Shown here piece by piece: positions 1-57,194 of a stretch of DNA of 57,194 nucleotides. Numbering within the stretch: the stretch's first letter is position 1; each line of letters starts with the position of its first letter. The notes below the pieces were generated by a model that saw nothing but the letters and a program-made list of their open reading frames with translations, had not been told where the DNA came from and did no database searches. The position numbers and the translations under genes are program-made. The DNA is from Halodesulfovibrio spirochaetisodalis. Its GTDB lineage: Bacteria; Desulfobacterota; Desulfovibrionia; Desulfovibrionales; Desulfovibrionaceae. The stretch spans positions 1-57,194 of the forward strand of contig NZ_JXMS01000023.1 of NCBI RefSeq assembly GCF_001672295.1, read 5' to 3'.

Positions 1-2
1 AT

Positions 3-3000
3 GAGGAGCAGGAACAGGCGCCTGTATCTACAGGTGGAAGCCGTTTAGCTGACGCGGATGTTTCGCAGGTGGACAGTTCTCTTTTTGAAGGGTTGCCGCG
101 CAGTGCAGCTCCGATGTTGGAGTATGCTGTTACCCGTAATCCGGACACGGTTGCAGACGCGCAGAAGATTGCCAAGCGCACAGGTATGGATGCCGATTTT
201 GTTGAGCAAAACTATGATCAGCTTTCTGCGCAGGACAGAGCGGAACGCCAGCAACGTTTGATGGAAACTATGGATGCTGGCGGAACCATGTATTTTATGC
301 GTGACCCTGTAAATGCAGGCATGGCCCATGACGATCTTGAGAATTTAATCAGAATAGAACAGGAATCAAATCCCTTTCGAGCGCTTGGTAAGACAGCAGG
401 CCGCGCAGTGCCTAAAGTTTTTCAGTTCTACAACCAAAGCATGGCGTATTTATCTGGAACTTTGGACTCTGTTGAACATGGAATAGGTGATGCGCTTGGA
501 ACTGGACACACTGGAATTTTTAAACGCAGCGAACAGTTTCACCTTGCTCAGTCCAAGTACATAAACGATGAGGTCTTAAACTCAGAACTGCTTGCGTTAC
601 CGGAGCATGTCACCAAGTCGTTGTGGGATAATCCGCAGCTTCTTGTGAATCCAGAGTACCTTGTTACGCAGGTTGGCGAAGCAGCATCAAGCATGTTGCC
701 GATGGTAGCAGCGTATACTGTTTCTGGAGGTAGCCTTGCGGTTCCTTCCGTGGTTGGCGGGTTACAGGAAGCTGCAAGTTTGTACGAAGACTTGGTGCGT
801 GACGGTGTGGATCAGGCGGACGCTGCGACCGCTGCTACAAGTTTTGGTGTGGTTGTGGGCTTGCTGAACAAGGTAGGTCTGGAAGAGCTTACCCGCAAAA
901 TTCCTACAAAAACCATCATGCAGAACCTTGCGCGGCGTGGTGCTGCCGGTGCAGCAGAAGGTTTTACGGAGTATCTTGAAGAGCCGTTTCAGGCCGCGTT
1001 TTCTGCCCTTGCTAAAGGTAAGGACATGGACGGGGTTGTAAGTGATGTGATTGCCAGCTTGAAGAACGTTGATGTTGCTGTTGGCGCGATAATACTTGGT
1101 TCATCCGGTGGGGTTTCCAAGGTTGCAGAGCGTGTGGAGGACAAAAGGCAAGCTGGTCTGTTGGCTACACAAAATGGCGTGCAGCTTTCTGCCCTTTCAG
1201 ATGCGGTTGCAAAAAGCAAGCTTGCTGAGCGTTCTCCTGAAGCTCTTGGCGAGTTCATTAACAGTGTGTTCCCTACTGAAGCCAGTGAGCAGTTTGTTGA
1301 TGCCCAGCAGTTTGCGACCCTCTTTCAAGAAGGGATTGAGGAAGGGCAGGACGTAGGCACTGTTGAGGAAGTGCTAAGCCGCTTGGAAGTTACACCGGAA
1401 GCCTTTGGGAAAGCCTTGGAGCAAGGTTCTGTTATGCCTTTGTCCATCCCTAAGCTTATGCAGCATTGCACCAAAGAAGAGCGCGAACTGATTATTCCAC
1501 ACATGAAGGCGAACCCGCTTGCCATGTCCGAAGCAGAAAGCGTGCAGACAGACTGGCAGGCAGAAGCCAAAAGTCAGGTACAGCAGTATGAACCGGATAT
1601 GGAGCTTGAGGCCGCGCTGGATACAGAACGCAGCCGGATAGTTCAGGGGCTTGTAGGGCAGGGAATACGCGAGGATGAAGCCGAGACTATGGCGGCAATT
1701 CCTCATGCCTTTGCAAAAAGCTACAGCACCTACGGCTTGGACGGTGTGGATTTTCTGCGTCGTATGCATGTTGGGGAGGTAGAAACAGCTCAGGGTAACG
1801 TTAGCACAGAACTTTCACAAGCTGCTATGCGCCGAAGTGAAGCAGTGACAGTACAGGAGTTTCTTGAAGAAAGTCGCGCAGGAGAACGAGTTTTCTATGA
1901 AGGTAAGCCGTCACCTGAAGCTGTTGCAAGGGCTTTAGAATTATCTGATCTGCGAGTTAATTTACCGTACGATTTTGTTCAGCATGTTGATAAAAAACGT
2001 CCTAATCATACTGATTCCTTAGTAGCAAAAGTAGATGAGGTTCTTGAAAATGCGACCTTTGTAGGTCGGTTGGAAGGTGGGAAGGCGAGGGCATCAAGGT
2101 ATGTTGCAATTTTGGAAGAGGGTGAGAACGCAACTGCTGTAGTTTTTGATTTGTCAAAGAAAAAGGCCATGCATATTGCACGGCCTGTTACTGCATTTGC
2201 GAACAGCAAAGAGAAGGTAAGGGCACACTTCAGGGAGGCTATCCCAAAAGAAGCGGGTAGCGGAGTCCACGGGATGAATACCCTTACCAATGAAAATATA
2301 TCCAATGCTGAAGGCGAAGTCAAAACCAAACTCAAGCAAGGGCAGCGCGGTTCGCTCTCTTTTCTTCCTGATAACAACTACTTAATCAAGCTGTCTTCCT
2401 CTGCGGACAGCTCTACCTTTGTGCATGAATGCGCGCACATCTTCCTTGCTGAACTCTCCCGCATGACAGGGCAGACACAGGTGTTTGGCGATACCGTCTT
2501 TGAGGGGGATTCAGCCACTATTGTTCCTGAAAGGGTATTACAGGATATGGAGCAATTGCGGTCTTGGTTTGGACTTGCTGAAGGTGAAGCTATTGAAGCT
2601 GAGCATCAGGAGCAGTTTGCCCGTGGTTTTGAAGCGTATTTACGGGAAGGCGAGGCTCCTTCGCCGGAGTTGTCACATGTTTTTCATCGGTTTCGCCAGT
2701 GGTTGTTGTCGATTTATAAGAGTGTGAAGAGCCTAAATGTAACCATAAATGATGATGTGCGTGACGTGTTTGATCGGATGCTCGCGACTGATGAACAGGT
2801 GGAAGCTGCCCGAAATCGTGCAAGCATTACCAGAGAAAGTGATGAGATGTTGCGGCAGCTTGGAGCTACAGAAGAAGATATTGCTTTGCGTGAAAGGCTG
2901 GATGTTGAGGCAGAGCGTGAAGCAATAGCCTTCATGGACAGGCAGACGCTACGGGAGCGTCAGAGACGAAGAAAACAGGCAGAACTTGATGCTAAAAAAT

Positions 3001-6000
3001 TAGTAGAAGATGAGCCGGTGTATAAGGCTATTTTAAATCTGGCAGCGGGGCGAGGGCTGGATGAAGATTATCTGCTTGAATACCATGGCGAAGTGACCTT
3101 TGCTGCTATTCGTAAGACTCATCGCGGAATAATAAAGAAAAATGGGCAACATGGTGATTTAGCAGCTGTTGAATTCGGGTTTGATGATGCAAATCAGTTT
3201 GTTGATGCGTTGTTGGCTGCACCGCGTCGTAAGGCTCGGATAGAGGAGGTTGCAGCAGAACTTCTGGAAGCTGAAGATGCTAAGGCAAATCACGCGTTAG
3301 CGGAAAATATAGCCAGTGGTAAAGCATTCGGCGATTTTTTGGAGCTCAAAGCAAAAATTTATTCCAGAAAATTGCAGAGCCAAACCTACAGCCGCAGGGA
3401 GCATCTACAGAAGAGCGCAAAGGATTCTTTAGCTTTTACTCCCGTTGGTGAGGCAATGCGATATGACAGGCACCAGTACACTGTTCGTCGGCAGAGTGAA
3501 TTACGCGAGGAGGCAGAGCGTGCAGGGAATGCCAACAAGGCTGCGTTTCATCTAAATAAAGAGCGTACAGCGCACGAGTTTGTCGGCGAAGCCATTCGAC
3601 TTCGAGACCGTGTGCGCTCTGTGCAGGAGCGGTTTAAGAATTATGCCAAAAGTAATGTAATTGAAAACCATCATAGAGATCATCTCCGTGATGTCCTTAT
3701 TCGTTTTGGGTTTACTGCGGGAATGGATTCCCTGAAACCTCGTAACCCTGACCACATGCTTCCATTAGTAGAGTTAATTGAAAGCCATGGAGACATGATG
3801 GGGGATATCCCGCAATTTGATGACTGGCTCATTAGGGATGGAACGCCTGTTCACTGGCGCGATTTGACGGTGGCGGAGTTACAGCAGGTGGAGAACTTGA
3901 TTTCCTTTTTACAGCATAAGGGAAAACAGCTGTATAAGGAAAAAGAGCAGGCGTATCAGAACGAGCTGGCAAATACCGTTCGTAAGTGTGTTGCTGCTAT
4001 GGAGGGGAGGTCGCGCAAGGTACATAATAAATTAAGTTTAAAACGTAAGTTTAACGATACAGTAGACGCTTGGACATCGCGGCTTGAAACATTCTTTTTC
4101 CATATGGACAGGGCTGATGGGTATACCAGTATTGGCAAAAATGGAACTCGTGGTGCCAATGTGGGGCTGCATGACAGGTTGGTCGACTCACAGGATGCGG
4201 AAACCAGACAGCTTGATGTGGCAAAAGAAAAATTGGTTTCTGCGGTGTCTACCCTCTACAATTTTCGGAGAAGGTTAGAAAAAAAGTACGGCACGAAAGG
4301 TTTTACCAGCGTTGAAATTGACGGTGAAGCCGTGGAATTATCCTTGCCTCATGCTATGCAGAAAGATGGGCGAAAGTGGACTCCTGATGCAATTATAGGG
4401 GCTTTGTTGCACTCGGGGAGCGCGTCGAATCTCAAGCGCTTGATTAATGGTTATAAGTATATCGATGGAGTCTATCAGAAGGGGGCTCCTAGCATTCCGA
4501 TAGCAATGTTTCAGCGCATGGTGACTCATGAAGAACTTAATGCAATCCAGACAATCTGGGATGTTATTGAGTCAACATATGAAAGGGTGGATAAGGCGCA
4601 TTATGCAAAAAATGGGTTTCATATTGGAAAGGTTGAAGCACAGCCGTTTTCTGTAACTGTAGATGGCAAAACAAAGACATACCGAGGCGGCTATATGCCA
4701 GCCGTTGCAGATCGAAGCTTTCCAGAGTCAGCCGGATTACAGCGGCAGACTGAGTTTTCAGAGCTACTCGCTAACCCTGAAGCTGTGCATCAGAATGCTG
4801 CACCAAAATCTAGCTTCACAAAAAACAGAACAGGAGCGAGGTATCCACTAAAGCTCTCACTCGATGTTGCCATTAATCATATCTACGATGCCATTCATTA
4901 TTCAACTCATGCAGAGAATATTCAGTTTGTGGATAAGGTCACTCGTGATCCAGAGTGGAAAGATGCCCATATCGATGCTTTTGGGCAAAAGGCGTATGAG
5001 GCAGTACGGGGAATTCTAAAAAATACTGCTCGTCCTGAAGTTCGATCTAATGATGCAGAGTCCAATCTTGCGAGCAAACTGCGGGAACATGCAACACCGT
5101 ATATTCTGGCATTGAATTTCAGTGTGGCAGCGAAACAGGTGTTTTCAATCTTTGGTGGTATTCACGACATGGGATTTGTGGATTTTACCAAAGGTTTAAA
5201 GAATGTTTTTGGATCCAATCCCCGTAAGCAGATGCAGTTTATTCATGATGTTTCCCCATACATGAAGTCGCGCTTTACCTCTATGGAAGAAGAATTTGCC
5301 AGATTGGGGGGAAAGATAGGAATCGAAGCGCCTCTTATCTCAGCATTCGGGAAAGACATAAGCAAGCAGGATATAGCAAATTTGGGATTCTGGCCTATCC
5401 GGGCGATGGATATGGCAACAACGTATGTGCTGTGGACTTCTGCATATGAGAAAGCAATGAAAAAGGGGCAGAGTATGGAAGAAGCTGTCCGTTATGCAGA
5501 TGACATAGTGAGACGGTCACAGCCATCATCCCAGCCGATTGATAAAATCATGTTTCAGATTGAAGGTGGAGATTTTAAGCGTCTTTTTTCCATGTTTATC
5601 ACGTTTACCGTTCGAACTTTTGGAGCAAGGGCTACACACCATTATCGAGCAATGCGTGAAGGGGGAATGACAAAAGCGGAATACGCAGCATATGTTTTGT
5701 ACGATCATCTTCTCCCACCGATTGCTATGCATCTTGCTTTTGCATTGATGTGGGGGGATGCCCCTGACCCTGACGACGATGAAGCGCTAGCAGCGTTTAT
5801 GCTGGATATGGGGTGTGGAGTCGCAGGGTATCAGCTTTCTCGGTTTCCATTCCTACCAAGTGTTTTTTCTAATTTTGATGCTTTTGGCAGTCCTGCAGCA
5901 GCTGGGCCTGATCTTATTCAGCAGCTCGTTACAGATGTGAAAAATATAGTAACAGATGATAAGGCCAACGCTCATGAAAAGCTGCTGATCTCTATGGCTC

Positions 6001-6128
6001 ATGCGATGTCGTATTATTTGAAAATTCCTGTTTCTAAGGCGGTGCAGCGCATGAAGAAAGGTACAGAGCAATTTCTTAATGACGAAGGCACGGTTGCTAA
6101 CATTCTTATTCCAGAACCAAAGAGATAG
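3..6128 (+). CDS. Giant phage virion protein with HExxH motif (5' partial)
   Basis: The frame is open to the left window edge (from base 3), so the first GTG/ATG codons near base 69 are internal and the gene is 5'-truncated here; over 2,000 codons are visible. A zinc-metallopeptidase-like HECAH motif lies near residue 786 (counted from base 69). It is followed by the segment ARGFEAYLREG, typical of large polyvalent phage proteins. Long coiled, Glu/Arg/Lys-rich stretches occupy the middle. The family resembles internal virion/ejection proteins of podoviruses or MuF-linked large polyproteins, which enter the host with the DNA. The tail fibre gene follows after 9 bp, which supports a late structural operon. 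Proteolytic activity is inference from the motif only. Confidence 0.8.
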   Translation, partial: EEQEQAPVSTGGSRLADADVSQVDSSLFEGLPRSAAPMLEYAVTRNPDTVADAQKIAKRTGMDADFVEQNYDQLSAQDRAERQQRLMETMDAGGTMYFMRDPVNAGMAHDDLENLIRIEQESNPFRALGKTAGRAVPKVFQFYNQSMAYLSGTLDSVEHGIGDALGTGHTGIFKRSEQFHLAQSKYINDEVLNSELLALPEHVTKSLWDNPQLLVNPEYLVTQVGEAASSMLPMVAAYTVSGGSLAVPSVVGGLQEAASLYEDLVRDGVDQADAATAATSFGVVVGLLNKVGLEELTRKIPTKTIMQNLARRGAAGAAEGFTEYLEEPFQAAFSALAKGKDMDGVVSDVIASLKNVDVAVGAIILGSSGGVSKVAERVEDKRQAGLLATQNGVQLSALSDAVAKSKLAERSPEALGEFINSVFPTEASEQFVDAQQFATLFQEGIEEGQDVGTVEEVLSRLEVTPEAFGKALEQGSVMPLSIPKLMQHCTKEERELIIPHMKANPLAMSEAESVQTDWQAEAKSQVQQYEPDMELEAALDTERSRIVQGLVGQGIREDEAETMAAIPHAFAKSYSTYGLDGVDFLRRMHVGEVETAQGNVSTELSQAAMRRSEAVTVQEFLEESRAGERVFYEGKPSPEAVARALELSDLRVNLPYDFVQHVDKKRPNHTDSLVAKVDEVLENATFVGRLEGGKARASRYVAILEEGENATAVVFDLSKKKAMHIARPVTAFANSKEKVRAHFREAIPKEAGSGVHGMNTLTNENISNAEGEVKTKLKQGQRGSLSFLPDNNYLIKLSSSADSSTFVHECAHIFLAELSRMTGQTQVFGDTVFEGDSATIVPERVLQDMEQLRSWFGLAEGEAIEAEHQEQFARGFEAYLREGEAPSPELSHVFHRFRQWLLSIYKSVKSLNVTINDDVRDVFDRMLATDEQVEAARNRASITRESDEMLRQLGATEEDIALRERLDVEAEREAIAFMDRQTLRERQRRRKQAELDAKKLVEDEPVYKAILNLAAGRGLDEDYLLEYHGEVTFAAIRKTHRGIIKKNGQHGDLAAVEFGFDDANQFVDALLAAPRRKARIEEVAAELLEAEDAKANHALAENIASGKAFGDFLELKAKIYSRKLQSQTYSRREHLQKSAKDSLAFTPVGEAMRYDRHQYTVRRQSELREEAERAGNANKAAFHLNKERTAHEFVGEAIRLRDRVRSVQERFKNYAKSNVIENHHRDHLRDVLIRFGFTAGMDSLKPRNPDHMLPLVELIESHGDMMGDIPQFDDWLIRDGTPVHWRDLTVAELQQVENLISFLQHKGKQLYKEKEQAYQNELANTVRKCVAAMEGRSRKVHNKLSLKRKFNDTVDAWTSRLETFFFHMDRADGYTSIGKNGTRGANVGLHDRLVDSQDAETRQLDVAKEKLVSAVSTLYNFRRRLEKKYGTKGFTSVEIDGEAVELSLPHAMQKDGRKWTPDAIIGALLHSGSASNLKRLINGYKYIDGVYQKGAPSIPIAMFQRMVTHEELNAIQTIWDVIESTYERVDKAHYAKNGFHIGKVEAQPFSVTVDGKTKTYRGGYMPAVADRSFPESAGLQRQTEFSELLANPEAVHQNAAPKSSFTKNRTGARYPLKLSLDVAINHIYDAIHYSTHAENIQFVDKVTRDPEWKDAHIDAFGQKAYEAVRGILKNTARPEVRSNDAESNLASKLREHATPYILALNFSVAAKQVFSIFGGIHDMGFVDFTKGLKNVFGSNPRKQMQFIHDVSPYMKSRFTSMEEEFARLGGKIGIEAPLISAFGKDISKQDIANLGFWPIRAMDMATTYVLWTSAYEKAMKKGQSMEEAVRYADDIVRRSQPSSQPIDKIMFQIEGGDFKRLFSMFITFTVRTFGARATHHYRAMREGGMTKAEYAAYVLYDHLLPPIAMHLAFALMWGDAPDPDDDEALAAFMLDMGCGVAGYQLSRFPFLPSVFSNFDAFGSPAAAGPDLIQQLVTDVKNIVTDDKANAHEKLLISMAHAMSYYLKIPVSKAVQRMKKGTEQFLNDEGTVANILIPEPKR

Positions 6129-6137
6129 AGGGGCACT

Positions 6138-8756
6138 ATGCTTGAAACAAACACAAACGCCGTAACGGTGTTGTACTCCGGTGGTGACATTCAGGTTCCG
6201 TTTTTGTTTTACGACGCTGCCGATCTGGTGGTTCTGTTTGACACAACACGCAAGACGCTTGGCACAGACTACACGGTATCCGGTGCGGGTAACGATGCAG
6301 GGGGCAGGGTCTCGCTGGTGAATCCTCCGGCAGAAGATACGCGCGTAACTGTCATGCGCCTTGTGGATTTTGTGCAGCTGTTGGAGATTCCTTCGAACGG
6401 CATCATACCGGAAGGGGCGCTTAACCGCGCGCTGGATAGAATTGTTATGATGATTCAGCAGCTTTCAGAGCAGGCCGCTCGAGCTGTTACCTACCCAGCG
6501 GGAACAGATAAAAGTCTGGTGCTGAACATAGTGCAGATTTTGGAGAACGTGCAAACTGCTACGGCAAACGCGCAAGGTTCTGCCAGTGCAGCTGCTGCGT
6601 CTGCTGATGAAGCCAGAGAGTTTGCGCGGCTTGCTGGTGTGGAGCATGCAGCCCTTGTTGCTGCAGGAGATGAGCAGGCGTTACGTATTTCACGCGAGGG
6701 GCTTGTTTTGCTGAATCAGGCTGCTAGTATGCTGGCAAACACAGATGTTGACCAGATTGCGCGGCCTTCAATTGTTTCTCACGAAAACGGGGCTGTAATC
6801 CACGGTGGTACGCTGCGTGCTTCTGAAGCACGTCTTGCTTACGCTCCACAGGACAGCTTGAAGCACACCTCTTTTTGGATGACCTCGGACGAGGCGGGAG
6901 AGAACGTTGTGTATCCGGTACATACGGAGGCTGGCCTTGAACATGAACTCAGGGTTCATTTAATGGAGCCAAACACAACGTACTATGCGTTCTGTAACCA
7001 GACGACGGATAAAGATGAAGTTTCTCGAGCTGCTGTTCCTGTACGGCTGGTTACGGCAGATGTGTTGCAATATATCAGAATACGGGATCTTTCCTGCTTT
7101 ATGACCAACGGAGAAGTTGACCCGTACTACGCCACTCTTACGTTTTCAAACGTCACAAATGAATCGGATGAAGCCCTTACGGTGCAAAAGACACAGGTTG
7201 AAGTGTTTCGAGCAGACGAGAAAATTATTGAAAAAGAATATGTAACAAGTGACCACACAAATATTCTTCCGATTTTACCTCTTGCGACACAACTTAGATT
7301 ACGGGTTCGGGTGGAAACAGCGCAACGCGGGTGGACTGAGTGGCAGACGCTCATCATAACAACCGGTAGCGCACATTTGAATACTCGCTTTGCCTTATTT
7401 GAAGTCGATGAACCGCATAGAATCTCAGAGATTCAAAAAACATATGACATAGACGATGCGCACTTTTTAGTTTGCGGTTATGGAATATTAGGGATGAATA
7501 CTGAGGCCAGACGAAATGTTTCCTTCATTATACTTTTTGAAAGACAGACGCTGCATCCTGTTTGGATTAAGAGTTTTCGATCGGCTGATGTTAAACGAAA
7601 AATATACCGCGTTCCGCAGTCCGTGCATGTTGTTGGGGAAGTAATTTATTGTTCCTTTTATGGGTATGACTATCCTGATGCTACAGAAGAGGAGCCGACT
7701 GGTGGCACACAACTTAGTCGTGCAAGAGTGTTAGCCTTTCACAAATCAACAGGTGTACTTCAGTTCTCCCATAGCATAGAAGGACTTGAGGCACATGTTG
7801 GGCATGATATGTCTGTTGATATATCGGGTGTGTACTTGTGTGGATATGTTTCAGGAGGCTTTGCGATGGCTAAGTATACTCCCACAACTAGAACTTTGGT
7901 GTGGAAGCGAGAGTACTACTTACCAACAGGTAGCTGTAATATACAGAAACAGTCATCAGGTGCGCATGGGCTTGTTATAGCGGGGATAACCGCACCGCGC
8001 TATGGGCATAATTATCTTGCTAAAATTAATCAGTCATCCGGCGCTGTTCTTTCTCAGAAAACATTCAACGTTGCATCTACCGATACGTTCTATTGTAAGG
8101 GTATTCTTCACACATCTGAGGGTATTTACTTTTATGGGAATACCACTTCACACGGTGTTGTTCCGGGGAGAACTTTTGCAAATGTTGCGACAGTAATTAG
8201 CGCATCTACTAGCCTGCATATTGAATGGGCAAAGTATTACTGGGTAGAAGCATCCCATCCCGAAGATACCGTGAAGACAACATCCGAATGTGGTGATTCT
8301 CTCTTTATTAGTCTAGGTGTGAGAAAAAACTTGGAAAACGATGTGCCTGACAGGGACGGGGGATTTGGATGTATTCGAAAGAGTGATGGAGCAGTTGAGT
8401 GGCTACGACGTTTACGGACTATAGGTACTGCACCTTATTATAGACTCACAGACGACGTATACGGTAACGCCCGATCTGATTCTTACCTGCTTTCGGGAAT
8501 GGTAGACCGAAAAGGTTTCCTTGCTTACCAGCAAGGTGTGACAGCATTTCCTGTTACGGAAATTCCAGAAGCACCTCTGATTGATGTAGAATCTTTGAGT
8601 ATGAATGTTCATACTCATTCGGTTGAGCAGCAAAACACCTCTTCGAGTGCCTCTGAATATGTACACAGTAGAACGTTGGATGCAGAGGTAACTATTCTTG
8701 ATTTGCCGTTGATTTTTGAAGACGTGAACATCAAGCTTAACATTGGCTATTTTTAG
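6138..8756 (+). CDS. T7-type tail fibre protein
   Basis: 872 aa. Residues 1-125 resemble the N-terminal attachment domain of T7 gp17-like tail fibres: a beta-rich start, then the pattern GTDYTV...GNDAGGRV and RALDRIVMMIQQL. This is the part that anchors the fibre to the tail. An Ala-rich helical stretch (about 150-190) follows, then a long beta-rich region (about 380-800) with repeated segments resembling a propeller or adhesin, probably the host-recognition part. It lies between the giant virion gene and a small chaperone gene, which is usual for fibre modules. Receptor specificity cannot be read from the sequence. Confidence 0.8.
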   Translation: MLETNTNAVTVLYSGGDIQVPFLFYDAADLVVLFDTTRKTLGTDYTVSGAGNDAGGRVSLVNPPAEDTRVTVMRLVDFVQLLEIPSNGIIPEGALNRALDRIVMMIQQLSEQAARAVTYPAGTDKSLVLNIVQILENVQTATANAQGSASAAAASADEAREFARLAGVEHAALVAAGDEQALRISREGLVLLNQAASMLANTDVDQIARPSIVSHENGAVIHGGTLRASEARLAYAPQDSLKHTSFWMTSDEAGENVVYPVHTEAGLEHELRVHLMEPNTTYYAFCNQTTDKDEVSRAAVPVRLVTADVLQYIRIRDLSCFMTNGEVDPYYATLTFSNVTNESDEALTVQKTQVEVFRADEKIIEKEYVTSDHTNILPILPLATQLRLRVRVETAQRGWTEWQTLIITTGSAHLNTRFALFEVDEPHRISEIQKTYDIDDAHFLVCGYGILGMNTEARRNVSFIILFERQTLHPVWIKSFRSADVKRKIYRVPQSVHVVGEVIYCSFYGYDYPDATEEEPTGGTQLSRARVLAFHKSTGVLQFSHSIEGLEAHVGHDMSVDISGVYLCGYVSGGFAMAKYTPTTRTLVWKREYYLPTGSCNIQKQSSGAHGLVIAGITAPRYGHNYLAKINQSSGAVLSQKTFNVASTDTFYCKGILHTSEGIYFYGNTTSHGVVPGRTFANVATVISASTSLHIEWAKYYWVEASHPEDTVKTTSECGDSLFISLGVRKNLENDVPDRDGGFGCIRKSDGAVEWLRRLRTIGTAPYYRLTDDVYGNARSDSYLLSGMVDRKGFLAYQQGVTAFPVTEIPEAPLIDVESLSMNVHTHSVEQQNTSSSASEYVHSRTLDAEVTILDLPLIFEDVNIKLNIGYF

Positions 8757-8764
8757 GAGACGCT

Positions 8765-9169
8765 ATGCTTTTTTACGACACAGAAACAAGGCGCACGCTA
8801 TCAGCACGACAGGCAAAATGGATAGCCACTGCTGTGCCGCTTGATAGAAATATTCCTGATATAGACAGTGGATTGCAAGAGCTGGAGCAGATGGGCGTAA
8901 CGGTTGAAGGTAATCTCGCTAAAATAAAGTGGAAAATTGTGACACGGGCAGAGCCGGAGTTTTCACAAGAGCTTACCCGGCGCGCTCAAGAAAAATGCAA
9001 GCAGCTCCTGCTACAATGTGACTGGACAATTGGCAACGATTCTCCACTGACTGAAGCAAACCAGCAGGAATGGCGTACCTACCGCACCTTTTTGCGTAAC
9101 ATAAATCATCAGGAAGGATTCCCCAAAGTCATTGATTGGGGAACACCACCCCAGCAGGTGAAAGGGTAA
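8765..9169 (+). CDS. Phage tail fibre assembly chaperone
   Basis: 134 aa. The C-terminal half has the pattern W..YR.FLRNI followed by GFPKVIDWGTPP, characteristic of phage tail assembly chaperones that sit directly after fibre genes. The N-terminal half reads like the usual short beta-rich part (residues 1-60). The gene begins 8 bp after the fibre stop, so the two are probably co-transcribed and co-translated. The protein would help fold or trimerise the fibre and would not itself be part of the virion. Family assignment rests on the tryptophan/proline pattern and on position. Confidence 0.75.
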   Translation: MLFYDTETRRTLSARQAKWIATAVPLDRNIPDIDSGLQELEQMGVTVEGNLAKIKWKIVTRAEPEFSQELTRRAQEKCKQLLLQCDWTIGNDSPLTEANQQEWRTYRTFLRNINHQEGFPKVIDWGTPPQQVKG

Positions 9170-9178
9170 GAGAATAAG

Positions 9179-9211
9179 AAAAGCTTCGCAGTGTGTGCGA
9201 AGCTTTTTTAT
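9179..9211. terminator. Bidirectional intrinsic terminator
   Basis: A 12-bp perfect stem (9179-9190 with 9196-9207) around a 5-nt loop, with A-run and T-run on either side. It lies between the convergent tail chaperone gene and the integrase gene and can serve both. Confidence 0.85.
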
Positions 9212-10320
9212 TTAAATACATTTGCTACAGCATCGCGTCTCGCATCCGGGATCAGCTTTGCGTAGCGTTCAGTCATCGCGAGTGTTTTATGCCCCATAAG
9301 GTCGCGTATGGTGAGAATAGGCGTGCCTTTGAGTGCAAGCCATGAAGCAAATGTATGGCGCAATGTATGGAACGTGACCTTTTGTCTTCGGTCAGTCACG
9401 CCTTCATTGAATAGTTTATTTGCTATGCGCTTAAATGTTGTGGGCACATTCGTGTGTTGTTTCCCGTACTGGTTGATAAATACAAATTCATTGGCAGGGC
9501 GGACGTATTCCTTAAGCATTTCATATACTGCATCTGACATGAAAGCATCGCGAGAAGTGTAGTTCTTCGTTGTATCATCTTCACCAGAAGCCACAACGTG
9601 AATGAGCCTTTCGTCTAGATTCACATTTTGCCACCTGAGAGCACGGATTTCTCCAAGCCGCATACCTGTGTGAAGAGAGAGCAGAGCCATGTCATGCGCC
9701 TGTAGATTGCGTTTGCTGAGCTGTTCCAGTAGCTCCTGAGCTTCATTTCGATTAAGGAAACGTATGCGCGCAGAATCGAATTGGGGCTTTTTTACTCGTT
9801 TGACTGGGTTGTCCCCTCGCCACAAGCTGAGGTCATTCATTTTGTTGTAGATACGAGAAACAAGAGTAAGCGCATGTTTTACCATTTGCGGACTTTTGCC
9901 TTCTGCAAGCATTTCTGCTTTTAATTTCTCGAGATCAAGCGGGGATAGTTGTGACAGTTTGAGGTGAGCAAAGCGCTTTGCAATGTGGTTCCGGTACATA
10001 CTTTGGTCATTGCGGTATCGCTTAGTGTTGGCAAGAATCCATTTTTCAAAATGCTCCCAAGCTGTTGCAACAGTCATTTCTGTATCAAGGATTTCGTTGC
10101 CATGTCTAACTTCTCTGACACGCTTACCGCGAATGTCACGGGCTACTTCGGCGTTGTACCCTTCAGAGAGCCAGCCTATTTTTTCAGAAACCAATTTACC
10201 GGCTTTATTGCGGTAGAGTATTTCATATGACTTGTCCGGTTTACCGCGGTAACGTCTCTTGGTAGACTCGCGATAATAGACCCCTTCAAAGCCTTTTTTG
10301 GTAATTTTGATACGCCGCAT
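9208..10320 (-). CDS. Prophage tyrosine recombinase (integrase)
   Basis: 370 aa, the normal length for a phage integrase: N-terminal arm-type region (about 1-75), SAM-like core-binding domain (about 80-170), catalytic domain (185-370). Catalytic residues visible: Arg221 in HTGMRLGEIRAL, His318/Arg321 in HTLRH, His344 in LMGHK, and nucleophile Tyr353 in ERYAKL. It would recombine attP with the tRNA-Arg gene whose 3' fragment lies 140 bp from its start (10460-10504). Transcription runs leftwards into the prophage, the usual orientation for an integrase next to attR. Confidence 0.93.
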   Translation of the reverse strand: MRRIKITKKGFEGVYYRESTKRRYRGKPDKSYEILYRNKAGKLVSEKIGWLSEGYNAEVARDIRGKRVREVRHGNEILDTEMTVATAWEHFEKWILANTKRYRNDQSMYRNHIAKRFAHLKLSQLSPLDLEKLKAEMLAEGKSPQMVKHALTLVSRIYNKMNDLSLWRGDNPVKRVKKPQFDSARIRFLNRNEAQELLEQLSKRNLQAHDMALLSLHTGMRLGEIRALRWQNVNLDERLIHVVASGEDDTTKNYTSRDAFMSDAVYEMLKEYVRPANEFVFINQYGKQHTNVPTTFKRIANKLFNEGVTDRRQKVTFHTLRHTFASWLALKGTPILTIRDLMGHKTLAMTERYAKLIPDARRDAVANVFK

Positions 10321-10459
10321 TACTGCTCCTTTTTTGTCAACAAAGTGTCAACAGCAGGCGCAATATAATGCAATTAGCCGATGCGTGGCAAGGTGGTAAC
10401 TTGTTGGAAATAAAAGAAATGACAAGTAGTGAGGAGGGGTGAAAAAGAGTCGAAAAACT

Positions 10460-10504
10460 CTCCTAAGCGGCAGGCCACAGGTTCGACTCCTGTCAGGCGC
10501 ACCA
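10460..10504 (+). other. attR: 3' fragment of tRNA-Arg(CCT)
   Basis: The sequence reads as anticodon loop CTCCTAA, 3' anticodon stem GCGGC, 5-nt variable region, T-arm ACAGG-TTCGACT-CCTGT, 3' acceptor strand CAGGCGC and ACCA. The 5' half is absent: the bases before the loop do not pair with GCGGC. This is the classic right attachment scar of an element that entered a tRNA 3' end. The intact tRNA-Arg should lie to the left of the window, at the other end of the prophage. Confidence 0.85.
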
Positions 10505-10524
10505 TAATTACGATTCCATCTTAC

Positions 10525-10553
10525 AAGCTCTTGCATTACAAGGGCTTTTTTTT
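10525..10553 (+). terminator. Terminator following the tRNA-Arg fragment
   Basis: A 9-bp stem (10525-10533 with 10539-10547, one G-T pair), 5-nt loop and a run of eight T. This is the expected native terminator of the tRNA-Arg unit and marks DNA that followed the tRNA before integration. Confidence 0.75.
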
Positions 10554-10633
10554 ATGGTTAGTAACTGTACGAATAGACATAGTTTTTGCTTCCGAAAGTT
10601 TCAAGATAAATCTTTAAACTTGGGGGTAATTAC

Positions 10634-11533
10634 ATGGGACATGCCGTAGAAACCGTTGAATCTGCTTGGAATCTGTACAAAGAACTCAAACTCCCTACCA
10701 TCCGCAAGCCAAGGACAGATATCCAAGTGTGGGAGATGCATATTGCTCCCTATCTTGCTGAAAAACCGCTAGGTTCTGTAAAAAGTATCGATATTCTTCG
10801 CTTGCGAAGTACGATTGAAGCTAAAAATCTTAGTCCTCAGTCAGTACATCATGTCTTAGGATTACTTCGAAGGATCCTCCGAAAAGCAATTCAATGGGAA
10901 CTGTATCCCGGACCATTGCCAGTTTTTGAAATGCCTCGTGTTAAGAACGATCGAACTCGTTTTTTGACCCTTGATGAGTCTGAAAAGTTACTTTTAGAAC
11001 TTAAACGAAGGTCAGAACTTTGGCATGACATCAGTCTATTCGCGCTATCTACCGGATTACGATCCGGTGAAATTTTCAATTTATTTCCTGAGCATATCAA
11101 TCTTTCAGCAAAGACTGTTGCAGTTGTCGATACTAAATCTGATAATAGGGTAGTACCGTTAAATAATGCAGCTCTTGAAGTTGCTAAGGCGTACATTGCC
11201 CGTAATTCGGGTTCTTACCTCTTTACTACTATATACGGAAATAAAATTCAGTTTGCAGGAAAGCTCTACAGGAGAGCAGTAGATGCCTGCGGATTAAACA
11301 ACGGCATTCAAGATCGTCGGCAGCGCGTTGTTTTTCATACGTTACGTCATACTTTTGCTTCGTGGCTGGTTCAAGGTGGAACTCCCTTAGCAGTTGTAAG
11401 TAGGCTGTTAGGGCATAGCGACATAAAAATGACTATGCGGTATTCACACCTTGCACCGCTACAAGGGCGTGAAGCAGTAACGTACTTAGAAAGCTATATG
11501 CAAAACTCATCAAGGTCAATAGAGAAAAAATAA
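10634..11533 (+). CDS. Short tyrosine recombinase (integrase)
   Basis: 299 aa. It has a core-binding domain (about 5-90) and a catalytic domain with Arg143 in STGLRSGEIF, an HTLRH box, LGHS and a tyrosine in MRYSHL. A GGGGG ribosome-binding sequence 8 nt before the ATG supports this start, so the protein lacks the N-terminal arm-binding domain (about 70 residues) present in the neighbouring 370-aa integrase. It is the probable recombinase of the mobilizable element running to 15462. It could also be a relic of a separate insertion at the tRNA-Arg site. The gene is followed by a phased-repeat array and a terminator. Confidence 0.88.
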   Translation: MGHAVETVESAWNLYKELKLPTIRKPRTDIQVWEMHIAPYLAEKPLGSVKSIDILRLRSTIEAKNLSPQSVHHVLGLLRRILRKAIQWELYPGPLPVFEMPRVKNDRTRFLTLDESEKLLLELKRRSELWHDISLFALSTGLRSGEIFNLFPEHINLSAKTVAVVDTKSDNRVVPLNNAALEVAKAYIARNSGSYLFTTIYGNKIQFAGKLYRRAVDACGLNNGIQDRRQRVVFHTLRHTFASWLVQGGTPLAVVSRLLGHSDIKMTMRYSHLAPLQGREAVTYLESYMQNSSRSIEKK

Positions 11534-11540
11534 AATATTA

Positions 11541-11630
11541 TGTATAGTTATGTAGTAAAAATAGGTCAAAGATAGTCAAATGTAGTCAACTTTGATCAAC
11601 TGTAATCAAATTAAATAAAATGTAGTCAAA
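11541..11630 (+). repeat. Nine phased 10-bp repeats, consensus TGTAGTCAAA
   Basis: Nine consecutive 10-bp units with exact 10-bp spacing and no gaps. The best-conserved units are at 11571, 11581, 11601 and 11621; those at 11541, 11591 and 11611 are more diverged. The period is one DNA helical turn, as in integrase arm sites, iterons or phased operators. It lies directly downstream of the recombinase gene. Its function is inferred. Confidence 0.7.
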
Positions 11631-11632
11631 TT

Positions 11633-11670
11633 AAGCGACAACTATCTAAAGTTTGTCGCTTTTTCTTTTT
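11633..11670 (+). terminator. Intrinsic terminator after the short integrase
   Basis: A 9-bp stem (11633-11641 with 11653-11661) followed by a T-rich tract. It ends the recombinase transcript immediately after the phased repeats. Confidence 0.8.
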
Positions 11671-11700
11671 TCCTGTGCTTATCTTTGTTCGGAGTCCGAA

Positions 11701-11768
11701 GGCAGGACATGTGAAGTAGTCCCACTTTTCAAGTGGAACTACTTCACAGCCTGCCACCATAAAGGTGG
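11701..11768. repeat. Large inverted repeat, candidate oriT or replication/regulatory site
   Basis: A 17-bp inverted repeat with one mismatch (11711-11727 with 11731-11747, 3-nt loop) is nested in an outer GGCAGG/CCTGCC pair (11701-11706, 11750-11755). A further small CCACC/GGTGG hairpin follows at 11755-11768. There is no T-run, so a plain terminator is less likely. It sits upstream of the operon encoding the relaxase, where an oriT would be expected. The remaining gene-free sequence between 11534 and 11848 shows only the phased repeats and the terminator. Confidence 0.5.
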
Positions 11769-11848
11769 GAAAGAACTTATTCGCCTACCGGCTCAACGTA
11801 AAAAAGACAAAATGGACATCGTATAGATAACCAAAGGAGCACGCTGCG

Positions 11849-13318
11849 ATGAAACTAAATGTAATGAAGATCAACCATGCGAAGCCAGCTGAGAAAACAT
11901 ACGCACTGCCCGATGGAAACGGGCTGCAACTGGAAGTTACTCCGGGAGGGAAGAAGCTTTGGCGCTACCGTTACCAGCTGAACGGCCGGCGTAATAGAAT
12001 GTCGTTCGGCTCGTATCCGGAAGTAGGTTTGAAAGACGCGCGTAATCGACGGATTGCGGTTGAAGAGGTAATTGCTAAAGGATTTGACCCCGTGGAGTTC
12101 AAACAGAAAGAAGAAAGCCGCGAGGCAGCGCTGCCGGCAGAGGTTTCAGAGGTTAATGTTGAGGCATATGAACCGTTGGTTTATCAAGGTAGTCCAGTTG
12201 TTCCCACGCAGCTACTTGCACAGCTCTATGGATGTAACGTTAAAAACATAAAGCAGAATTACAAAAGGAACGAGAAGCGGTTCGTTGAAGGGAAGCACTA
12301 TTACAAGGTTGAAGGCGAAGAATTGAGAAGGGTGAAGCACTTGGCCTCTCAAAGAGGCCAAGTGAAGATTTCAACGCAGACACCAACAGTTCTTCTCTGG
12401 ACAGAACGCGGAGCGGCCCGTCATGCAAAGATGCTCGAAACTGATGCTGCATGGGACGTATTCGAAAAACTGGAGGATGCCTATTTCAACCGCGAGACAG
12501 ACAAGGATGTTGTTCCTGCACTCCGCAAAAGGTTTTTGCGCCGCTACATTGACTTGGATGTAATAACATCGTTGACGGTTGCCAGGGAACTGGAGCTTGA
12601 TCATTCTTCTGTCGTTGCAAATGTGTTCGCACTCGACTTGCCGCAGGAGATTATGAATCAGAACTTTCCGATAGGAGAAGAAGTCATACAGGGGCGTGAG
12701 CGTGTCTCGGTAGTTGCAATGACGCATGCAGGGTTCCAGTTGGTCATGCAGCATTACTCCGGAAAGCGTGTGAAGGAGTTTATGCTGAATGTCGCGGAAG
12801 AATTTGCTCTTTGCAGTCCTGTAAATACCGGCGCTGCGGCTGTTGAGACTGTGGCACCCAGATGCATTAAGCCGCGCATAGATGCACAGAAAATGCTTGC
12901 TTTGAAAGGCGCATTACGAATTTATGCCGCAATGGAAAACCGGACATACGTGCATGCAGCGGCAGAGCTTTGTTCATACTTTAAGATAGGAAAGCTCGAA
13001 GACCTCGGGATTGAATCCTACGACATTGCTCTTGAATATGTCTGGATGGGAATAGAGCGTCCGTATTGTCCTGCGCCTGAAGCAGAGGAGCGCTGTTCCG
13101 ATCAGAAACTTCTGTTGCTCCGTGGTGCGCTGGATTTGTGGGCGTATCATGCAGACAGCCGTTCATATTCCGAAGTAATGATCGAATTTGAAAGAACGAC
13201 CGGTGTTGCTATTCCGGAATCTGTACCTGAGAAGGATGTGCAGAAGGTGCTCCTCATTATCTGGGGAAAGATCAGCGCAGCGTTGGCCTTGAAAGAGGCT
13301 GCACAACGGGTTGCATGA
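11849..13318 (+). CDS. Arm-domain/ORF6N/Rha-like fusion protein without recombinase domain
   Basis: 489 aa. Residues 1-95 look like the N-terminal Arm DNA-binding domain (DUF4102 type) of P4-family integrases (LPDGNGLQLEV, WRYRYQLNGRRNRMSFGSYP). Residues 110-213 look like an ORF6N/KilA-type DNA-binding domain (VLLWTERGAARHAK). Residues 240-322 look like a Rha-type regulator domain (MTHAGFQLVMQHYSGK). The C-terminus holds two related helical units (about 345-403 and 417-475). No integrase catalytic residues are present. It has a good ribosome-binding site (AAAGGAGCA) and overlaps the next gene by 4 bp (ATGA). It is probably a regulator or accessory DNA-binding factor of the mobilizable element. 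Confidence 0.75.
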   Translation: MKLNVMKINHAKPAEKTYALPDGNGLQLEVTPGGKKLWRYRYQLNGRRNRMSFGSYPEVGLKDARNRRIAVEEVIAKGFDPVEFKQKEESREAALPAEVSEVNVEAYEPLVYQGSPVVPTQLLAQLYGCNVKNIKQNYKRNEKRFVEGKHYYKVEGEELRRVKHLASQRGQVKISTQTPTVLLWTERGAARHAKMLETDAAWDVFEKLEDAYFNRETDKDVVPALRKRFLRRYIDLDVITSLTVARELELDHSSVVANVFALDLPQEIMNQNFPIGEEVIQGRERVSVVAMTHAGFQLVMQHYSGKRVKEFMLNVAEEFALCSPVNTGAAAVETVAPRCIKPRIDAQKMLALKGALRIYAAMENRTYVHAAAELCSYFKIGKLEDLGIESYDIALEYVWMGIERPYCPAPEAEERCSDQKLLLLRGALDLWAYHADSRSYSEVMIEFERTTGVAIPESVPEKDVQKVLLIIWGKISAALALKEAAQRVA

Positions 13319-13701
13319 TGAATCAGAAATCTCCAGAAAAGAAACGTAAGGTCTGCATGAAGTCTTACATGACAGAAGTAGAACGTGACCGCATTGCTGC
13401 CTTGGCCGAGCAATGCGGTCTTTCTGCATCAGAGTTTATGCGGCGTGTTGTACTAGGTCAGGAAGTTAACTCCAAGGTGGACAAAGAAGCATTTTTGAAT
13501 TTGCTGAAAGTTAATGCAGACCTTGGCCGTCTTGGTGGACTTTTTAAGCTGGCGTTGACTGATAGTGTGAATAAGGTTGTAAGCTATAGGGAGGTTCGTC
13601 GCATTTTGCACCAAATTGAGGACAGGCAGGAAGAGCTGCGCCGGCTTATAAGCATTGCGGAGCGGGTAATACTGAAACGGGACTCAGGAGGTGTGGGATG
13701 A
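13315..13701 (+). CDS. MobC/TraJ-like relaxosome accessory protein
   Basis: 128 aa. The N-terminal segment (MTEVERDRIAALAEQCGLSA then SEFMRRVVLG) has the ribbon-helix-helix pattern of plasmid mobilisation proteins that bind oriT and recruit the relaxase. A helical C-terminal half (about 55-125) follows. Start and stop codons overlap both neighbours as ATGA, so it is translationally coupled to the Arm/ORF6N gene upstream and the relaxase downstream. A role as transcriptional repressor of the operon is also possible for this family. Confidence 0.75.
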   Translation: MMNQKSPEKKRKVCMKSYMTEVERDRIAALAEQCGLSASEFMRRVVLGQEVNSKVDKEAFLNLLKVNADLGRLGGLFKLALTDSVNKVVSYREVRRILHQIEDRQEELRRLISIAERVILKRDSGGVG

Positions 13702-15431
13702 TTTCAACAAAGCAACCTTCTCCCAAGCCTCAAAATGATAACTATGCGCGGCTGGCAAACTACATTGCAGATGCCTCGCATGAGGGCCAGAAGTGCCTTA
13801 TGGCGTGGAGCGCTGGCTGTATGGCTGGTGACGATTTTCAGTTGGGCATCTCTGAAGTTCTGGCAACTCAGGCTTGCAACACACGTACAAAGAAAGAAAA
13901 GACTTATCACCTGATTGTTTCATTTCGTCCAGAGGATGAGGCCAAACTTTCTGGGGAGGACTTTAAAGAGATTGAACAGCGCTTCGCAAAGGTACTTGGT
14001 TTTGAAGAGCATCAGCGGCACTGCGGAGTGCATAACAATACTGCGAATCCACATATGCACGTTGCCTACAATATGATTCATCCGGAAAAAAAGATCCGTC
14101 ATGCACCATATTATGATTACTGGAAGCGTGATGAACTGTGTCGGAAGCTTGAAAAAGAATATGGTGTATCCATAGACCCCGGCAGAAAGCAACGCAAAGA
14201 GCTTCATTGTTACCTGACGGATAGGAAGGTTAAGATTTTGCCGGCAGTGAAGGCAGCTCAGTCATGGGAGCATGTTCATGCGACGATGGCTTTGTACGGC
14301 CTGCAGGTGAGTTGTAAAGATGATGTTCAGTTTACGCCTTTTGAAGGAGCGGGGAGAGACTGCAGGGTTGCTGGTGCAGAGATTAACTCTTTGCTTAGTA
14401 AAATAGCCTTGGAAGAGCGTCTGGGCGCATTTGAGCCGAAGCAAAAGTTTTATCAAACGATGGAAGTCTTCGAGCCGAGTCCTTTGGATAAGTCCAAGAA
14501 GAACGATAAAGCGGAAACGATGGAGGCTTACACTGGCCAGGAAAGCTTTGATGGCTACTTGAAGCGGCATAAGGGAATTATTGACGCTGTGCGCGATTCT
14601 GCACGTTCATGGAAAGACTTCCAAAACATTTTGCAAGACGAGCTGAACGTCACAATCAAAGAGCGTGGCCGAGGCGCTGTCTTCGCTGACCTAACCGTAA
14701 GAGGAAAGAACCAGCCTCATGCAAAGTTGAGTAGCCTTGGCCGAGAATACTCACGATCAAAGCTAGAAGCTGAATTTGGCAAGCTTATCCCGCTCGAGCA
14801 AGGTAGAAAAGTAACTCCAAAACGTGAGTACAGCAGCAAGCCACTGCATCGTGATCCAGAACGTGTAAGGCTCCTGCAGGAATACAAAGCCAGTATCGCA
14901 AAACGCAAAGCCATGTTTGAGCAACAGAAGTCTGAGCGTGAGGTTGAGATGCAGAAACTGCGGCTGCAGTGGCAGGTAAGAATTAAAAAGTACCGTGTTG
15001 ACGGGGTATTAACATGGAAAGAAAAGCGCTACCTTATTAGCGTAGCTAAGGCCGAACAATTACGCCATGAAGAGCAGTTGAAGAAGAAGTATGCAGAGAA
15101 GCGATCAAAGATCAAAGAGGAAATCCCATACGGTAACTGGAACGAGTTTCTTCGACAGAAGGCTGAGAGCGGCAACAATGTGGCCTTGGCCGTATTGCAG
15201 TCTTCTAAGAATAAAGATCAGGCTGTATTTAAAGAACGCCCTGTTGAGAAGCTGCTGGAAGGTATGACGTACTCTGTCGATAACAAAGGTAACATCACCT
15301 ACAAGCTTACAGAGGGCGGTGTTGTGCTGGATAATGGCAAAGATATTGTTGCAAGCAAGGATGATGAGGCGCAGAAATTTGCCCAAAAGTTGAGAGGAAG
15401 ACGGTTTGGTCGAATGGTTCGTAATCAGTAG
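13698..15431 (+). CDS. MOBP/TraI-type relaxase
   Basis: 577 aa. N-terminal nicking domain: probable catalytic Tyr16 or Tyr22 region (NYARLANYIAD), His71 in YHLIVSFRPED, and the three-histidine metal motif HNNTANPHMHVAYN at 112-125. The rest (about 170-560) is charged and helical, with coiled-coil stretches near 395-460. It would nick oriT and carry the strand into a mating channel supplied by another element. The last codons (cgt aat cag tag) run into the tRNA-Thr(CGT) 3' fragment, so the coding end overlaps the attachment site. No coupling protein or mating-pair genes accompany it, consistent with a mobilizable, not self-transmissible, element. Confidence 0.88.
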   Translation: MISTKQPSPKPQNDNYARLANYIADASHEGQKCLMAWSAGCMAGDDFQLGISEVLATQACNTRTKKEKTYHLIVSFRPEDEAKLSGEDFKEIEQRFAKVLGFEEHQRHCGVHNNTANPHMHVAYNMIHPEKKIRHAPYYDYWKRDELCRKLEKEYGVSIDPGRKQRKELHCYLTDRKVKILPAVKAAQSWEHVHATMALYGLQVSCKDDVQFTPFEGAGRDCRVAGAEINSLLSKIALEERLGAFEPKQKFYQTMEVFEPSPLDKSKKNDKAETMEAYTGQESFDGYLKRHKGIIDAVRDSARSWKDFQNILQDELNVTIKERGRGAVFADLTVRGKNQPHAKLSSLGREYSRSKLEAEFGKLIPLEQGRKVTPKREYSSKPLHRDPERVRLLQEYKASIAKRKAMFEQQKSEREVEMQKLRLQWQVRIKKYRVDGVLTWKEKRYLISVAKAEQLRHEEQLKKKYAEKRSKIKEEIPYGNWNEFLRQKAESGNNVALAVLQSSKNKDQAVFKERPVEKLLEGMTYSVDNKGNITYKLTEGGVVLDNGKDIVASKDDEAQKFAQKLRGRRFGRMVRNQ

Positions 15432-15462
15432 GTCGTCGGTTCAATTCCGATTGTTGGCTCCA
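15418..15462 (+). other. att scar: 3' fragment of tRNA-Thr(CGT)
   Basis: The sequence reads as loop TTCGTAA (anticodon 15420-15422), stem TCAGT, variable AGGTC, T-arm GTCGG-TTCAATT-CCGAT, acceptor TGTTGGC and TCCA. The 5' side of the anticodon stem (ACTGA expected) is missing and is occupied by relaxase coding sequence. It is therefore an attachment scar, not a functional tRNA. No intact tRNA-Thr or left scar is visible in the window. Confidence 0.85.
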
Positions 15463-15469
15463 GTAAATT

Positions 15470-15512
15470 AAGGCATTTAGAAGATATTTCTTCTAAATGC
15501 CTTTCGTTTTTT
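15470..15512 (+). terminator. Terminator following the tRNA-Thr fragment
   Basis: A perfect 15-bp stem (15470-15484 with 15489-15503), 4-nt loop, then a T-rich tract. It begins 7 bp after the tRNA fragment, so it is probably the original tRNA terminator. On the other strand it may also stop transcription of the TIR-like gene. Confidence 0.85.
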
Positions 15513-15561
15513 CTAGCCTATTTCTAGCATAAAGAGTTTTTGCTAGCTTTTATGGGATGGC

Positions 15562-16356
15562 CTAGAACGGTGACGCCATTCGAGTTTGGTGTTTTAAACA
15601 AATATCAACGCCAAAACCAGTTAGGTTAAAACAGTTGTAGGTGTTTCCGTGGTAATCGTCTTCTATGTAGCGTTCAATAAGGCCCATTCGTTCAAGCTTT
15701 ATGAGGGTCAGATTTGCTTCTGTAGGTAGGATAGTTAGCTCGTTAAGCTTACTGGTTAACGTGTAGTAAGAACTTCCTGTAGGAGATTCGTTGTAGCTTT
15801 CAAGAAGTAAGCGGAGCAGAGAAAAGTCACTTGAAGAGAGGTCAGATGAGACATTATTTAAGTCGACCTTTTGGGGGAGTGGTTGGTTAAGTGTTGTTAA
15901 AGGACCTTTGCTTTCTAATTCGGTTCGGATTTGATTACAGGCATAGCTAAGTGCTGAGGTAAGATTTCCGTCATTCCGATTTGCTTGATAAGTTGCGTTG
16001 GTGAGACCTGCGAGATCACTAGGCAGGTGAAGTTCAACTCCCCGGGGGGAAACGGTAAAGCAACGTTCTTTACCAATGCTTCCAATAAAAAGACCCAACT
16101 CAAATATGACATTATCCCTTACGGTGTGATGCTCTGCAGAACGAATGTTAGTAATGTCCTCAGGGGTAAATATGAATACTGCAAAGTCTACATGTTTAGC
16201 TGTAGTTGTAAGGTCGTCAAGAGCGTTGCTACTTAGTTTAAATATCCCAGAATCCCAAAGTGTAACTTCAGCGTCATATTCGAGGTTATGGCCAGTAGCG
16301 CGTGCAATAGGTAGACTCTCAACGGAAGAGCCAATAAATAGTCTAGGTTTTTTCAT
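15562..16356 (-). CDS. TIR-like (CAP12-type) effector with winged-helix-like C-terminus
   Basis: 264 aa. Residues 1-145 match the predicted nucleotide-binding TIR-like family by pattern: RLFIGSSVESLPIARA, VTLWDSGIFKLSS, FAVFIFTPEDI, VRDNVIFELGLFIG (putative catalytic Glu in FELG) and LHLPSDLAGLTNATY. Members of this family act as NAD-cleaving or related effectors in anti-phage systems. Residues 180-260 look like a winged-helix unit (LTLIKLERMGLIERY). The start lies 27 bp after the reverse transcriptase stop on the same strand, so it is very likely co-expressed as the retron effector. NADase activity is inferred from the family. Confidence 0.82.
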   Translation of the reverse strand: MKKPRLFIGSSVESLPIARATGHNLEYDAEVTLWDSGIFKLSSNALDDLTTTAKHVDFAVFIFTPEDITNIRSAEHHTVRDNVIFELGLFIGSIGKERCFTVSPRGVELHLPSDLAGLTNATYQANRNDGNLTSALSYACNQIRTELESKGPLTTLNQPLPQKVDLNNVSSDLSSSDFSLLRLLLESYNESPTGSSYYTLTSKLNELTILPTEANLTLIKLERMGLIERYIEDDYHGNTYNCFNLTGFGVDICLKHQTRMASPF

Positions 16357-16383
16357 GGGAGCTCCAATTGGTATGAGACAGCT

Positions 16384-18123
16384 TTATGCTTTATAAGCAG
16401 CAAGGGCTTTTTCTATGGCATCAAAAATTGGCTTAAATTCATCAAAAGTAAATACTAATTCCGTGTCCGGTCTTGCCAGTACTTGTGACGAAAAGTCTTT
16501 TTTAGAGCAGGCTATATTTTTCTTTTTTCCATTTATTGTCTTGATTACATCAGCGTCTAAAATATGCTTTTTATGAACCCAGCGTTTATCAAAAGGTTTT
16601 TTTTCAGAACAATAAGTAATTGATGAATTATCTTTTAATACACCTTGTTCCGTGAACTCATTGCTGAGATAGAGTCTACGTCCTGCGCTGTTTGCTCTTT
16701 TTAACTCTTCTTCTGGATATAAGTGCTCAATGCATAAGTTTGGAGTGTGACTTAGTAGTAACGTATAAACGTTGCTTCCTTGATGATGGTATAAGTTAGA
16801 ATTGTCTTTTCTCCCTCTTGCATATTTCACAGCCTGTTGTTCGTCAGTATCAAATAGAAAAAAGAGTTTGGAGTTTGTATTGTGAAGAAGTTTATAACGT
16901 TCAACCATCATTTTTAGATTACTAAAGCCGCCTTCCCAAACTGCTGGTGGAGGAGAAATAACTAGATTCAACCCGTTATATAGACCTTGGTTCCGAAAGT
17001 AGCGAAATGCTGCATATAGATGTTTCCAGTCGGTTTGCCCCTCACCAAAAAGATAATTTGAATCTGCATTGAGTGTAGGTACAGCGTCTAATAAGCCGGT
17101 TGGAATAGACCCTGTGCTTAAAATTAGGTGTTTTCGTTTGAGCTTCCGATATACAGGGTCATTTTCACCTCTTACCATTTTTAGGAATGCAAGTTTTCCA
17201 CACACAATTTCTTCAAGAGTCGCTTCTTCGCGGGGAGGATTGCTGCTTTTGTCACGATATCTTTGCTCCGCTTCAACATAGCCGTTGATATCCCAGTCAT
17301 GAAGTAATGCTCGAAGGTTTCGAATTTTTTTGCGTTGAATATTTGGGCGGCGATTAACTGTAAGTCCAGTTACCTCCATACGGGTACTGGGATGCGTATA
17401 GCGTGTTTTGCTCGGGTTCACTTCAAAACCGTTGTCATTGACAATTTTCTGAACTTCTTCAGAAAGAGTGATGTCGTATTTTGAAAGGGTTCCTATTTCA
17501 GGAGGAAGTTCTTTTTTCCATGTGGAGATACTAATGTCGTCAGCATACCTTGTGTAGGTACAGCCTGTGTTGACAGCCAGTTCTGTTAATTGTGTATCTA
17601 GCTTCCAACAGATCATGTTAGAGATTAGAGGCGATGTAATGCCGCCTTGAGGTAGTTTGTCTTCATAGCAAATGATATTAGCAAGAGATTGAGCTACATC
17701 AGGGTGTATGTTGAAGGGGGTAGCCATAAGTAAGCCCTGCACACGACCAAAGTGTATAGAGTCGAAAAAGTCTTTTAGATCAAATGTAACAAGATGTCTT
17801 TTTCTTGAATGCTTGTCGGCTCCAAAAACAATAGAGCGATTTTTAATGAAAGCAGAGGCGGATTTTTTAGGACGGTAAAGTGGAAGAAGTAGATGGTAAA
17901 CTTTTTCTTGCAGGGTTGTTATTGGCTTACGTGGGGCGCAAATAATTCGCACCCCTTTACTTTTTTTAGGGATTCCGAATTTTTTATAAGGTCGTGAGGG
18001 GAGCTTATATAAGATGTAGCATAAGCTACTTGTGCGAAATCCTAGTAGCCTGGCAAGATCCTTGTTGGATGATGCTTGCAATAACTCTTTAGTCGGAGTT
18101 GGGAGTGTTGTTTTATTTTTCAT
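16384..18123 (-). CDS. Retron reverse transcriptase with C-terminal Toprim-like domain
   Basis: 579 aa. RT domain about 15-270: FDLKDFFDSI (114-123), PQGGITSP (158-165), YADD active site (193-196), and VTG (251-253), the retron hallmark. Residues GADKH (101-105) occupy the retron NAxxH position in degenerate form. Residues about 350-570 form an extension twice the usual retron RT tail. FGEGQTDWKHLY (359-370) and FFLFDTDE (421-428) fit the Glu and DxD motifs of a Toprim nuclease/primase-like domain. The gene starts 8 bp downstream of a typical retron inverted-repeat ncRNA and is followed by a TIR-like gene. It should make msDNA from that RNA. The Toprim assignment is motif-based. Confidence 0.9.
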   Translation of the reverse strand: MKNKTTLPTPTKELLQASSNKDLARLLGFRTSSLCYILYKLPSRPYKKFGIPKKSKGVRIICAPRKPITTLQEKVYHLLLPLYRPKKSASAFIKNRSIVFGADKHSRKRHLVTFDLKDFFDSIHFGRVQGLLMATPFNIHPDVAQSLANIICYEDKLPQGGITSPLISNMICWKLDTQLTELAVNTGCTYTRYADDISISTWKKELPPEIGTLSKYDITLSEEVQKIVNDNGFEVNPSKTRYTHPSTRMEVTGLTVNRRPNIQRKKIRNLRALLHDWDINGYVEAEQRYRDKSSNPPREEATLEEIVCGKLAFLKMVRGENDPVYRKLKRKHLILSTGSIPTGLLDAVPTLNADSNYLFGEGQTDWKHLYAAFRYFRNQGLYNGLNLVISPPPAVWEGGFSNLKMMVERYKLLHNTNSKLFFLFDTDEQQAVKYARGRKDNSNLYHHQGSNVYTLLLSHTPNLCIEHLYPEEELKRANSAGRRLYLSNEFTEQGVLKDNSSITYCSEKKPFDKRWVHKKHILDADVIKTINGKKKNIACSKKDFSSQVLARPDTELVFTFDEFKPIFDAIEKALAAYKA

Positions 18124-18130
18124 AATAAAT

Positions 18131-18274
18131 ACTTACGCAAAAGGACCTGTCATGTGCGAACACGCAGGTTACCCCAAGGGTTACAGAGAACATAGAGAAA
18201 CTGTTAGCAGCAAGGTGGAAACCTTGCCTGCACCGCTGCAGGAACAACAGCGAAAATCGTCCTTTTGCGCAAGT
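18131..18274 (-). ncRNA. Retron msr-msd non-coding RNA
   Basis: A 16-bp inverted repeat (18259-18274 with 18131-18146, one mismatch) brackets 144 nt and matches the a1/a2 pairing that defines retron ncRNAs. Inside are at least three hairpins: GCAAGGT/ACCTTGC around 18209-18226, an imperfect one around 18167-18186, and GTG-CGAA-CAC around 18154-18163. It is transcribed on the minus strand and ends just before the reverse transcriptase start codon. The branching guanosine and the msd boundaries cannot be fixed by eye. Confidence 0.85.
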
Positions 18275-18281
18275 GGTTAGC

Positions 18282-18310
18282 TTTTAATGAAGATCTGTTG
18301 ATTGTGTCAA
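18282..18310 (-). promoter_or_regulatory. Sigma-70 promoter of the retron
   Basis: Minus strand: -35 TTGACA (18310-18305), 17-bp spacer, -10 TTAAAA (18287-18282). The predicted start lies near 18275, exactly at the first base of the a1 repeat, which supports both the promoter and the ncRNA boundary. Confidence 0.75.
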
Positions 18311-18344
18311 TAGGTGGGGCCGTTTTTGAATATAGATTCTGCCT

Positions 18345-18374
18345 GAAAAAGCCTCTGAGGTCCGAGGCTTTTTC
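18345..18374 (-). terminator. Intrinsic terminator of the two-TM protein gene
   Basis: An 11-bp perfect stem (18345-18355 with 18364-18374), 8-nt loop, with the T-run inside the 3' arm. It separates the membrane protein gene from the retron, which therefore has its own promoter. Confidence 0.75.
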
Positions 18375-18379
18375 ACTCC

Positions 18380-19498
18380 TTATGACGATTTAAGCTTGTG
18401 TATATGATGTAGAATGTTTGCACTTGAGCGTCCATCTGTACCATCTTCTGGAACAAATCCATTAATTATACCATAAAAGTCGTCACCTAATGATCTGCAG
18501 CGCATGCTTGTTTTTAATTGCTGGGCCTTGTGCTTCGTAAAAAGAATATCGCGTGCGTGACGATAAACACTTTCGTAATTTGAATGCTTGATAAGGTTCT
18601 GTGCATTTTTTTTGATTTGAGAGACAAATTGCGCGCGTTGATGAGGGTCGTGTATTTGGATGACATAGCCAGCTTCTTGCGTTTTAAACCTTTCAAGTAG
18701 CTTGTCGGTTAACCAGTCACCTTCAACTTTGTGCGAGTATTTCGTTTTAAAGGCATTACCAGTAAACTCTAGCAACTCGTTTAAAACCGATTCAATGTCT
18801 ATAATCGATTCTTCTAAGGAAAATATATTGATTCCAGAATATGCACCGTCCCAGAATACATCACCAATCATGCTTTCGCCTTGTTGGTAGCGCATTTCAA
18901 GGTTGTACGAGAGATCTATTGTATTCGTGATATGAGTCTCGGAGTCTTTTTTATCACCAAGTATGTTTTTGATGTCGTTTCCTAACTTATCAAATTGAGA
19001 CAGGAGCTTTTTAATTGTTTCAGTGTCTGGAGTGACTTTCTCCAGAGTATATGAGGTCGTTACTTGTTCAGAATTGTTATTGGGGAATAACAGGCTATAA
19101 AGTCTGCTTCTGTTTGCGAAGTAGAACTTTTTCTTTGAAGAACGCTCGATGTCATCGAGGAGTTCAGAGAAGAGTTTTTTGTGGTTAATATAGCTTTCTA
19201 ATTGAGAGAGTTTTAATTGCTCACGCATCAACTGTGATTGCTGTTCAATGAAGTCTCTATTCTCTTTTTGCATCTCTCGGTTAAATGATACCAGATAGAT
19301 CAGTGTTGCAAGGGATAGAGCCGCAGCTGCTAAAGTGAAGATGCCAGCATATAATGAACCATATTCACCCCATGGAAATGAGGGCGATACGAAGGGCTGT
19401 GGGTTAGCGTAGTGATAAATTGTGATGAGCCCCGCAGGAATGCCCAGTGCAAGGATGCAAAAGGTTACTGCAATTGGCAGCCATTTGTTACTTTTCAT
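18380..19498 (-). CDS. Two-TM protein resembling putative AbiC-type abortive infection proteins
   Basis: 372 aa from the ATG at 19498; a GGGGG ribosome-binding sequence 7-8 nt upstream favours this over the TTG at 19510. There are two N-terminal membrane helices (about 6-27 and 46-66). A charged helical linker follows (about 68-105, FNREMQKENRDFIEQQSQ), then a soluble C-terminal domain. This architecture resembles proteins annotated as putative phage abortive infection proteins (AbiC-like). Its place in a defence island fits, but no catalytic motif is visible. It diverges from the Sel1 gene over a short shared upstream region (90 bp). Confidence 0.6.
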   Translation of the reverse strand: MKSNKWLPIAVTFCILALGIPAGLITIYHYANPQPFVSPSFPWGEYGSLYAGIFTLAAAALSLATLIYLVSFNREMQKENRDFIEQQSQLMREQLKLSQLESYINHKKLFSELLDDIERSSKKKFYFANRSRLYSLLFPNNNSEQVTTSYTLEKVTPDTETIKKLLSQFDKLGNDIKNILGDKKDSETHITNTIDLSYNLEMRYQQGESMIGDVFWDGAYSGINIFSLEESIIDIESVLNELLEFTGNAFKTKYSHKVEGDWLTDKLLERFKTQEAGYVIQIHDPHQRAQFVSQIKKNAQNLIKHSNYESVYRHARDILFTKHKAQQLKTSMRCRSLGDDFYGIINGFVPEDGTDGRSSANILHHIHKLKSS

Positions 19499-19588
19499 TA
19501 TTACCCCCAAGGTTTACATAACGTCTGTAAATCTTGGGTTTTGTTTTAGCAATAGGTGTTTTTACGGTGAAAAGTAGGAGGAGCTGCA

Positions 19589-20404
19589 ATGAGTAATGAA
19601 GCTGTTGATATGAACGAAGAGGAACATGGCTTTTCATACGAAGAGGAGCTGTTAAGAAAGGCAGAAGATGGGGATGTTAACTCTCAATATGAATTAGCGC
19701 GCCTGTTGCTTTTTGATGAGGAACACCCTGAAAGATATGAAGAAGGTTTTAAGTGGGCAAAATTAGCTGCAAAGAAAAGTAGTAGAGCTAGTATGCTGGT
19801 TGCAAAATGCTATTACGATGGCGTTGGGTGTAACCAAGATAAGAGACGGGCGGTAAAGACTGCTGAAAAGGCTTTGTTGTTTCAAGAAATGAATAATGAC
19901 CTTGCTAGAGGGCTTGGGGATTTTGTTGGTGGATGTGTTAAATTTCTCGGCAATGCTCTGACTGGTGTGTTTAGCCAGTCATGTGAAGACGCAAGAGTCT
20001 TTCTCGCAAACTGTTATACCCTTGGTGAAGGGGTGCCGAGAAATTATGCAAAGGCCGTAACTCTTCTAGAAGAAGCAATAGCAGAGGGGTCGCGTCAAGC
20101 TCAGTTGGTGTTAGCAGAACACTACGCTGAAGGAAAAATTGTTAATCAAGACGTTAAGAAAGCTATTGAGTTGAGTTTGCCTTTTGTACGTGGGGGCAGC
20201 CAGGTGATAGAGTTTGTATTTAACTGTTATGAACAGCTAGGAGATCCAGATTCGTTAATTGAGGCGTACATGTGGTGTGCAATTTTAAAGGCAAAAGAAG
20301 TTCCTAGCTACTCGGATAAACTTGATGAACTTGAATTGGCGTTAGATTTGGAACAGGTGTACTTGGCACAGGACAAAGCAAAAGCTCAGTGGAGCCTGTT
20401 ATAA
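19589..20404 (+). CDS. Sel1-like repeat protein
   Basis: 271 aa, no signal peptide. Sel1/TPR-like repeats are visible: DVNSQYELARLLLFDEEHPE, ASMLVAKCYYDGVGCNQDKR, ARVFLANCYTLGEGVPRNYA and AQLVLAEHYAEGKIVNQDVK. These form an alpha-solenoid for protein binding. A hydrophobic, glycine-rich insert (about 108-130) interrupts the repeats. A GGAGGAG ribosome-binding site precedes the ATG. It is a stand-alone gene, divergent from the AbiC-like gene and followed by a terminator. Such proteins occur in defence islands and secretion loci; the exact role is unknown. Confidence 0.75.
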   Translation: MSNEAVDMNEEEHGFSYEEELLRKAEDGDVNSQYELARLLLFDEEHPERYEEGFKWAKLAAKKSSRASMLVAKCYYDGVGCNQDKRRAVKTAEKALLFQEMNNDLARGLGDFVGGCVKFLGNALTGVFSQSCEDARVFLANCYTLGEGVPRNYAKAVTLLEEAIAEGSRQAQLVLAEHYAEGKIVNQDVKKAIELSLPFVRGGSQVIEFVFNCYEQLGDPDSLIEAYMWCAILKAKEVPSYSDKLDELELALDLEQVYLAQDKAKAQWSLL

Positions 20405-20416
20405 AATGGATATTGA

Positions 20417-20452
20417 CAAAGCTCTACGGAAGTTTTGAAGAGCTTTGTTTAT
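20417..20452 (+). terminator. Terminator after the Sel1-repeat gene
   Basis: A 9-bp stem (20417-20425 with 20439-20447), 13-nt loop, followed by TTT and A/T-rich sequence. Confidence 0.65.
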
Positions 20453-20563
20453 TACTACGTTAATCTTATTCTAATAAAGTAAGAAGTCCTGTGGTAATCC
20501 CCCCTCAAAATAATAGTCCTCAAAAGTAGAATAATCCGCTAGGGCAACCAAAGGAGATTCTAC

Positions 20564-20827
20564 ATGAAAAAGTCACGCTTCACCGACAGCCAGATTATGA
20601 ACATTTTGAAGCAGGCTGCTAACGGCACCCCTATTCCTGATCTTTGCAGAGAGCATGGTATGAGTAATGCGACATTTTACTAGTGGCGCGCCAAGTATGG
20701 TGGCATGGATGCTTCTATGATGGCTCGATTAAAAGAGCTTGAACGGGAAAATGCTCGTTTAAAGAAAATGTATGCAGAGTCGCAAATGATGGCTGATGTG
20801 TTGCGTGAGGTGCTTGAAAAAAAGTAA
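20564..20827 (+). pseudogene. IS3-family orfA with internal amber codon
   Basis: 88 codons starting KKSRFTDSQIMNILKQ, with an HTH of the IS3 OrfA type and a leucine-zipper-like end (RLKELERENARLKKM). A TAG at 20681-20683 replaces the residue between FY and WRAKYGG, where relatives have a lysine or similar. The frame is otherwise intact to the stop at 20825. The 3' end carries A AAA AAG, the usual -1 slippery site that would make the OrfAB transposase. Confidence 0.85.
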
Positions 20828-20850
20828 AACGGCCATCCTGCCGTCGAGAG

Positions 20851-21651
20851 ATGGCCAGAGAATTTGTAGCTAGTCATAAACTGAATATCAGACAAGCTTG
20901 TACGGCCTTTGGGATTAGCCAATCTTGTTATAGATATCAGCCCAAGTTGTCAGAAGAAAATGACCTAATTGCCAAGTGGCTCATAAGGCTTACCTGTATG
21001 AAAAAGAACTGGGGATTCGGGCTTTGCTTTCTATACATGCGTAACGTGCAGGGCTTCGCATGGAATCATAAGCGAGTTTACCGTATTTACAAGGAATTGG
21101 AACTTAACTTGCGAATCAAGCCCAAAAGAAGATTGAAAAGGGCCACACCAGATCCGTTAGTTGTTCCAGATGCTCCAAATCAAAGTTGGTCGATGGACTT
21201 CATGTATGATCAGCTCGCTGATGGAAGAAGCTTCCGGCTACTGAATGTGATTGATGATTTCAATCGTGAAGGGCTTGGAATAGAAATAGATTTTTCACTG
21301 CCTGCGGAACGTGTTATTCGCTCATTAAATCAAGTAATAGAATGGCGTGGTAAGCCTCAGTCTATTCGTTGTGACAACGGACCAGAGTACATAAGTGGCA
21401 AGCTGCAATGCTGGGCAGAACAGAATTGTATTCGTTTAGAATATATTCAACCGGGAAAACCACAGCAGAACGCTTACATTGAACGGTATAATCGAACTGT
21501 TCGTTATGATTGGTTGAACCAACACTTGTTCCGTTCAATCGAGCAAGTACAAGATTTCGCTACCGCATGGTTGTGGTCTTACAACAACGAACGTCCCAAT
21601 ATGGGAATCGGCGGGATTACCCCGATTCAGAAACTACAACTTGCTGCCTAG
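20851..21651 (+). CDS. IS3-family transposase OrfB (DDE)
   Basis: 266 aa from the ATG. The frame is open further upstream into the orfA end, as expected for a -1 frameshift fusion. It has an HTH_21-like N-terminal part ([17 protein letters not shown]), then an rve catalytic domain with Asp in WSMDFMYD, Asp in RCDNGPEY and Glu in [12 protein letters not shown]. The C-terminus [16 protein letters not shown] is typical. The catalytic triad is complete, but activity needs OrfAB, which the amber codon in orfA would block. Confidence 0.92.
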
Positions 21652-21759
21652 TAATCTACTTTTTACGGCTATTAAAAATGGGAAGCTTACGATTACCTCT
21701 CCTTTATTTAGAAAAGTAACAGTCTTAAAGATATATTGGGTATGGAGTACTAAAGATCT

Positions 21760-23010
21760 TTATCTTCGTACCTTATTGCGCAACGCCATCCCGAAGAAGG
21801 CTAGCTGAGCCCATATGATCCCTTTCCAGACCTGTTGGAATACTTTGATGGGAAGAGATAGGTTGGTAAGGTTGGCCACATTCCCCCAGTACGGAATAAA
21901 TCCAAGTGAAATGTCAGCTGTTGTGGTGGCAGCAGGCGGAGTTATCATCAGTCCGAATAAAAGCGGAAAAGCTATTGTGACGGCTGCTAAGATGGAAAAG
22001 GCTCTGCCGGGTGATTCTCCATAATGGCTTATGAACCGGTAGCAATGTAGCGTTGCGAGAAGGAAATAGTCTTTTTCTGCTTTGACTCTTTTGAGTGTGA
22101 AATATTTTTCGCAACAGTGCCAAAGAGACATTCCTCCCATATCGGAAAGGGCAAGGGACTTGGCTTTCCAATCACGGGCGATCTGTTCAGTAACAATTCC
22201 ATCTTGCTTTATTGTTTCAAGCTTGGGCCAGTGGCAGTTGTTTAAAGTAAGCTTGGCTATTTCGGCAGTTCCCAACTGAATCTTTGAAAGGGGCATGCTT
22301 TGTAGTGTAAGCATATTATTTTCAAGAGTTAGGTTTGTAAGGTCTAATGAGGTTTGAATGTTACATTCTTCGAAGTTTATTTGCTTGTGGAAGCTAGATC
22401 CCTTAAAGCTACCTGATTGAAAGTTGACATTGGAGAAGCTGGCATTGTTGCTAAAACTGACCGAGTCAAAAGAGACGCTTTTGCAAAAAGTAATACAATA
22501 AAAGAAACTAGATTTAATTTTGGCATCTTGGAACGTAACATCATTTTCGAAAATACAATTTGAAAATGAGATATCGAGGAAAATATCGTCAGAAAAAAGT
22601 GTTTGTTCTGAAAAAACACAACTATTAAAGTGTACAGGAGGTACAAAGTTTGAAAACTCATCAAAGTTTTCAAGCATAAATTCTTCATTAATAAGTTTTT
22701 CACTTAAGTAGAGAGCTTCAGCAATATTTATATCTGTGTTGCTTTTTTCATCCCAATTTTCACGATAGTAATGATTCCGTAATTTTTCAGAGATTTCGTC
22801 AGGGGTTATAATGGTAAGTGCATCTCTATTTATTCGTGGGGTTCTCATCATAATTAGCTGCTTTAATTTGTCTAATTGCGTTAAGTTGCGTACATGGAAG
22901 TAACATTTTTTCCACATATTTCTTTTTGACCCAACTACGCCTATTGCATGAACGTTGCTAATGTTAGAATATAAAGAATTTTCATCGTAACCTTCCGTTA
23001 AAAGACTCAA
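21760..23010 (-). CDS. Pentapeptide-repeat protein with C-terminal membrane segments (5' end chimeric)
   Basis: Up to 416 aa. Residues about 120-270 carry degenerate pentapeptide repeats (phenylalanine every five residues, e.g. SFSNNASFSNVNFQSGSF), predicted to fold as a right-handed beta helix. Residues about 330-410 contain two to three hydrophobic segments (ILAAVTIAFPLLFGLMI). The frame begins with a TTG inside an IS3 orfB fragment, so the first residues come from IS sequence. The original start is lost or lies at an internal ATG such as 22917. The gene is probably truncated at its 5' end. Proteins of this shape occur in defence islands; the function is unknown. Confidence 0.6.
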   Translation of the reverse strand: MSLLTEGYDENSLYSNISNVHAIGVVGSKRNMWKKCYFHVRNLTQLDKLKQLIMMRTPRINRDALTIITPDEISEKLRNHYYRENWDEKSNTDINIAEALYLSEKLINEEFMLENFDEFSNFVPPVHFNSCVFSEQTLFSDDIFLDISFSNCIFENDVTFQDAKIKSSFFYCITFCKSVSFDSVSFSNNASFSNVNFQSGSFKGSSFHKQINFEECNIQTSLDLTNLTLENNMLTLQSMPLSKIQLGTAEIAKLTLNNCHWPKLETIKQDGIVTEQIARDWKAKSLALSDMGGMSLWHCCEKYFTLKRVKAEKDYFLLATLHCYRFISHYGESPGRAFSILAAVTIAFPLLFGLMITPPAATTTADISLGFIPYWGNVANLTNLSLPIKVFQQVWKGIIWAQLAFFGMALRNKVRR

Positions 23011-23142
23011 TAAACGGATTGTCAGTAGGTTTTCTCGGTCTTGAGAAGTCCAGTGTTATATTACTTTCATAGACCCACTTGTCGAGTACCTTGGAAATGA
23101 ATTCGCCACCATTATCTACCTGAATATGATGCGGCTTACGTT
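22982..23142 (-). pseudogene. IS3-family orfB remnant
   Basis: About 53 codons on the minus strand read HHIQVDNGGEFISKVLDKWV, then PRKPTDNPFIESFNGRLR and a stop. This is the second Asp and the Glu region of an IS3 DDE transposase, without the rest of the gene. It differs from the IS at 20.5-21.7 kb. Its end overlaps the first codons of the pentapeptide-repeat frame. Confidence 0.8.
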
Positions 23143-23203
23143 ATGACCGCGCTTATAAAAATATCAGGTATAGATTCACTCATTATTCTTAACCTACTGT
23201 TTT

Positions 23204-24430
23204 TTATTCCCAAATGAAATAATTAACCGAAAGCTCTGCAAGGCAAAAAGGAACCAACGAAATTGTTCCACCACACCCTTCAATTTTCGAATTAAATGAC
23301 CACACTGTGGGGTGCTGAGAGATTGACGGATACAAGATAATTCCTTGTTTTGATTTCGTAGCCTGCATGTATGAAAATATTTGATATTCATCGTGTTTTG
23401 ATAGCTTACTGGATTCCAGAAACTTCCATTTTGCGTCAGCGACAATTTTTTCTGTTGTTTCAAACTGATAATCAGGTCTCGGAGACTTTAGCCCAGAAAA
23501 CCATGAAATGCTTTTTTGGGCTTTGAAGTTTGTGAGTTGTTCTGATTGCTGCAATGTTTTTTCAACGGTTTTTTCAAAAACTGTTGCCATATCGAAGAGG
23601 ATCGCGACAGAGTTTTGTGCTCCGCATTGTAAGGTCGGTGGAACTAGCAATATAAAGCGGGCGAAATACAGCGCAGCCTCATAACGCTTCATCAGTCGGC
23701 CTGTTCTGCATTGGTCGAAATGGCGTTTTTCTACGTTTGGAATTGTTGAAACTCCATCAAAGAGCACAAGCAATTGTTTAGCTAATCGTTTATTCGTTAG
23801 CGAAGCTGCAATGCGGGTTATTTTCCAGAGTGCCGAACAGAGCAGCGCATTCTCGATACAGTTCGGGCAATAGTCGTCATATGTGCAACACAGTTTATGT
23901 GCTGCAGCAGCGTTCGCTCTAACTTGTTGTGTAAAGTTAATTCTACCTTTTTTGTTGCGACGGTTCTCTTCATGTTTAATGTAGTCGTTTTGAAGACCAT
24001 GCACTGATAGTCTTTGCACTTCGATAAGAAATGCGTGGATAAAAACCTCAAGCAGTGTGTGACCGCCTGTAGCAAGTAACGCCGACTTTGCTGTCCGGTA
24101 TGTCAGCAGACCAGAGCGCTCAAGCATTCGACAGAGCAGTGTTCGAGCGTCATCTTTCTTCTCATCATGATCACGGTATATTTTAGGCAAAATCTCGATG
24201 ACACTGCCATCGGATGTCCGAATTACGCCCACATATCGCCAACAAACGGTCTTCTTACTTCCAAATGATGAAAAAACGTACTTATCTTTATCATCAATGT
24301 GTTCCGTATTACCTTTCACGAAAATCGTTTGCGTTTCTAGCCCCTGCAGCTCTTGAATTGCTTGATGAGAAAGCACGCCGTTATCAAACGGCGTACTTTC
24401 AAACAGAGTAAGTGGGTTACTAGCTGGCAC
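23204..24430 (-). CDS. mcrC: McrC-like restriction nuclease subunit
   Basis: About 408 aa from the GTG at 24430, which overlaps the mcrB stop by 11 bp; the frame is open to a TTG at 24490 but mcrB coding occupies that stretch. The N-terminal half has the McrC pattern (VGVIRTSDGSVIEILPKIY). The C-terminal half has a PD-(D/E)xK nuclease core: RPDYQF followed by VADAKWK. McrC is activated by the McrB ring to cleave modified or otherwise marked nucleic acid. It is the last gene of the helicase-mcrB-mcrC operon. It is of ordinary length, without the long coiled coil of some McrC relatives. Confidence 0.88.
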   Translation of the reverse strand: MPASNPLTLFESTPFDNGVLSHQAIQELQGLETQTIFVKGNTEHIDDKDKYVFSSFGSKKTVCWRYVGVIRTSDGSVIEILPKIYRDHDEKKDDARTLLCRMLERSGLLTYRTAKSALLATGGHTLLEVFIHAFLIEVQRLSVHGLQNDYIKHEENRRNKKGRINFTQQVRANAAAAHKLCCTYDDYCPNCIENALLCSALWKITRIAASLTNKRLAKQLLVLFDGVSTIPNVEKRHFDQCRTGRLMKRYEAALYFARFILLVPPTLQCGAQNSVAILFDMATVFEKTVEKTLQQSEQLTNFKAQKSISWFSGLKSPRPDYQFETTEKIVADAKWKFLESSKLSKHDEYQIFSYMQATKSKQGIILYPSISQHPTVWSFNSKIEGCGGTISLVPFCLAELSVNYFIWE

Positions 24431-26531
24431 GTTCTTGCAGCTCTTCTGTTTTAGTCTTCGCCTCTGGGTATTCCTTCTTGAGGGCTTCAATAAATTTATC
24501 GCTCCCTAGTTGGTCAATTCTGTATGTCGTCTTAATTGGAAATGAACTAGGCACGGCTAAGGTAAAATCCCTAACGATCTCCTTACCAAGAATCATTTGA
24601 ATTTGAGCGTAGTCATCAAAGAAGTATTCCTGAAGCTGTGGAAGAACCTTATTCATAATGACGTGTTGAAGTTCTTCAGTTGTTGAAATGACTTTTGCAT
24701 TTTGCATGAAATAGCCATGCCCAATTGTGTGCTCACGGTCGAGAAGTGCTTCCATTCTTTGGTTCATGGATGTCAGGAGTTCAGTCAGATCAATACCGCT
24801 GATGATCGTGTTTTCTAAGAGTGTCGGCTGTGGCATCATTTCAATAAAATGGAATCGACGACGTAGCGCTGTGTCCAAGTGAGTTAAAGAGCGATCAGCT
24901 GTGTTCATGGTTCCAATAATGAATAAGTTTTCTGGAACGCTAAATGTAGCGCCTGAAGCAAGTTGTATCGGGTATTCGCGCTTGTCCTCTTCAATAAGTG
25001 TGATCAGTTCACCGAAGATTTTAGAGACATTACCGCGATTAATTTCATCAATTTTTAATACATAATTTTTTGTAACTGCCTGCTCATTCTCTTGTTTTTT
25101 ACTGAAAAGCCGTTCCAGTTCTTCTTCATTTAACCTTCCATTGAGACTGTAAATAGTACGCTGGGATACACTTTTCGTAAGCAGTGTTGTTGCTTTAATG
25201 GGATTGTCGTTGTTGTGCCAAATCCATTTGATAGAACGAGCGTGACGGTAGCGGTGATGGAATGAATGTTCCGGTATAAATTTGTATTCGCCTGTTAATT
25301 GACCTATTGCTCTGATCCCGCCTTTATTACCTTTTGTGACAAATATTAAGTCACCAACTTTCATATCAAATATGAATTGTCTCATCATAGAGACGACTGA
25401 ACTTTTGTAGTTTTGTTCATAGAGGTAATCTGTAAATGATGAGGCTGTTGCGATGTGTTCAGAGATGTCTTTATTGACAAAGCCGAGGAGTACCTCATTG
25501 CTTTTGATACAATGTTTAAAAATAGTGGTTCCTTCCTCTGTGGCGGTGTTGCCGAGAGACATCTTCCACACATTTGCAGTGGAGGTGTCCAATTCGTCCT
25601 TTATCTCTGCTTGATCGCGAATGTTATCTAGTTCTGCTTGATGGACGATCTCTCTAAATACTCCGTTCCGCATTACATACTGGATATTGGTGCTTTCTGC
25701 ATTTTCTTCATCCTCAGTTAATACAGGTTGAATGCCCTCAACGAAATCTTCATATCCATAAGAAGGGTGGAAAGTCACAGAACGTACTTGAGAGTCCGGA
25801 AGGTCCGCAACGAATTCCAATCCTTCAACAGTTCCATTAATCAATGCATGGGTTTTACCGGTACCTGGAGGGCCATAGAGAATGATGTTTTTTGATTGTG
25901 GTAGTAAGTAGCCCGTTTCAGAAATTTCTTCTTTATGCTTTGCAGCATATTCCAGAATTTTATCGCCAAGTTCAAAAAGATTGGAGATGGAAGGCTCTGT
26001 TAACGATTCAAAAAGCTTTTTGTTTAGTTTGAACATTTCGCTACTTTTTTCGCCAGTGTACAGTTGAAGAGCAGCAGGAGTAAAAATGTTGCTGATGCAG
26101 AGGGAGTCCTGATTCTGGTATAAAAAAGCAATTTTCCATTTCACCATCGAGCTGAGCTGACTCTTTTGGATAGCTTCTAGATTGCCTTTTTGCGCATGTT
26201 TTATAATTTCTAGGATGAGTCTTTTTACATTCAAGAAGGCGTCTTCTGCGCTTATACCAAAGCGTTTTTGCCATGCGTCAGTTTCTGAATACATTAAGTG
26301 AGTTCGTTTCGATATTTCTGCATCTTTAGAGCGAGAGTACACACCAAATTTAAAAGCTGTTGAGCCAGAGATGTTACCGAGCTTTTGTGTTTTGAATTCT
26401 AGCCAATAGCAGAAAGTATCGTGTGAGCCTTTACTGGAATACTCGTGGTATTCCATCTTTTCTACATTTTCTTGAGTCCAACGGGTGAGGAAGTCGTTCC
26501 AGAGTTTTTGTTTATCTGTATGAGTAGTCAT
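24420..26531 (-). CDS. mcrB: McrB-like AAA+ GTPase with inserted EVE-like domain
   Basis: 703 aa. Residues 1-130 are a recognition-type N-terminal domain of unclear family. The AAA+ core has Walker A GPPGTGKT (220-227), the McrB Walker B region KIDEINRGNVSKIFGEL (493-509) and the signature MNTADRS (542-548). Between Walker A and Walker B, about 319-468, lies an inserted domain that reads like an EVE/PUA-like base-binding domain (WKMSLG, KVGDLIFVTKGNKGGIRAIG). EVE domains bind modified bases in DNA or RNA. The ribosome-binding sequence AAAGGA precedes the ATG. The gene is 68 bp downstream of the helicase gene and feeds into mcrC. Confidence 0.9.
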   Translation of the reverse strand: MTTHTDKQKLWNDFLTRWTQENVEKMEYHEYSSKGSHDTFCYWLEFKTQKLGNISGSTAFKFGVYSRSKDAEISKRTHLMYSETDAWQKRFGISAEDAFLNVKRLILEIIKHAQKGNLEAIQKSQLSSMVKWKIAFLYQNQDSLCISNIFTPAALQLYTGEKSSEMFKLNKKLFESLTEPSISNLFELGDKILEYAAKHKEEISETGYLLPQSKNIILYGPPGTGKTHALINGTVEGLEFVADLPDSQVRSVTFHPSYGYEDFVEGIQPVLTEDEENAESTNIQYVMRNGVFREIVHQAELDNIRDQAEIKDELDTSTANVWKMSLGNTATEEGTTIFKHCIKSNEVLLGFVNKDISEHIATASSFTDYLYEQNYKSSVVSMMRQFIFDMKVGDLIFVTKGNKGGIRAIGQLTGEYKFIPEHSFHHRYRHARSIKWIWHNNDNPIKATTLLTKSVSQRTIYSLNGRLNEEELERLFSKKQENEQAVTKNYVLKIDEINRGNVSKIFGELITLIEEDKREYPIQLASGATFSVPENLFIIGTMNTADRSLTHLDTALRRRFHFIEMMPQPTLLENTIISGIDLTELLTSMNQRMEALLDREHTIGHGYFMQNAKVISTTEELQHVIMNKVLPQLQEYFFDDYAQIQMILGKEIVRDFTLAVPSSFPIKTTYRIDQLGSDKFIEALKKEYPEAKTKTEELQERAS

Positions 26532-26599
26532 GGGCGAGTCCTTTGCTTGAATTTGGATGATGAGAAAGCATAAGAATGGAGCTAGAGAAAGAGAACTAA

Positions 26600-29500
26600 T
26601 TATCGCTGTGCCTTGAGCATGGATAGACTCGCCTCAATCTTCTGAATGAACTCTCGAATTTCTTTTCCCCGGTACAAAATGGAGTGTTCAAGGTTTGCAT
26701 ACTGCCCCCTATTGGCCGAAAGCCAGTTGAAAGAGCCTTCCACAACAGTGTGGTTATCCACCTTGATGGTTTTGTTATGCAGTCTGGAAGTGAATACGAT
26801 GGTAGCGCCACTTGCTTTTAATGCCTCAGTTATCTGTGCGACAGCTTGCTGATTGTAGTTGTTCACCTGCTGAATGCATTTGATGTCGGTATAAATTTTA
26901 ACTGGAACGCCACGAGATTTTGTATTGGCTATTGCTTCGCAGATCATATCTGCCTGAAGAGCATTGTGCGTGATATATGGCGACACGATGGTCAGTTCTT
27001 CGCGAGCTTGCTCGAAGCATTGCTTTAAAACTCGCCGGTGATCATCAAGTGAGCTGAGGTGTTCAATAGCTGCTGACAGATTACGTTCAATTAACTTGAA
27101 ATCTTTCAGTGCATTTTGTCCGGATTCGAAGCAGAGGTGCTTGGCAAGTATGCCTGAAGGCTTAGATGACTCCGGGTTGAATAGTTCCATGTTCCCGAAA
27201 ACAATAAACGAGTCTTTGGCGCGTGAAACTGCAACATTGAGCATGTTAAGCTTCCGATCAACAAATGAAAGGGCATTATCGTCCAATCCGTAAACAGGAG
27301 AGAGGAGGATAATCTTCTTTTCTGCGCCTTGCATTTTGTGAACAGTGCCTACGACGATAGCTCGTGCGTCAGCCTCTGGCAGTTTGCTCTTGAGCTGTTG
27401 CTTTATCTCAGATGACTGAAGCTTAAATGGAGTTACGATGGCAATAATCTCTGCGAGATTTGAAGCACCGTAATGAGTGAGAATCTTCTGCCGGTTATCT
27501 GCAAGCCACTGTGCGATGTTTGCTGCTTCATATGTATTGTAGCGACTCCCATTTCGCTTTTCACTGAAAGATGGAATGTTCGCGTAACCTAATTGAGGAT
27601 ACAAAAAAGAGTCAGCAGGGCGCTCTTGAGTAAGTACTTCTAAATTCGGGTATGTTAATTCTTTGCAGTAATTGATGACAGTTTTCGGACAGCGACGGTG
27701 CTCTAGAAGGTGCATGCCTCTTTCTTTGGCTGGAGTGTCATTAATAGTTAACTGAAACGGGGTTGCCCGTTGTGCGAGTAACATTGCATTACTTTTAGAT
27801 ATGGTGAGATGGTCGAGTGTTTCCTCATTAGCAATTAGTCCAAAGCGTTCAATGTTACCAAGGTCAGCATCTTCAGAAAGAGAAACAACAGGTTCAATTT
27901 GATGCACATCACCAACTACCAAAGCTTTTTTGGCCAACGCGAAAACTATGGCTGCTTTGTCGATAGAAGCCTGGCCGGCTTCATCGAAAATGAGAAGATC
28001 AATGCCTCTAAAAATTGGCTTTCCACTCTGCGACATAAGCTTCGGTGTCATAAACAAGGTAGAAACGATGCAAGGTGTGAGCATTGAAATACGGCGCAGC
28101 TGTTCTGTTGCACTCAGTTTAGGAGCTTGCGTGCTTTCAAAGTCAGTAATTGTTTGCTCTAGCCAAAGTGCTTCGTAATAATGAATAGCAAGTAAGAAGA
28201 TTGTATACCGGTTGTTTGTGTCAGCATGGGAGAGAAGGGTGTATAAGTCATCCTTTGCAAACTCTTGTGACAAAACAATTTTATCAAAACAGGCATGTGT
28301 TTTTTTGATGATATTGCTCAACTCGGTTAAGCGCTGTTTATTTTGGATATGCTGCGCCGTTATTTTCTGCAGCTTGTTGTTGGCAGCATCTAAAGTCTGT
28401 TGAGCAGCCTTTTTAGCGTTCGAAAGACTTGTGAGTTTAGCCATCAACCGATCGCAGATGCTTGCAATGTCCTTGGGAGTAGAGGTGATGTCTAAGTCAT
28501 GTCGGAGCATGAACTCAGTGGCGTATGCTTTACGTTTACTTTTGAGAAACGGTAAGAATTTCGCTAAGCCGAACCAGAACGGTTCATTCTTGCTTGCCGC
28601 TAAGGCATGTTGGACAACTTGTTTATGTTCAGAATGCCTTTTTTCATGCTCTCTATATTCTGTAAGCGAATCCTTCTGAATTGCTTCACACGCAGTTACA
28701 TTCGATTCAAAATTTGCAAGAGCAGTGGCTAGTTCTTCACTTTCTTGTACCGCAACATACCCAGCCATCCAATTGGATACATCAGTGCCTACAGCATCCT
28801 TTAGAGAGATGATTTGGTCTCGCAAATCGCTTTGGATAGCTCTTAGGTTTTCGAGACGAGAGCTGGAGTTACACTGATTACCTGTGAATTCTTCATAGCT
28901 CTTAAGAATCGCGTGATAAGCCTCTGATGTATATTTCTCTGATTCCAATTTAGAAAAGAAACCTTCAAGAGCACTATATGAGCCATTCCATTCATGACAG
29001 GCCGTAAGGTAGTCACTGGTCTGGCCGGCTTTTGATGAAGAGAGGTAATACGTACCTAGGCTATCTATTTTACCAGGAAGCCAACGACGTTCGAGGATGT
29101 TGGAGCTTTCAGGTTTAAGAACAGTCGCGAAATCTCGAATAACGTTTGTTACTGCCTGATTATTAGATGATGTCGCAACGATGATAGGAGGAATTGTTTC
29201 GCCACATGGACTATCGATAATGGCATTGACCCATTCTGAAGCAATGGCACTTTGGAGTAGAGTAGTTTTTCCTGTTCCAGGAGGGCCATTGACCGCAAGA
29301 ATTTCATCTTCATCACAAGCAAAGTAATGATGCATGGTTTGACGTTGGGAAGCGCCTAGCCCAAAGCTATTACTCATTTGAGCAGTATGAAAAGAAGACG
29401 CATTTGCTGCTTCATCTTCTATCTGAAGTGTCTCTCTAACTTCCTCTGTGCCTGAAACAAGTTTTCCATACAGAGCTGGTGTATTCTTTTCGATAAGCCT

Positions 29501-30124
29501 GTCGTAAGCTTTTCGTATTTGCAATGTGATGAAGTTGTTGCTTTCATATCGGAATGCAACCGGCTTATGGGAAGCAATGTACTGCACTCCATTAAGCGTG
29601 ATTAAACCTTCATCGTCGACAGGACATAGTTTTTGAATAGCTTCTATCAGATAATTAAAATAGGCAGCCCAACCAAGAGCATGGAATTCTTGCCGGTCTT
29701 CGGCAAGGATGGCGCGAGCATCATCTAAATTACCTAGAGTAAATGCCTCTTTGTTTACAAGAGGACGTAAGTTTTCACGATTGAACCATGGGTACTGATC
29801 TTTAATGGCGGAAAGTCGTTGTGACTCTTTGTTGAATGAGCAGGGTGCCATGAGAGGAATAATTTTTTCCGGAGAAATCGCAGTTCCCTTTTGGGTAGCG
29901 AGCCTCTGGAAGCACATAGGCGCAATGACAATTTGAAAATTTTTAAGGTGCTTATATTCTTTCGGAGCTAAGCGCAGTATCTCTTTTGAAGTAACCTTGC
30001 CCTGCTGTAGTTCTTCTCCATTTAACAGGACTGCGCGGCTGTCTTGATATGAACCAAAGGAAATAAGCTCTTCGTCAAGGGACGTGCGAAAGTAACGGGT
30101 AATCTGCTCGAGTGTCGGCTGCAT
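26600..30124 (-). CDS. SF1 (Upf1/Dna2-like) helicase with coiled-coil insert and C-terminal PLD nuclease domain
   Basis: 1174 aa. Walker A GPPGTGKT at 280-287, Walker B DEAGQ near 713, motif III-like VVGDVHQIEPV, and helicase motif VI-type LNVAVSRAKDSFIVFGN near 970. A helical, coiled-coil-rich region (about 470-620) is inserted between the two halves of the first RecA-like domain. Residues about 1030-1170 form a phospholipase-D-like domain with HxK...D in RLHNKTIKVDNHTVVEGSFN (about 1112-1131). It is first in an operon with mcrB and mcrC, so helicase, PLD nuclease, EVE-AAA motor and PD-(D/E)xK nuclease are probably co-expressed. An aattagatt/aatctaatt inverted repeat lies upstream (30144-30188). 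Confidence 0.9.
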   Translation of the reverse strand: MQPTLEQITRYFRTSLDEELISFGSYQDSRAVLLNGEELQQGKVTSKEILRLAPKEYKHLKNFQIVIAPMCFQRLATQKGTAISPEKIIPLMAPCSFNKESQRLSAIKDQYPWFNRENLRPLVNKEAFTLGNLDDARAILAEDRQEFHALGWAAYFNYLIEAIQKLCPVDDEGLITLNGVQYIASHKPVAFRYESNNFITLQIRKAYDRLIEKNTPALYGKLVSGTEEVRETLQIEDEAANASSFHTAQMSNSFGLGASQRQTMHHYFACDEDEILAVNGPPGTGKTTLLQSAIASEWVNAIIDSPCGETIPPIIVATSSNNQAVTNVIRDFATVLKPESSNILERRWLPGKIDSLGTYYLSSSKAGQTSDYLTACHEWNGSYSALEGFFSKLESEKYTSEAYHAILKSYEEFTGNQCNSSSRLENLRAIQSDLRDQIISLKDAVGTDVSNWMAGYVAVQESEELATALANFESNVTACEAIQKDSLTEYREHEKRHSEHKQVVQHALAASKNEPFWFGLAKFLPFLKSKRKAYATEFMLRHDLDITSTPKDIASICDRLMAKLTSLSNAKKAAQQTLDAANNKLQKITAQHIQNKQRLTELSNIIKKTHACFDKIVLSQEFAKDDLYTLLSHADTNNRYTIFLLAIHYYEALWLEQTITDFESTQAPKLSATEQLRRISMLTPCIVSTLFMTPKLMSQSGKPIFRGIDLLIFDEAGQASIDKAAIVFALAKKALVVGDVHQIEPVVSLSEDADLGNIERFGLIANEETLDHLTISKSNAMLLAQRATPFQLTINDTPAKERGMHLLEHRRCPKTVINYCKELTYPNLEVLTQERPADSFLYPQLGYANIPSFSEKRNGSRYNTYEAANIAQWLADNRQKILTHYGASNLAEIIAIVTPFKLQSSEIKQQLKSKLPEADARAIVVGTVHKMQGAEKKIILLSPVYGLDDNALSFVDRKLNMLNVAVSRAKDSFIVFGNMELFNPESSKPSGILAKHLCFESGQNALKDFKLIERNLSAAIEHLSSLDDHRRVLKQCFEQAREELTIVSPYITHNALQADMICEAIANTKSRGVPVKIYTDIKCIQQVNNYNQQAVAQITEALKASGATIVFTSRLHNKTIKVDNHTVVEGSFNWLSANRGQYANLEHSILYRGKEIREFIQKIEASLSMLKAQR

Positions 30125-30143
30125 GAGAAAAGTACCTTTCGAT

Positions 30144-30188
30144 AATTAGATTGTGACGTGAGTGGCGAAAATATCGGAAAATCTAATT
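30144..30188. promoter_or_regulatory. Possible operator upstream of the helicase-mcrBC operon
   Basis: A perfect 9-bp inverted repeat (aattagatt at 30144-30152, aatctaatt at 30180-30188) flanks a 27-bp spacer just upstream of the helicase start. No clear -35/-10 pair could be fixed. Repressor binding is a guess. Confidence 0.3.
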
Positions 30189-30199
30189 TATGAAAAGCT

Positions 30200-30769
30200 A
30201 CAATATTGTGAGTCGTTATTTGCTGAATTGCGATGAACGGGGAGAGGAGTGCACTTAATCCTAAAGATAAAAAAGTGTAATTGCTGAGCGATATAGTTAT
30301 TTTGAAATTTATTACAAAAGATTATCGAGGTTATTAGGCAAATCGCAAGGAGCTTAGTATGGGTAAGATCTTCTTAACATGTTGAAAGTTTTTGCAATAA
30401 CGATGTTTTGCTCAGGGGTGTGTAGACGATAATAAAAGTACTATTAGTTTTAAATGTGGGTAGTTTTTTTGGTTTAACTCATTATTATTACTTATTTTAC
30501 AAACGGTTTGGCATAACCCAATACAGTTTCCTGTAAAAGCATTCTGGCAGGTGCTTGGGTCTCAACTGGAGGAACAGCGCTATTGGAATTTATGGCCAAT
30601 TTTATTTTGTTATGTCCGGCTATATTGATGCAATGAGATTACATTGACATTTTTGCGGGATGCATTTGATAATCTACCAGATAGATTCGGAAACATTAAG
30701 ACACCAAGAAATGAGATAGGGTTAACGGCTCGTGTTGATTTTGCATTACTTAGTTTTTCTTAGTTAATA
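30200..30769. other. AT-rich gene-free stretch
   Basis: No convincing coding frame, RNA gene or repeat is visible across these bases. Short frames around 30460-30760 are interrupted by stops and may be decayed upstream parts of the ion-channel fragment that follows. Confidence 0.5.
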
Positions 30770-31015
30770 ATGAATTTTGCAGTGTTGTATTCAATACTTT
30801 CGACAGATGCTTGGCACGAGTCTAAATCTGTTCTTGGAGTTCTAGATTCTTTTTATTATAGTCTGGTGAAAATAACGGCTCTTGGATATGGTGAGATTAT
30901 TCCTATCTCTTCATTTCCCAAGATTCGTTTAATGGATGAAGTAATTGCAGGTATTGTTCTGATTGTATTCAGTTTAGCTGTGTATATGACGTATGCTGGC
31001 TGTCTGATTTCATAG
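30770..31015 (+). pseudogene. Ion-channel pore fragment
   Basis: 81 codons. The stretch DSFYYSLVKITALGYGEIIP resembles a two-TM potassium channel pore helix and selectivity filter (GYGE), followed by one membrane helix (DEVIAGIVLIVFSLAVYMTY). The first membrane helix and any regulatory domain are missing, and the upstream sequence is broken, so this is most likely the end of a decayed channel gene. Channel-type effectors are known in defence loci, but nothing here proves that role. Confidence 0.45.
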
Positions 31016-31089
31016 AGAGAATCTGCGCAGGAAAGTACGAGGCAAAAAAGTTCTCTGAAGAATAAGTTAATCCAAGGAATGGGTAAGCT

Positions 31090-31350
31090 ATGCAGAACGT
31101 AAATGACCTGCCAATGCAGGAACAGCAAAAGTATTTCGATAAGTTCGAACGCTGGATTGAAACCGAATTCAACGGTGACGAATCTACTGCGGATGAGCAG
31201 TTGAAAGCGGGTTACGCTATTTTCTATGAAAATGATGTGAATCCTGATGAATTGATTCGCGAGTATCCAGATGGACGACGAGAAGTAGTACAGACTGTCG
31301 TTTCTGAAGATAATTCCAGTTTTGAAATAGTGGTCGTGCGTGAGTTGTAA
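31090..31350 (+). CDS. Small acidic partner of the zeta-like toxin (putative antitoxin)
   Basis: 86 aa, acidic, no known domain recognised. An AAGGA-type ribosome-binding site lies upstream. Its stop codon directly abuts the start of the zeta-like kinase gene, so the two are coupled. Position and size suggest an antitoxin, but it does not look like the classical epsilon protein. The name is by context only. Confidence 0.6.
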   Translation: MQNVNDLPMQEQQKYFDKFERWIETEFNGDESTADEQLKAGYAIFYENDVNPDELIREYPDGRREVVQTVVSEDNSSFEIVVVREL

Positions 31351-32163
31351 ATGATGACGCCTCAGCTATGGATTGTAGCCGGACCGAACGGTAGTGGGAA
31401 AACAACACTGACCATGCGGCATTTAAAACGCTTTCCAACTAATATCCCAGTGGTTAATCCTGACGAGATTGCAAAAGAGATTAATCCTGATCAGATTGAC
31501 TCTCCGAAAATTGCCCTGCGAGCAGGAAAACAAGCTCTCCGACAGCAACGTGAATTACTTGCAAGCCGGCAGAGCTTTCTTATTGAAACGACCTTTTCCG
31601 GTAATCATGAGCTGAGATTAATAGGTAAAGCTCAGGAGCAGGGATACAAAGTTAATCTCATATACATTGCTTTGCGAGACGCAACTCGTAATATTAGTCG
31701 TGTGGCATCCCGTGTAGCAGCTGGTGGCCACAATATACCTACAGTCGATATTATTCGGCGCTATGGCCGCAGTCTGCAGAATGCTCCTAAAGGCATATTT
31801 AATGCAAATCGTACCTTTGTCGTGGATAACAGTCGAAAACGGCATCAGCTTCTTTTCACACGCAAGCATGGACTGATCCAGTTTGTGACACCAGAGGTAC
31901 TACAACCAGAGTGGAGTAGTAATGTTCTGCTTGGCTATGAGCAAGAGCAGTTGAAAGATTTGCAGCAGTATGTAGCAGAGCCTCTGAAGGCCGAGCTACT
32001 GACGGAGTTATGCTGTACTATGTTGAGAGAGAATCTGCCCTTTAACACCAGACAAAAGCAGCTTCGGCAATATGCTGGAATGCTTGAGGTGACACCTTCC
32101 AGTAGGGCTATGCCAACCGTGGACAGCGTCATGCGACGGGTAGGAAAGAGTATAGAACGATAA
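31351..32163 (+). CDS. Zeta-toxin-like P-loop kinase
   Basis: 270 aa. The P-loop GPNGSGKTTL (11-20) sits after a short hydrophobic strand. Downstream motifs resemble the zeta toxin/predicted ABC-type ATPase family: VVNPDEIAKEINPD, FLIETTFSG, VNLIYIALRD, and RVAAGGHNIP. Zeta toxins phosphorylate UDP-N-acetylglucosamine and block wall synthesis; many chromosomal relatives are unproven. The C-terminal 70 residues (about 200-270) are Gln/Leu-rich and specific. It is the second gene of a two-gene unit closed by a strong terminator. Confidence 0.8.
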   Translation: MMTPQLWIVAGPNGSGKTTLTMRHLKRFPTNIPVVNPDEIAKEINPDQIDSPKIALRAGKQALRQQRELLASRQSFLIETTFSGNHELRLIGKAQEQGYKVNLIYIALRDATRNISRVASRVAAGGHNIPTVDIIRRYGRSLQNAPKGIFNANRTFVVDNSRKRHQLLFTRKHGLIQFVTPEVLQPEWSSNVLLGYEQEQLKDLQQYVAEPLKAELLTELCCTMLRENLPFNTRQKQLRQYAGMLEVTPSSRAMPTVDSVMRRVGKSIER

Positions 32164-32196
32164 AAGGCTTCATGCGGATTGCATGAAGCCTTTTTG
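32162..32196 (+). terminator. Terminator after the zeta-like toxin
   Basis: A 14-bp perfect stem (32162-32175 with 32181-32194), 5-nt loop and a T-run. It overlaps the toxin stop codon. Confidence 0.85.
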
Positions 32197-32222
32197 TACT
32201 TTATGGTTATTTGAGGTTTTAG

Positions 32223-32492
32223 TTATGAGTCTGTTTCGCCATAGAATTCGGCAATGCATTTAGCGCAAACCAATTCGCCTCTATTTTCTATTTCTGCAGC
32301 TAGGCTGCGAACATCGTCTTCATCAAGACATTCTTCACCGTGAGGGTAAAGGTCATCAATGACTGCATCGCATTCCGCAATCATATCCACTCTTCGTGCC
32401 CTATTTAATTCATCTGATTTAGTTACGCTGGCGATGTGATATTGCCCATCATTGTTTTTCATTTTTGAGGCTGAAACGAAAATATAGTTCAT
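32223..32492 (-). CDS. Small hypothetical protein
   Basis: 89 aa, acidic, with one CxxC near the C-terminus (ELVCAKCIAEFYG) and two further cysteines (CDAV, EECL). No family recognised. It lies between the zeta operon (convergent) and topoisomerase III (same strand, upstream), so it may be the last gene of the conjugative remnant. Confidence 0.5.
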   Translation of the reverse strand: MNYIFVSASKMKNNDGQYHIASVTKSDELNRARRVDMIAECDAVIDDLYPHGEECLDEDDVRSLAAEIENRGELVCAKCIAEFYGETDS

Positions 32493-32584
32493 GAATCCCT
32501 CCCGATTGAAGTTAGTTCAGAACTATAATAATAAAATTAAAGCATTTTCTATATGTTGGCTTCAACCTATTTCTCAAGTTTTGA

Positions 32585-34678
32585 TTACCCAAACGCCACA
32601 CCAGGCTTCCCATCTACATCACTTCTCAGCGGATGTTCTTTATCCGCGCAGAGCCAGAAGAATTTTCCTTTGTGTTTCTTGGATTCGAAACGGCGCATCA
32701 TTTTGCCGCAGCCTTCTTCGGGGCAGGGAGCTTCAGGCAATGGTGTTCGTGGTTTATTTGTTCCAGGCTTTCCTTTGACGTCAGGGAGGAAGACTGGCTT
32801 GTTGTGCTCGAAGCAGGCCCAGAAGAATTTTCCTTTTTCTTTTTTGGATGGAAGTCGGCGCAGTCCTTTGCCGCATTCAGGGCAAGGATGTCCTTGAAGG
32901 CCGTTGCCGGCTGATTTTGTGATAGGGGTGATGATTATAGGCAGCAAGTGCGTTTGATCAGCCATGAAGGTTTTAAACTGTTCAGAGCCATCAGCGATTG
33001 CACTCAAACGAGATTCCCAGAGTGCTGTTGTGATCGGGTCCTTCAATTGTTCCGGAGTAAGGGCGATGATGCTCTGGCCAAGTTCAGTCGATATAAGATT
33101 CTTCTTATCAGCTTTGATGTAGCCGCGTTGCTTTAACGTTTCGATGATGTCGGCGCGAGTGGCTTCGGTGCCGATGCCTTCGTTTTCCTTCAGAGTCTTC
33201 TTTGCTTCAGCGTCATCAATGAAACGGTGAATGTTGGCCATAGCCGCGATAAGAGTACCCTCTGTAAATTTTGCAGGGGGTTTTGTTTGTTTTAAATCTA
33301 CTTTTGACTCCACGCAGGCGACAGTATCGTCTTTTTCGACTGCCGGCAGTGGTTGCTCTTCAGGTTGTTTGTCGAACTTTGTCCAGCCAGCTTCTAATGT
33401 TGTCTGGCCAGTGGTTGTCCAAGTGTAGCCGGCGATTTCTGAAACAATCTTTTTTGCTTCGTAGGTTCGCGGTAAATGGAACTGAAGCGCGTAGGTCGTG
33501 CTGATTAGTTCGAAGAGTTTTGCTTCGCCTGCAGGAAGATCCGCCGGCACTTGTCCGGTTGGGATAATACCGTGGTGAGCTGTTACCTTTTTTGTGTTCC
33601 AGGCTTTTGATTTCAGTTCCGGATTTGCTGCTTCAAATACTGGGGTCGAGGAGAGCGCCTGCAGGATACGTTTTGCATCGTCGAATTGTTCTTCCGGAAG
33701 GTAGCGGCAATCTGAGCGCGGATAGGTTGTCAGCTTTTTTTCGTAGAGCTTCTGCGCAATGTCTAGAACCTCTTTGGCCGACATACCGAACTTTGCTGAA
33801 GCGGCCTTCTGCAGAGAGGACAAGCAATGCGGCAGCGGTGGATGCACGGTCTTTTTCTGTGAAGTAAATTCAACGATTGTTCCTTGCTGTCCTTTTGCTT
33901 CTGCAGCGATTGTTTCAGCTTTGGCGGTATCTACGAGACGGCCTTCTTCGTCGAATCCTGCCATGTCTTCTGAAGGCTGCAGCTGCGCCTTAAAGGAACC
34001 TTCTTTATGATCCAGTGTAGCTTGCACGACCGCGTATTTTTGTAGCTTAAAATTGGCGATTGTTTGATCGCGTGTAACAATTAAGTTTAGCGTTGGCGTT
34101 TGCACGCGACCAAGAGACAGCACGCCTTGCATACCTTTTGAGCGGCCGAGAAGTGTCATTGCGCGGGTTGCGTTGATACCGGTCAGCCAGTCGGCTCTGG
34201 AACGAGCGAGCGCTGCCCGTGAGAGCGTCGCGTAATCGCGGTTGTCCTTCAGTGAACTTAGCGCTGTTGCCACAGACTTTTCATCAAGGGATGCAAGCCA
34301 AATTCTTTGTGTGTTTCCAGTGTAATTGAAGTGTTCCAGTATCTCATCAACGAGAAGCTGGCCTTCGCGATCCGGATCACCGGCGTTGACGACAATGTCA
34401 GCTTTTTTCAGCAGTTTTTTAATGACGTTGAGCTGTTTAGCAACGCCTTTACGCGGTTTCAGCATCCATTGTTCCGGAATAATGGGAAGCGTTTTTGCGT
34501 CCCACTTTTTCCATTCCGGATTGTAGTCGTCAGGGTTGGCCAGCTCAAGCAGATGCCCGAAGCACCAAGTGACGGTGTCGTTGCCGCAAGTAATGTAGCC
34601 TTCATGTTTTTTACCGTTACCGAGTCCTTCGGCGATAGCGCGGCCAAGAGACGGTTTTTCAGCTATGAATAATCGCAT
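32585..34678 (-). CDS. topB: DNA topoisomerase III (plasmid/ICE type)
   Basis: 697 aa. It has an N-terminal Toprim domain (FIAEKPSLGRAIAEGLG; AGDPDREGQLL) and a type IA core with the active-site tyrosine in TTYPRSDCRYLP. The region EGIGTEATRADIIETLKQRG is diagnostic. Two C-terminal zinc-ribbon units of the pattern CP(E).CG.....F(F)W.C lie at about 600-690. Such topB genes travel with conjugative plasmids and integrative elements, and the neighbours here (ArdC/Toprim protein, TraF, TraG) fit. The gene looks intact, unlike the transfer genes upstream. Confidence 0.93.
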   Translation of the reverse strand: MRLFIAEKPSLGRAIAEGLGNGKKHEGYITCGNDTVTWCFGHLLELANPDDYNPEWKKWDAKTLPIIPEQWMLKPRKGVAKQLNVIKKLLKKADIVVNAGDPDREGQLLVDEILEHFNYTGNTQRIWLASLDEKSVATALSSLKDNRDYATLSRAALARSRADWLTGINATRAMTLLGRSKGMQGVLSLGRVQTPTLNLIVTRDQTIANFKLQKYAVVQATLDHKEGSFKAQLQPSEDMAGFDEEGRLVDTAKAETIAAEAKGQQGTIVEFTSQKKTVHPPLPHCLSSLQKAASAKFGMSAKEVLDIAQKLYEKKLTTYPRSDCRYLPEEQFDDAKRILQALSSTPVFEAANPELKSKAWNTKKVTAHHGIIPTGQVPADLPAGEAKLFELISTTYALQFHLPRTYEAKKIVSEIAGYTWTTTGQTTLEAGWTKFDKQPEEQPLPAVEKDDTVACVESKVDLKQTKPPAKFTEGTLIAAMANIHRFIDDAEAKKTLKENEGIGTEATRADIIETLKQRGYIKADKKNLISTELGQSIIALTPEQLKDPITTALWESRLSAIADGSEQFKTFMADQTHLLPIIITPITKSAGNGLQGHPCPECGKGLRRLPSKKEKGKFFWACFEHNKPVFLPDVKGKPGTNKPRTPLPEAPCPEEGCGKMMRRFESKKHKGKFFWLCADKEHPLRSDVDGKPGVAFG

Positions 34679-34795
34679 GGTGTAACTCCATTCTTAGTAG
34701 TTTGAATTTATTGAAAAGGTGCTGTTGACAGGGCAGGCTAGATTCCTTAGCGAAACCCTTGAGATAAGAAAAAATTTAAACGTGAGGGTGTGTTG

Positions 34796-35293
34796 GTGGA
34801 TATTGAAACCGTTAGGCATGATGCACGGAAGCTGATCGCAGAAATTTTATATGAGTCAAAAACTGACGAGAGTGACATGTTGTTACTTTCAAAGTTGGAG
34901 GACTTGATGCCTGTTCCAGAGGCTGTTGAGCAAAAATATCGACCTGAAGATTTTTACCGTAGTGGAGAGGTTGATATTGATTTGTTTGTGGATGTTTGCC
35001 TTGAGCAAAAGCTTAATGCTGTAGCGATGCTACACTTCATGAAGAAGTACTGTGATAAAGAAACTAGGAAGACTAAGTTAAAAGCACTGCTCAAAGAATA
35101 TCTTGAAAATATGGAGTCCTATAGTGAAGAGGAAGAGGATGAATTGTTGGCTCAGATGCAGCACTTAACGCCAAATTCTGATATTATTAGCTACATTTTT
35201 TGGTCTGAAAGCGATTTTGAACACGAGCCAACCGTGGATGAAATTGTTGAACGCTGCTTTATGGATAACTCAATGGTACTTGAGTCGTCATAG
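34796..35293 (+). CDS. Hypothetical acidic protein
   Basis: 165 aa from the GTG at 34796. A GAGGG ribosome-binding sequence 7 nt upstream fits this start better than the GTG at 34790. The protein is helical and acidic (EEEEDELLAQM), with no recognised domain. It is divergent from topB and inserted among minus-strand transfer genes, so it may be cargo of the decayed conjugative element. Confidence 0.6.
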   Translation: MDIETVRHDARKLIAEILYESKTDESDMLLLSKLEDLMPVPEAVEQKYRPEDFYRSGEVDIDLFVDVCLEQKLNAVAMLHFMKKYCDKETRKTKLKALLKEYLENMESYSEEEEDELLAQMQHLTPNSDIISYIFWSESDFEHEPTVDEIVERCFMDNSMVLESS

Positions 35294-35346
35294 TTTAATC
35301 ATATTATTAGGAGGAGCCGTAAGCTCCCCCGTTATAAATGGTGTTG

Positions 35347-37458
35347 CTACTGAGGCACTAGTTCCCGACTTTGCTTTTTACTGAGCGCTTTGCGAATGCC
35401 GACATTCAGTTCAACTTTGAGAGCGTTTAATCCTCTCTCTTTGTGAATGTCGTTGTAATCCGTCAGTCCCTTTGCTTTTTCGGCATCGGTGAGCTTGGGT
35501 TCAATAACAGCGCCGTCAACAGCGAGTGCTGCAGCGTGGGCTTTTGTGATACCAGGATTGTTTTTCTGGGTGTGGTCATCGTCAGCAATGAAGACGAGTG
35601 GCGCGTCCGGAAATGCCTTTTTTAGCTCTTTAGCCACTGGCTCAAGGTTGCTAGCATCGAAGGCGACAGCAACGGGCTTGTGCGTTGCATCATGGATGCT
35701 TGCGGCAGTCGCATAGCCCTCTGCAATAAGAACCGGCTGTGTTGTGGATGGGGAAGAGTAGCGTGAAATAAGGTGGAATGCGCCTTGTTTCTTTGCTCCA
35801 GATTCAAAGAGCTTTCCTTCCGGCGTGATAGTCTGCATGGTTTGAATACGGCCGGTGGAATCGCGTCCCGGGATCAGCAGGTTACCGTGCATATCAACCT
35901 TGGTTCCGTGGCTCTTCACACCTTTTTTCTGCAGGTATTGTTGATCGTCCGGTGCCCAGCCTTTGGCGTTCTTCCATTTGGCGTATGCGCGTTTTGCGGC
36001 GCGATCCTGCTCCTCTTTGCGTTCCAGATCACGAGCTTCCTGCCGTGCTGCAGCGTTGGCTTTCATTTCGGCCATCGCTTCCGCAGAGAGTTTGTGTCCT
36101 GTTGCCTTCCAGTTGGTACGCAATCCTGTTTTATGGTTCTCAATGAACCCTGCAGGGCGACCGTCTAAGTAGCCTGTGTACGCGCCGTCCTTGGCATTGT
36201 GTCGCCCACCTTCGACTGCTACGCGGTGTAACTTACCGTCCATGATGGGCAAGCCTTCTACGAGTAAACCTGCCTCACGTAAGGCTTGAGCAAACTCCTG
36301 TTCTGGAGCCATCTGTGGTTTTTCTTCCTGATGCTTTCCATCCGGAAGCCATTGGCCGAGTGACGTCAGATCAGCACCTTCCGGAGCGTACCAGCTTTTC
36401 TTTTTTCCATCCCATTTTGCACCGAGGTTTTTCGCTGCATTCTTCTGGGAGTATGGAACTGCAAGGTACGTTTTTTCGTTGGCCGGCTGCGCTGGAGTTT
36501 TCTCGTGCTCACGCTCTTCTTTGGATTGTGCTTTTGTGATGTTCTCTTCTTTTTGCTCTTCCATCTTAATACCTTTTTCAAAGCCGAGCATGTGGCCTTT
36601 GATGCGCTCTGCAGTCTGGCAGGCACGCATAATCTCGTATGGATCTTTCTCAAGTGCCTGAATCCAGCTGTCTACATAGGCGAGATGCTGGCCGCGGTCG
36701 TATTCGAGACCGAGTTCCATGGCGGTCATCCAACTTGCAATTTCTGCGTTCAATTCTTCGCGTGCATACTCCTGCGTTCCCTTCGGGCCGAAGGTTCGTT
36801 CGTTGCCGTTCCAGCGCTTTTCATGACCGGTCCAATGTCCGAGTTCATGCAGCGCGGTCGCGTAGTATTTGCTCTGATCTTCGAACTTGTCTTTTGGAGG
36901 GAGTTTGATTTGATCCCAAGTGTAGGAGAAGAATGCGCGGTCTCGCTGATCGTGGACAATAGAGGCGCCGGAGCCTTCGAGAATCGCTTCACTACGTTCG
37001 TGTGGATTCCAGCTAACATCCCGTCCCTTCCATTCCGGTATTCCTTCAATCTGCGTAGCGTGGAATACACTGGCATAGCGCAGAATAGGGCGTTCAAGGA
37101 GGTATTCTTCTTTTTGCGGTTTTCCGTCTTCGCCTAATACAGGTTTTCCGTCGTCATCAATGACGGTTTCCTCTTTTGTGAATTGCCAGAAGACGACAGG
37201 GCGGGCTTTTGAACCCTTTTTGATGCGCCAGCCTTCAGCGCAGGCTTGTTTGAAGGTCATAAAGCGGTGATCTTCCATGCCTTCGCGGGCAAGGGACACA
37301 AAATTAACGCCGCTGTAGACGGTGCCAGAGATTGGGTTGAAGAGTGGGTGGAACTCGCCTGCTTTCCACGGCTTTTGCCAGGGTGCGGTGCCTCTTTTCA
37401 AGTCTTCGATAATCTGCTCTGCAAACTCTTGATGAAACGGCTTTCTGTTGGTTGTCAT
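35347..37458 (-). CDS. ArdC-like antirestriction/Toprim primase-type protein (TraC-like)
   Basis: 703 aa, multidomain. Residues 1-150 are an ArdC-type ssDNA-binding domain (GTAPWQKPW, GVNFVSLA). Residues 165-300 hold a metallopeptidase-like HELGH at 204-208. Residues about 329-361 form a DUF5710-like unit (AKNLGAKWDGKKKSWYAPEG). Residues about 490-700 form a Toprim_3-type domain (LIAEGYATAASIHDATHKPV, VFIADDDHTQKN). This matches plasmid proteins related to RP4 TraC that protect or prime the incoming strand. It is co-directional with the traF-traG remnants and topB. No frameshift is visible. Confidence 0.88.
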   Translation of the reverse strand: MTTNRKPFHQEFAEQIIEDLKRGTAPWQKPWKAGEFHPLFNPISGTVYSGVNFVSLAREGMEDHRFMTFKQACAEGWRIKKGSKARPVVFWQFTKEETVIDDDGKPVLGEDGKPQKEEYLLERPILRYASVFHATQIEGIPEWKGRDVSWNPHERSEAILEGSGASIVHDQRDRAFFSYTWDQIKLPPKDKFEDQSKYYATALHELGHWTGHEKRWNGNERTFGPKGTQEYAREELNAEIASWMTAMELGLEYDRGQHLAYVDSWIQALEKDPYEIMRACQTAERIKGHMLGFEKGIKMEEQKEENITKAQSKEEREHEKTPAQPANEKTYLAVPYSQKNAAKNLGAKWDGKKKSWYAPEGADLTSLGQWLPDGKHQEEKPQMAPEQEFAQALREAGLLVEGLPIMDGKLHRVAVEGGRHNAKDGAYTGYLDGRPAGFIENHKTGLRTNWKATGHKLSAEAMAEMKANAAARQEARDLERKEEQDRAAKRAYAKWKNAKGWAPDDQQYLQKKGVKSHGTKVDMHGNLLIPGRDSTGRIQTMQTITPEGKLFESGAKKQGAFHLISRYSSPSTTQPVLIAEGYATAASIHDATHKPVAVAFDASNLEPVAKELKKAFPDAPLVFIADDDHTQKNNPGITKAHAAALAVDGAVIEPKLTDAEKAKGLTDYNDIHKERGLNALKVELNVGIRKALSKKQSRELVPQ

Positions 37459-37464
37459 ACACAG

Positions 37465-37677
37465 TTACCTTGCTTCCTTGAGTGTTTTTTCCAGAAGCTC
37501 ACGATCAAGCGGCTTGTCGAGATCTTTGAAACGCAGGGCAACTTCTTCAAAAGCGCCCATGTGGTCGGCTACGTCCGGGTCAACCGGAATGCCTTCACTG
37601 AACTCAGCAAGTTCTGCAGCGTCTGCGTCTACTTGCAGGGCAGCTGTTTCAAAATAGTGTTCTGTAGTGACTTTCAT
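37465..37677 (-). CDS. Small conjugation-locus protein
   Basis: 70 aa, acidic, helical, no known motif. It ends 7 bp before the ArdC-like gene and begins 11 bp after traF, so it lies inside one operon. Similar small genes occur between traF and traC in IncP-like regions, but I cannot name the family. Confidence 0.5.
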   Translation of the reverse strand: MKVTTEHYFETAALQVDADAAELAEFSEGIPVDPDVADHMGAFEEVALRFKDLDKPLDRELLEKTLKEAR

Positions 37678-37688
37678 TTGAACTCCAG

Positions 37689-38201
37689 TCAGTTAAAAGT
37701 GAATATAGGAGTGACTTTGTGGAGTGCAGCGGCATCCACAAGGCCAAAGTATCTGCTGTCAAAACTGTCTTGGTGGTGGGTTGATAATAACAACGCCTTG
37801 CCTTTTGGAATGACTGCGCTGTGCAGTTTGTGCGGCAGGCTGCGGCCTTTGCTGTCATGAGTGCGTGCTGTGAGTCGGTAGTAGGTCGTGTTCACTTGAA
37901 TAGTATTAGAATGCACAGTGACGACATCGCCAGCAGTTCCAACCAGCTCCTTAACAAGAGGCTTCTGACCGGAAGGGCAGAGCAGGCTTGTGCCGAGATA
38001 CGTGCGCGAAAGAGAAAGCTCTAAGTATTCGTTCTCTGGAGAGAGGCAGAAGCTTGCAAGATCTCCTCGTGTAGGTGTTTCATTTTCTAGCTTGTAGAGT
38101 CCGATGGGTTCGGAGTGCGTGAGGTTGAGCCGGTAGTCTAAATGAAAGGCGGTAGTGAGAAGGAGTGCGATGCCACAAACAATAAACAAAGTTACGCGCA
38201 T
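37689..38201 (-). CDS. traF: Conjugative transfer signal peptidase TraF
   Basis: 170 aa. One N-terminal membrane anchor (residues 3-20, FIVCGIALLLTTAFHLDY). S26 family residues: Ser in NLTHSEPIGLY, Lys in PLVKELVGTAGD, then SFDSRYFGLVD near the C-terminus. In RP4 this enzyme cyclises and matures the TrbC pilin. It overlaps the end of the traG remnant by 10 bp. It appears intact, although pilin and mating-pair genes are absent from the window. Confidence 0.85.
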   Translation of the reverse strand: MRVTLFIVCGIALLLTTAFHLDYRLNLTHSEPIGLYKLENETPTRGDLASFCLSPENEYLELSLSRTYLGTSLLCPSGQKPLVKELVGTAGDVVTVHSNTIQVNTTYYRLTARTHDSKGRSLPHKLHSAVIPKGKALLLSTHHQDSFDSRYFGLVDAAALHKVTPIFTFN

Positions 38202-39613
38202 GATTCCTCCTCAAAGTCAGGTTCTTCAATTTCAAGCTCATCGAAATCCAGTTCTTCACCGTCAAATGTAGGCTCGTCGTCAAAGACTGGCTCGTCTTCT
38301 AGATTGTACTCCGGAACATCCGTGGCCGGAGCTTTCGTGGTGGATACTTCTGCTGCAGGCTCAACTGCATAGACCGCAGGGGATTTTGTTTCTTCGACGT
38401 CCTTTTTCTCAGGGACAAGACGGTCAGAAGCACGAGGCGCTGGAACCTTCGATCGTTCTGAAAAGACAGGATCGAGGAAATAGAGAATCTGCTTTCCGTA
38501 TATCGGCGGGAAACCGGCAGGAAAAACGAGCATGTCACCGGCTTCGATAATCTGCTTGTTAGCGTCTTTTTTTGCACCGGGAAGTCTCATGCATTCGTCT
38601 GCAGTAAGTAGAGCGCGGCCGGTTTCAGCTACGCTTACACTTGCACGACTCAGGTGTCCTGAGCGGCTTCCAGAGAGAGAGGTTTTCTTTGTGACGACCG
38701 TTGTTTTACCGGTCATATCTGACAGAACCTTGGCCGTTTCCACTTTATTGGGTGCGTAGGCGATGCGGACATGGCAGTTACTCATGATGCTTTCGTCCTT
38801 GGTCTACGCTGCATGGAGCTGGGTTAAGTCCTGTACGATGAAATATGCTTTCAGGCCGAAGCCTGCCATAAATGCGAGAGAGCGCTCGAAGATCTCTAGT
38901 TTGCCAAGGGACGTGAACTCATCCATCATGAGTAGAAGGTGATATTTGTAGTTTTCAACGGAACGACCGTCCGCAAATTCCATATCTTCTGTCAGCCGAC
39001 GCAAGATGATGTTGAGGATAAGGCGGATCAGCGGTCGCAGACGGTCAATGTCTGAAGGACGAATCACCAGATATAGCGACACAGGCGCTTCGTAATTCAT
39101 GAGATCATCAATGCGGAAATCGCATTCGGATGTATTGGCCGCAACAATTAGATCACGATAGAGCGCAAGGTTCGCTACAGCCGTGAAAACAACACCGGAC
39201 AGCTCGTTATCTGCCTTGTTGAGCATTTCGCGGGCTGAAGAGGCTATGAAACGCTGAACACTGAGAGACTCTTCTTTGCTTGCGCCGAGAAACTCCTGCA
39301 GCACAATTGCCTGTTCAGAGTTGAGCATTTCCTGAAAGAGGATTGCGTTTTCTTTTTCCGGATCAGCAAGCATGAGGCCGAGGTCGCTCAACGTAGCAGT
39401 TCGATTTTCTTTGCGCCTGACCTCAATCAGGCAATGCAGAATAGCGCCGCCCAGTAAGGCAAACGCAGCCTTATTCCAGTAGTCTTTTAACCCCTTGCCG
39501 TCCGGATCAACGATCATACTGGCAATGTTCTGTGTGTCTGCAATGGCGTGCACTGTATGGAGTCTGATTTCTGCAGGCGGGTTGAACCGCGCGCCGCTTG
39601 CTGTTGCTTCCAT
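38192..39613 (-). pseudogene. traG: Broken coupling-protein gene traG (VirD4-like)
   Basis: Two in-frame pieces (39613-38804 and 38785-38192) are one traG. The Walker B part (YHLLLMMDEFTSLGKLEIFE) ends at LTQLHAA, a TAG stop at 38804-38806 follows, and the same frame continues TKDESIMSNCHVRIAYAPNK. The C-terminal part has SLSGSRSGHLSRA and DECMRLPGAKKD, matching RP4 TraG. The N-terminal membrane helices and Walker A are missing. Homology begins about residue ARFNPPAEIR, just after a junction near 39620. It cannot couple a relaxosome to a channel in this form. Confidence 0.88.
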
Positions 39614-39789
39614 TTTAACTGGCGCAGCTTGGCAAGTTCCTGTTTTTTCCGCTCCAGAGCGGGGTTGTGGGTGGAGGTAGGGACGATAACAATCGGTTCT
39701 GCCAGAATTTCCTGTGCTCTTTGCTTGTCAGGATCTTCCGGAGGAGGTTTCGGTACTGCAAGGCCGGCTGTGTTCTCAGGCTTTACCAC
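39514..39789 (-). pseudogene. Fragment resembling the proline-rich N-terminal part of TrbI/VirB10
   Basis: The frame reads KLPVVKPENTAGLAVPKPPP, then NPALERKKQELAKLRQLKW. It is bounded upstream by a TAG near 39818 and overlaps the traG remnant in another frame from about 39620. The composition resembles the periplasmic linker of TrbI/VirB10-type mating-channel proteins. I read it as the edge of a deletion that removed the mating-pair genes and fused this scrap to traG. The family call is weak. Confidence 0.4.
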
Positions 39790-39886
39790 CGGAAGTTTGT
39801 TGGCTGGAGGTGGAGGAGCCTACGCTGGCATTTCTGAACGTACTTTGAAGTAAAGATGTGTTTATCAGCAGTGATTCAACAATTCA

Positions 39887-40789
39887 CTATTTGAATTTGT
39901 GAGGCTTCATAGGTGGTGGGGTGTCGGTATTTACACGAACTGTAGCAGTTGTCCCGACACGTAATTCGATGTTTGGAGGGACATTTTTAAGGTATATTCT
40001 TACCGGAATGCGTTGTGCCAGTCTAATCCATTCAAAGGTTGCGCTAACCTCGGGAAGTAAATTGGTACTCAAGCTTGTATTATCCTGTGCTATCCCCCAG
40101 CCTAGGCTTTGGACTACGCCGCGTAACGGGGTATTCGGATATGTCATCAGGATTACTTCTGCCACATCCCCCACCTTGATGTTTCCGATGTCAGTTTCCT
40201 TAAAATATCCGAAAACCCAAAAGGTATTATCTTCAACAATTGAAAGCAACGCCTCGCCTTCTGTAGAGGTTGTCCCATCATAGAGGTAATAGTTTGTGAT
40301 GAAACCTGAAACAGGTGCATAAACTTTAGAAAAAAACAGATCTAGTTCAGCTTCTTCTAGGCTTGCTTCAGCTTCTTCAACTTGTGCAACTGCAGCTTGC
40401 CATTCGTATTTGTACTGTAACAGAGCTTGTCGGGAGAGTGCGTCGTTATCAATTTCAACAAGATTTTGAGCACGCTTATACAAATCTAATGCTTCTGCAG
40501 CATTTGCCTTGTTTGTAAATAGTTGTGCTTTTGCTTTGCTCACGGCCGCGATGAAGACACTATCTTCTATGGTATACAGTAGATCACCTGCGTGTACGTA
40601 TTGGTTATCTCTGACATGCACAGAAGTTACAGGGCCAGTTACGCGGGAGGCGACTGTAACTACGTTTGCCTGTACCTGTCCGTCACGGGTCCATGGGTGA
40701 ATGAACGAGTCTCTATAGTGCTCGTAGAATAGCCAGGTGGCAATTAAGACCACTATACTGGTAAAAAAGACTTGGAAAAAAATCTTCAT
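39887..40789 (-). CDS. aaeA: Membrane-fusion protein of AaeA/EmrA type
   Basis: 300 aa from the ATG at 40789; an upstream GTG-type extension to 40819 would overlap the small membrane gene. There is one membrane helix (residues 3-22), a lipoyl-like half (ASRVTGPVTSVHVRDNQYVH), an alpha-hairpin (about 75-135), a second lipoyl half (KVYAPVSGFITNYYL) and a beta-barrel. This is the periplasmic adaptor of AaeAB-type efflux pumps for aromatic carboxylic acids. It is last in the aaeB-aaeX-aaeA-like operon. Confidence 0.82.
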   Translation of the reverse strand: MKIFFQVFFTSIVVLIATWLFYEHYRDSFIHPWTRDGQVQANVVTVASRVTGPVTSVHVRDNQYVHAGDLLYTIEDSVFIAAVSKAKAQLFTNKANAAEALDLYKRAQNLVEIDNDALSRQALLQYKYEWQAAVAQVEEAEASLEEAELDLFFSKVYAPVSGFITNYYLYDGTTSTEGEALLSIVEDNTFWVFGYFKETDIGNIKVGDVAEVILMTYPNTPLRGVVQSLGWGIAQDNTSLSTNLLPEVSATFEWIRLAQRIPVRIYLKNVPPNIELRVGTTATVRVNTDTPPPMKPHKFK

Positions 40790-40802
40790 GCGCCCACCTT
40801 TT

Positions 40803-41006
40803 CTACGCGAAGATGACAAACCTACTGATAAGCACCCAGTATATTACCATTAGCGCGACAAAAATTAATGGGGGATGCCAAAAAAAGCGTGCAAGCCGAA
40901 AATAGTTCAACAAAAAGGCAGTAATAAGCGCTAAGAGAAAGGCAAGAGCAAGCCCCACAAGAGAAGGAGGGAAATATATTCCTATAAATGCAATTTCTTT
41001 TGGCAA
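40803..41006 (-). CDS. aaeX: DUF1656 small membrane protein (AaeX-like)
   Basis: 67 aa from a TTG at 41006 preceded by AGGAGG; a GTG at 41036 is possible but would overlap aaeB and place that AGGAGG inside the gene. Two membrane helices (SLVGLALAFLLALITAFLLN; WHPPLIFVALMVIYWVLI) surround the FRLARFFWHPPL pattern typical of DUF1656 proteins, which accompany AaeAB pumps. Its function in the pump is not established. Confidence 0.78.
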   Translation of the reverse strand: MPKEIAFIGIYFPPSLVGLALAFLLALITAFLLNYFRLARFFWHPPLIFVALMVIYWVLISRFVIFA

Positions 41007-41014
41007 AGGTCCTC

Positions 41015-43183
41015 CTAAAAACGTGCATTCTTCCACTCTTTCCCATCTATTTTATTCGAAGAAATTATTGTTTTAATGATCAGCTCTGAAAATCGGCTGA
41101 TAGCTTTCGGCAATAAAAATAGATACTCACTCTCAGTTAAGCTGACGTTAATGTCTTCCTTATCTATTTGGGTTTTAAGCTTTTTCACTTCTTCCGCAAT
41201 GTCTTTAACTCGTAAACGTAGTTCGTTTTCGAAATCATGGAGTGCGGAGGCTGAGTACGACACCGTAACTGTAATTAAAAACGTCTGGATAAGCTCAAAC
41301 CAATGTGCAATAAGCGGTGCCAGTTTTTTAAATGACTCAGGATAATTCTTCTGCCCCAAGAAGAGTATACTCTGTATAATTTCCAGAAATGTTGCTGTGA
41401 TGTGGGAAAGGTAAATAAACTCCTGAACAACTCCTTTTTCGTCTTTAATCCTGCCTCGGCAAAGTTGCTCCAGATTTTCTTGCAAGCTGGCTGGAATCAT
41501 ATTGAGCTTTATAATTTCCCTTTTGATTGATTTGTCGAGGTTGTTACTATCCGCCACCATAACATTTTTCTGTAAAAATTTTAGTATAGAAGCGAGCTGG
41601 TTGAAAAAAAATGTACGTCTTTTAATGAAGTGATATTTGGGATTAGGGGATTGTATTATGTATTCTACTAGTGATGAGATGCCAAAAGCTAATATCAGTG
41701 TAAGCGCAATGCTTAACATACTTTGGAAGTCATATTGCTGTACGTTTGCATAATGCGGGAAAGCAAACCATCCAACTAAAGACATCATTTTTGCGATACC
41801 AAAGGCTGGCTTATAAAATACAAATGATACAAGAAATACATAGCATCCAATGACAAAACCTAACTCAGTGTATGATGTTAGGTGCGGAACAATAGGAACA
41901 AAGACAACAAGAGCAAGGAGAGCGCCAAGACACGTGAATAGAAAGTCGCGTAGAGGCGTATGTGAGCTTGGCATCATTTTTAAAAGAGCAAAGACTGCTC
42001 CCAGTGTTAAGAAGGTACCGCTATATGACCCTGTGGGATATATATAATACCAGATGATAAGTACTAGCGAATAATTCAGCATACACTGCAGAGCAACAAT
42101 AAACGGCTTGCGTCCAATGAAGAAAGGCGCACGAATTATTTGTAGTTCAGGCCGGTCACTGCGTGGGTTATCTGAAAACAGAAAGCGGTAATACTCTTGG
42201 ATGGTATGGATGTTTTTTGCAAAGAGGTTAAATATTCGCTGAGTAGTGATTACCTGCGCTTGTCGGGAGGGAGGTAGCTTTTCAAAAAAGGTTTGGTCAC
42301 GGATGAGACGTTTAGGAAGTTTAACGAACCGTGCGTACTCCTCAATCTTGGTGAATGATTCTGTCAGTTCGGTTAACTCTCGTTGTAATCTGGGGAGCGC
42401 TGTATTTACATAGTGTTTATGGATAGGAGAACTTAACCACCCCCAGCTTAGTTGAAGGGCGGAAATTCTATCTAGATAAAATACTAGTGTCAGCCAGTAC
42501 TTCTTATTCATCCATGCCTGATATGTGTCCATCGATGCATAGTTAATGAATTGCTGAGCACTTTTTACTGTTTTATATATTTTTATTTGTGTCTGGAATA
42601 TCTTATCTTCATCTAACTTGCTTTTTTCTTTTTGCACTTCTCCTAACAATTCTCCGTTTAAGGTCATTAGCGAGTTGACTTGCGATTGCAGAACTGGAAG
42701 AGATTTTTTGCGCCAAAGCAGTATTGTCACAATTCCATACACAAAAACACCTATACAGGTTTCTTCTGTTCTTGCTAGTGCGATTGTGAAAACTTTTGAG
42801 TAGTCTGGGACTGAACTTGTAATGGCGAGTAATGAAACTAACACAACAGAAAAGAAAAAAAATCCATTTGTCGGGAAGATATTATATAGAAATGCTGATG
42901 TTCCAATCATAAGTACAAGAACAATACCGAGCAATATAGGTTGTTGAGGGAGCATGGAAAATACAATTACAGCAAGAATCCCTCCAAGAAGAGTTCCTGG
43001 GATGGAGAGAAGCACTCTTTTGATGAACTGGCCTTCTGTTGAATAGTTGGTGACAATAATGGCCATTGGTGCCCAGTAAGGCTTTTGAAGGTCTAAATAC
43101 AAGGCGATGCCGAAGGCTATTACAATAGCAATAGCTGGCTTGAGTGAGTCGATAATGCGTTGAAGCAGCTGCTCAGATAACAT
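41015..43183 (-). CDS. aaeB: FUSC-family efflux protein (AaeB-like)
   Basis: 722 aa. Two blocks of membrane helices (about 10-165 and 355-510), each followed by a long cytoplasmic helical region: the fusaric acid resistance/AaeB layout. Motifs such as YWAPMAIIVTNYSTEGQFIK and a duplicated PTGSYSGTFLTLGAVFALLK are typical. It would export aromatic acids or similar compounds with AaeA and AaeX. It is first in the operon, with ACGAGGT before the ATG. The order B-X-A differs from X-A-B in Escherichia coli. Confidence 0.85.
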   Translation of the reverse strand: MLSEQLLQRIIDSLKPAIAIVIAFGIALYLDLQKPYWAPMAIIVTNYSTEGQFIKRVLLSIPGTLLGGILAVIVFSMLPQQPILLGIVLVLMIGTSAFLYNIFPTNGFFFFSVVLVSLLAITSSVPDYSKVFTIALARTEETCIGVFVYGIVTILLWRKKSLPVLQSQVNSLMTLNGELLGEVQKEKSKLDEDKIFQTQIKIYKTVKSAQQFINYASMDTYQAWMNKKYWLTLVFYLDRISALQLSWGWLSSPIHKHYVNTALPRLQRELTELTESFTKIEEYARFVKLPKRLIRDQTFFEKLPPSRQAQVITTQRIFNLFAKNIHTIQEYYRFLFSDNPRSDRPELQIIRAPFFIGRKPFIVALQCMLNYSLVLIIWYYIYPTGSYSGTFLTLGAVFALLKMMPSSHTPLRDFLFTCLGALLALVVFVPIVPHLTSYTELGFVIGCYVFLVSFVFYKPAFGIAKMMSLVGWFAFPHYANVQQYDFQSMLSIALTLILAFGISSLVEYIIQSPNPKYHFIKRRTFFFNQLASILKFLQKNVMVADSNNLDKSIKREIIKLNMIPASLQENLEQLCRGRIKDEKGVVQEFIYLSHITATFLEIIQSILFLGQKNYPESFKKLAPLIAHWFELIQTFLITVTVSYSASALHDFENELRLRVKDIAEEVKKLKTQIDKEDINVSLTESEYLFLLPKAISRFSELIIKTIISSNKIDGKEWKNARF

Positions 43184-43398
43184 AGTACCTCGTGCTTACG
43201 AGAGTTTTTTCCTGTGATGTTGAGGGGTTCAGGGTAGTACAGGGACGATAGCACTGGTGTATGTTATTTGATTTTATTTTGACGTAAATTGAATGGTTAC
43301 GAAGGGTAATTCTTCTTTTTTGTTTATATGTTCAATACAAACCCGATTCAGGGTGAAGGGTGATCGTATTGGGGTATTTTTTCTTAAAGCATGAGATC

Positions 43399-43431
43399 AA
43401 AAAAGCACAGGATAGTATCCTGTGCTTTTTT
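43399..43431. terminator. Strong intrinsic terminator
   Basis: A perfect 15-bp stem (43399-43413 with 43417-43431) with 3-nt loop, A- and T-rich arms. It lies downstream of the porin-gene end region on the plus side of the aaeB promoter region and can act in either direction. Nothing else is recognised in 43184-43480. Confidence 0.8.
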
Positions 43432-43480
43432 ATATTGAACAAGTCTCAAACAGAAGAGCTGTGCATTTTATACTAACTAG

Positions 43481-44869
43481 TTAGAATGAATATTGTGTAA
43501 TTAGCAGAACTCGCCATGCATCTTTTGTGTTGGATTCAGTCCAGACATCATCATCCAGATCCAGATGGATGTATGCCAATGACGGAATAAGCTCTAATTG
43601 CTCATAGAGGTCAATGTGCATCTCATAGTTTATCTCAAGGGCAAAGTCTTTATCTGTAAGGTACTTTGCGTAACTGTCTCGCTCGTCTTCTAAATGCCCG
43701 TTTTTGACAATTGATGAATCGTTAGTTCCCCACATTCCGAGCACACGGAGTTCTTGGGTCATGAAATCCCAAAATTTTACGTCCTCAAGGAAGATCCCAA
43801 CAGCGACTTTACCTGTAGGGTCAGCAATAAGCTGTGAACTTTCATTCGCATAGGTGTCATCAAAGCCAAATGTAGTTAACGTCCATTCTGCGTTAACAAA
43901 AGGCATTCTTCCAGCCCCATCTTTGTACGCATCCGCATCGTCGCCCGATGCCCACCACGCTACAATGCTAGGGGTTAGTTTATCCATAGTGTAGCTGACC
44001 TTGGCGGCAGTAAACCCACCAGATCTGTCGGCGGCTTCATTAGCATTCAACTGGCCGTATATTCCATCAAAGTAAATGTTCAGGTTTTCACCGATTGTTG
44101 TTTTTGCTGAAAGACCAAGCCAGTAAACTTCAGATGCTGCTGTTCGTTCAACCCCGAGAAAACTGTTATCCAGTCCTAATGATGGACCGATGTCATACGT
44201 ATAATTGTCGCCTCCGAATTTTACATTCTGTCCCAGAGCTGCGTATGAAATAAACGGAGTAAATGTAACAAGGTCAGTTGTGATAAAAGGTGCAGCGAGA
44301 AACATATCCATCTTGTTTTTTTGAGTGACGGTTTCACCGTCAGCCGTATCAACATCAAAAGGTCTGATCCACGCAAAGGTGGTGTGGTATACCTTTGTGA
44401 AGTGTGAGGTTGTTACAACGCCAGCAACATCATCATCAAAAATGACTGACCCTGCAATGAAGCCAGGGAAAGTTAGGCCTTGTATCCCCACACGGGTAGA
44501 CAAAGGCAGGTTGGGACTCTTGTAGTGAATAAACAAACGCTTTGTTTCTACGCCTACTCCGTCTGAACCCAGATCTCCCCCCGCATTTCGTCCAGCTTTC
44601 ATTCCTCCTGGGTCTTGTCCCCAGATATGGTTAATCTCGAAATAGCTCTGCCCATAAAGAGTTTCGTCTGCAATGAAATTTATTTGTGCTCTGAAGCGTT
44701 GCTTTACCTGAAAAGGGTCAGTTCCATCATTATTGTAGAAAGAGTTGTGCTGCCTAAATTGGGGGACATTCCAAAGGTCGCCCCGCGCTGTGAACTCTAG
44801 TCCATATGCTTTGGGTGACGTTAATAAGATCAGGATGAAGGTGAAAAGTACTAAATAGACTTGTTTCAT
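43481..44869 (-). CDS. Outer membrane porin (Desulfovibrio homotrimeric type)
   Basis: 462 aa. Signal peptide at 1-23 (MKQVYLVLFTFILILLTSPK, then AYG). Many alternating beta strands follow and the protein ends in aromatic YSF, the usual outer-membrane insertion signal. Early motifs (TARGDLWNVPQFRQ, VKQRFRAQINFIADE) are like the homotrimeric porins common in Desulfovibrio. It forms a general or selective diffusion channel. A GAGAGGAG ribosome-binding site precedes the ATG. It is a single gene between the efflux operon and gadB. Confidence 0.85.
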   Translation of the reverse strand: MKQVYLVLFTFILILLTSPKAYGLEFTARGDLWNVPQFRQHNSFYNNDGTDPFQVKQRFRAQINFIADETLYGQSYFEINHIWGQDPGGMKAGRNAGGDLGSDGVGVETKRLFIHYKSPNLPLSTRVGIQGLTFPGFIAGSVIFDDDVAGVVTTSHFTKVYHTTFAWIRPFDVDTADGETVTQKNKMDMFLAAPFITTDLVTFTPFISYAALGQNVKFGGDNYTYDIGPSLGLDNSFLGVERTAASEVYWLGLSAKTTIGENLNIYFDGIYGQLNANEAADRSGGFTAAKVSYTMDKLTPSIVAWWASGDDADAYKDGAGRMPFVNAEWTLTTFGFDDTYANESSQLIADPTGKVAVGIFLEDVKFWDFMTQELRVLGMWGTNDSSIVKNGHLEDERDSYAKYLTDKDFALEINYEMHIDLYEQLELIPSLAYIHLDLDDDVWTESNTKDAWRVLLITQYSF

Positions 44870-44898
44870 GGCATACTCCTCTCCGTATATCTAAGAAA

Positions 44899-44928
44899 TT
44901 GAATAGAGTATGCCATGCAGGTTATACT
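44899..44928 (+). promoter_or_regulatory. Candidate promoter of the gadB operon
   Basis: TTGAAT (44899-44904), 18-bp spacer, TATACT (44923-44928), leaving an AT-rich leader of about 125 nt before gadB. Fair match only. Confidence 0.4.
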
Positions 44929-45061
44929 TTATATATGAGAAAGTTATTATAGTGAGTGCGGATTTTAAGAAGACGAAAAAGAATTATACTTATCAATACG
45001 TGCAGTTATAGTACCCTGTAAGATGCTTGAAGGTACATTTAACGCATAAAAGGATAAGAAT

Positions 45062-46450
45062 ATGCCCCTGCACACAAAAGATAGAGCAAGCTATAATGAT
45101 GATATTTATGCCACCGATGAACTGTCTTCCACAGCTCCAGTATATAAAATTCCTAAAAAGGAAGCAGAGCCTCACAGCGCGTTTCAACTGGTAAATGATG
45201 AGTTGATGCTCGATGGTAATGCCCGTCAAAACTTGGCAACATTTTGTCAGACTTGGGTAGATAAAGAAATTCATACTCTTATGAATAACTGCATTGATAA
45301 GAATATGATCGATAAAGATGAATATCCACAGACTGCAGAAATTGAAAAACGTTGTGTTCATATGCTTGCTGATTTGTGGAACTCACCTAAGGCAGCACAT
45401 ACTCTGGGGTGTTCAACAACAGGTTCCAGTGAAGCAGCAATGTTGGGTGGAATGGCTTTGAAATGGCGCTGGCGTGAGAAAATGAAAAAACTCGGTAAGC
45501 CAACAGATAAGCCAAACTTAATTTGTGGCCCCGTACAGGTGTGCTGGCATAAGTTTGCAAAATACTGGGATATTGAATTACGCGAAATCCCTATGGAACA
45601 TGACCGCCTGCTTATGTCACCAGAAGAGGTTATTAAACGTTGTGATGAAAATACTATCGGGGTTGTGCCGACTCTTGGTGTGACGTTCACATGCCAGTAT
45701 GAGCCTGTTCTGGAAGTTGCAAAGGCATTGGATAAACTCCAGCAGGAGACTGGTCTTGATATACCTATGCACGTTGACGCAGCCAGCGGCGGGTTTGTTG
45801 CACCGTTTTGTGAACCCGAACTGGTATGGGACTTCAGAATTCCTCGAGTGAAATCTATCAACACGTCAGGGCATAAGTTTGGTTTAGCTCCTCTTGGAGT
45901 TGGATGGGTCTTGTGGCGGGAAAAGGAAGACCTACCAGACGATCTTATTTTTAGAGTGAACTATCTTGGCGGTGATATGCCTACGTTTGCGTTGAACTTT
46001 TCACGCCCCGGCGGACAGATCGTAGCACAGTATTACAATTTCCTGCGTCTTGGATACGAAGGGTACCGCAAGATTCACGATGCATGCTATGGCTCGGCTC
46101 AGTATCTTTCTGATGAAGTGAATAAAATTGGACTGTTCGATATTATTTACGATGGACGGGGCGGCATACCTGCAATGAGCTTTAAATTAAAAGATAATGC
46201 TGATGCTGGCTTTAATCTCTTTGATCTGAGTGATGCGATCCGTTCTCGCGGATGGCAGATTGCTGCGTACTCCATGCCGGATAACCGGAGTGATCTTGTT
46301 ATCATGCGTATTTTAGTCCGTCACGGAGTCAGCAAAGATATGGTCGACCTGCTTGTGACAGACATAAAACGATGTGTGGATAAATTTGCGAAAAAACCAG
46401 TGGTCAACTTCTCTGATGAAGACGACTCTTCAGGTTTTAACCATGCATAA
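45062..46450 (+). CDS. gadB: Glutamate decarboxylase
   Basis: 462 aa, the normal length. PLP enzyme of the group II decarboxylases: [14 protein letters not shown] (cofactor phosphate region), [13 protein letters not shown], and PLP-binding Lys272 in [11 protein letters not shown]. The C-terminus ends GFNHA, with a penultimate histidine placed like the active-site-closing histidine of Escherichia coli GadB, suggesting pH-gated activity. It converts glutamate to GABA and consumes a proton. AAAAGGA precedes the ATG. It lies 57 bp before an AspT-type exchanger, so it is probably the first gene of an acid-resistance operon. Confidence 0.94.
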
Positions 46451-46507
46451 TTTAATGGTGAGTCGGCAATATTGATACGCAACATATCTGTAGTCAAAGA
46501 GGACGCT

Positions 46508-48412
46508 ATGCAAAAAAAATCCAGACCGAAACGTAGACGCACTCTCACTCCACGAATTGTGAAATATATTGCAGCAGCAGTGATAGTACTTGTTGCTATT
46601 GTTGGATCACTTCTTCCTGTTCACCAATACATTTCCTGCGATTCAACATCATTTGTGAAGATTGCTTCGGCAGCAGAAACAGTGGCTGATAAGTCTTCCT
46701 CTGTTGCTACTGCGGAACATGATGTGAAAGATTCAACGTTATGGATCGTAAAAGTGCTTCGTAAAAATACTGCACTTACGATTTTTATCACGCTGGCACT
46801 TGGATATTATATCGGTGCGATAAAACTGGGCAGTTTTTCATTGGGTTCTGTAACAGGAACACTCTTGATAGGCGTATTAATAGGGCAGTTAGGAATTGAT
46901 GTTTCTCCGCAAGTAAAATCTATTTTCTTCACAATGTTTTTATTTGCGGTTGGCTACAGTGTAGGCCCACAGTTTGTTCGGGGGGTTGCCAGAGATGGCG
47001 CCCCTCAAGCTATTTTTGCGGTTGTTATTTGTGCCTTGTGTTTGCTGACAACGTATGTCGTGGTAAAGTTTGCCGGACTGGACGTAGGGTATGCAGCCGG
47101 GGTCTGGGCTGGAGCACAGACAATTTCTGCTTCAATTGGGCTTGCAACAGACGCCATTAACAACTCGGCAATTTCTAATCCTCAGGAAATGTTGAATCAT
47201 ATCCCTATTGCGTATGCGATTACCTATCTGTTCGGTACAATTGGTACAGGTATGATTTTGTCATATCTCGGGCCAAGCTTGATTCGCACTGATTTGCAAA
47301 AGGCTTGTAAAGACTATGAAGCAAAACTTTCTAAAGGTGCTCCTGAGGAGGGCATGAAGCTGGCGTGGCACCAACTGGAAGTTCGTGCGTTTGAGGTTCT
47401 TGATTCCGGAGACTTTGTCGGTAAAAACATTGAACAGGTAGAATCGTTCCATAAAAAAGAGCGTATCTTTATTGAAAAGGTAAAAAGAGGTGATGAGGTT
47501 ATAGAGCCGACTCCAGATATGGTCATCAATGCAGGAGACGTAATTGCTATTTCAGCACCGACAGAGGTGTTGATTGCACTTGAGCCGCATACCAAAGAGG
47601 TTGCAGATAAAGAGTTACTGAGTATTCCAATGGAAACACTCAATCTGGTAATTACGAACAAAGCGGCGAATGGAAAAACATTGCTTGATCTTTCAAAAGA
47701 GAAATTTGCCCGCGGGGTTTTTCTTGAAAAAATTACTCGGGGTGCGACCAGTGTTGATGTGCCTATTCTAGCTCAGACAACTCTGCATAGGGGCGATATA
47801 TTAAAATTAACCGGCAGTAAAACGCACACCGAGCGAATAGAAAAAGAGCTTGGCTACGCAGATCGAACTTCTACGGAAACTGATATGGTCTGGGTAGGTA
47901 TTTTTATACTGCTCTTCGGACTTATCGGGGCGATATCCGTCGATGTAGGAGGCGTACCGATTACGCTTTCAGTCTCAGGCGGTGTGTTGATCGGCGGGTT
48001 GATTCTCGGATGGCTCCGGTCTGTTCATCCAACGTTTGGTAGACTTCCTGCCCCGACTCAGTGGTTCATGAACTCCGTAGGTTTGAATGTTTTCATTGCA
48101 ATTGTGGGCATCTCCGCAGGTCCCGGTTTTGTGAGCGGAATCGAGCAGGAAGGCTTGGGGCTGTTAACCTGTGGTCTTATTGCCACAGCAGTTCCAATGT
48201 TATTGGCTCCACTCATAGGGAAGTACATTTTTAAATTTGATCCTGCAATCAACCTTGGCTGTTGTGGTGGAGCCAGAACCAGCACAGCTTCAGTTGCTAT
48301 GGTGGGTGATGCTGCGAAAAGTAATATTCCAATGCTTGGCTATACAGTTCCGTATGCGGTGAGCAATACGCTATTAACATTAATCGGTATGATTATTGTG
48401 CTCATTTATTGA
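46508..48412 (+). CDS. aspT: AspT-type aspartate:alanine exchanger with N-terminal extension
   Basis: 634 aa from the ATG at 46508 (AGAGGA ribosome-binding site; an upstream TTG/ATA-type start at 46472 is unlikely). The AAE transporter family is about 540-560 aa, so this protein has about 85 extra residues. They include one more membrane helix (IVKYIAAAVIVLVAIVGSLL) and a polar loop. Then come two blocks of helices (about 95-260 and 465-634) around two cytoplasmic RCK/TrkA-C units (about 290-450). It exchanges aspartate for alanine, making proton motive force with AspD. Exchange of glutamate for GABA to serve GadB is possible. Confidence 0.88.
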   Translation: MQKKSRPKRRRTLTPRIVKYIAAAVIVLVAIVGSLLPVHQYISCDSTSFVKIASAAETVADKSSSVATAEHDVKDSTLWIVKVLRKNTALTIFITLALGYYIGAIKLGSFSLGSVTGTLLIGVLIGQLGIDVSPQVKSIFFTMFLFAVGYSVGPQFVRGVARDGAPQAIFAVVICALCLLTTYVVVKFAGLDVGYAAGVWAGAQTISASIGLATDAINNSAISNPQEMLNHIPIAYAITYLFGTIGTGMILSYLGPSLIRTDLQKACKDYEAKLSKGAPEEGMKLAWHQLEVRAFEVLDSGDFVGKNIEQVESFHKKERIFIEKVKRGDEVIEPTPDMVINAGDVIAISAPTEVLIALEPHTKEVADKELLSIPMETLNLVITNKAANGKTLLDLSKEKFARGVFLEKITRGATSVDVPILAQTTLHRGDILKLTGSKTHTERIEKELGYADRTSTETDMVWVGIFILLFGLIGAISVDVGGVPITLSVSGGVLIGGLILGWLRSVHPTFGRLPAPTQWFMNSVGLNVFIAIVGISAGPGFVSGIEQEGLGLLTCGLIATAVPMLLAPLIGKYIFKFDPAINLGCCGGARTSTASVAMVGDAAKSNIPMLGYTVPYAVSNTLLTLIGMIIVLIY

Positions 48413-48467
48413 TCGAGTTTGTTTTTACTGAACATGACCGTTCAATATGAGTATCAGGAGTAAGGCA

Positions 48468-50066
48468 ATGGATCGCAGGAAAGAAAAAGAGTTAGAAAAA
48501 CTGAGCCCGTTCGAAGTAAAAAATACACTAATTTCATATGCAGAAGATTCGCATGACCATGCGTTCATTAATGCAGGAAGAGGAAATCCAAACTGGGTTG
48601 CGACTCTTCCTCGTGCAGCTTTCTTTGAACTTGGCAGTTTTGCATTACTCGAATCTAAGCGAACTCTCACTCATCTTCCCGGTTTTGGTGGGCTAGGTGA
48701 GAAAAAAGGCGTAGCAACGCGTTTCAAAGCGTTTTGCACCGAACATGCTGCGTCAGAAGGTGTGCAGTTTTTAGAACAGGCACTTGAGTTTCTAACTCAG
48801 AAAAAGCAATTTGATGCTGAAACGCTCTTGCATGAATGGGTTGAGGGAATACTTGGTGACAACTATCCTGTTCCTGACAGGATGCTTGAATGCAGTGAGA
48901 AAATTGTTCACGAGTACTTAATGCAGGAAATGTGTGCAGGTGATTTCCCATTGCCGGAAGGATCATTCGATTTATTTGCAGTCGAAGGTGGCACTGCGGC
49001 TATGTTTTATGTGTTCAATTCGCTTAAAAGCAATCGAATGTTGAATAAGGGAGACACAATCGCCATCGGCAGTCCTATTTTTACTCCGTACATTGAAATG
49101 CCTGAACTGGAAGATTATGCCCTCAAGAAAATAGAGGTCATGGAAGATGAGAAGATGGCATGGAGTATTCCGGATAGCGAACTGAAGAAATTACGTGATC
49201 CGAAAGTGAAAGCGTTTTTTCTGGTCAATCCCAGCAACCCTACGTCAATGAAACTGGATGATAGTACATTGCGTACAATTGCGTCCATCGCACAGGATAG
49301 ACATGATCTGATAATTTTAACAGATGATGTTTACGGTACGTTTGCTGATAATTTCACGTCGCTGGCAATGCTTGCTCCCCATAATACCATTCTGGTGTAT
49401 TCATTTTCAAAATATTTTGGAGCAACTGGATGGCGGCTTGGTGTGATAGGGATACATAAAGAGAACATGTTTGATCAGCACATTGCTTCAGTTAGCGATG
49501 AATTGAAAGATACATTTAGAATCCGGTACGGAGGAATTAGTCTTGATCCGGATTCGCTGAAGTTTATTGACCGTATTGTTGCGGATAGTCGGGCTGTTGC
49601 ACTAAACCATACGGCAGGGCTGTCCACTCCTCAGCAGATTCAAATGACCCTGTTTGCTCTTCTCAGCTTAATGAAGGGTGGTGATGAGTATAAGCAGCGG
49701 GCAAAACATATTGTTCGTAAGAGATACCATGCACTCCTTAAACATAGTGAAGGTCGTGAGATTGTTAGTGAGCATGATGCAAACGGTGCTTTTTACTATG
49801 TTGAGATTGATATTCAAAAAATAGCGATGGAAACCCATGGTAAAGACTTTTTCGATTGGTTGAAAAAGAAGTACGAGCCAATTGATCTGCTCATAAAGCT
49901 TGCGAGAGACAACGGTGTGGTTGTCATGCCGGGAGCTGGTTTTGATGCACCGGACTGGTCTTTACGGATTTCATTGGCAAACCAGTCTGATAAGCAATGC
50001 GAAATTATTATGGATGCAATAGAAGCACATATTAATTCGTATTATGAGGTATTTTTTACTAAGTAG
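48468..50066 (+). CDS. aspD: Aspartate 4-decarboxylase (bifunctional aspartate aminotransferase)
   Basis: 532 aa from the ATG at 48468, chosen because GGAG lies 7 nt upstream; an ATG at 48447 has no ribosome-binding site. Fold-type I PLP enzyme: NPSNPTSMKLDD, DDVYGTFADNF, and PLP Lys315 in YSFSKYFGATGWRLG. It has the long N-terminal region and length typical of aspartate beta-decarboxylases. It turns aspartate into alanine and carbon dioxide, consuming a proton, and pairs with AspT. A strong terminator follows, ending the gadB-aspT-aspD unit. Confidence 0.92.
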   Translation: MDRRKEKELEKLSPFEVKNTLISYAEDSHDHAFINAGRGNPNWVATLPRAAFFELGSFALLESKRTLTHLPGFGGLGEKKGVATRFKAFCTEHAASEGVQFLEQALEFLTQKKQFDAETLLHEWVEGILGDNYPVPDRMLECSEKIVHEYLMQEMCAGDFPLPEGSFDLFAVEGGTAAMFYVFNSLKSNRMLNKGDTIAIGSPIFTPYIEMPELEDYALKKIEVMEDEKMAWSIPDSELKKLRDPKVKAFFLVNPSNPTSMKLDDSTLRTIASIAQDRHDLIILTDDVYGTFADNFTSLAMLAPHNTILVYSFSKYFGATGWRLGVIGIHKENMFDQHIASVSDELKDTFRIRYGGISLDPDSLKFIDRIVADSRAVALNHTAGLSTPQQIQMTLFALLSLMKGGDEYKQRAKHIVRKRYHALLKHSEGREIVSEHDANGAFYYVEIDIQKIAMETHGKDFFDWLKKKYEPIDLLIKLARDNGVVVMPGAGFDAPDWSLRISLANQSDKQCEIIMDAIEAHINSYYEVFFTK

Positions 50067-50089
50067 CGTTTGTAGTCGCAAAAAATAGT

Positions 50090-50124
50090 ACGGGGCTGCA
50101 CAATTTATTGTGCAGCCCCGTTTC
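50090..50124 (+). terminator. Terminator of the gadB-aspT-aspD operon
   Basis: A perfect GC-rich 15-bp stem (50090-50104 with 50107-50121) followed by a short T-run. Confidence 0.85.
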
Positions 50125-50199
50125 ATTATTGATGCAAGCTGTGGCATCTGGCTTTGTCTGTTTTTTCAGCAGCAAGTGGTCATTGGATGAATTGACAGA

Positions 50200-50463
50200 A
50201 AAAGATGTTGAACTTGAGAGTCTTCAGAGCACGCTTTTCAAGCGCCATGTCGGCGTACATTCGTTTGAACTGTGGTAGCTCATGCTACATATCTTTCATC
50301 CGCTTCAGATCCGAAGCCTGCATGCCGCATTCTTTGATTTCCAATTGTAATAGGTAGCATCTGAAATTCCATGACTGCGATAAATGTCTTTGACTTTGCT
50401 GCCAGCTTCACCTTCTTTCAAAATCGCAATAAGCTGCGTTTCAGTAAATCGTGATTTCTTCAT
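50200..50463 (-). pseudogene. IS3-family orfA remnant
   Basis: On the minus strand from the ATG at 50463 it reads KKSRFTETQLIAILKEGEAG, then ATYYNWKSK. A frameshift follows, then CGMQASDLKRMKDM, a stop, and FKRMYADMALEKRALK. This is a decayed OrfA, and no orfB follows. The right side resembles the end of the 20.5-kb IS only in the short sequence GGGAAGCTTACG. It marks the boundary between the housekeeping operon and the toxin/immunity array. Confidence 0.85.
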
Positions 50464-50629
50464 AGATATCTCCTGACTGCGTTATGCAAGAAAACTCTAT
50501 TTTTGACTTGTGTCTTTTTATGGGAAGCTTACGTGTTGACGTTGCTAAGAAGGGCGCTTGAAGGATTTGGATAAGAAAAAACTCCCATCATGATATGTGG
50601 GAGGTTGGAAACGACTGGGCTTGTTACTG

Positions 50630-51031
50630 CTAAAAATCAATGAAGGGAAAAACTTTTCGAAAAAGTCTTTCAACTTCTGGATGTGACTTTAAAGCTTTTT
50701 TAGCTTTTCTCTCTAGTCCGGAGGTGTGTTCATATGGGATTATACCACGTTTGTATGCAATTCCGGTTAAGGCATCTAACTGTTTTTCAGTAAGTCCCAC
50801 ATCCCAGTCTCCGTGATATCTTTCTCTAAAAGTCTTTATTAAAGAGAACCTATCTTCACCACACCCAATTAGGTCTGAATAAGCAATGAGAAGTTCAGTG
50901 TCTTCACACTGTACAATTAACCTCTCTAAATTAGTTTGCAACTCTTCTTCATTAATAGTCTCAAAGAGGAGACATGAATGTTGAAAACCAATTACCTCAT
51001 ATTCATTTGCCTTAAGTTCTTTATTTTCCAT
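50630..51031 (-). CDS. Putative immunity protein of a toxin-tip cassette
   Basis: 133 aa from the ATG at 51031, preceded by AAGGA and by a short frame ending in a stop (TGA near 51036) that looks like a toxin C-terminal tail. The sequence is acidic in the first half and basic helical at the end (GLERKAKKALKSHPEVERLF), with no recognised family. Position directly behind a toxin fragment matches the immunity genes that follow CdiA tips. An open frame upstream to 51148 exists but runs into the toxin fragment. Confidence 0.55.
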   Translation of the reverse strand: MENKELKANEYEVIGFQHSCLLFETINEEELQTNLERLIVQCEDTELLIAYSDLIGCGEDRFSLIKTFRERYHGDWDVGLTEKQLDALTGIAYKRGIIPYEHTSGLERKAKKALKSHPEVERLFRKVFPFIDF

Positions 51032-51035
51032 TCCT

Positions 51036-51235
51036 TCACCGCCTGTTGGGATCTGATCGGACAATGATTGTACCGGAGCCGATAGTAACTCGGTTAATCT
51101 GACGTTTATCGTGGGAAGAGTATCCGCCGGAGGCCGTGCTTGTGTCAATAATGTTGTTATTGCAATCAGTAGTGGCTTTGCAGAATGGTTGGATAGGGTA
51201 GCGATACTACGCTGTTTTAGAGGGACTGCGTAGCG
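51036..51235 (-). pseudogene. CdiA-type toxin tip fragment
   Basis: A short minus-strand frame (from the TAG near 51228 to the TGA near 51036) reads YRYPIQPFCKATTDCNNNII then SGGYSSHDKRQ. It lies in the same position, and with the same Tyr/Pro/Cys start, as the IAYPTHNCIQA fragment at 53.6 kb. It is a decayed C-terminal piece of a polymorphic toxin. Confidence 0.4.
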
Positions 51236-51275
51236 CTCTGTCGTAAGATTTTATCTCCGGCAGAGGGCGATAAAC

Positions 51276-51313
51276 AACAGCAAAGACTCCCTATTAAGGA
51301 AACCTTTGCTGTT
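51276..51313 (-). terminator. Degenerate copy of the cassette terminator hairpin
   Basis: Imperfect stem aacagcaaag / ctttgctgtt, the same sequence as the perfect hairpins at 53719-53762 and 57000-57043. It marks another cassette end. Confidence 0.55.
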
Positions 51314-51390
51314 AGTGTTCGTAAATGAACTCAAATGTCAGATTTAGTAATTTATTTAAAAGGTAGGCTACCTGTCAATTTTCTTCATGT

Positions 51391-51717
51391 TTACCATGTC
51401 TTGTAATATCGAGCCCACTCAGCTCCATTGATAACTAAATACTCATTACCCAGTTCTTCTTGCAAACGCTGCTTTAATATTCGTCCACGGGCTCCATGTT
51501 CTTGCTCTGCCGCTTTTGACGGGAAACATGAGTCTGGTGGATAGGGCGCTAGTGTATCTTGAAACTCTTCATCCCAATCATCAATATCACGCCTTAACTC
51601 ATCTGAGACTTTTAATTCATTAATTTCAATATATTTAAAGCAACCATCCTCTCTGTTGACAATTGATAAAGGTGGATCCATATATTGGGCAGATAGCTGT
51701 AATATTATTTTTGTCAT
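51391..51717 (-). CDS. Putative immunity protein
   Basis: 108 aa from the ATG at 51717 (a TTG at 51726 is also open). Acidic, tryptophan-containing, no recognised family. The gene stands alone between a cassette terminator and the SUKH gene, in the array of immunity-like genes. The function is by context only. Confidence 0.5.
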   Translation of the reverse strand: MTKIILQLSAQYMDPPLSIVNREDGCFKYIEINELKVSDELRRDIDDWDEEFQDTLAPYPPDSCFPSKAAEQEHGARGRILKQRLQEELGNEYLVINGAEWARYYKTW

Positions 51718-51870
51718 AAGATCCAATAGCTTGGATGTGCAGTTACAATAAAGCCATTGCTACCTACACCGATTGTTACTTTTTATTTTTCTATGACTTT
51801 TCAATATGTTTGAAATTTACCGGAAGAGTGGTCAACTTTCTGTCTTAGATCACATAGAAACCACTATGCG

Positions 51871-52353
51871 CTAAAGATCATCTTCGATAATATATTGTAT
51901 TGATTTAAGAAAATGTTCACCAAAGCTGTTGGCTAAAATGTAGGGTTTCTTTTGTTGCCGCTCAATGTCTTCACTAAAGTCCCAAAGAATAACAGGGCAC
52001 TCTTCTTTTTCCATCTGAGACAGCAATAAACATGTCACACCATCTTCTATTTTTTGAATGACGAACAAATCATTTGGCAGTCCAAATTGTCTATGAACTT
52101 CTTGTGTAACCCAATAAGCATTTAAAAAATATTTTTCATCTAACTGGCCTTCGAGTAAGCCACAATACTCAACCGCATCTATGCCGCCAAATCCATATTT
52201 TAATAAGAAAGTACGATAGGATGCAGGAAGCGGAAAATTAATAGCATCTTCGCACCGTTTAATAAGTTTTTCTGAAACAGGACGTGGAATATCAAACTCT
52301 AATCCTTTTTCAGTGGCTAATTCCAGAGCGATGTTAAATGCATCTATCGTCAT
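51871..52353 (-). CDS. SMI1/KNR4 (SUKH)-family immunity protein
   Basis: 160 aa. The pattern LIKRCEDAINFPLPASYRTF then LLKYGFGGIDAVEYCGLLEG is that of the SUKH superfamily, which neutralises polymorphic nuclease toxins. An AGGA ribosome-binding site precedes the ATG. No toxin gene is attached, so it appears to be an orphan immunity gene. Confidence 0.8.
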   Translation of the reverse strand: MTIDAFNIALELATEKGLEFDIPRPVSEKLIKRCEDAINFPLPASYRTFLLKYGFGGIDAVEYCGLLEGQLDEKYFLNAYWVTQEVHRQFGLPNDLFVIQKIEDGVTCLLLSQMEKEECPVILWDFSEDIERQQKKPYILANSFGEHFLKSIQYIIEDDL

Positions 52354-52465
52354 TAAAATCCTCTTATTTTCCTATTTGGGTTTTCCGTGTTCATTGCAAG
52401 CTTACCTTAAAAAAACAACGACACCTTGAAGTAGGGCGACGTTGTTTTGTGCGCTGCTCTAGAAA

Positions 52466-53203
52466 CTACGTGCGATCTGCTTCATCCAAATCATTTTCAT
52501 ATGCTTCAAATATAGCTTCATACTCTTGATATAGCCTCAAAGTAGTGCTGGTAATTAATTCAACTGCAGAGAGATCGATATCTTTAAGATACACAACTTT
52601 TTCTTTTGAAAGGCAAGCGTCAGGTAGTAAAAATCTCAAAGCAGTACACATGCCTTGATTAACAACGCTTTCCCAACCTTCTGGGTCAAGACGTTCTTCA
52701 ATTTCTTCTCCAAGTTTCAATAGATGTTGGCTTTCCCAATGTCGTCCTTCACCAGTACCGTCACTGACATCAATTTCCTGCGGCCAGAACTGGCTGACTT
52801 TTTTATACATTTCTGTGAATTTTAAAGTGTAACCTAAAGGTTTGGTAGGGAGTGTTTTTAAATCATTGTGGTACGATTCATATACCGACTGAAATTCATC
52901 AGCTGTTTTTAGGTTATGTTTGGTTGCTGCTTCAACCATGTATAGATCAATATCGTTGAGTTTCAGTACCTTTTCGCCTGTTGGACAAACATCAAGTAAT
53001 AAATCGCCCAAAGCGATATAGATAGAAAAATTGACTACGCCTTCCCATTCCCAGCCTTCTGCATCAAGGCGTTCTTGAATGCTTTCATATTGTGACCACA
53101 GTTTGCGACTATTCCAAGAATCTCCCTCACCAGTACAGTCACTGACATCAATGTTCTGTGGCCAATATTGGCTGACTTTTTGGTACATTTCTGTAAATTT
53201 CAT
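52466..53203 (-). CDS. Tandem-duplicated immunity-like protein
   Basis: 245 aa made of two homologous halves (about 1-126 and 127-245). Each begins KFTEMY.KVSQ.WPQ.IDVSD and continues TGEG..W.S; each ends with a helical KLNDIDL/YLKDIDL segment. No known family recognised. The gene starts 8 nt after the stop of a toxin-tip remnant, with AGGAG in that gap, so it is very likely its immunity partner. The duplication may let one protein block two related toxins. Confidence 0.6.
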   Translation of the reverse strand: MKFTEMYQKVSQYWPQNIDVSDCTGEGDSWNSRKLWSQYESIQERLDAEGWEWEGVVNFSIYIALGDLLLDVCPTGEKVLKLNDIDLYMVEAATKHNLKTADEFQSVYESYHNDLKTLPTKPLGYTLKFTEMYKKVSQFWPQEIDVSDGTGEGRHWESQHLLKLGEEIEERLDPEGWESVVNQGMCTALRFLLPDACLSKEKVVYLKDIDLSAVELITSTTLRLYQEYEAIFEAYENDLDEADRT

Positions 53204-53211
53204 ATTATCTC

Positions 53212-53683
53212 CTAAGGTATCACAAGTACCTTGCCAGTTATTGAAAGAGTATATTTTCGTCCATTACGTGGATGGTGTTTTTTCTTTGCGCCAACTTTCC
53301 ATTCGCCATCTTTACCTCTGTGCTTGGAGGTACTTTTTTTATAGATGTAGCCGTCAAATTCAAAATAGCCTCTATGTTTTACAAAAGCCTCTTTATCTTC
53401 TGTAGGAACTGGTAATCTGTCTCCAACTTTTACGGTGCTAATACTTGTTGTTGTAACTTCTTTTCGAAGGGGATTTTTTTCTTTGTTAATGGATGCCTTA
53501 CATATTTTTGTCCATCACTACTTTCAAGTATATGCCATCCGTTAAACTCACCACTTTGATCTGGAGTGGTGTAGACGGTTGGTGTACTTGAACCATTGTT
53601 TGGAGTTGTTAACGGAGAGTAGTCACCTGGGACTAACTTAATAGCTTGGATACAGTTATGGGTAGGGTAGGCTATTATCCAAG
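53212..53683 (-). pseudogene. Frameshifted toxin tip with pre-toxin linker
   Basis: The minus-strand frame starts after a TGA: AYPTHNCIQAIKLVPGDYSP, then GSSTPTVYTTPDQSGEFNGW, and runs to KKKIPFEKKL. A frameshift near 53460 leads to KVGDRLPVPTEDKEAF and finally KHRGKDGEWKVGAKKKHHPR before the TAG at 53212-53214. It is a CdiA-like C-terminal tip whose final basic domain is probably the toxin. It is inactive in this form. Confidence 0.65.
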
Positions 53684-53718
53684 CTCATATTGAATAGCTT
53701 TGAAAGAGCAGGGTTAAA

Positions 53719-53762
53719 TAACAGCAAAGGCTCCCAACTTAATATGGGAGCCTTTGCTGTTA
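53719..53762 (-). terminator. Cassette terminator hairpin
   Basis: A perfect 18-bp stem (53719-53736 with 53745-53762) with 8-nt loop, overlapping the stop codon of the immunity gene. It is repeated at 57000-57043. Confidence 0.8.
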
Positions 53763-54095
53763 AAGTGGCGTTGGTGGTATGATTTTTATGTTATATTTTT
53801 TTATAATATGTTCAACATCTTGAAGCCTGACAAACCCTTGGTCTTCACTAAAGTCATCCCAGGCTACTTCAATCCCTTCTTTAATATAGCCGAGGGTCTC
53901 AAGATAATCTATTAAGTCTTCGCCTTTTTCATCGTCAAATATGTCCTCTAGCGATAACCATGTTGCGTCACATTCCTCACATGCGTGTATTACTTGTCCC
54001 GTTTTTTTTAGTAAAATCTTCATAATTCTTCCATCTTGAAAGCCTGGGCAATAAATTTGACTAGATTTACCAACTACAATGTTTTTTATCTTCAC
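53760..54095 (-). CDS. Zinc-ribbon immunity-like protein, paralogue 1
   Basis: 111 aa. An N-terminal beta part with IYCPGF and ACEECDATW (CxxC partly retained) is followed by an acidic second half with ETLGYI and AWDDFSEDQGFV. It belongs to a family of five paralogues in this window sharing IYC...G.I.K..LKK and C.ECES.W.SLE. Position behind toxin remnants indicates immunity. The copy at the right window edge is nearly identical to it. Confidence 0.65.
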   Translation of the reverse strand: MKIKNIVVGKSSQIYCPGFQDGRIMKILLKKTGQVIHACEECDATWLSLEDIFDDEKGEDLIDYLETLGYIKEGIEVAWDDFSEDQGFVRLQDVEHIIKKYNIKIIPPTPL

Positions 54096-54400
54096 TTCTT
54101 TCTACCTTACTGGATATGCGGATTTTATTTCTGTCGTACCTGTCTTAACTACGATGCGTACTTTAGTATCGCCTTTAGTGCCGATAGTTCGCCCCACTGG
54201 GATATTATAAGCAGTGTTTCCATATCTGGTAACCCCTTTCATTTTTGACGGCTAGATGCCCATGCTTCATCAAGTAAAGGAAGGAGCTGTTCTTTAGGTA
54301 TGCTAAAGACGCTGTGTATATCTTTAGCAGGGTCTGGCTTGGTATGAGATAGAACGTGTTTAATTCTGTTTGGGTGTTTTTTCCAGTGTAGATATTGACT
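54096..54400 (-). pseudogene. Frameshifted copy of the HVMQH-type toxin domain
   Basis: Minus-strand fragments read IKHVLSHTKPDPAKDIHSVF then LLPLLDEAWASS, and, after a frameshift, YNIPVGRTIGTKGDTKVRIV. They align with the intact 134-aa toxin-like protein at 56.4 kb (RIHHVMQHLIPN..., VGTKDEKTIRVV). It directly precedes immunity paralogue 1. Confidence 0.7.
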
Positions 54401-54410
54401 TTCTTGTCAC

Positions 54411-55045
54411 CTATGATGGACGTCTGTTGTTTAACCTATTTGGATTTTGCCTTGCTTTTTCCACCTCCAAGGCTCCCGCCTGCGTTATTTTTCTCGTTTG
54501 AGGAAAAGCCACCAATGGCATTAAGCCGTAGCCGATGGTTACAGACCCTCCAATACTGAGTTGTGTACTTTTGGAACTTGTTCTTTCTTGAGTACTTGCG
54601 ACTGTCAGATTCTCGCCGACATTCATGTCAACAGTTGAACCATGCAGGTTAGCGCCTTGAATGGTAGTGTTTTTTCCAGAAACAACAGAAAGAGTTTCTC
54701 CGGCACTGACTTGCGTATTAACCGGAGTGGATACTTTACCTTCGCCTTTTTGAAGAGCAAACGATGCGGAGACGGTTACGCCGAAGGCAGGAGTTCCAGC
54801 ACCGACACTGGCACCAATGCCTGCACGTGCATCAGTAGTGGTGGTGCTGAAGGCGGATGTAAAAGTGTTGGCAGAAGAGGAGACAGTGACATCTTTTGTT
54901 GCATGTACAACTGCTCCAGTAATGGCGACATCTTTTTGGGCATCAATGGTGATGTTTTTACCGGACTGGATTGTTGAAGCCACAGCTGTTTCAGATGTTT
55001 TTTCCTGCGTTGTTTTGAAGTGAGTTGAGTAAGTGAGATGCGGTG
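54411..55045 (-). pseudogene. FhaB/CdiA hemagglutinin-repeat fragment
   Basis: About 190-210 codons: GKNITIDAQKDVAITGAVVH, NTFTSAFSTTTTDARAGIGA, VSAGETLSVVSGKNTTIQGA, VDMNVGENLTVASTQERTSS. These are typical filamentous hemagglutinin repeats just before the toxin tip. There is no signal peptide or start context; the first GTG (54983) is arbitrary. It shows that the array derives from a two-partner-secreted CdiA-like protein. Confidence 0.85.
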
Positions 55046-55054
55046 GTGCTCTTA

Positions 55055-55087
55055 TAATAAAAAAACGCTCTCATATTCCTGAGAGCG
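55055..55087 (-). terminator. Terminator after immunity paralogue 2
   Basis: An 8-bp stem (55066-55073 with 55080-55087) followed on the minus strand by seven T. Confidence 0.75.
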
Positions 55088-55128
55088 CCTTTCGTAATTT
55101 TTTGTTTGTGGTCATGTTCTTTGTGCGA

Positions 55129-55449
55129 CTAGAGCAAAACGACCTTTATTTTATATTTTTCAATAGTATCTTTTACTTCATCGAACTGAACAAACTTCCC
55201 ATTTTCTAATATACTATCCCAATCGTCAAAGCCTTCAGTTGTAATGTGTCCTTCATCTTCAAGGTAGCCAGTGAAGAAGTCACTTTTCTTCAAAATTATT
55301 TCTTCAAGGCTAAACCAAAGGGATTCACATTCTTCACACACATAAACTTCTTTTTGAATTTTCTTTAGAATAACTTTTTGTATCCGTCCCTGTTCACAGT
55401 CTGAACAATATATATATCCTTTTTTGTCTACTTTAATGTATTTTATCAT
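55129..55449 (-). CDS. Zinc-ribbon immunity-like protein, paralogue 2
   Basis: 106 aa. Two CxxC pairs (YCSDCEQG and VCEECESLW) can bind zinc, followed by an acidic region (GHITTEGFDDWDSIL) likely to contact a basic toxin. It starts 9 nt after a stop that closes a toxin tail fragment (RTIRIVTEGKNTDQVV). It has its own terminator. Confidence 0.7.
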   Translation of the reverse strand: MIKYIKVDKKGYIYCSDCEQGRIQKVILKKIQKEVYVCEECESLWFSLEEIILKKSDFFTGYLEDEGHITTEGFDDWDSILENGKFVQFDEVKDTIEKYKIKVVLL

Positions 55450-55458
55450 ATAATGTTT

Positions 55459-55560
55459 CTACCTTTTGGGAAAAGAAGTGACTACTTGATCTGTGTTTTT
55501 GCCCTCAGTGACGATACGGATCGTTCTTTCACCGTTAGTTCTAGTGACTCTATCATTGGA
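55459..55560 (-). pseudogene. Toxin tail fragment
   Basis: About 33 codons on the minus strand: RVTRTNGERTIRIVTEGKNT, ending SFPKR and a stop. It matches the C-terminus of the 134-aa toxin-like protein at 56.4 kb (TIRVVIEGKGSGNVITSF). The rest of that toxin copy is missing. Confidence 0.65.
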
Positions 55561-55639
55561 AAGCCAGCTTGGCGGGGAAACTTACGATGTTTCTGAGAAT
55601 GCCTTTTGTGACTTTTTACTAACGGTAATGTTGGTTGCG

Positions 55640-55963
55640 CTATTCTAGAACAACGACTTTTATTTTATGTTTTTCAACAAAGTCTTTTATCTCATCAAAG
55701 TTAACGTAGTCTCCATCTTCTAATATACTATCCCAATCATCAAAGCCTTCAGTTGTAATGTACCCTTTTCTTTTAAGGTAACCAGTAAAGAAATCACTTT
55801 GCTCTAAAATAATGCCCTTAAGGCTAAACCAAAGCGATTCACATTCATCACACACAAAAATATCTTTTTTAATTTTCTTTAGGAAAAATTTCTTAATCCA
55901 TCCCTGTTCACAATCAGAACAATATATTTGCCCGCTTTTTTCTATCTCAATGTATTTAACCAT
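55640..55963 (-). CDS. Zinc-ribbon immunity-like protein, paralogue 3
   Basis: 107 aa, two CxxC pairs (YCSDCEQG; VCDECESLW), acidic C-terminal half ending KIKVVVLE. It is very close to paralogues 2 and 4. Just upstream are five codons FPKR-stop of a toxin tail, so the cassette was cut at the toxin 3' end during duplication. Confidence 0.7.
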   Translation of the reverse strand: MVKYIEIEKSGQIYCSDCEQGWIKKFFLKKIKKDIFVCDECESLWFSLKGIILEQSDFFTGYLKRKGYITTEGFDDWDSILEDGDYVNFDEIKDFVEKHKIKVVVLE

Positions 55964-56063
55964 ATAATATTTTACCTTTTAGGAAAGCCTGCTTGGCGGG
56001 GAAACTTGCGATGTTTCTGAGAATGCCTTTTGTGACTTTTTGCTAACAGTAATGTTGGTTGCG

Positions 56064-56387
56064 CTATTCTAGAACAACGACTTTTATTTTATGTTTATCA
56101 ACAATTTCTTTTATCTCATCAAATGTAACAAAATCTCTATATTCTAGAATGCTATTCCAATCATCAAATCCATCTTTTGTAATTTGTCCTTTATCCTTAA
56201 GAAAACCTGTAAAAAAGTCGCCACGTTCTAAAAAAATACCTTCAAGGGTAAACCATAGAGATTCGCATTCTTCACATACATAAATCTCTTGCTGAATTTT
56301 TTTCAGAAAAACTTTTTGAATTCGACCATCATGAAAATCAGGACAATAAATCTGCTTGTATTCATCTGTTTCAATATATTTAATCAT
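56064..56387 (-). CDS. Zinc-ribbon immunity-like protein, paralogue 4
   Basis: 107 aa. The first pair is reduced to YCPDFHDG (one Cys) while VCEECESLW is kept. It starts 10 nt after the stop of the intact toxin-like frame at 56398-56802, which makes this the only complete toxin-immunity pair of the array. Confidence 0.72.
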   Translation of the reverse strand: MIKYIETDEYKQIYCPDFHDGRIQKVFLKKIQQEIYVCEECESLWFTLEGIFLERGDFFTGFLKDKGQITKDGFDDWNSILEYRDFVTFDEIKEIVDKHKIKVVVLE

Positions 56388-56397
56388 TGTAGTTTCC

Positions 56398-56802
56398 CTA
56401 TTTCAGAGGAAAGGATGTGATAACGTTACCAGATCCTTTTCCTTCAATAACTACTCGTATGGTTTTTTCATCTTTCGTTCCAACCACTCTATCCATTTGA
56501 ATATCATAAGCAAAACTATTTTTAGGTTGTTTAATTACGACAGCTAAGCTTTCTCTTCGCCATGCTTCATCAATGAGTGTTAGCACCTTACTTTCAGGGA
56601 CATTGAAAACACTATGAGTTCTTTTCTCAACATTCGGTATTAAGTGTTGCATTACATGGTGAATTCTATCTCCGTGTGTATCATCAGGCTCGTAGGTCAA
56701 CCCAGCAGGGGGCGCCCAAGTTTTCGTTTGTCGATCATAGGTTACTGGCAGCTCTTGACCATATGGACGATCATTTGAGCCCTTCGTAAATTGTGCCAAC
56801 AT
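56398..56802 (-). CDS. CdiA-type toxin tip (probable RNase-like domain)
   Basis: 134 codons from the ATG at 56802. The frame is open further upstream through GSSTPTLYTTPDQSGEIDVT to about 56920, where a 7-nt insertion breaks the link to the pre-toxin start. Core motifs are DRIHHVMQHLIPN, RTHSVFNVPESKV and VGTKDEKTIRVVIEGKG. The His-rich start and beta-rich end recall small BECR-type RNases, but I cannot assign the family. It is followed by its immunity paralogue 4. It lacks secretion and delivery domains, so it is an orphan tip. Confidence 0.6.
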   Translation of the reverse strand: MLAQFTKGSNDRPYGQELPVTYDRQTKTWAPPAGLTYEPDDTHGDRIHHVMQHLIPNVEKRTHSVFNVPESKVLTLIDEAWRRESLAVVIKQPKNSFAYDIQMDRVVGTKDEKTIRVVIEGKGSGNVITSFPLK

Positions 56803-56999
56803 TGGCGTTGTAACATCAATTTCACCACTTTGATCAGGAGTGGTGTAGAGGGTTGGTGTACTTGAACCATTGTGTGGAATTATTAATGGAGAGTAGCCGC
56901 CGGAAAGGTGGGACTAACTTAATAGCGTGGATACAGTTATGGGTAGGGTAGGCTATTATCCAAGCTCTTATTGAATAGCTTTGAAAGGACAGGGTACAA

Positions 57000-57043
57000 T
57001 AACAGCAAAGGCTCCCAACTTAATATGGGAGCCTTTGCTGTTA
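57000..57043 (-). terminator. Cassette terminator hairpin, second perfect copy
   Basis: An 18-bp perfect stem (57000-57017 with 57026-57043), overlapping the stop of the immunity gene at the window edge. Confidence 0.8.
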
Positions 57044-57194
57044 AAGTGGCGTTGGTGGTATGATTTTTATGTTATATTTTTTTATAATATGTTCAACATC
57101 TTGAAGCGTGACGAACCCTTGATTTTTTCTAAAATCATCCCAGGCTACTTCAATCCCTTCTTTTATATAGCCGAGGGTCTCAAGATAATCTATT
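57041..57194 (-). CDS. Zinc-ribbon immunity-like protein, paralogue 5 (partial)
   Basis: Only the C-terminal 50 codons are inside the window. They read ETLGYIKEGIEVAWDDFRKN then LQDVEHIIKKYNIKIIPPTP, nearly identical to paralogue 1. The N-terminal part lies beyond the right edge. Confidence 0.65.
   Translation of the reverse strand, partial: IDYLETLGYIKEGIEVAWDDFRKNQGFVTLQDVEHIIKKYNIKIIPPTPL

Follow-up and report, generated by a model that had tools for sequence, protein, structure and literature searches.

A divergent Eco2-like RT-Toprim retron and its probably autonomous TIR neighbor in Halodesulfovibrio spirochaetisodalis

Introduction

The fusion of a Toprim domain to the C-terminus of a retron reverse transcriptase (RT) is an established design. 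It is known from retron Eco2 (Ec67), for which solved structures are available (9lm3, 9i2f, 9s1f), and is represented in PADLOC by the RT-Toprim_I-C models. Following that PADLOC label, we use type I-C as the name for such RT-Toprim fusions. In Eco2, the Toprim domain acts as a toxic RNase once it is free; within the msDNA complex it is held in check until a phage nuclease, probably DenB, damages the msDNA (PMC12405507). Literature searches, as far as titles and the opening lines of abstracts disclose, turned up no retron whose TIR partner is a separate protein and none with two effectors.

Here we examine a 57,194-nt contig of Halodesulfovibrio spirochaetisodalis (GCF_001672295.1; NZ_JXMS01000023.1, positions 1-57,194), the whole of which we call the window. 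An earlier note, made from the sequence alone, described a complete retron in this DNA, with a promoter, an inverted-repeat ncRNA and an RT with a Toprim-like tail, and proposed that a TIR-like gene just downstream might add a second effector activity to the same system.

Methods

Apart from the window's own, 98 loci with a related RT were surveyed, and in 88 the sequence continues for 300 nt or more past the RT; the TIR families sought beside these RTs were of the PF10137 type only. For viral RT relatives the best 80 of 385 were used. Of the plasmid records, 2 of 199 that matched the RT and 5 of 37 that matched the TIR protein were fetched, as were 0 of 38 phage RT records. Loci from genome searches carry about 1.5 kb of flank. 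The scan of genome contigs for the RT used one query sequence and gave five loci; an alignment query would probably find more. The survey of downstream gaps considered 85 other RT ORFs, those below 420 aa being left out.

Nine loci carry the same Toprim tail as the window RT. They amount to eight distinct relatives (L007 and L009 being one gene), mostly from the window's own family, and seven of these are testable for downstream neighbors, L012 ending 30 nt past the RT. L006, whose RT is cut by a contig end, stands outside this count. Loci L110 and L111 are near-identical. The phylogenetic tree comprises 83 RT domains; the own-genome copies (L001 and L017), L009, L011, L103 and later-fetched loci were left out, as were RT matches above E 1e-20, rows whose RT part was shorter than 230 residues, and RT domains identical to another.

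Locus architecture and ncRNA

The locus reads along the minus strand as ncRNA (18131-18274), RT gene (16384-18123, 579 aa) and TIR gene (15562-16356, 264 aa); its features are collected in Table 1. Because the TIR gene starts 27 bp behind the RT gene, on the same strand and with what by eye is a plausible ribosome site ahead of it, co-transcription is plausible, and the two genes may well share a transcript. The consensus promoter scan listed no promoter-like site in the 27-bp gap. It did find one inside the RT gene on the same strand (16656-16627), about 270 bp ahead of the TIR start; sites of this strength are no commoner in the region than in shuffled sequence (6 found against 9.6 expected). 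The promoter ahead of the retron is the weakest part of the earlier description: the TTGACA box is present, but no good -10 box lies 3' of it, and the scan listed nothing at the retron start.

Table 1. Coordinates of features at the RT-TIR locus (positions in the window)
Feature	Position	Strand	Basis
Retron ncRNA (msr-msd), a1 and a2 arms included	18131-18274	-	Inverted repeat, fold, relatives' repeat-bounded stretches
Arm a1, ACTTGCGCAAAAGGAC	18259-18274	-	Inverted repeat; relatives
Arm a2, GTCCTTTTGCGTAAGT	18131-18146	-	Inverted repeat; relatives
Candidate branch-point guanosine, first base past a1	18258	-	Inferred
msr hairpin, UUCC in loop	18233-18253	-	RNAalifold, 8 sequences
TTGACA, possible -35 box of retron transcript	18305-18310	-	Perfect match by eye; weak
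Retron reverse transcriptase domain, residues 1-334 of 579-aa fusion	17122-18123	-	Pfam RVT_1, Eco2 chain, PADLOC
C-terminal Toprim effector domain (predicted), residues 335-579 and stop	16384-17121	-	
TIR domain of 264-aa protein (about residues 1-150); gene read as a separate defense gene	15907-16356	-	PF10137, Cap12/PycTIR chains in PDB
C-terminal tail of TIR protein, about residues 151-264	15562-15906	-	No Pfam match
3' part of tRNA-Thr(CGT) gene, integration scar beside RT-TIR pair	15418-15462	+	Intact same-genus copies

The ncRNA is real. A 21-nt inverted repeat (18126-18146 and 18259-18279) is 86% complementary, and 18124-18290 has a folding energy of -62.7 kcal/mol, where shuffled versions average -40.8 (z -6.04) and none of 200 does as well. 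RNAalifold, given the window and seven relatives, recovers a 7-pair msr-type hairpin in which three of the seven pairs have changed on both sides, with pairing kept, in some sequence. The repeat, the fold and these paired changes bear out the inverted-repeat ncRNA that had been proposed. Upstream DNA was examined for repeats in nine relatives. Ahead of the RT, an inverted repeat stands out in L002, L003, L005, L006, L007, L010 and L019, with a weaker one in L004; L019 has no obvious msr hairpin. In the DNA of L012, which lies outside the RNAalifold alignment, GAGCACTTG and CAAGTGCTC by eye bound the ncRNA stretch, and an msr-like motif, also by eye, is similar.

A guanosine directly follows arm a1 in the window and in L003, L005 and L006. 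In Eco2 the branching rG15 comes after the inverted-repeat stretch (PMC12405507), and by that likeness G18258 is a candidate branch point. No Rfam family reaches its gathering score in the window; the two Rfam matches near the ncRNA are at chance level (E 3.7 and 5.8) and neither support nor oppose a retron RNA.

The RT-Toprim fusion and its phylogenetic placement

Pfam RVT_1 spans residues 51-256 of the RT (E 1.3e-23), PADLOC retron RT models match the domain, and among solved structures it matches the Eco2 (Ec67) chains best (9i2f, E 1.1e-58). The YADD and VTG motifs that had been noted are found at residues 193-196 and 251-253, with Y193, D195, D196, V251 and G253 invariant across the window and six relatives. 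In the tail, E361, G362, D365, D425, D427 and E466 are likewise invariant in the window and six relatives, and structure prediction, together with comparison against solved structures, backs a Toprim fold. Judged by these residues and by the model, the effector domain at the end of the RT is genuinely Toprim, in agreement with the earlier reading of its C-terminus. Two PADLOC models of the RT-Toprim_I-C class, PDLC02965 and PDLC02968, match the protein over nearly its full length (E ~1e-125) and the tail alone at E 1.9e-20 and 1.1e-21.

The tail also has homologs in proteins that lack an RT. One begins an NB-ARC protein (L016), others are C-terminal in AAA/SMC-like ATPase proteins on viral contigs (L104, L105, L108, L109), and further ones belong to proteins with an unassigned N-terminus (L015, L106, L107). 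Phage portal genes adjoin L105 and L108. A search with the tail across 395 genomes of the phylum yielded, besides the genome of the window, a single match, partial and 128 aa long (G709).

The phylogenetic placement that the earlier note had suggested as a check puts the RT outside the Ec67-type clade, among RTs with Toprim, trypsin-like and TIR tails. In the tree of 83 domains, the 43 RTs that bear the other kind of Toprim tail group together (support 100/100) to the exclusion of the window RT. We label this clade Ec67-type from the seven rows tested, all of which exceed the 450-bit cut-off of NCBIfam NF038237 (retron Ec67) at 469-752 bits, the Ec67 sequence itself being outside the tree. The window RT scores 317.7 bits over 12-577 against the same cut-off, and all three same-tail relatives scored also fall below it (L002, L005 and L010 at 379, 393 and 376 bits); the window RT is not a member of the Ec67 family in this narrow sense. 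It falls instead in a set of 40 rows, of which 10 carry its own type of Toprim tail, 14 a protease and 8 a fused TIR domain, with 8 unassigned, and no same-tail relative in the tree exceeds 43% identity to it in the RT. Tails have probably been exchanged, since the own-type Toprim label requires five changes on the tree and at least two of these changes are forced by well-supported branches. The RT domain alone is matched by PADLOC type XI at 396 bits, by type XII at 385 and by the best I-C model at 337. Assignment to type XII (RT-TIR) was considered and rejected: NF042941 matches over 1-320 of its 464 positions with 327.6 bits against a cut-off of 600, and the tail is Toprim.

The TIR gene

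The TIR-like gene that had been recognized 27 bp downstream is confirmed by its match to PF10137 (E 3.2e-31). We take PDB chain 7un8 to be SfSTING. By a hand count of positions in the Cap12 alignment, TIR residues R80, N82, E86 and D114 align with SfSTING R78, N80, E84 and D110. The roles of these residues in the NAD pocket are given in PMC9402430, and in the window protein the catalytic glutamate and NAD-pocket residues appear to be kept. Searches with the tail of the protein gave nothing in Pfam and nothing significant in the PDB. A winged-helix identity for this tail is not claimed, the only MarR-like match being non-significant (E 0.21). The predicted structure, built on a two-sequence alignment, has a mean pLDDT of 33.

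Full-length homologs, tail included, were found at five loci with 44-47% identity. Three are on plasmids (Spartinivicinus pB, Vibrio pAQU2 and a Pseudomonas fragi plasmid) and are annotated as nucleotide-binding protein; the other two, unannotated, come from prophages, presumably P2-like, whose loci are near-identical and include integrase, tail and GPD genes. No RT was found at any of the five. Viral contigs gave no TIR relative with a single protein query and two loci with a four-row TIR alignment. Phage records searched with the TIR protein and E. coli genomes searched with the prophage TIR DNA yielded no match, and a plasmid search with the prophage TIR protein returned the same three full-length records.

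Association of the two genes and genomic setting

Among the 98 other RT loci, a PF10137-like ORF lies near the RT at one (L043), 1.4 kb off, on the opposite strand and with a weak score of 31 bits. In the reverse direction, none of 10 other TIR loci, all five full-length homologs included, shows a retron RT. A group II intron RT lies upstream at one of the ten (L103). Close relatives of the RT-Toprim fusion lack the adjacent TIR gene as far as they were sampled, with none beside the RT in the seven distinct same-tail relatives that have a readable downstream flank. Genomes of the class, at the thresholds used, hold a related RT in 8 of 348 and a TIR relative in 2 of 345, own genome included, and the window's genome alone is on both lists; in the phylum samples the counts are 6 of 395 and 2 of 395, again with both in the own genome only. 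The same-tail locus L002 has a different gene, of 343 aa, 62 bp behind its RT (DUF2511 at E 0.0012, below cut-off), which we read as another unrelated neighbor.

The close spacing of the RT and TIR genes suggests shared transcription. As evidence for a functional link it is weak, because same-strand neighbors are common in defense regions. Both genes look like mobile-element cargo. The tRNA-Thr 3' part beside them is unique in its own genome at up to two mismatches; intact tRNA-Thr(CGT) genes whose 3' part is identical or almost so are present at four same-genus loci (L116, L117, L118, L120), and a fifth (L119) has no intact tRNA-Thr(CGT). One flank holds integrase genes and a relaxase. The other holds Sel1, an IS transposase, a pentapeptide protein, McrBC-type genes, MkoC (E 6e-295) and a zeta-toxin-like gene, together with a topoisomerase, ArdC and a coupling protein in two ORFs.

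Discussion

We consider it very probable that this locus is an Eco2-like single-protein RT-Toprim retron adjoining an autonomous TIR gene. The data supply the parts, a predicted fold, kept active-site residues, a structured ncRNA, and no RT-TIR linkage among the relatives sampled; msDNA synthesis, auto-inhibition, and RNase and NADase activity would be expected by analogy with Eco2 and SfSTING. On that analogy, the RT would reverse-transcribe part of the upstream ncRNA into msDNA, and the msDNA-RT complex would keep the Toprim nuclease in a closed state. Once a phage damaged the msDNA, the Toprim domain would be freed to cut RNA and so stop the infected cell. The TIR protein, probably autonomous and NAD-consuming, would act separately once its tail, a putative sensor of its own, detected a cue. 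Since both genes look like cargo of one mobile element, it may share the retron's transcript or merely its neighborhood. Against this explanation stand the small same-tail sample (8 distinct relatives, 7 testable), the TIR domains fused to other RTs of the set, C464 at the second metal site and the unplaced catalytic lysine in the comparison with Eco2, and the 27-bp same-strand gap.

That gap also speaks for the alternative of a dual-effector retron, in which one msDNA would restrain the TIR NADase along with the Toprim nuclease of the RT until infection freed the two together. A TIR domain can serve as a retron effector, because one of another family is fused to the RT in L029 and L053 of the same wider RT set, and the NAD-pocket residues of the window TIR appear kept relative to SfSTING. 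The survey nevertheless makes this alternative very unlikely: a PF10137-like ORF at one of 98 other RT loci, and there distant and on the opposite strand, no retron RT at any of 10 other TIR loci, and full-length TIR homologs that stand alone. A locus-specific version, with a normally autonomous PF10137 TIR freshly recruited into the retron's transcript here rather than a conserved system, is to our judgment also highly improbable. In such a retron one msDNA sensor would govern both an RNA-cutting and a NAD-consuming effector. A two-effector retron would matter more, but the evidence points against it, and RT-Toprim with a PF10137 TIR is not supported as a conserved two-effector system. Of the earlier proposal, the complete-looking retron with Toprim on its RT stands, and the TIR protein as an effector of the same system is not supported.

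Other readings concern one gene or the other. That two independent systems share one transcript, with the TIR protein defending alone and profiting from the retron promoter, refines the preferred reading of a retron beside an autonomous TIR gene, and its chances appear to us about even: solo TIR homologs and the short, promoter-free gap (by the scan) fit it, while the promoter-like site inside the RT gene and the possibility that neighbors in defense regions adjoin by chance weigh on the other side. The TIR protein might also be a CBASS (Cap12) or Pycsar (PycTIR) effector, as its PF10137 match and its PADLOC matches to 'Effector, TIR' (E 2.1e-50), which we take to be a CBASS label, and to PycTIR (E 9.1e-40) would allow. 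However, the resemblance covers the TIR part only (residues 3-156 align with the first half of a model of 312 positions and score 121 bits, the cut-off being 450), no sensor domain is matched by the tail, and no nucleotide cyclase is found among the neighboring ORFs scanned; we regard this assignment as extremely unlikely. Finally, an RT present in one copy in its own genome and in none of nine other same-genus genomes searched could be the remnant of a decayed or inactive retron, mere mobile-element debris, but with an intact ORF, kept catalytic residues and a structured ncRNA that idea is hardly credible.

Comparison with known systems

In the broad sense the locus is of type I-C: the C-terminus of its RT continues into an effector with the Toprim fold and the catalytic E and DxD. 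This fused effector is not new, because type I-C retrons are already known to join Toprim to the RT, and we file the locus under a known kind because two PADLOC I-C models already match its branch. No systematic difference separates it from PDLC02965 and PDLC02968, whereas other I-C models match the window tail much worse. It resembles Eco2 in its RT-Toprim fusion but differs in a tail that is only 25% identical and in the separate TIR gene behind the RT. The second metal site of Eco2 uses S513, where the aligned window residue is C464; a counterpart of the Eco2 catalytic lysine K562 was not placed in the alignment. RT-domain models of types XI (RT-protease) and XII (RT-TIR), as PADLOC labels them, outscore I-C for the window RT. 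RTs like these carry TIR_2 or trypsin-like tails, whereas the window tail is Toprim and its TIR is separate and of another family.

Solo PF10137 TIR proteins resemble the window TIR over their whole length, with no retron found beside them. Cap12 and PycTIR share its TIR domain and NAD-pocket residues; unlike them, it has no STING-like or cyclic-nucleotide domain match, and no cyclase accompanies it among the neighbors scanned. To these systems the locus adds a divergent RT-Toprim retron with a visible ncRNA, lying outside the Ec67 clade among Toprim-, protease- and TIR-tailed RTs. Because its Toprim module is also found on NB-ARC and ATPase proteins, the locus should be useful for comparing how effectors are swapped between sensors.

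A Toprim module shared with non-RT proteins

The C-terminal effector module of the retron RT, with its motifs EGxTDxxH and DxD, was also recovered without an RT at seven loci, where it accompanies differing protein parts (see table); several sensors seem to have been equipped with one common effector, the Toprim module. Separately, the annotation of an E. coli plasmid (L011:2779-4414) places an RT part and a TIR-domain part in two ORFs that overlap but differ in frame.

Features in the window (bare positions) and at homologous loci from other DNA (L-numbers; positions within the locus)
Feature	Position	Match
tRNA-Thr(CGT) 3' part and hairpin resembling the tRNA gene's terminator	15418-15503	
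Pentapeptide-repeat protein, adjoining defence genes	21760-23010	
McrBC-type pair	23204-26531	PF10117; PADLOC
MkoC-like protein, helicase with PLD domain	26600-30124	PADLOC, E 6.2e-295
Conjugative coupling protein, TraG/VirD4 type, two adjacent ORFs	38192-39613	
Toprim without RT, NB-ARC protein	L016:5989-8658	
Toprim without RT, AAA/SMC-like ATPase protein, viral contig	L104:3822-5657	
As above	L105:3687-5645	
As above	L108:3684-5645	
As above	L109:2714-4675	
Toprim without RT, unassigned N-terminus	L015:5710-7161	
As above	L106:4599-6083	

Genomic setting

The tRNA-Thr(CGT) remnant with its hairpin overlaps the end of the relaxase gene. Because matching copies occur three times in one same-genus genome (G203) and twice in another (G208), this region suggests an integration hotspot. 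The coupling protein gene is perhaps broken.

Upstream of the retron, on the same strand, lies a 376-aa protein (18380-19510), membrane-anchored as judged by eye, with no family match in Pfam or PADLOC; the C-terminal stretch of the pentapeptide-repeat protein appears hydrophobic by eye. One member of the McrBC-type pair is McrC-like (PF10117), and the other is an AAA protein with an N-terminal match to PADLOC PD-T4-1 (E 7.6e-22). The MkoC-like gene is a defence gene of the Mokosh type.
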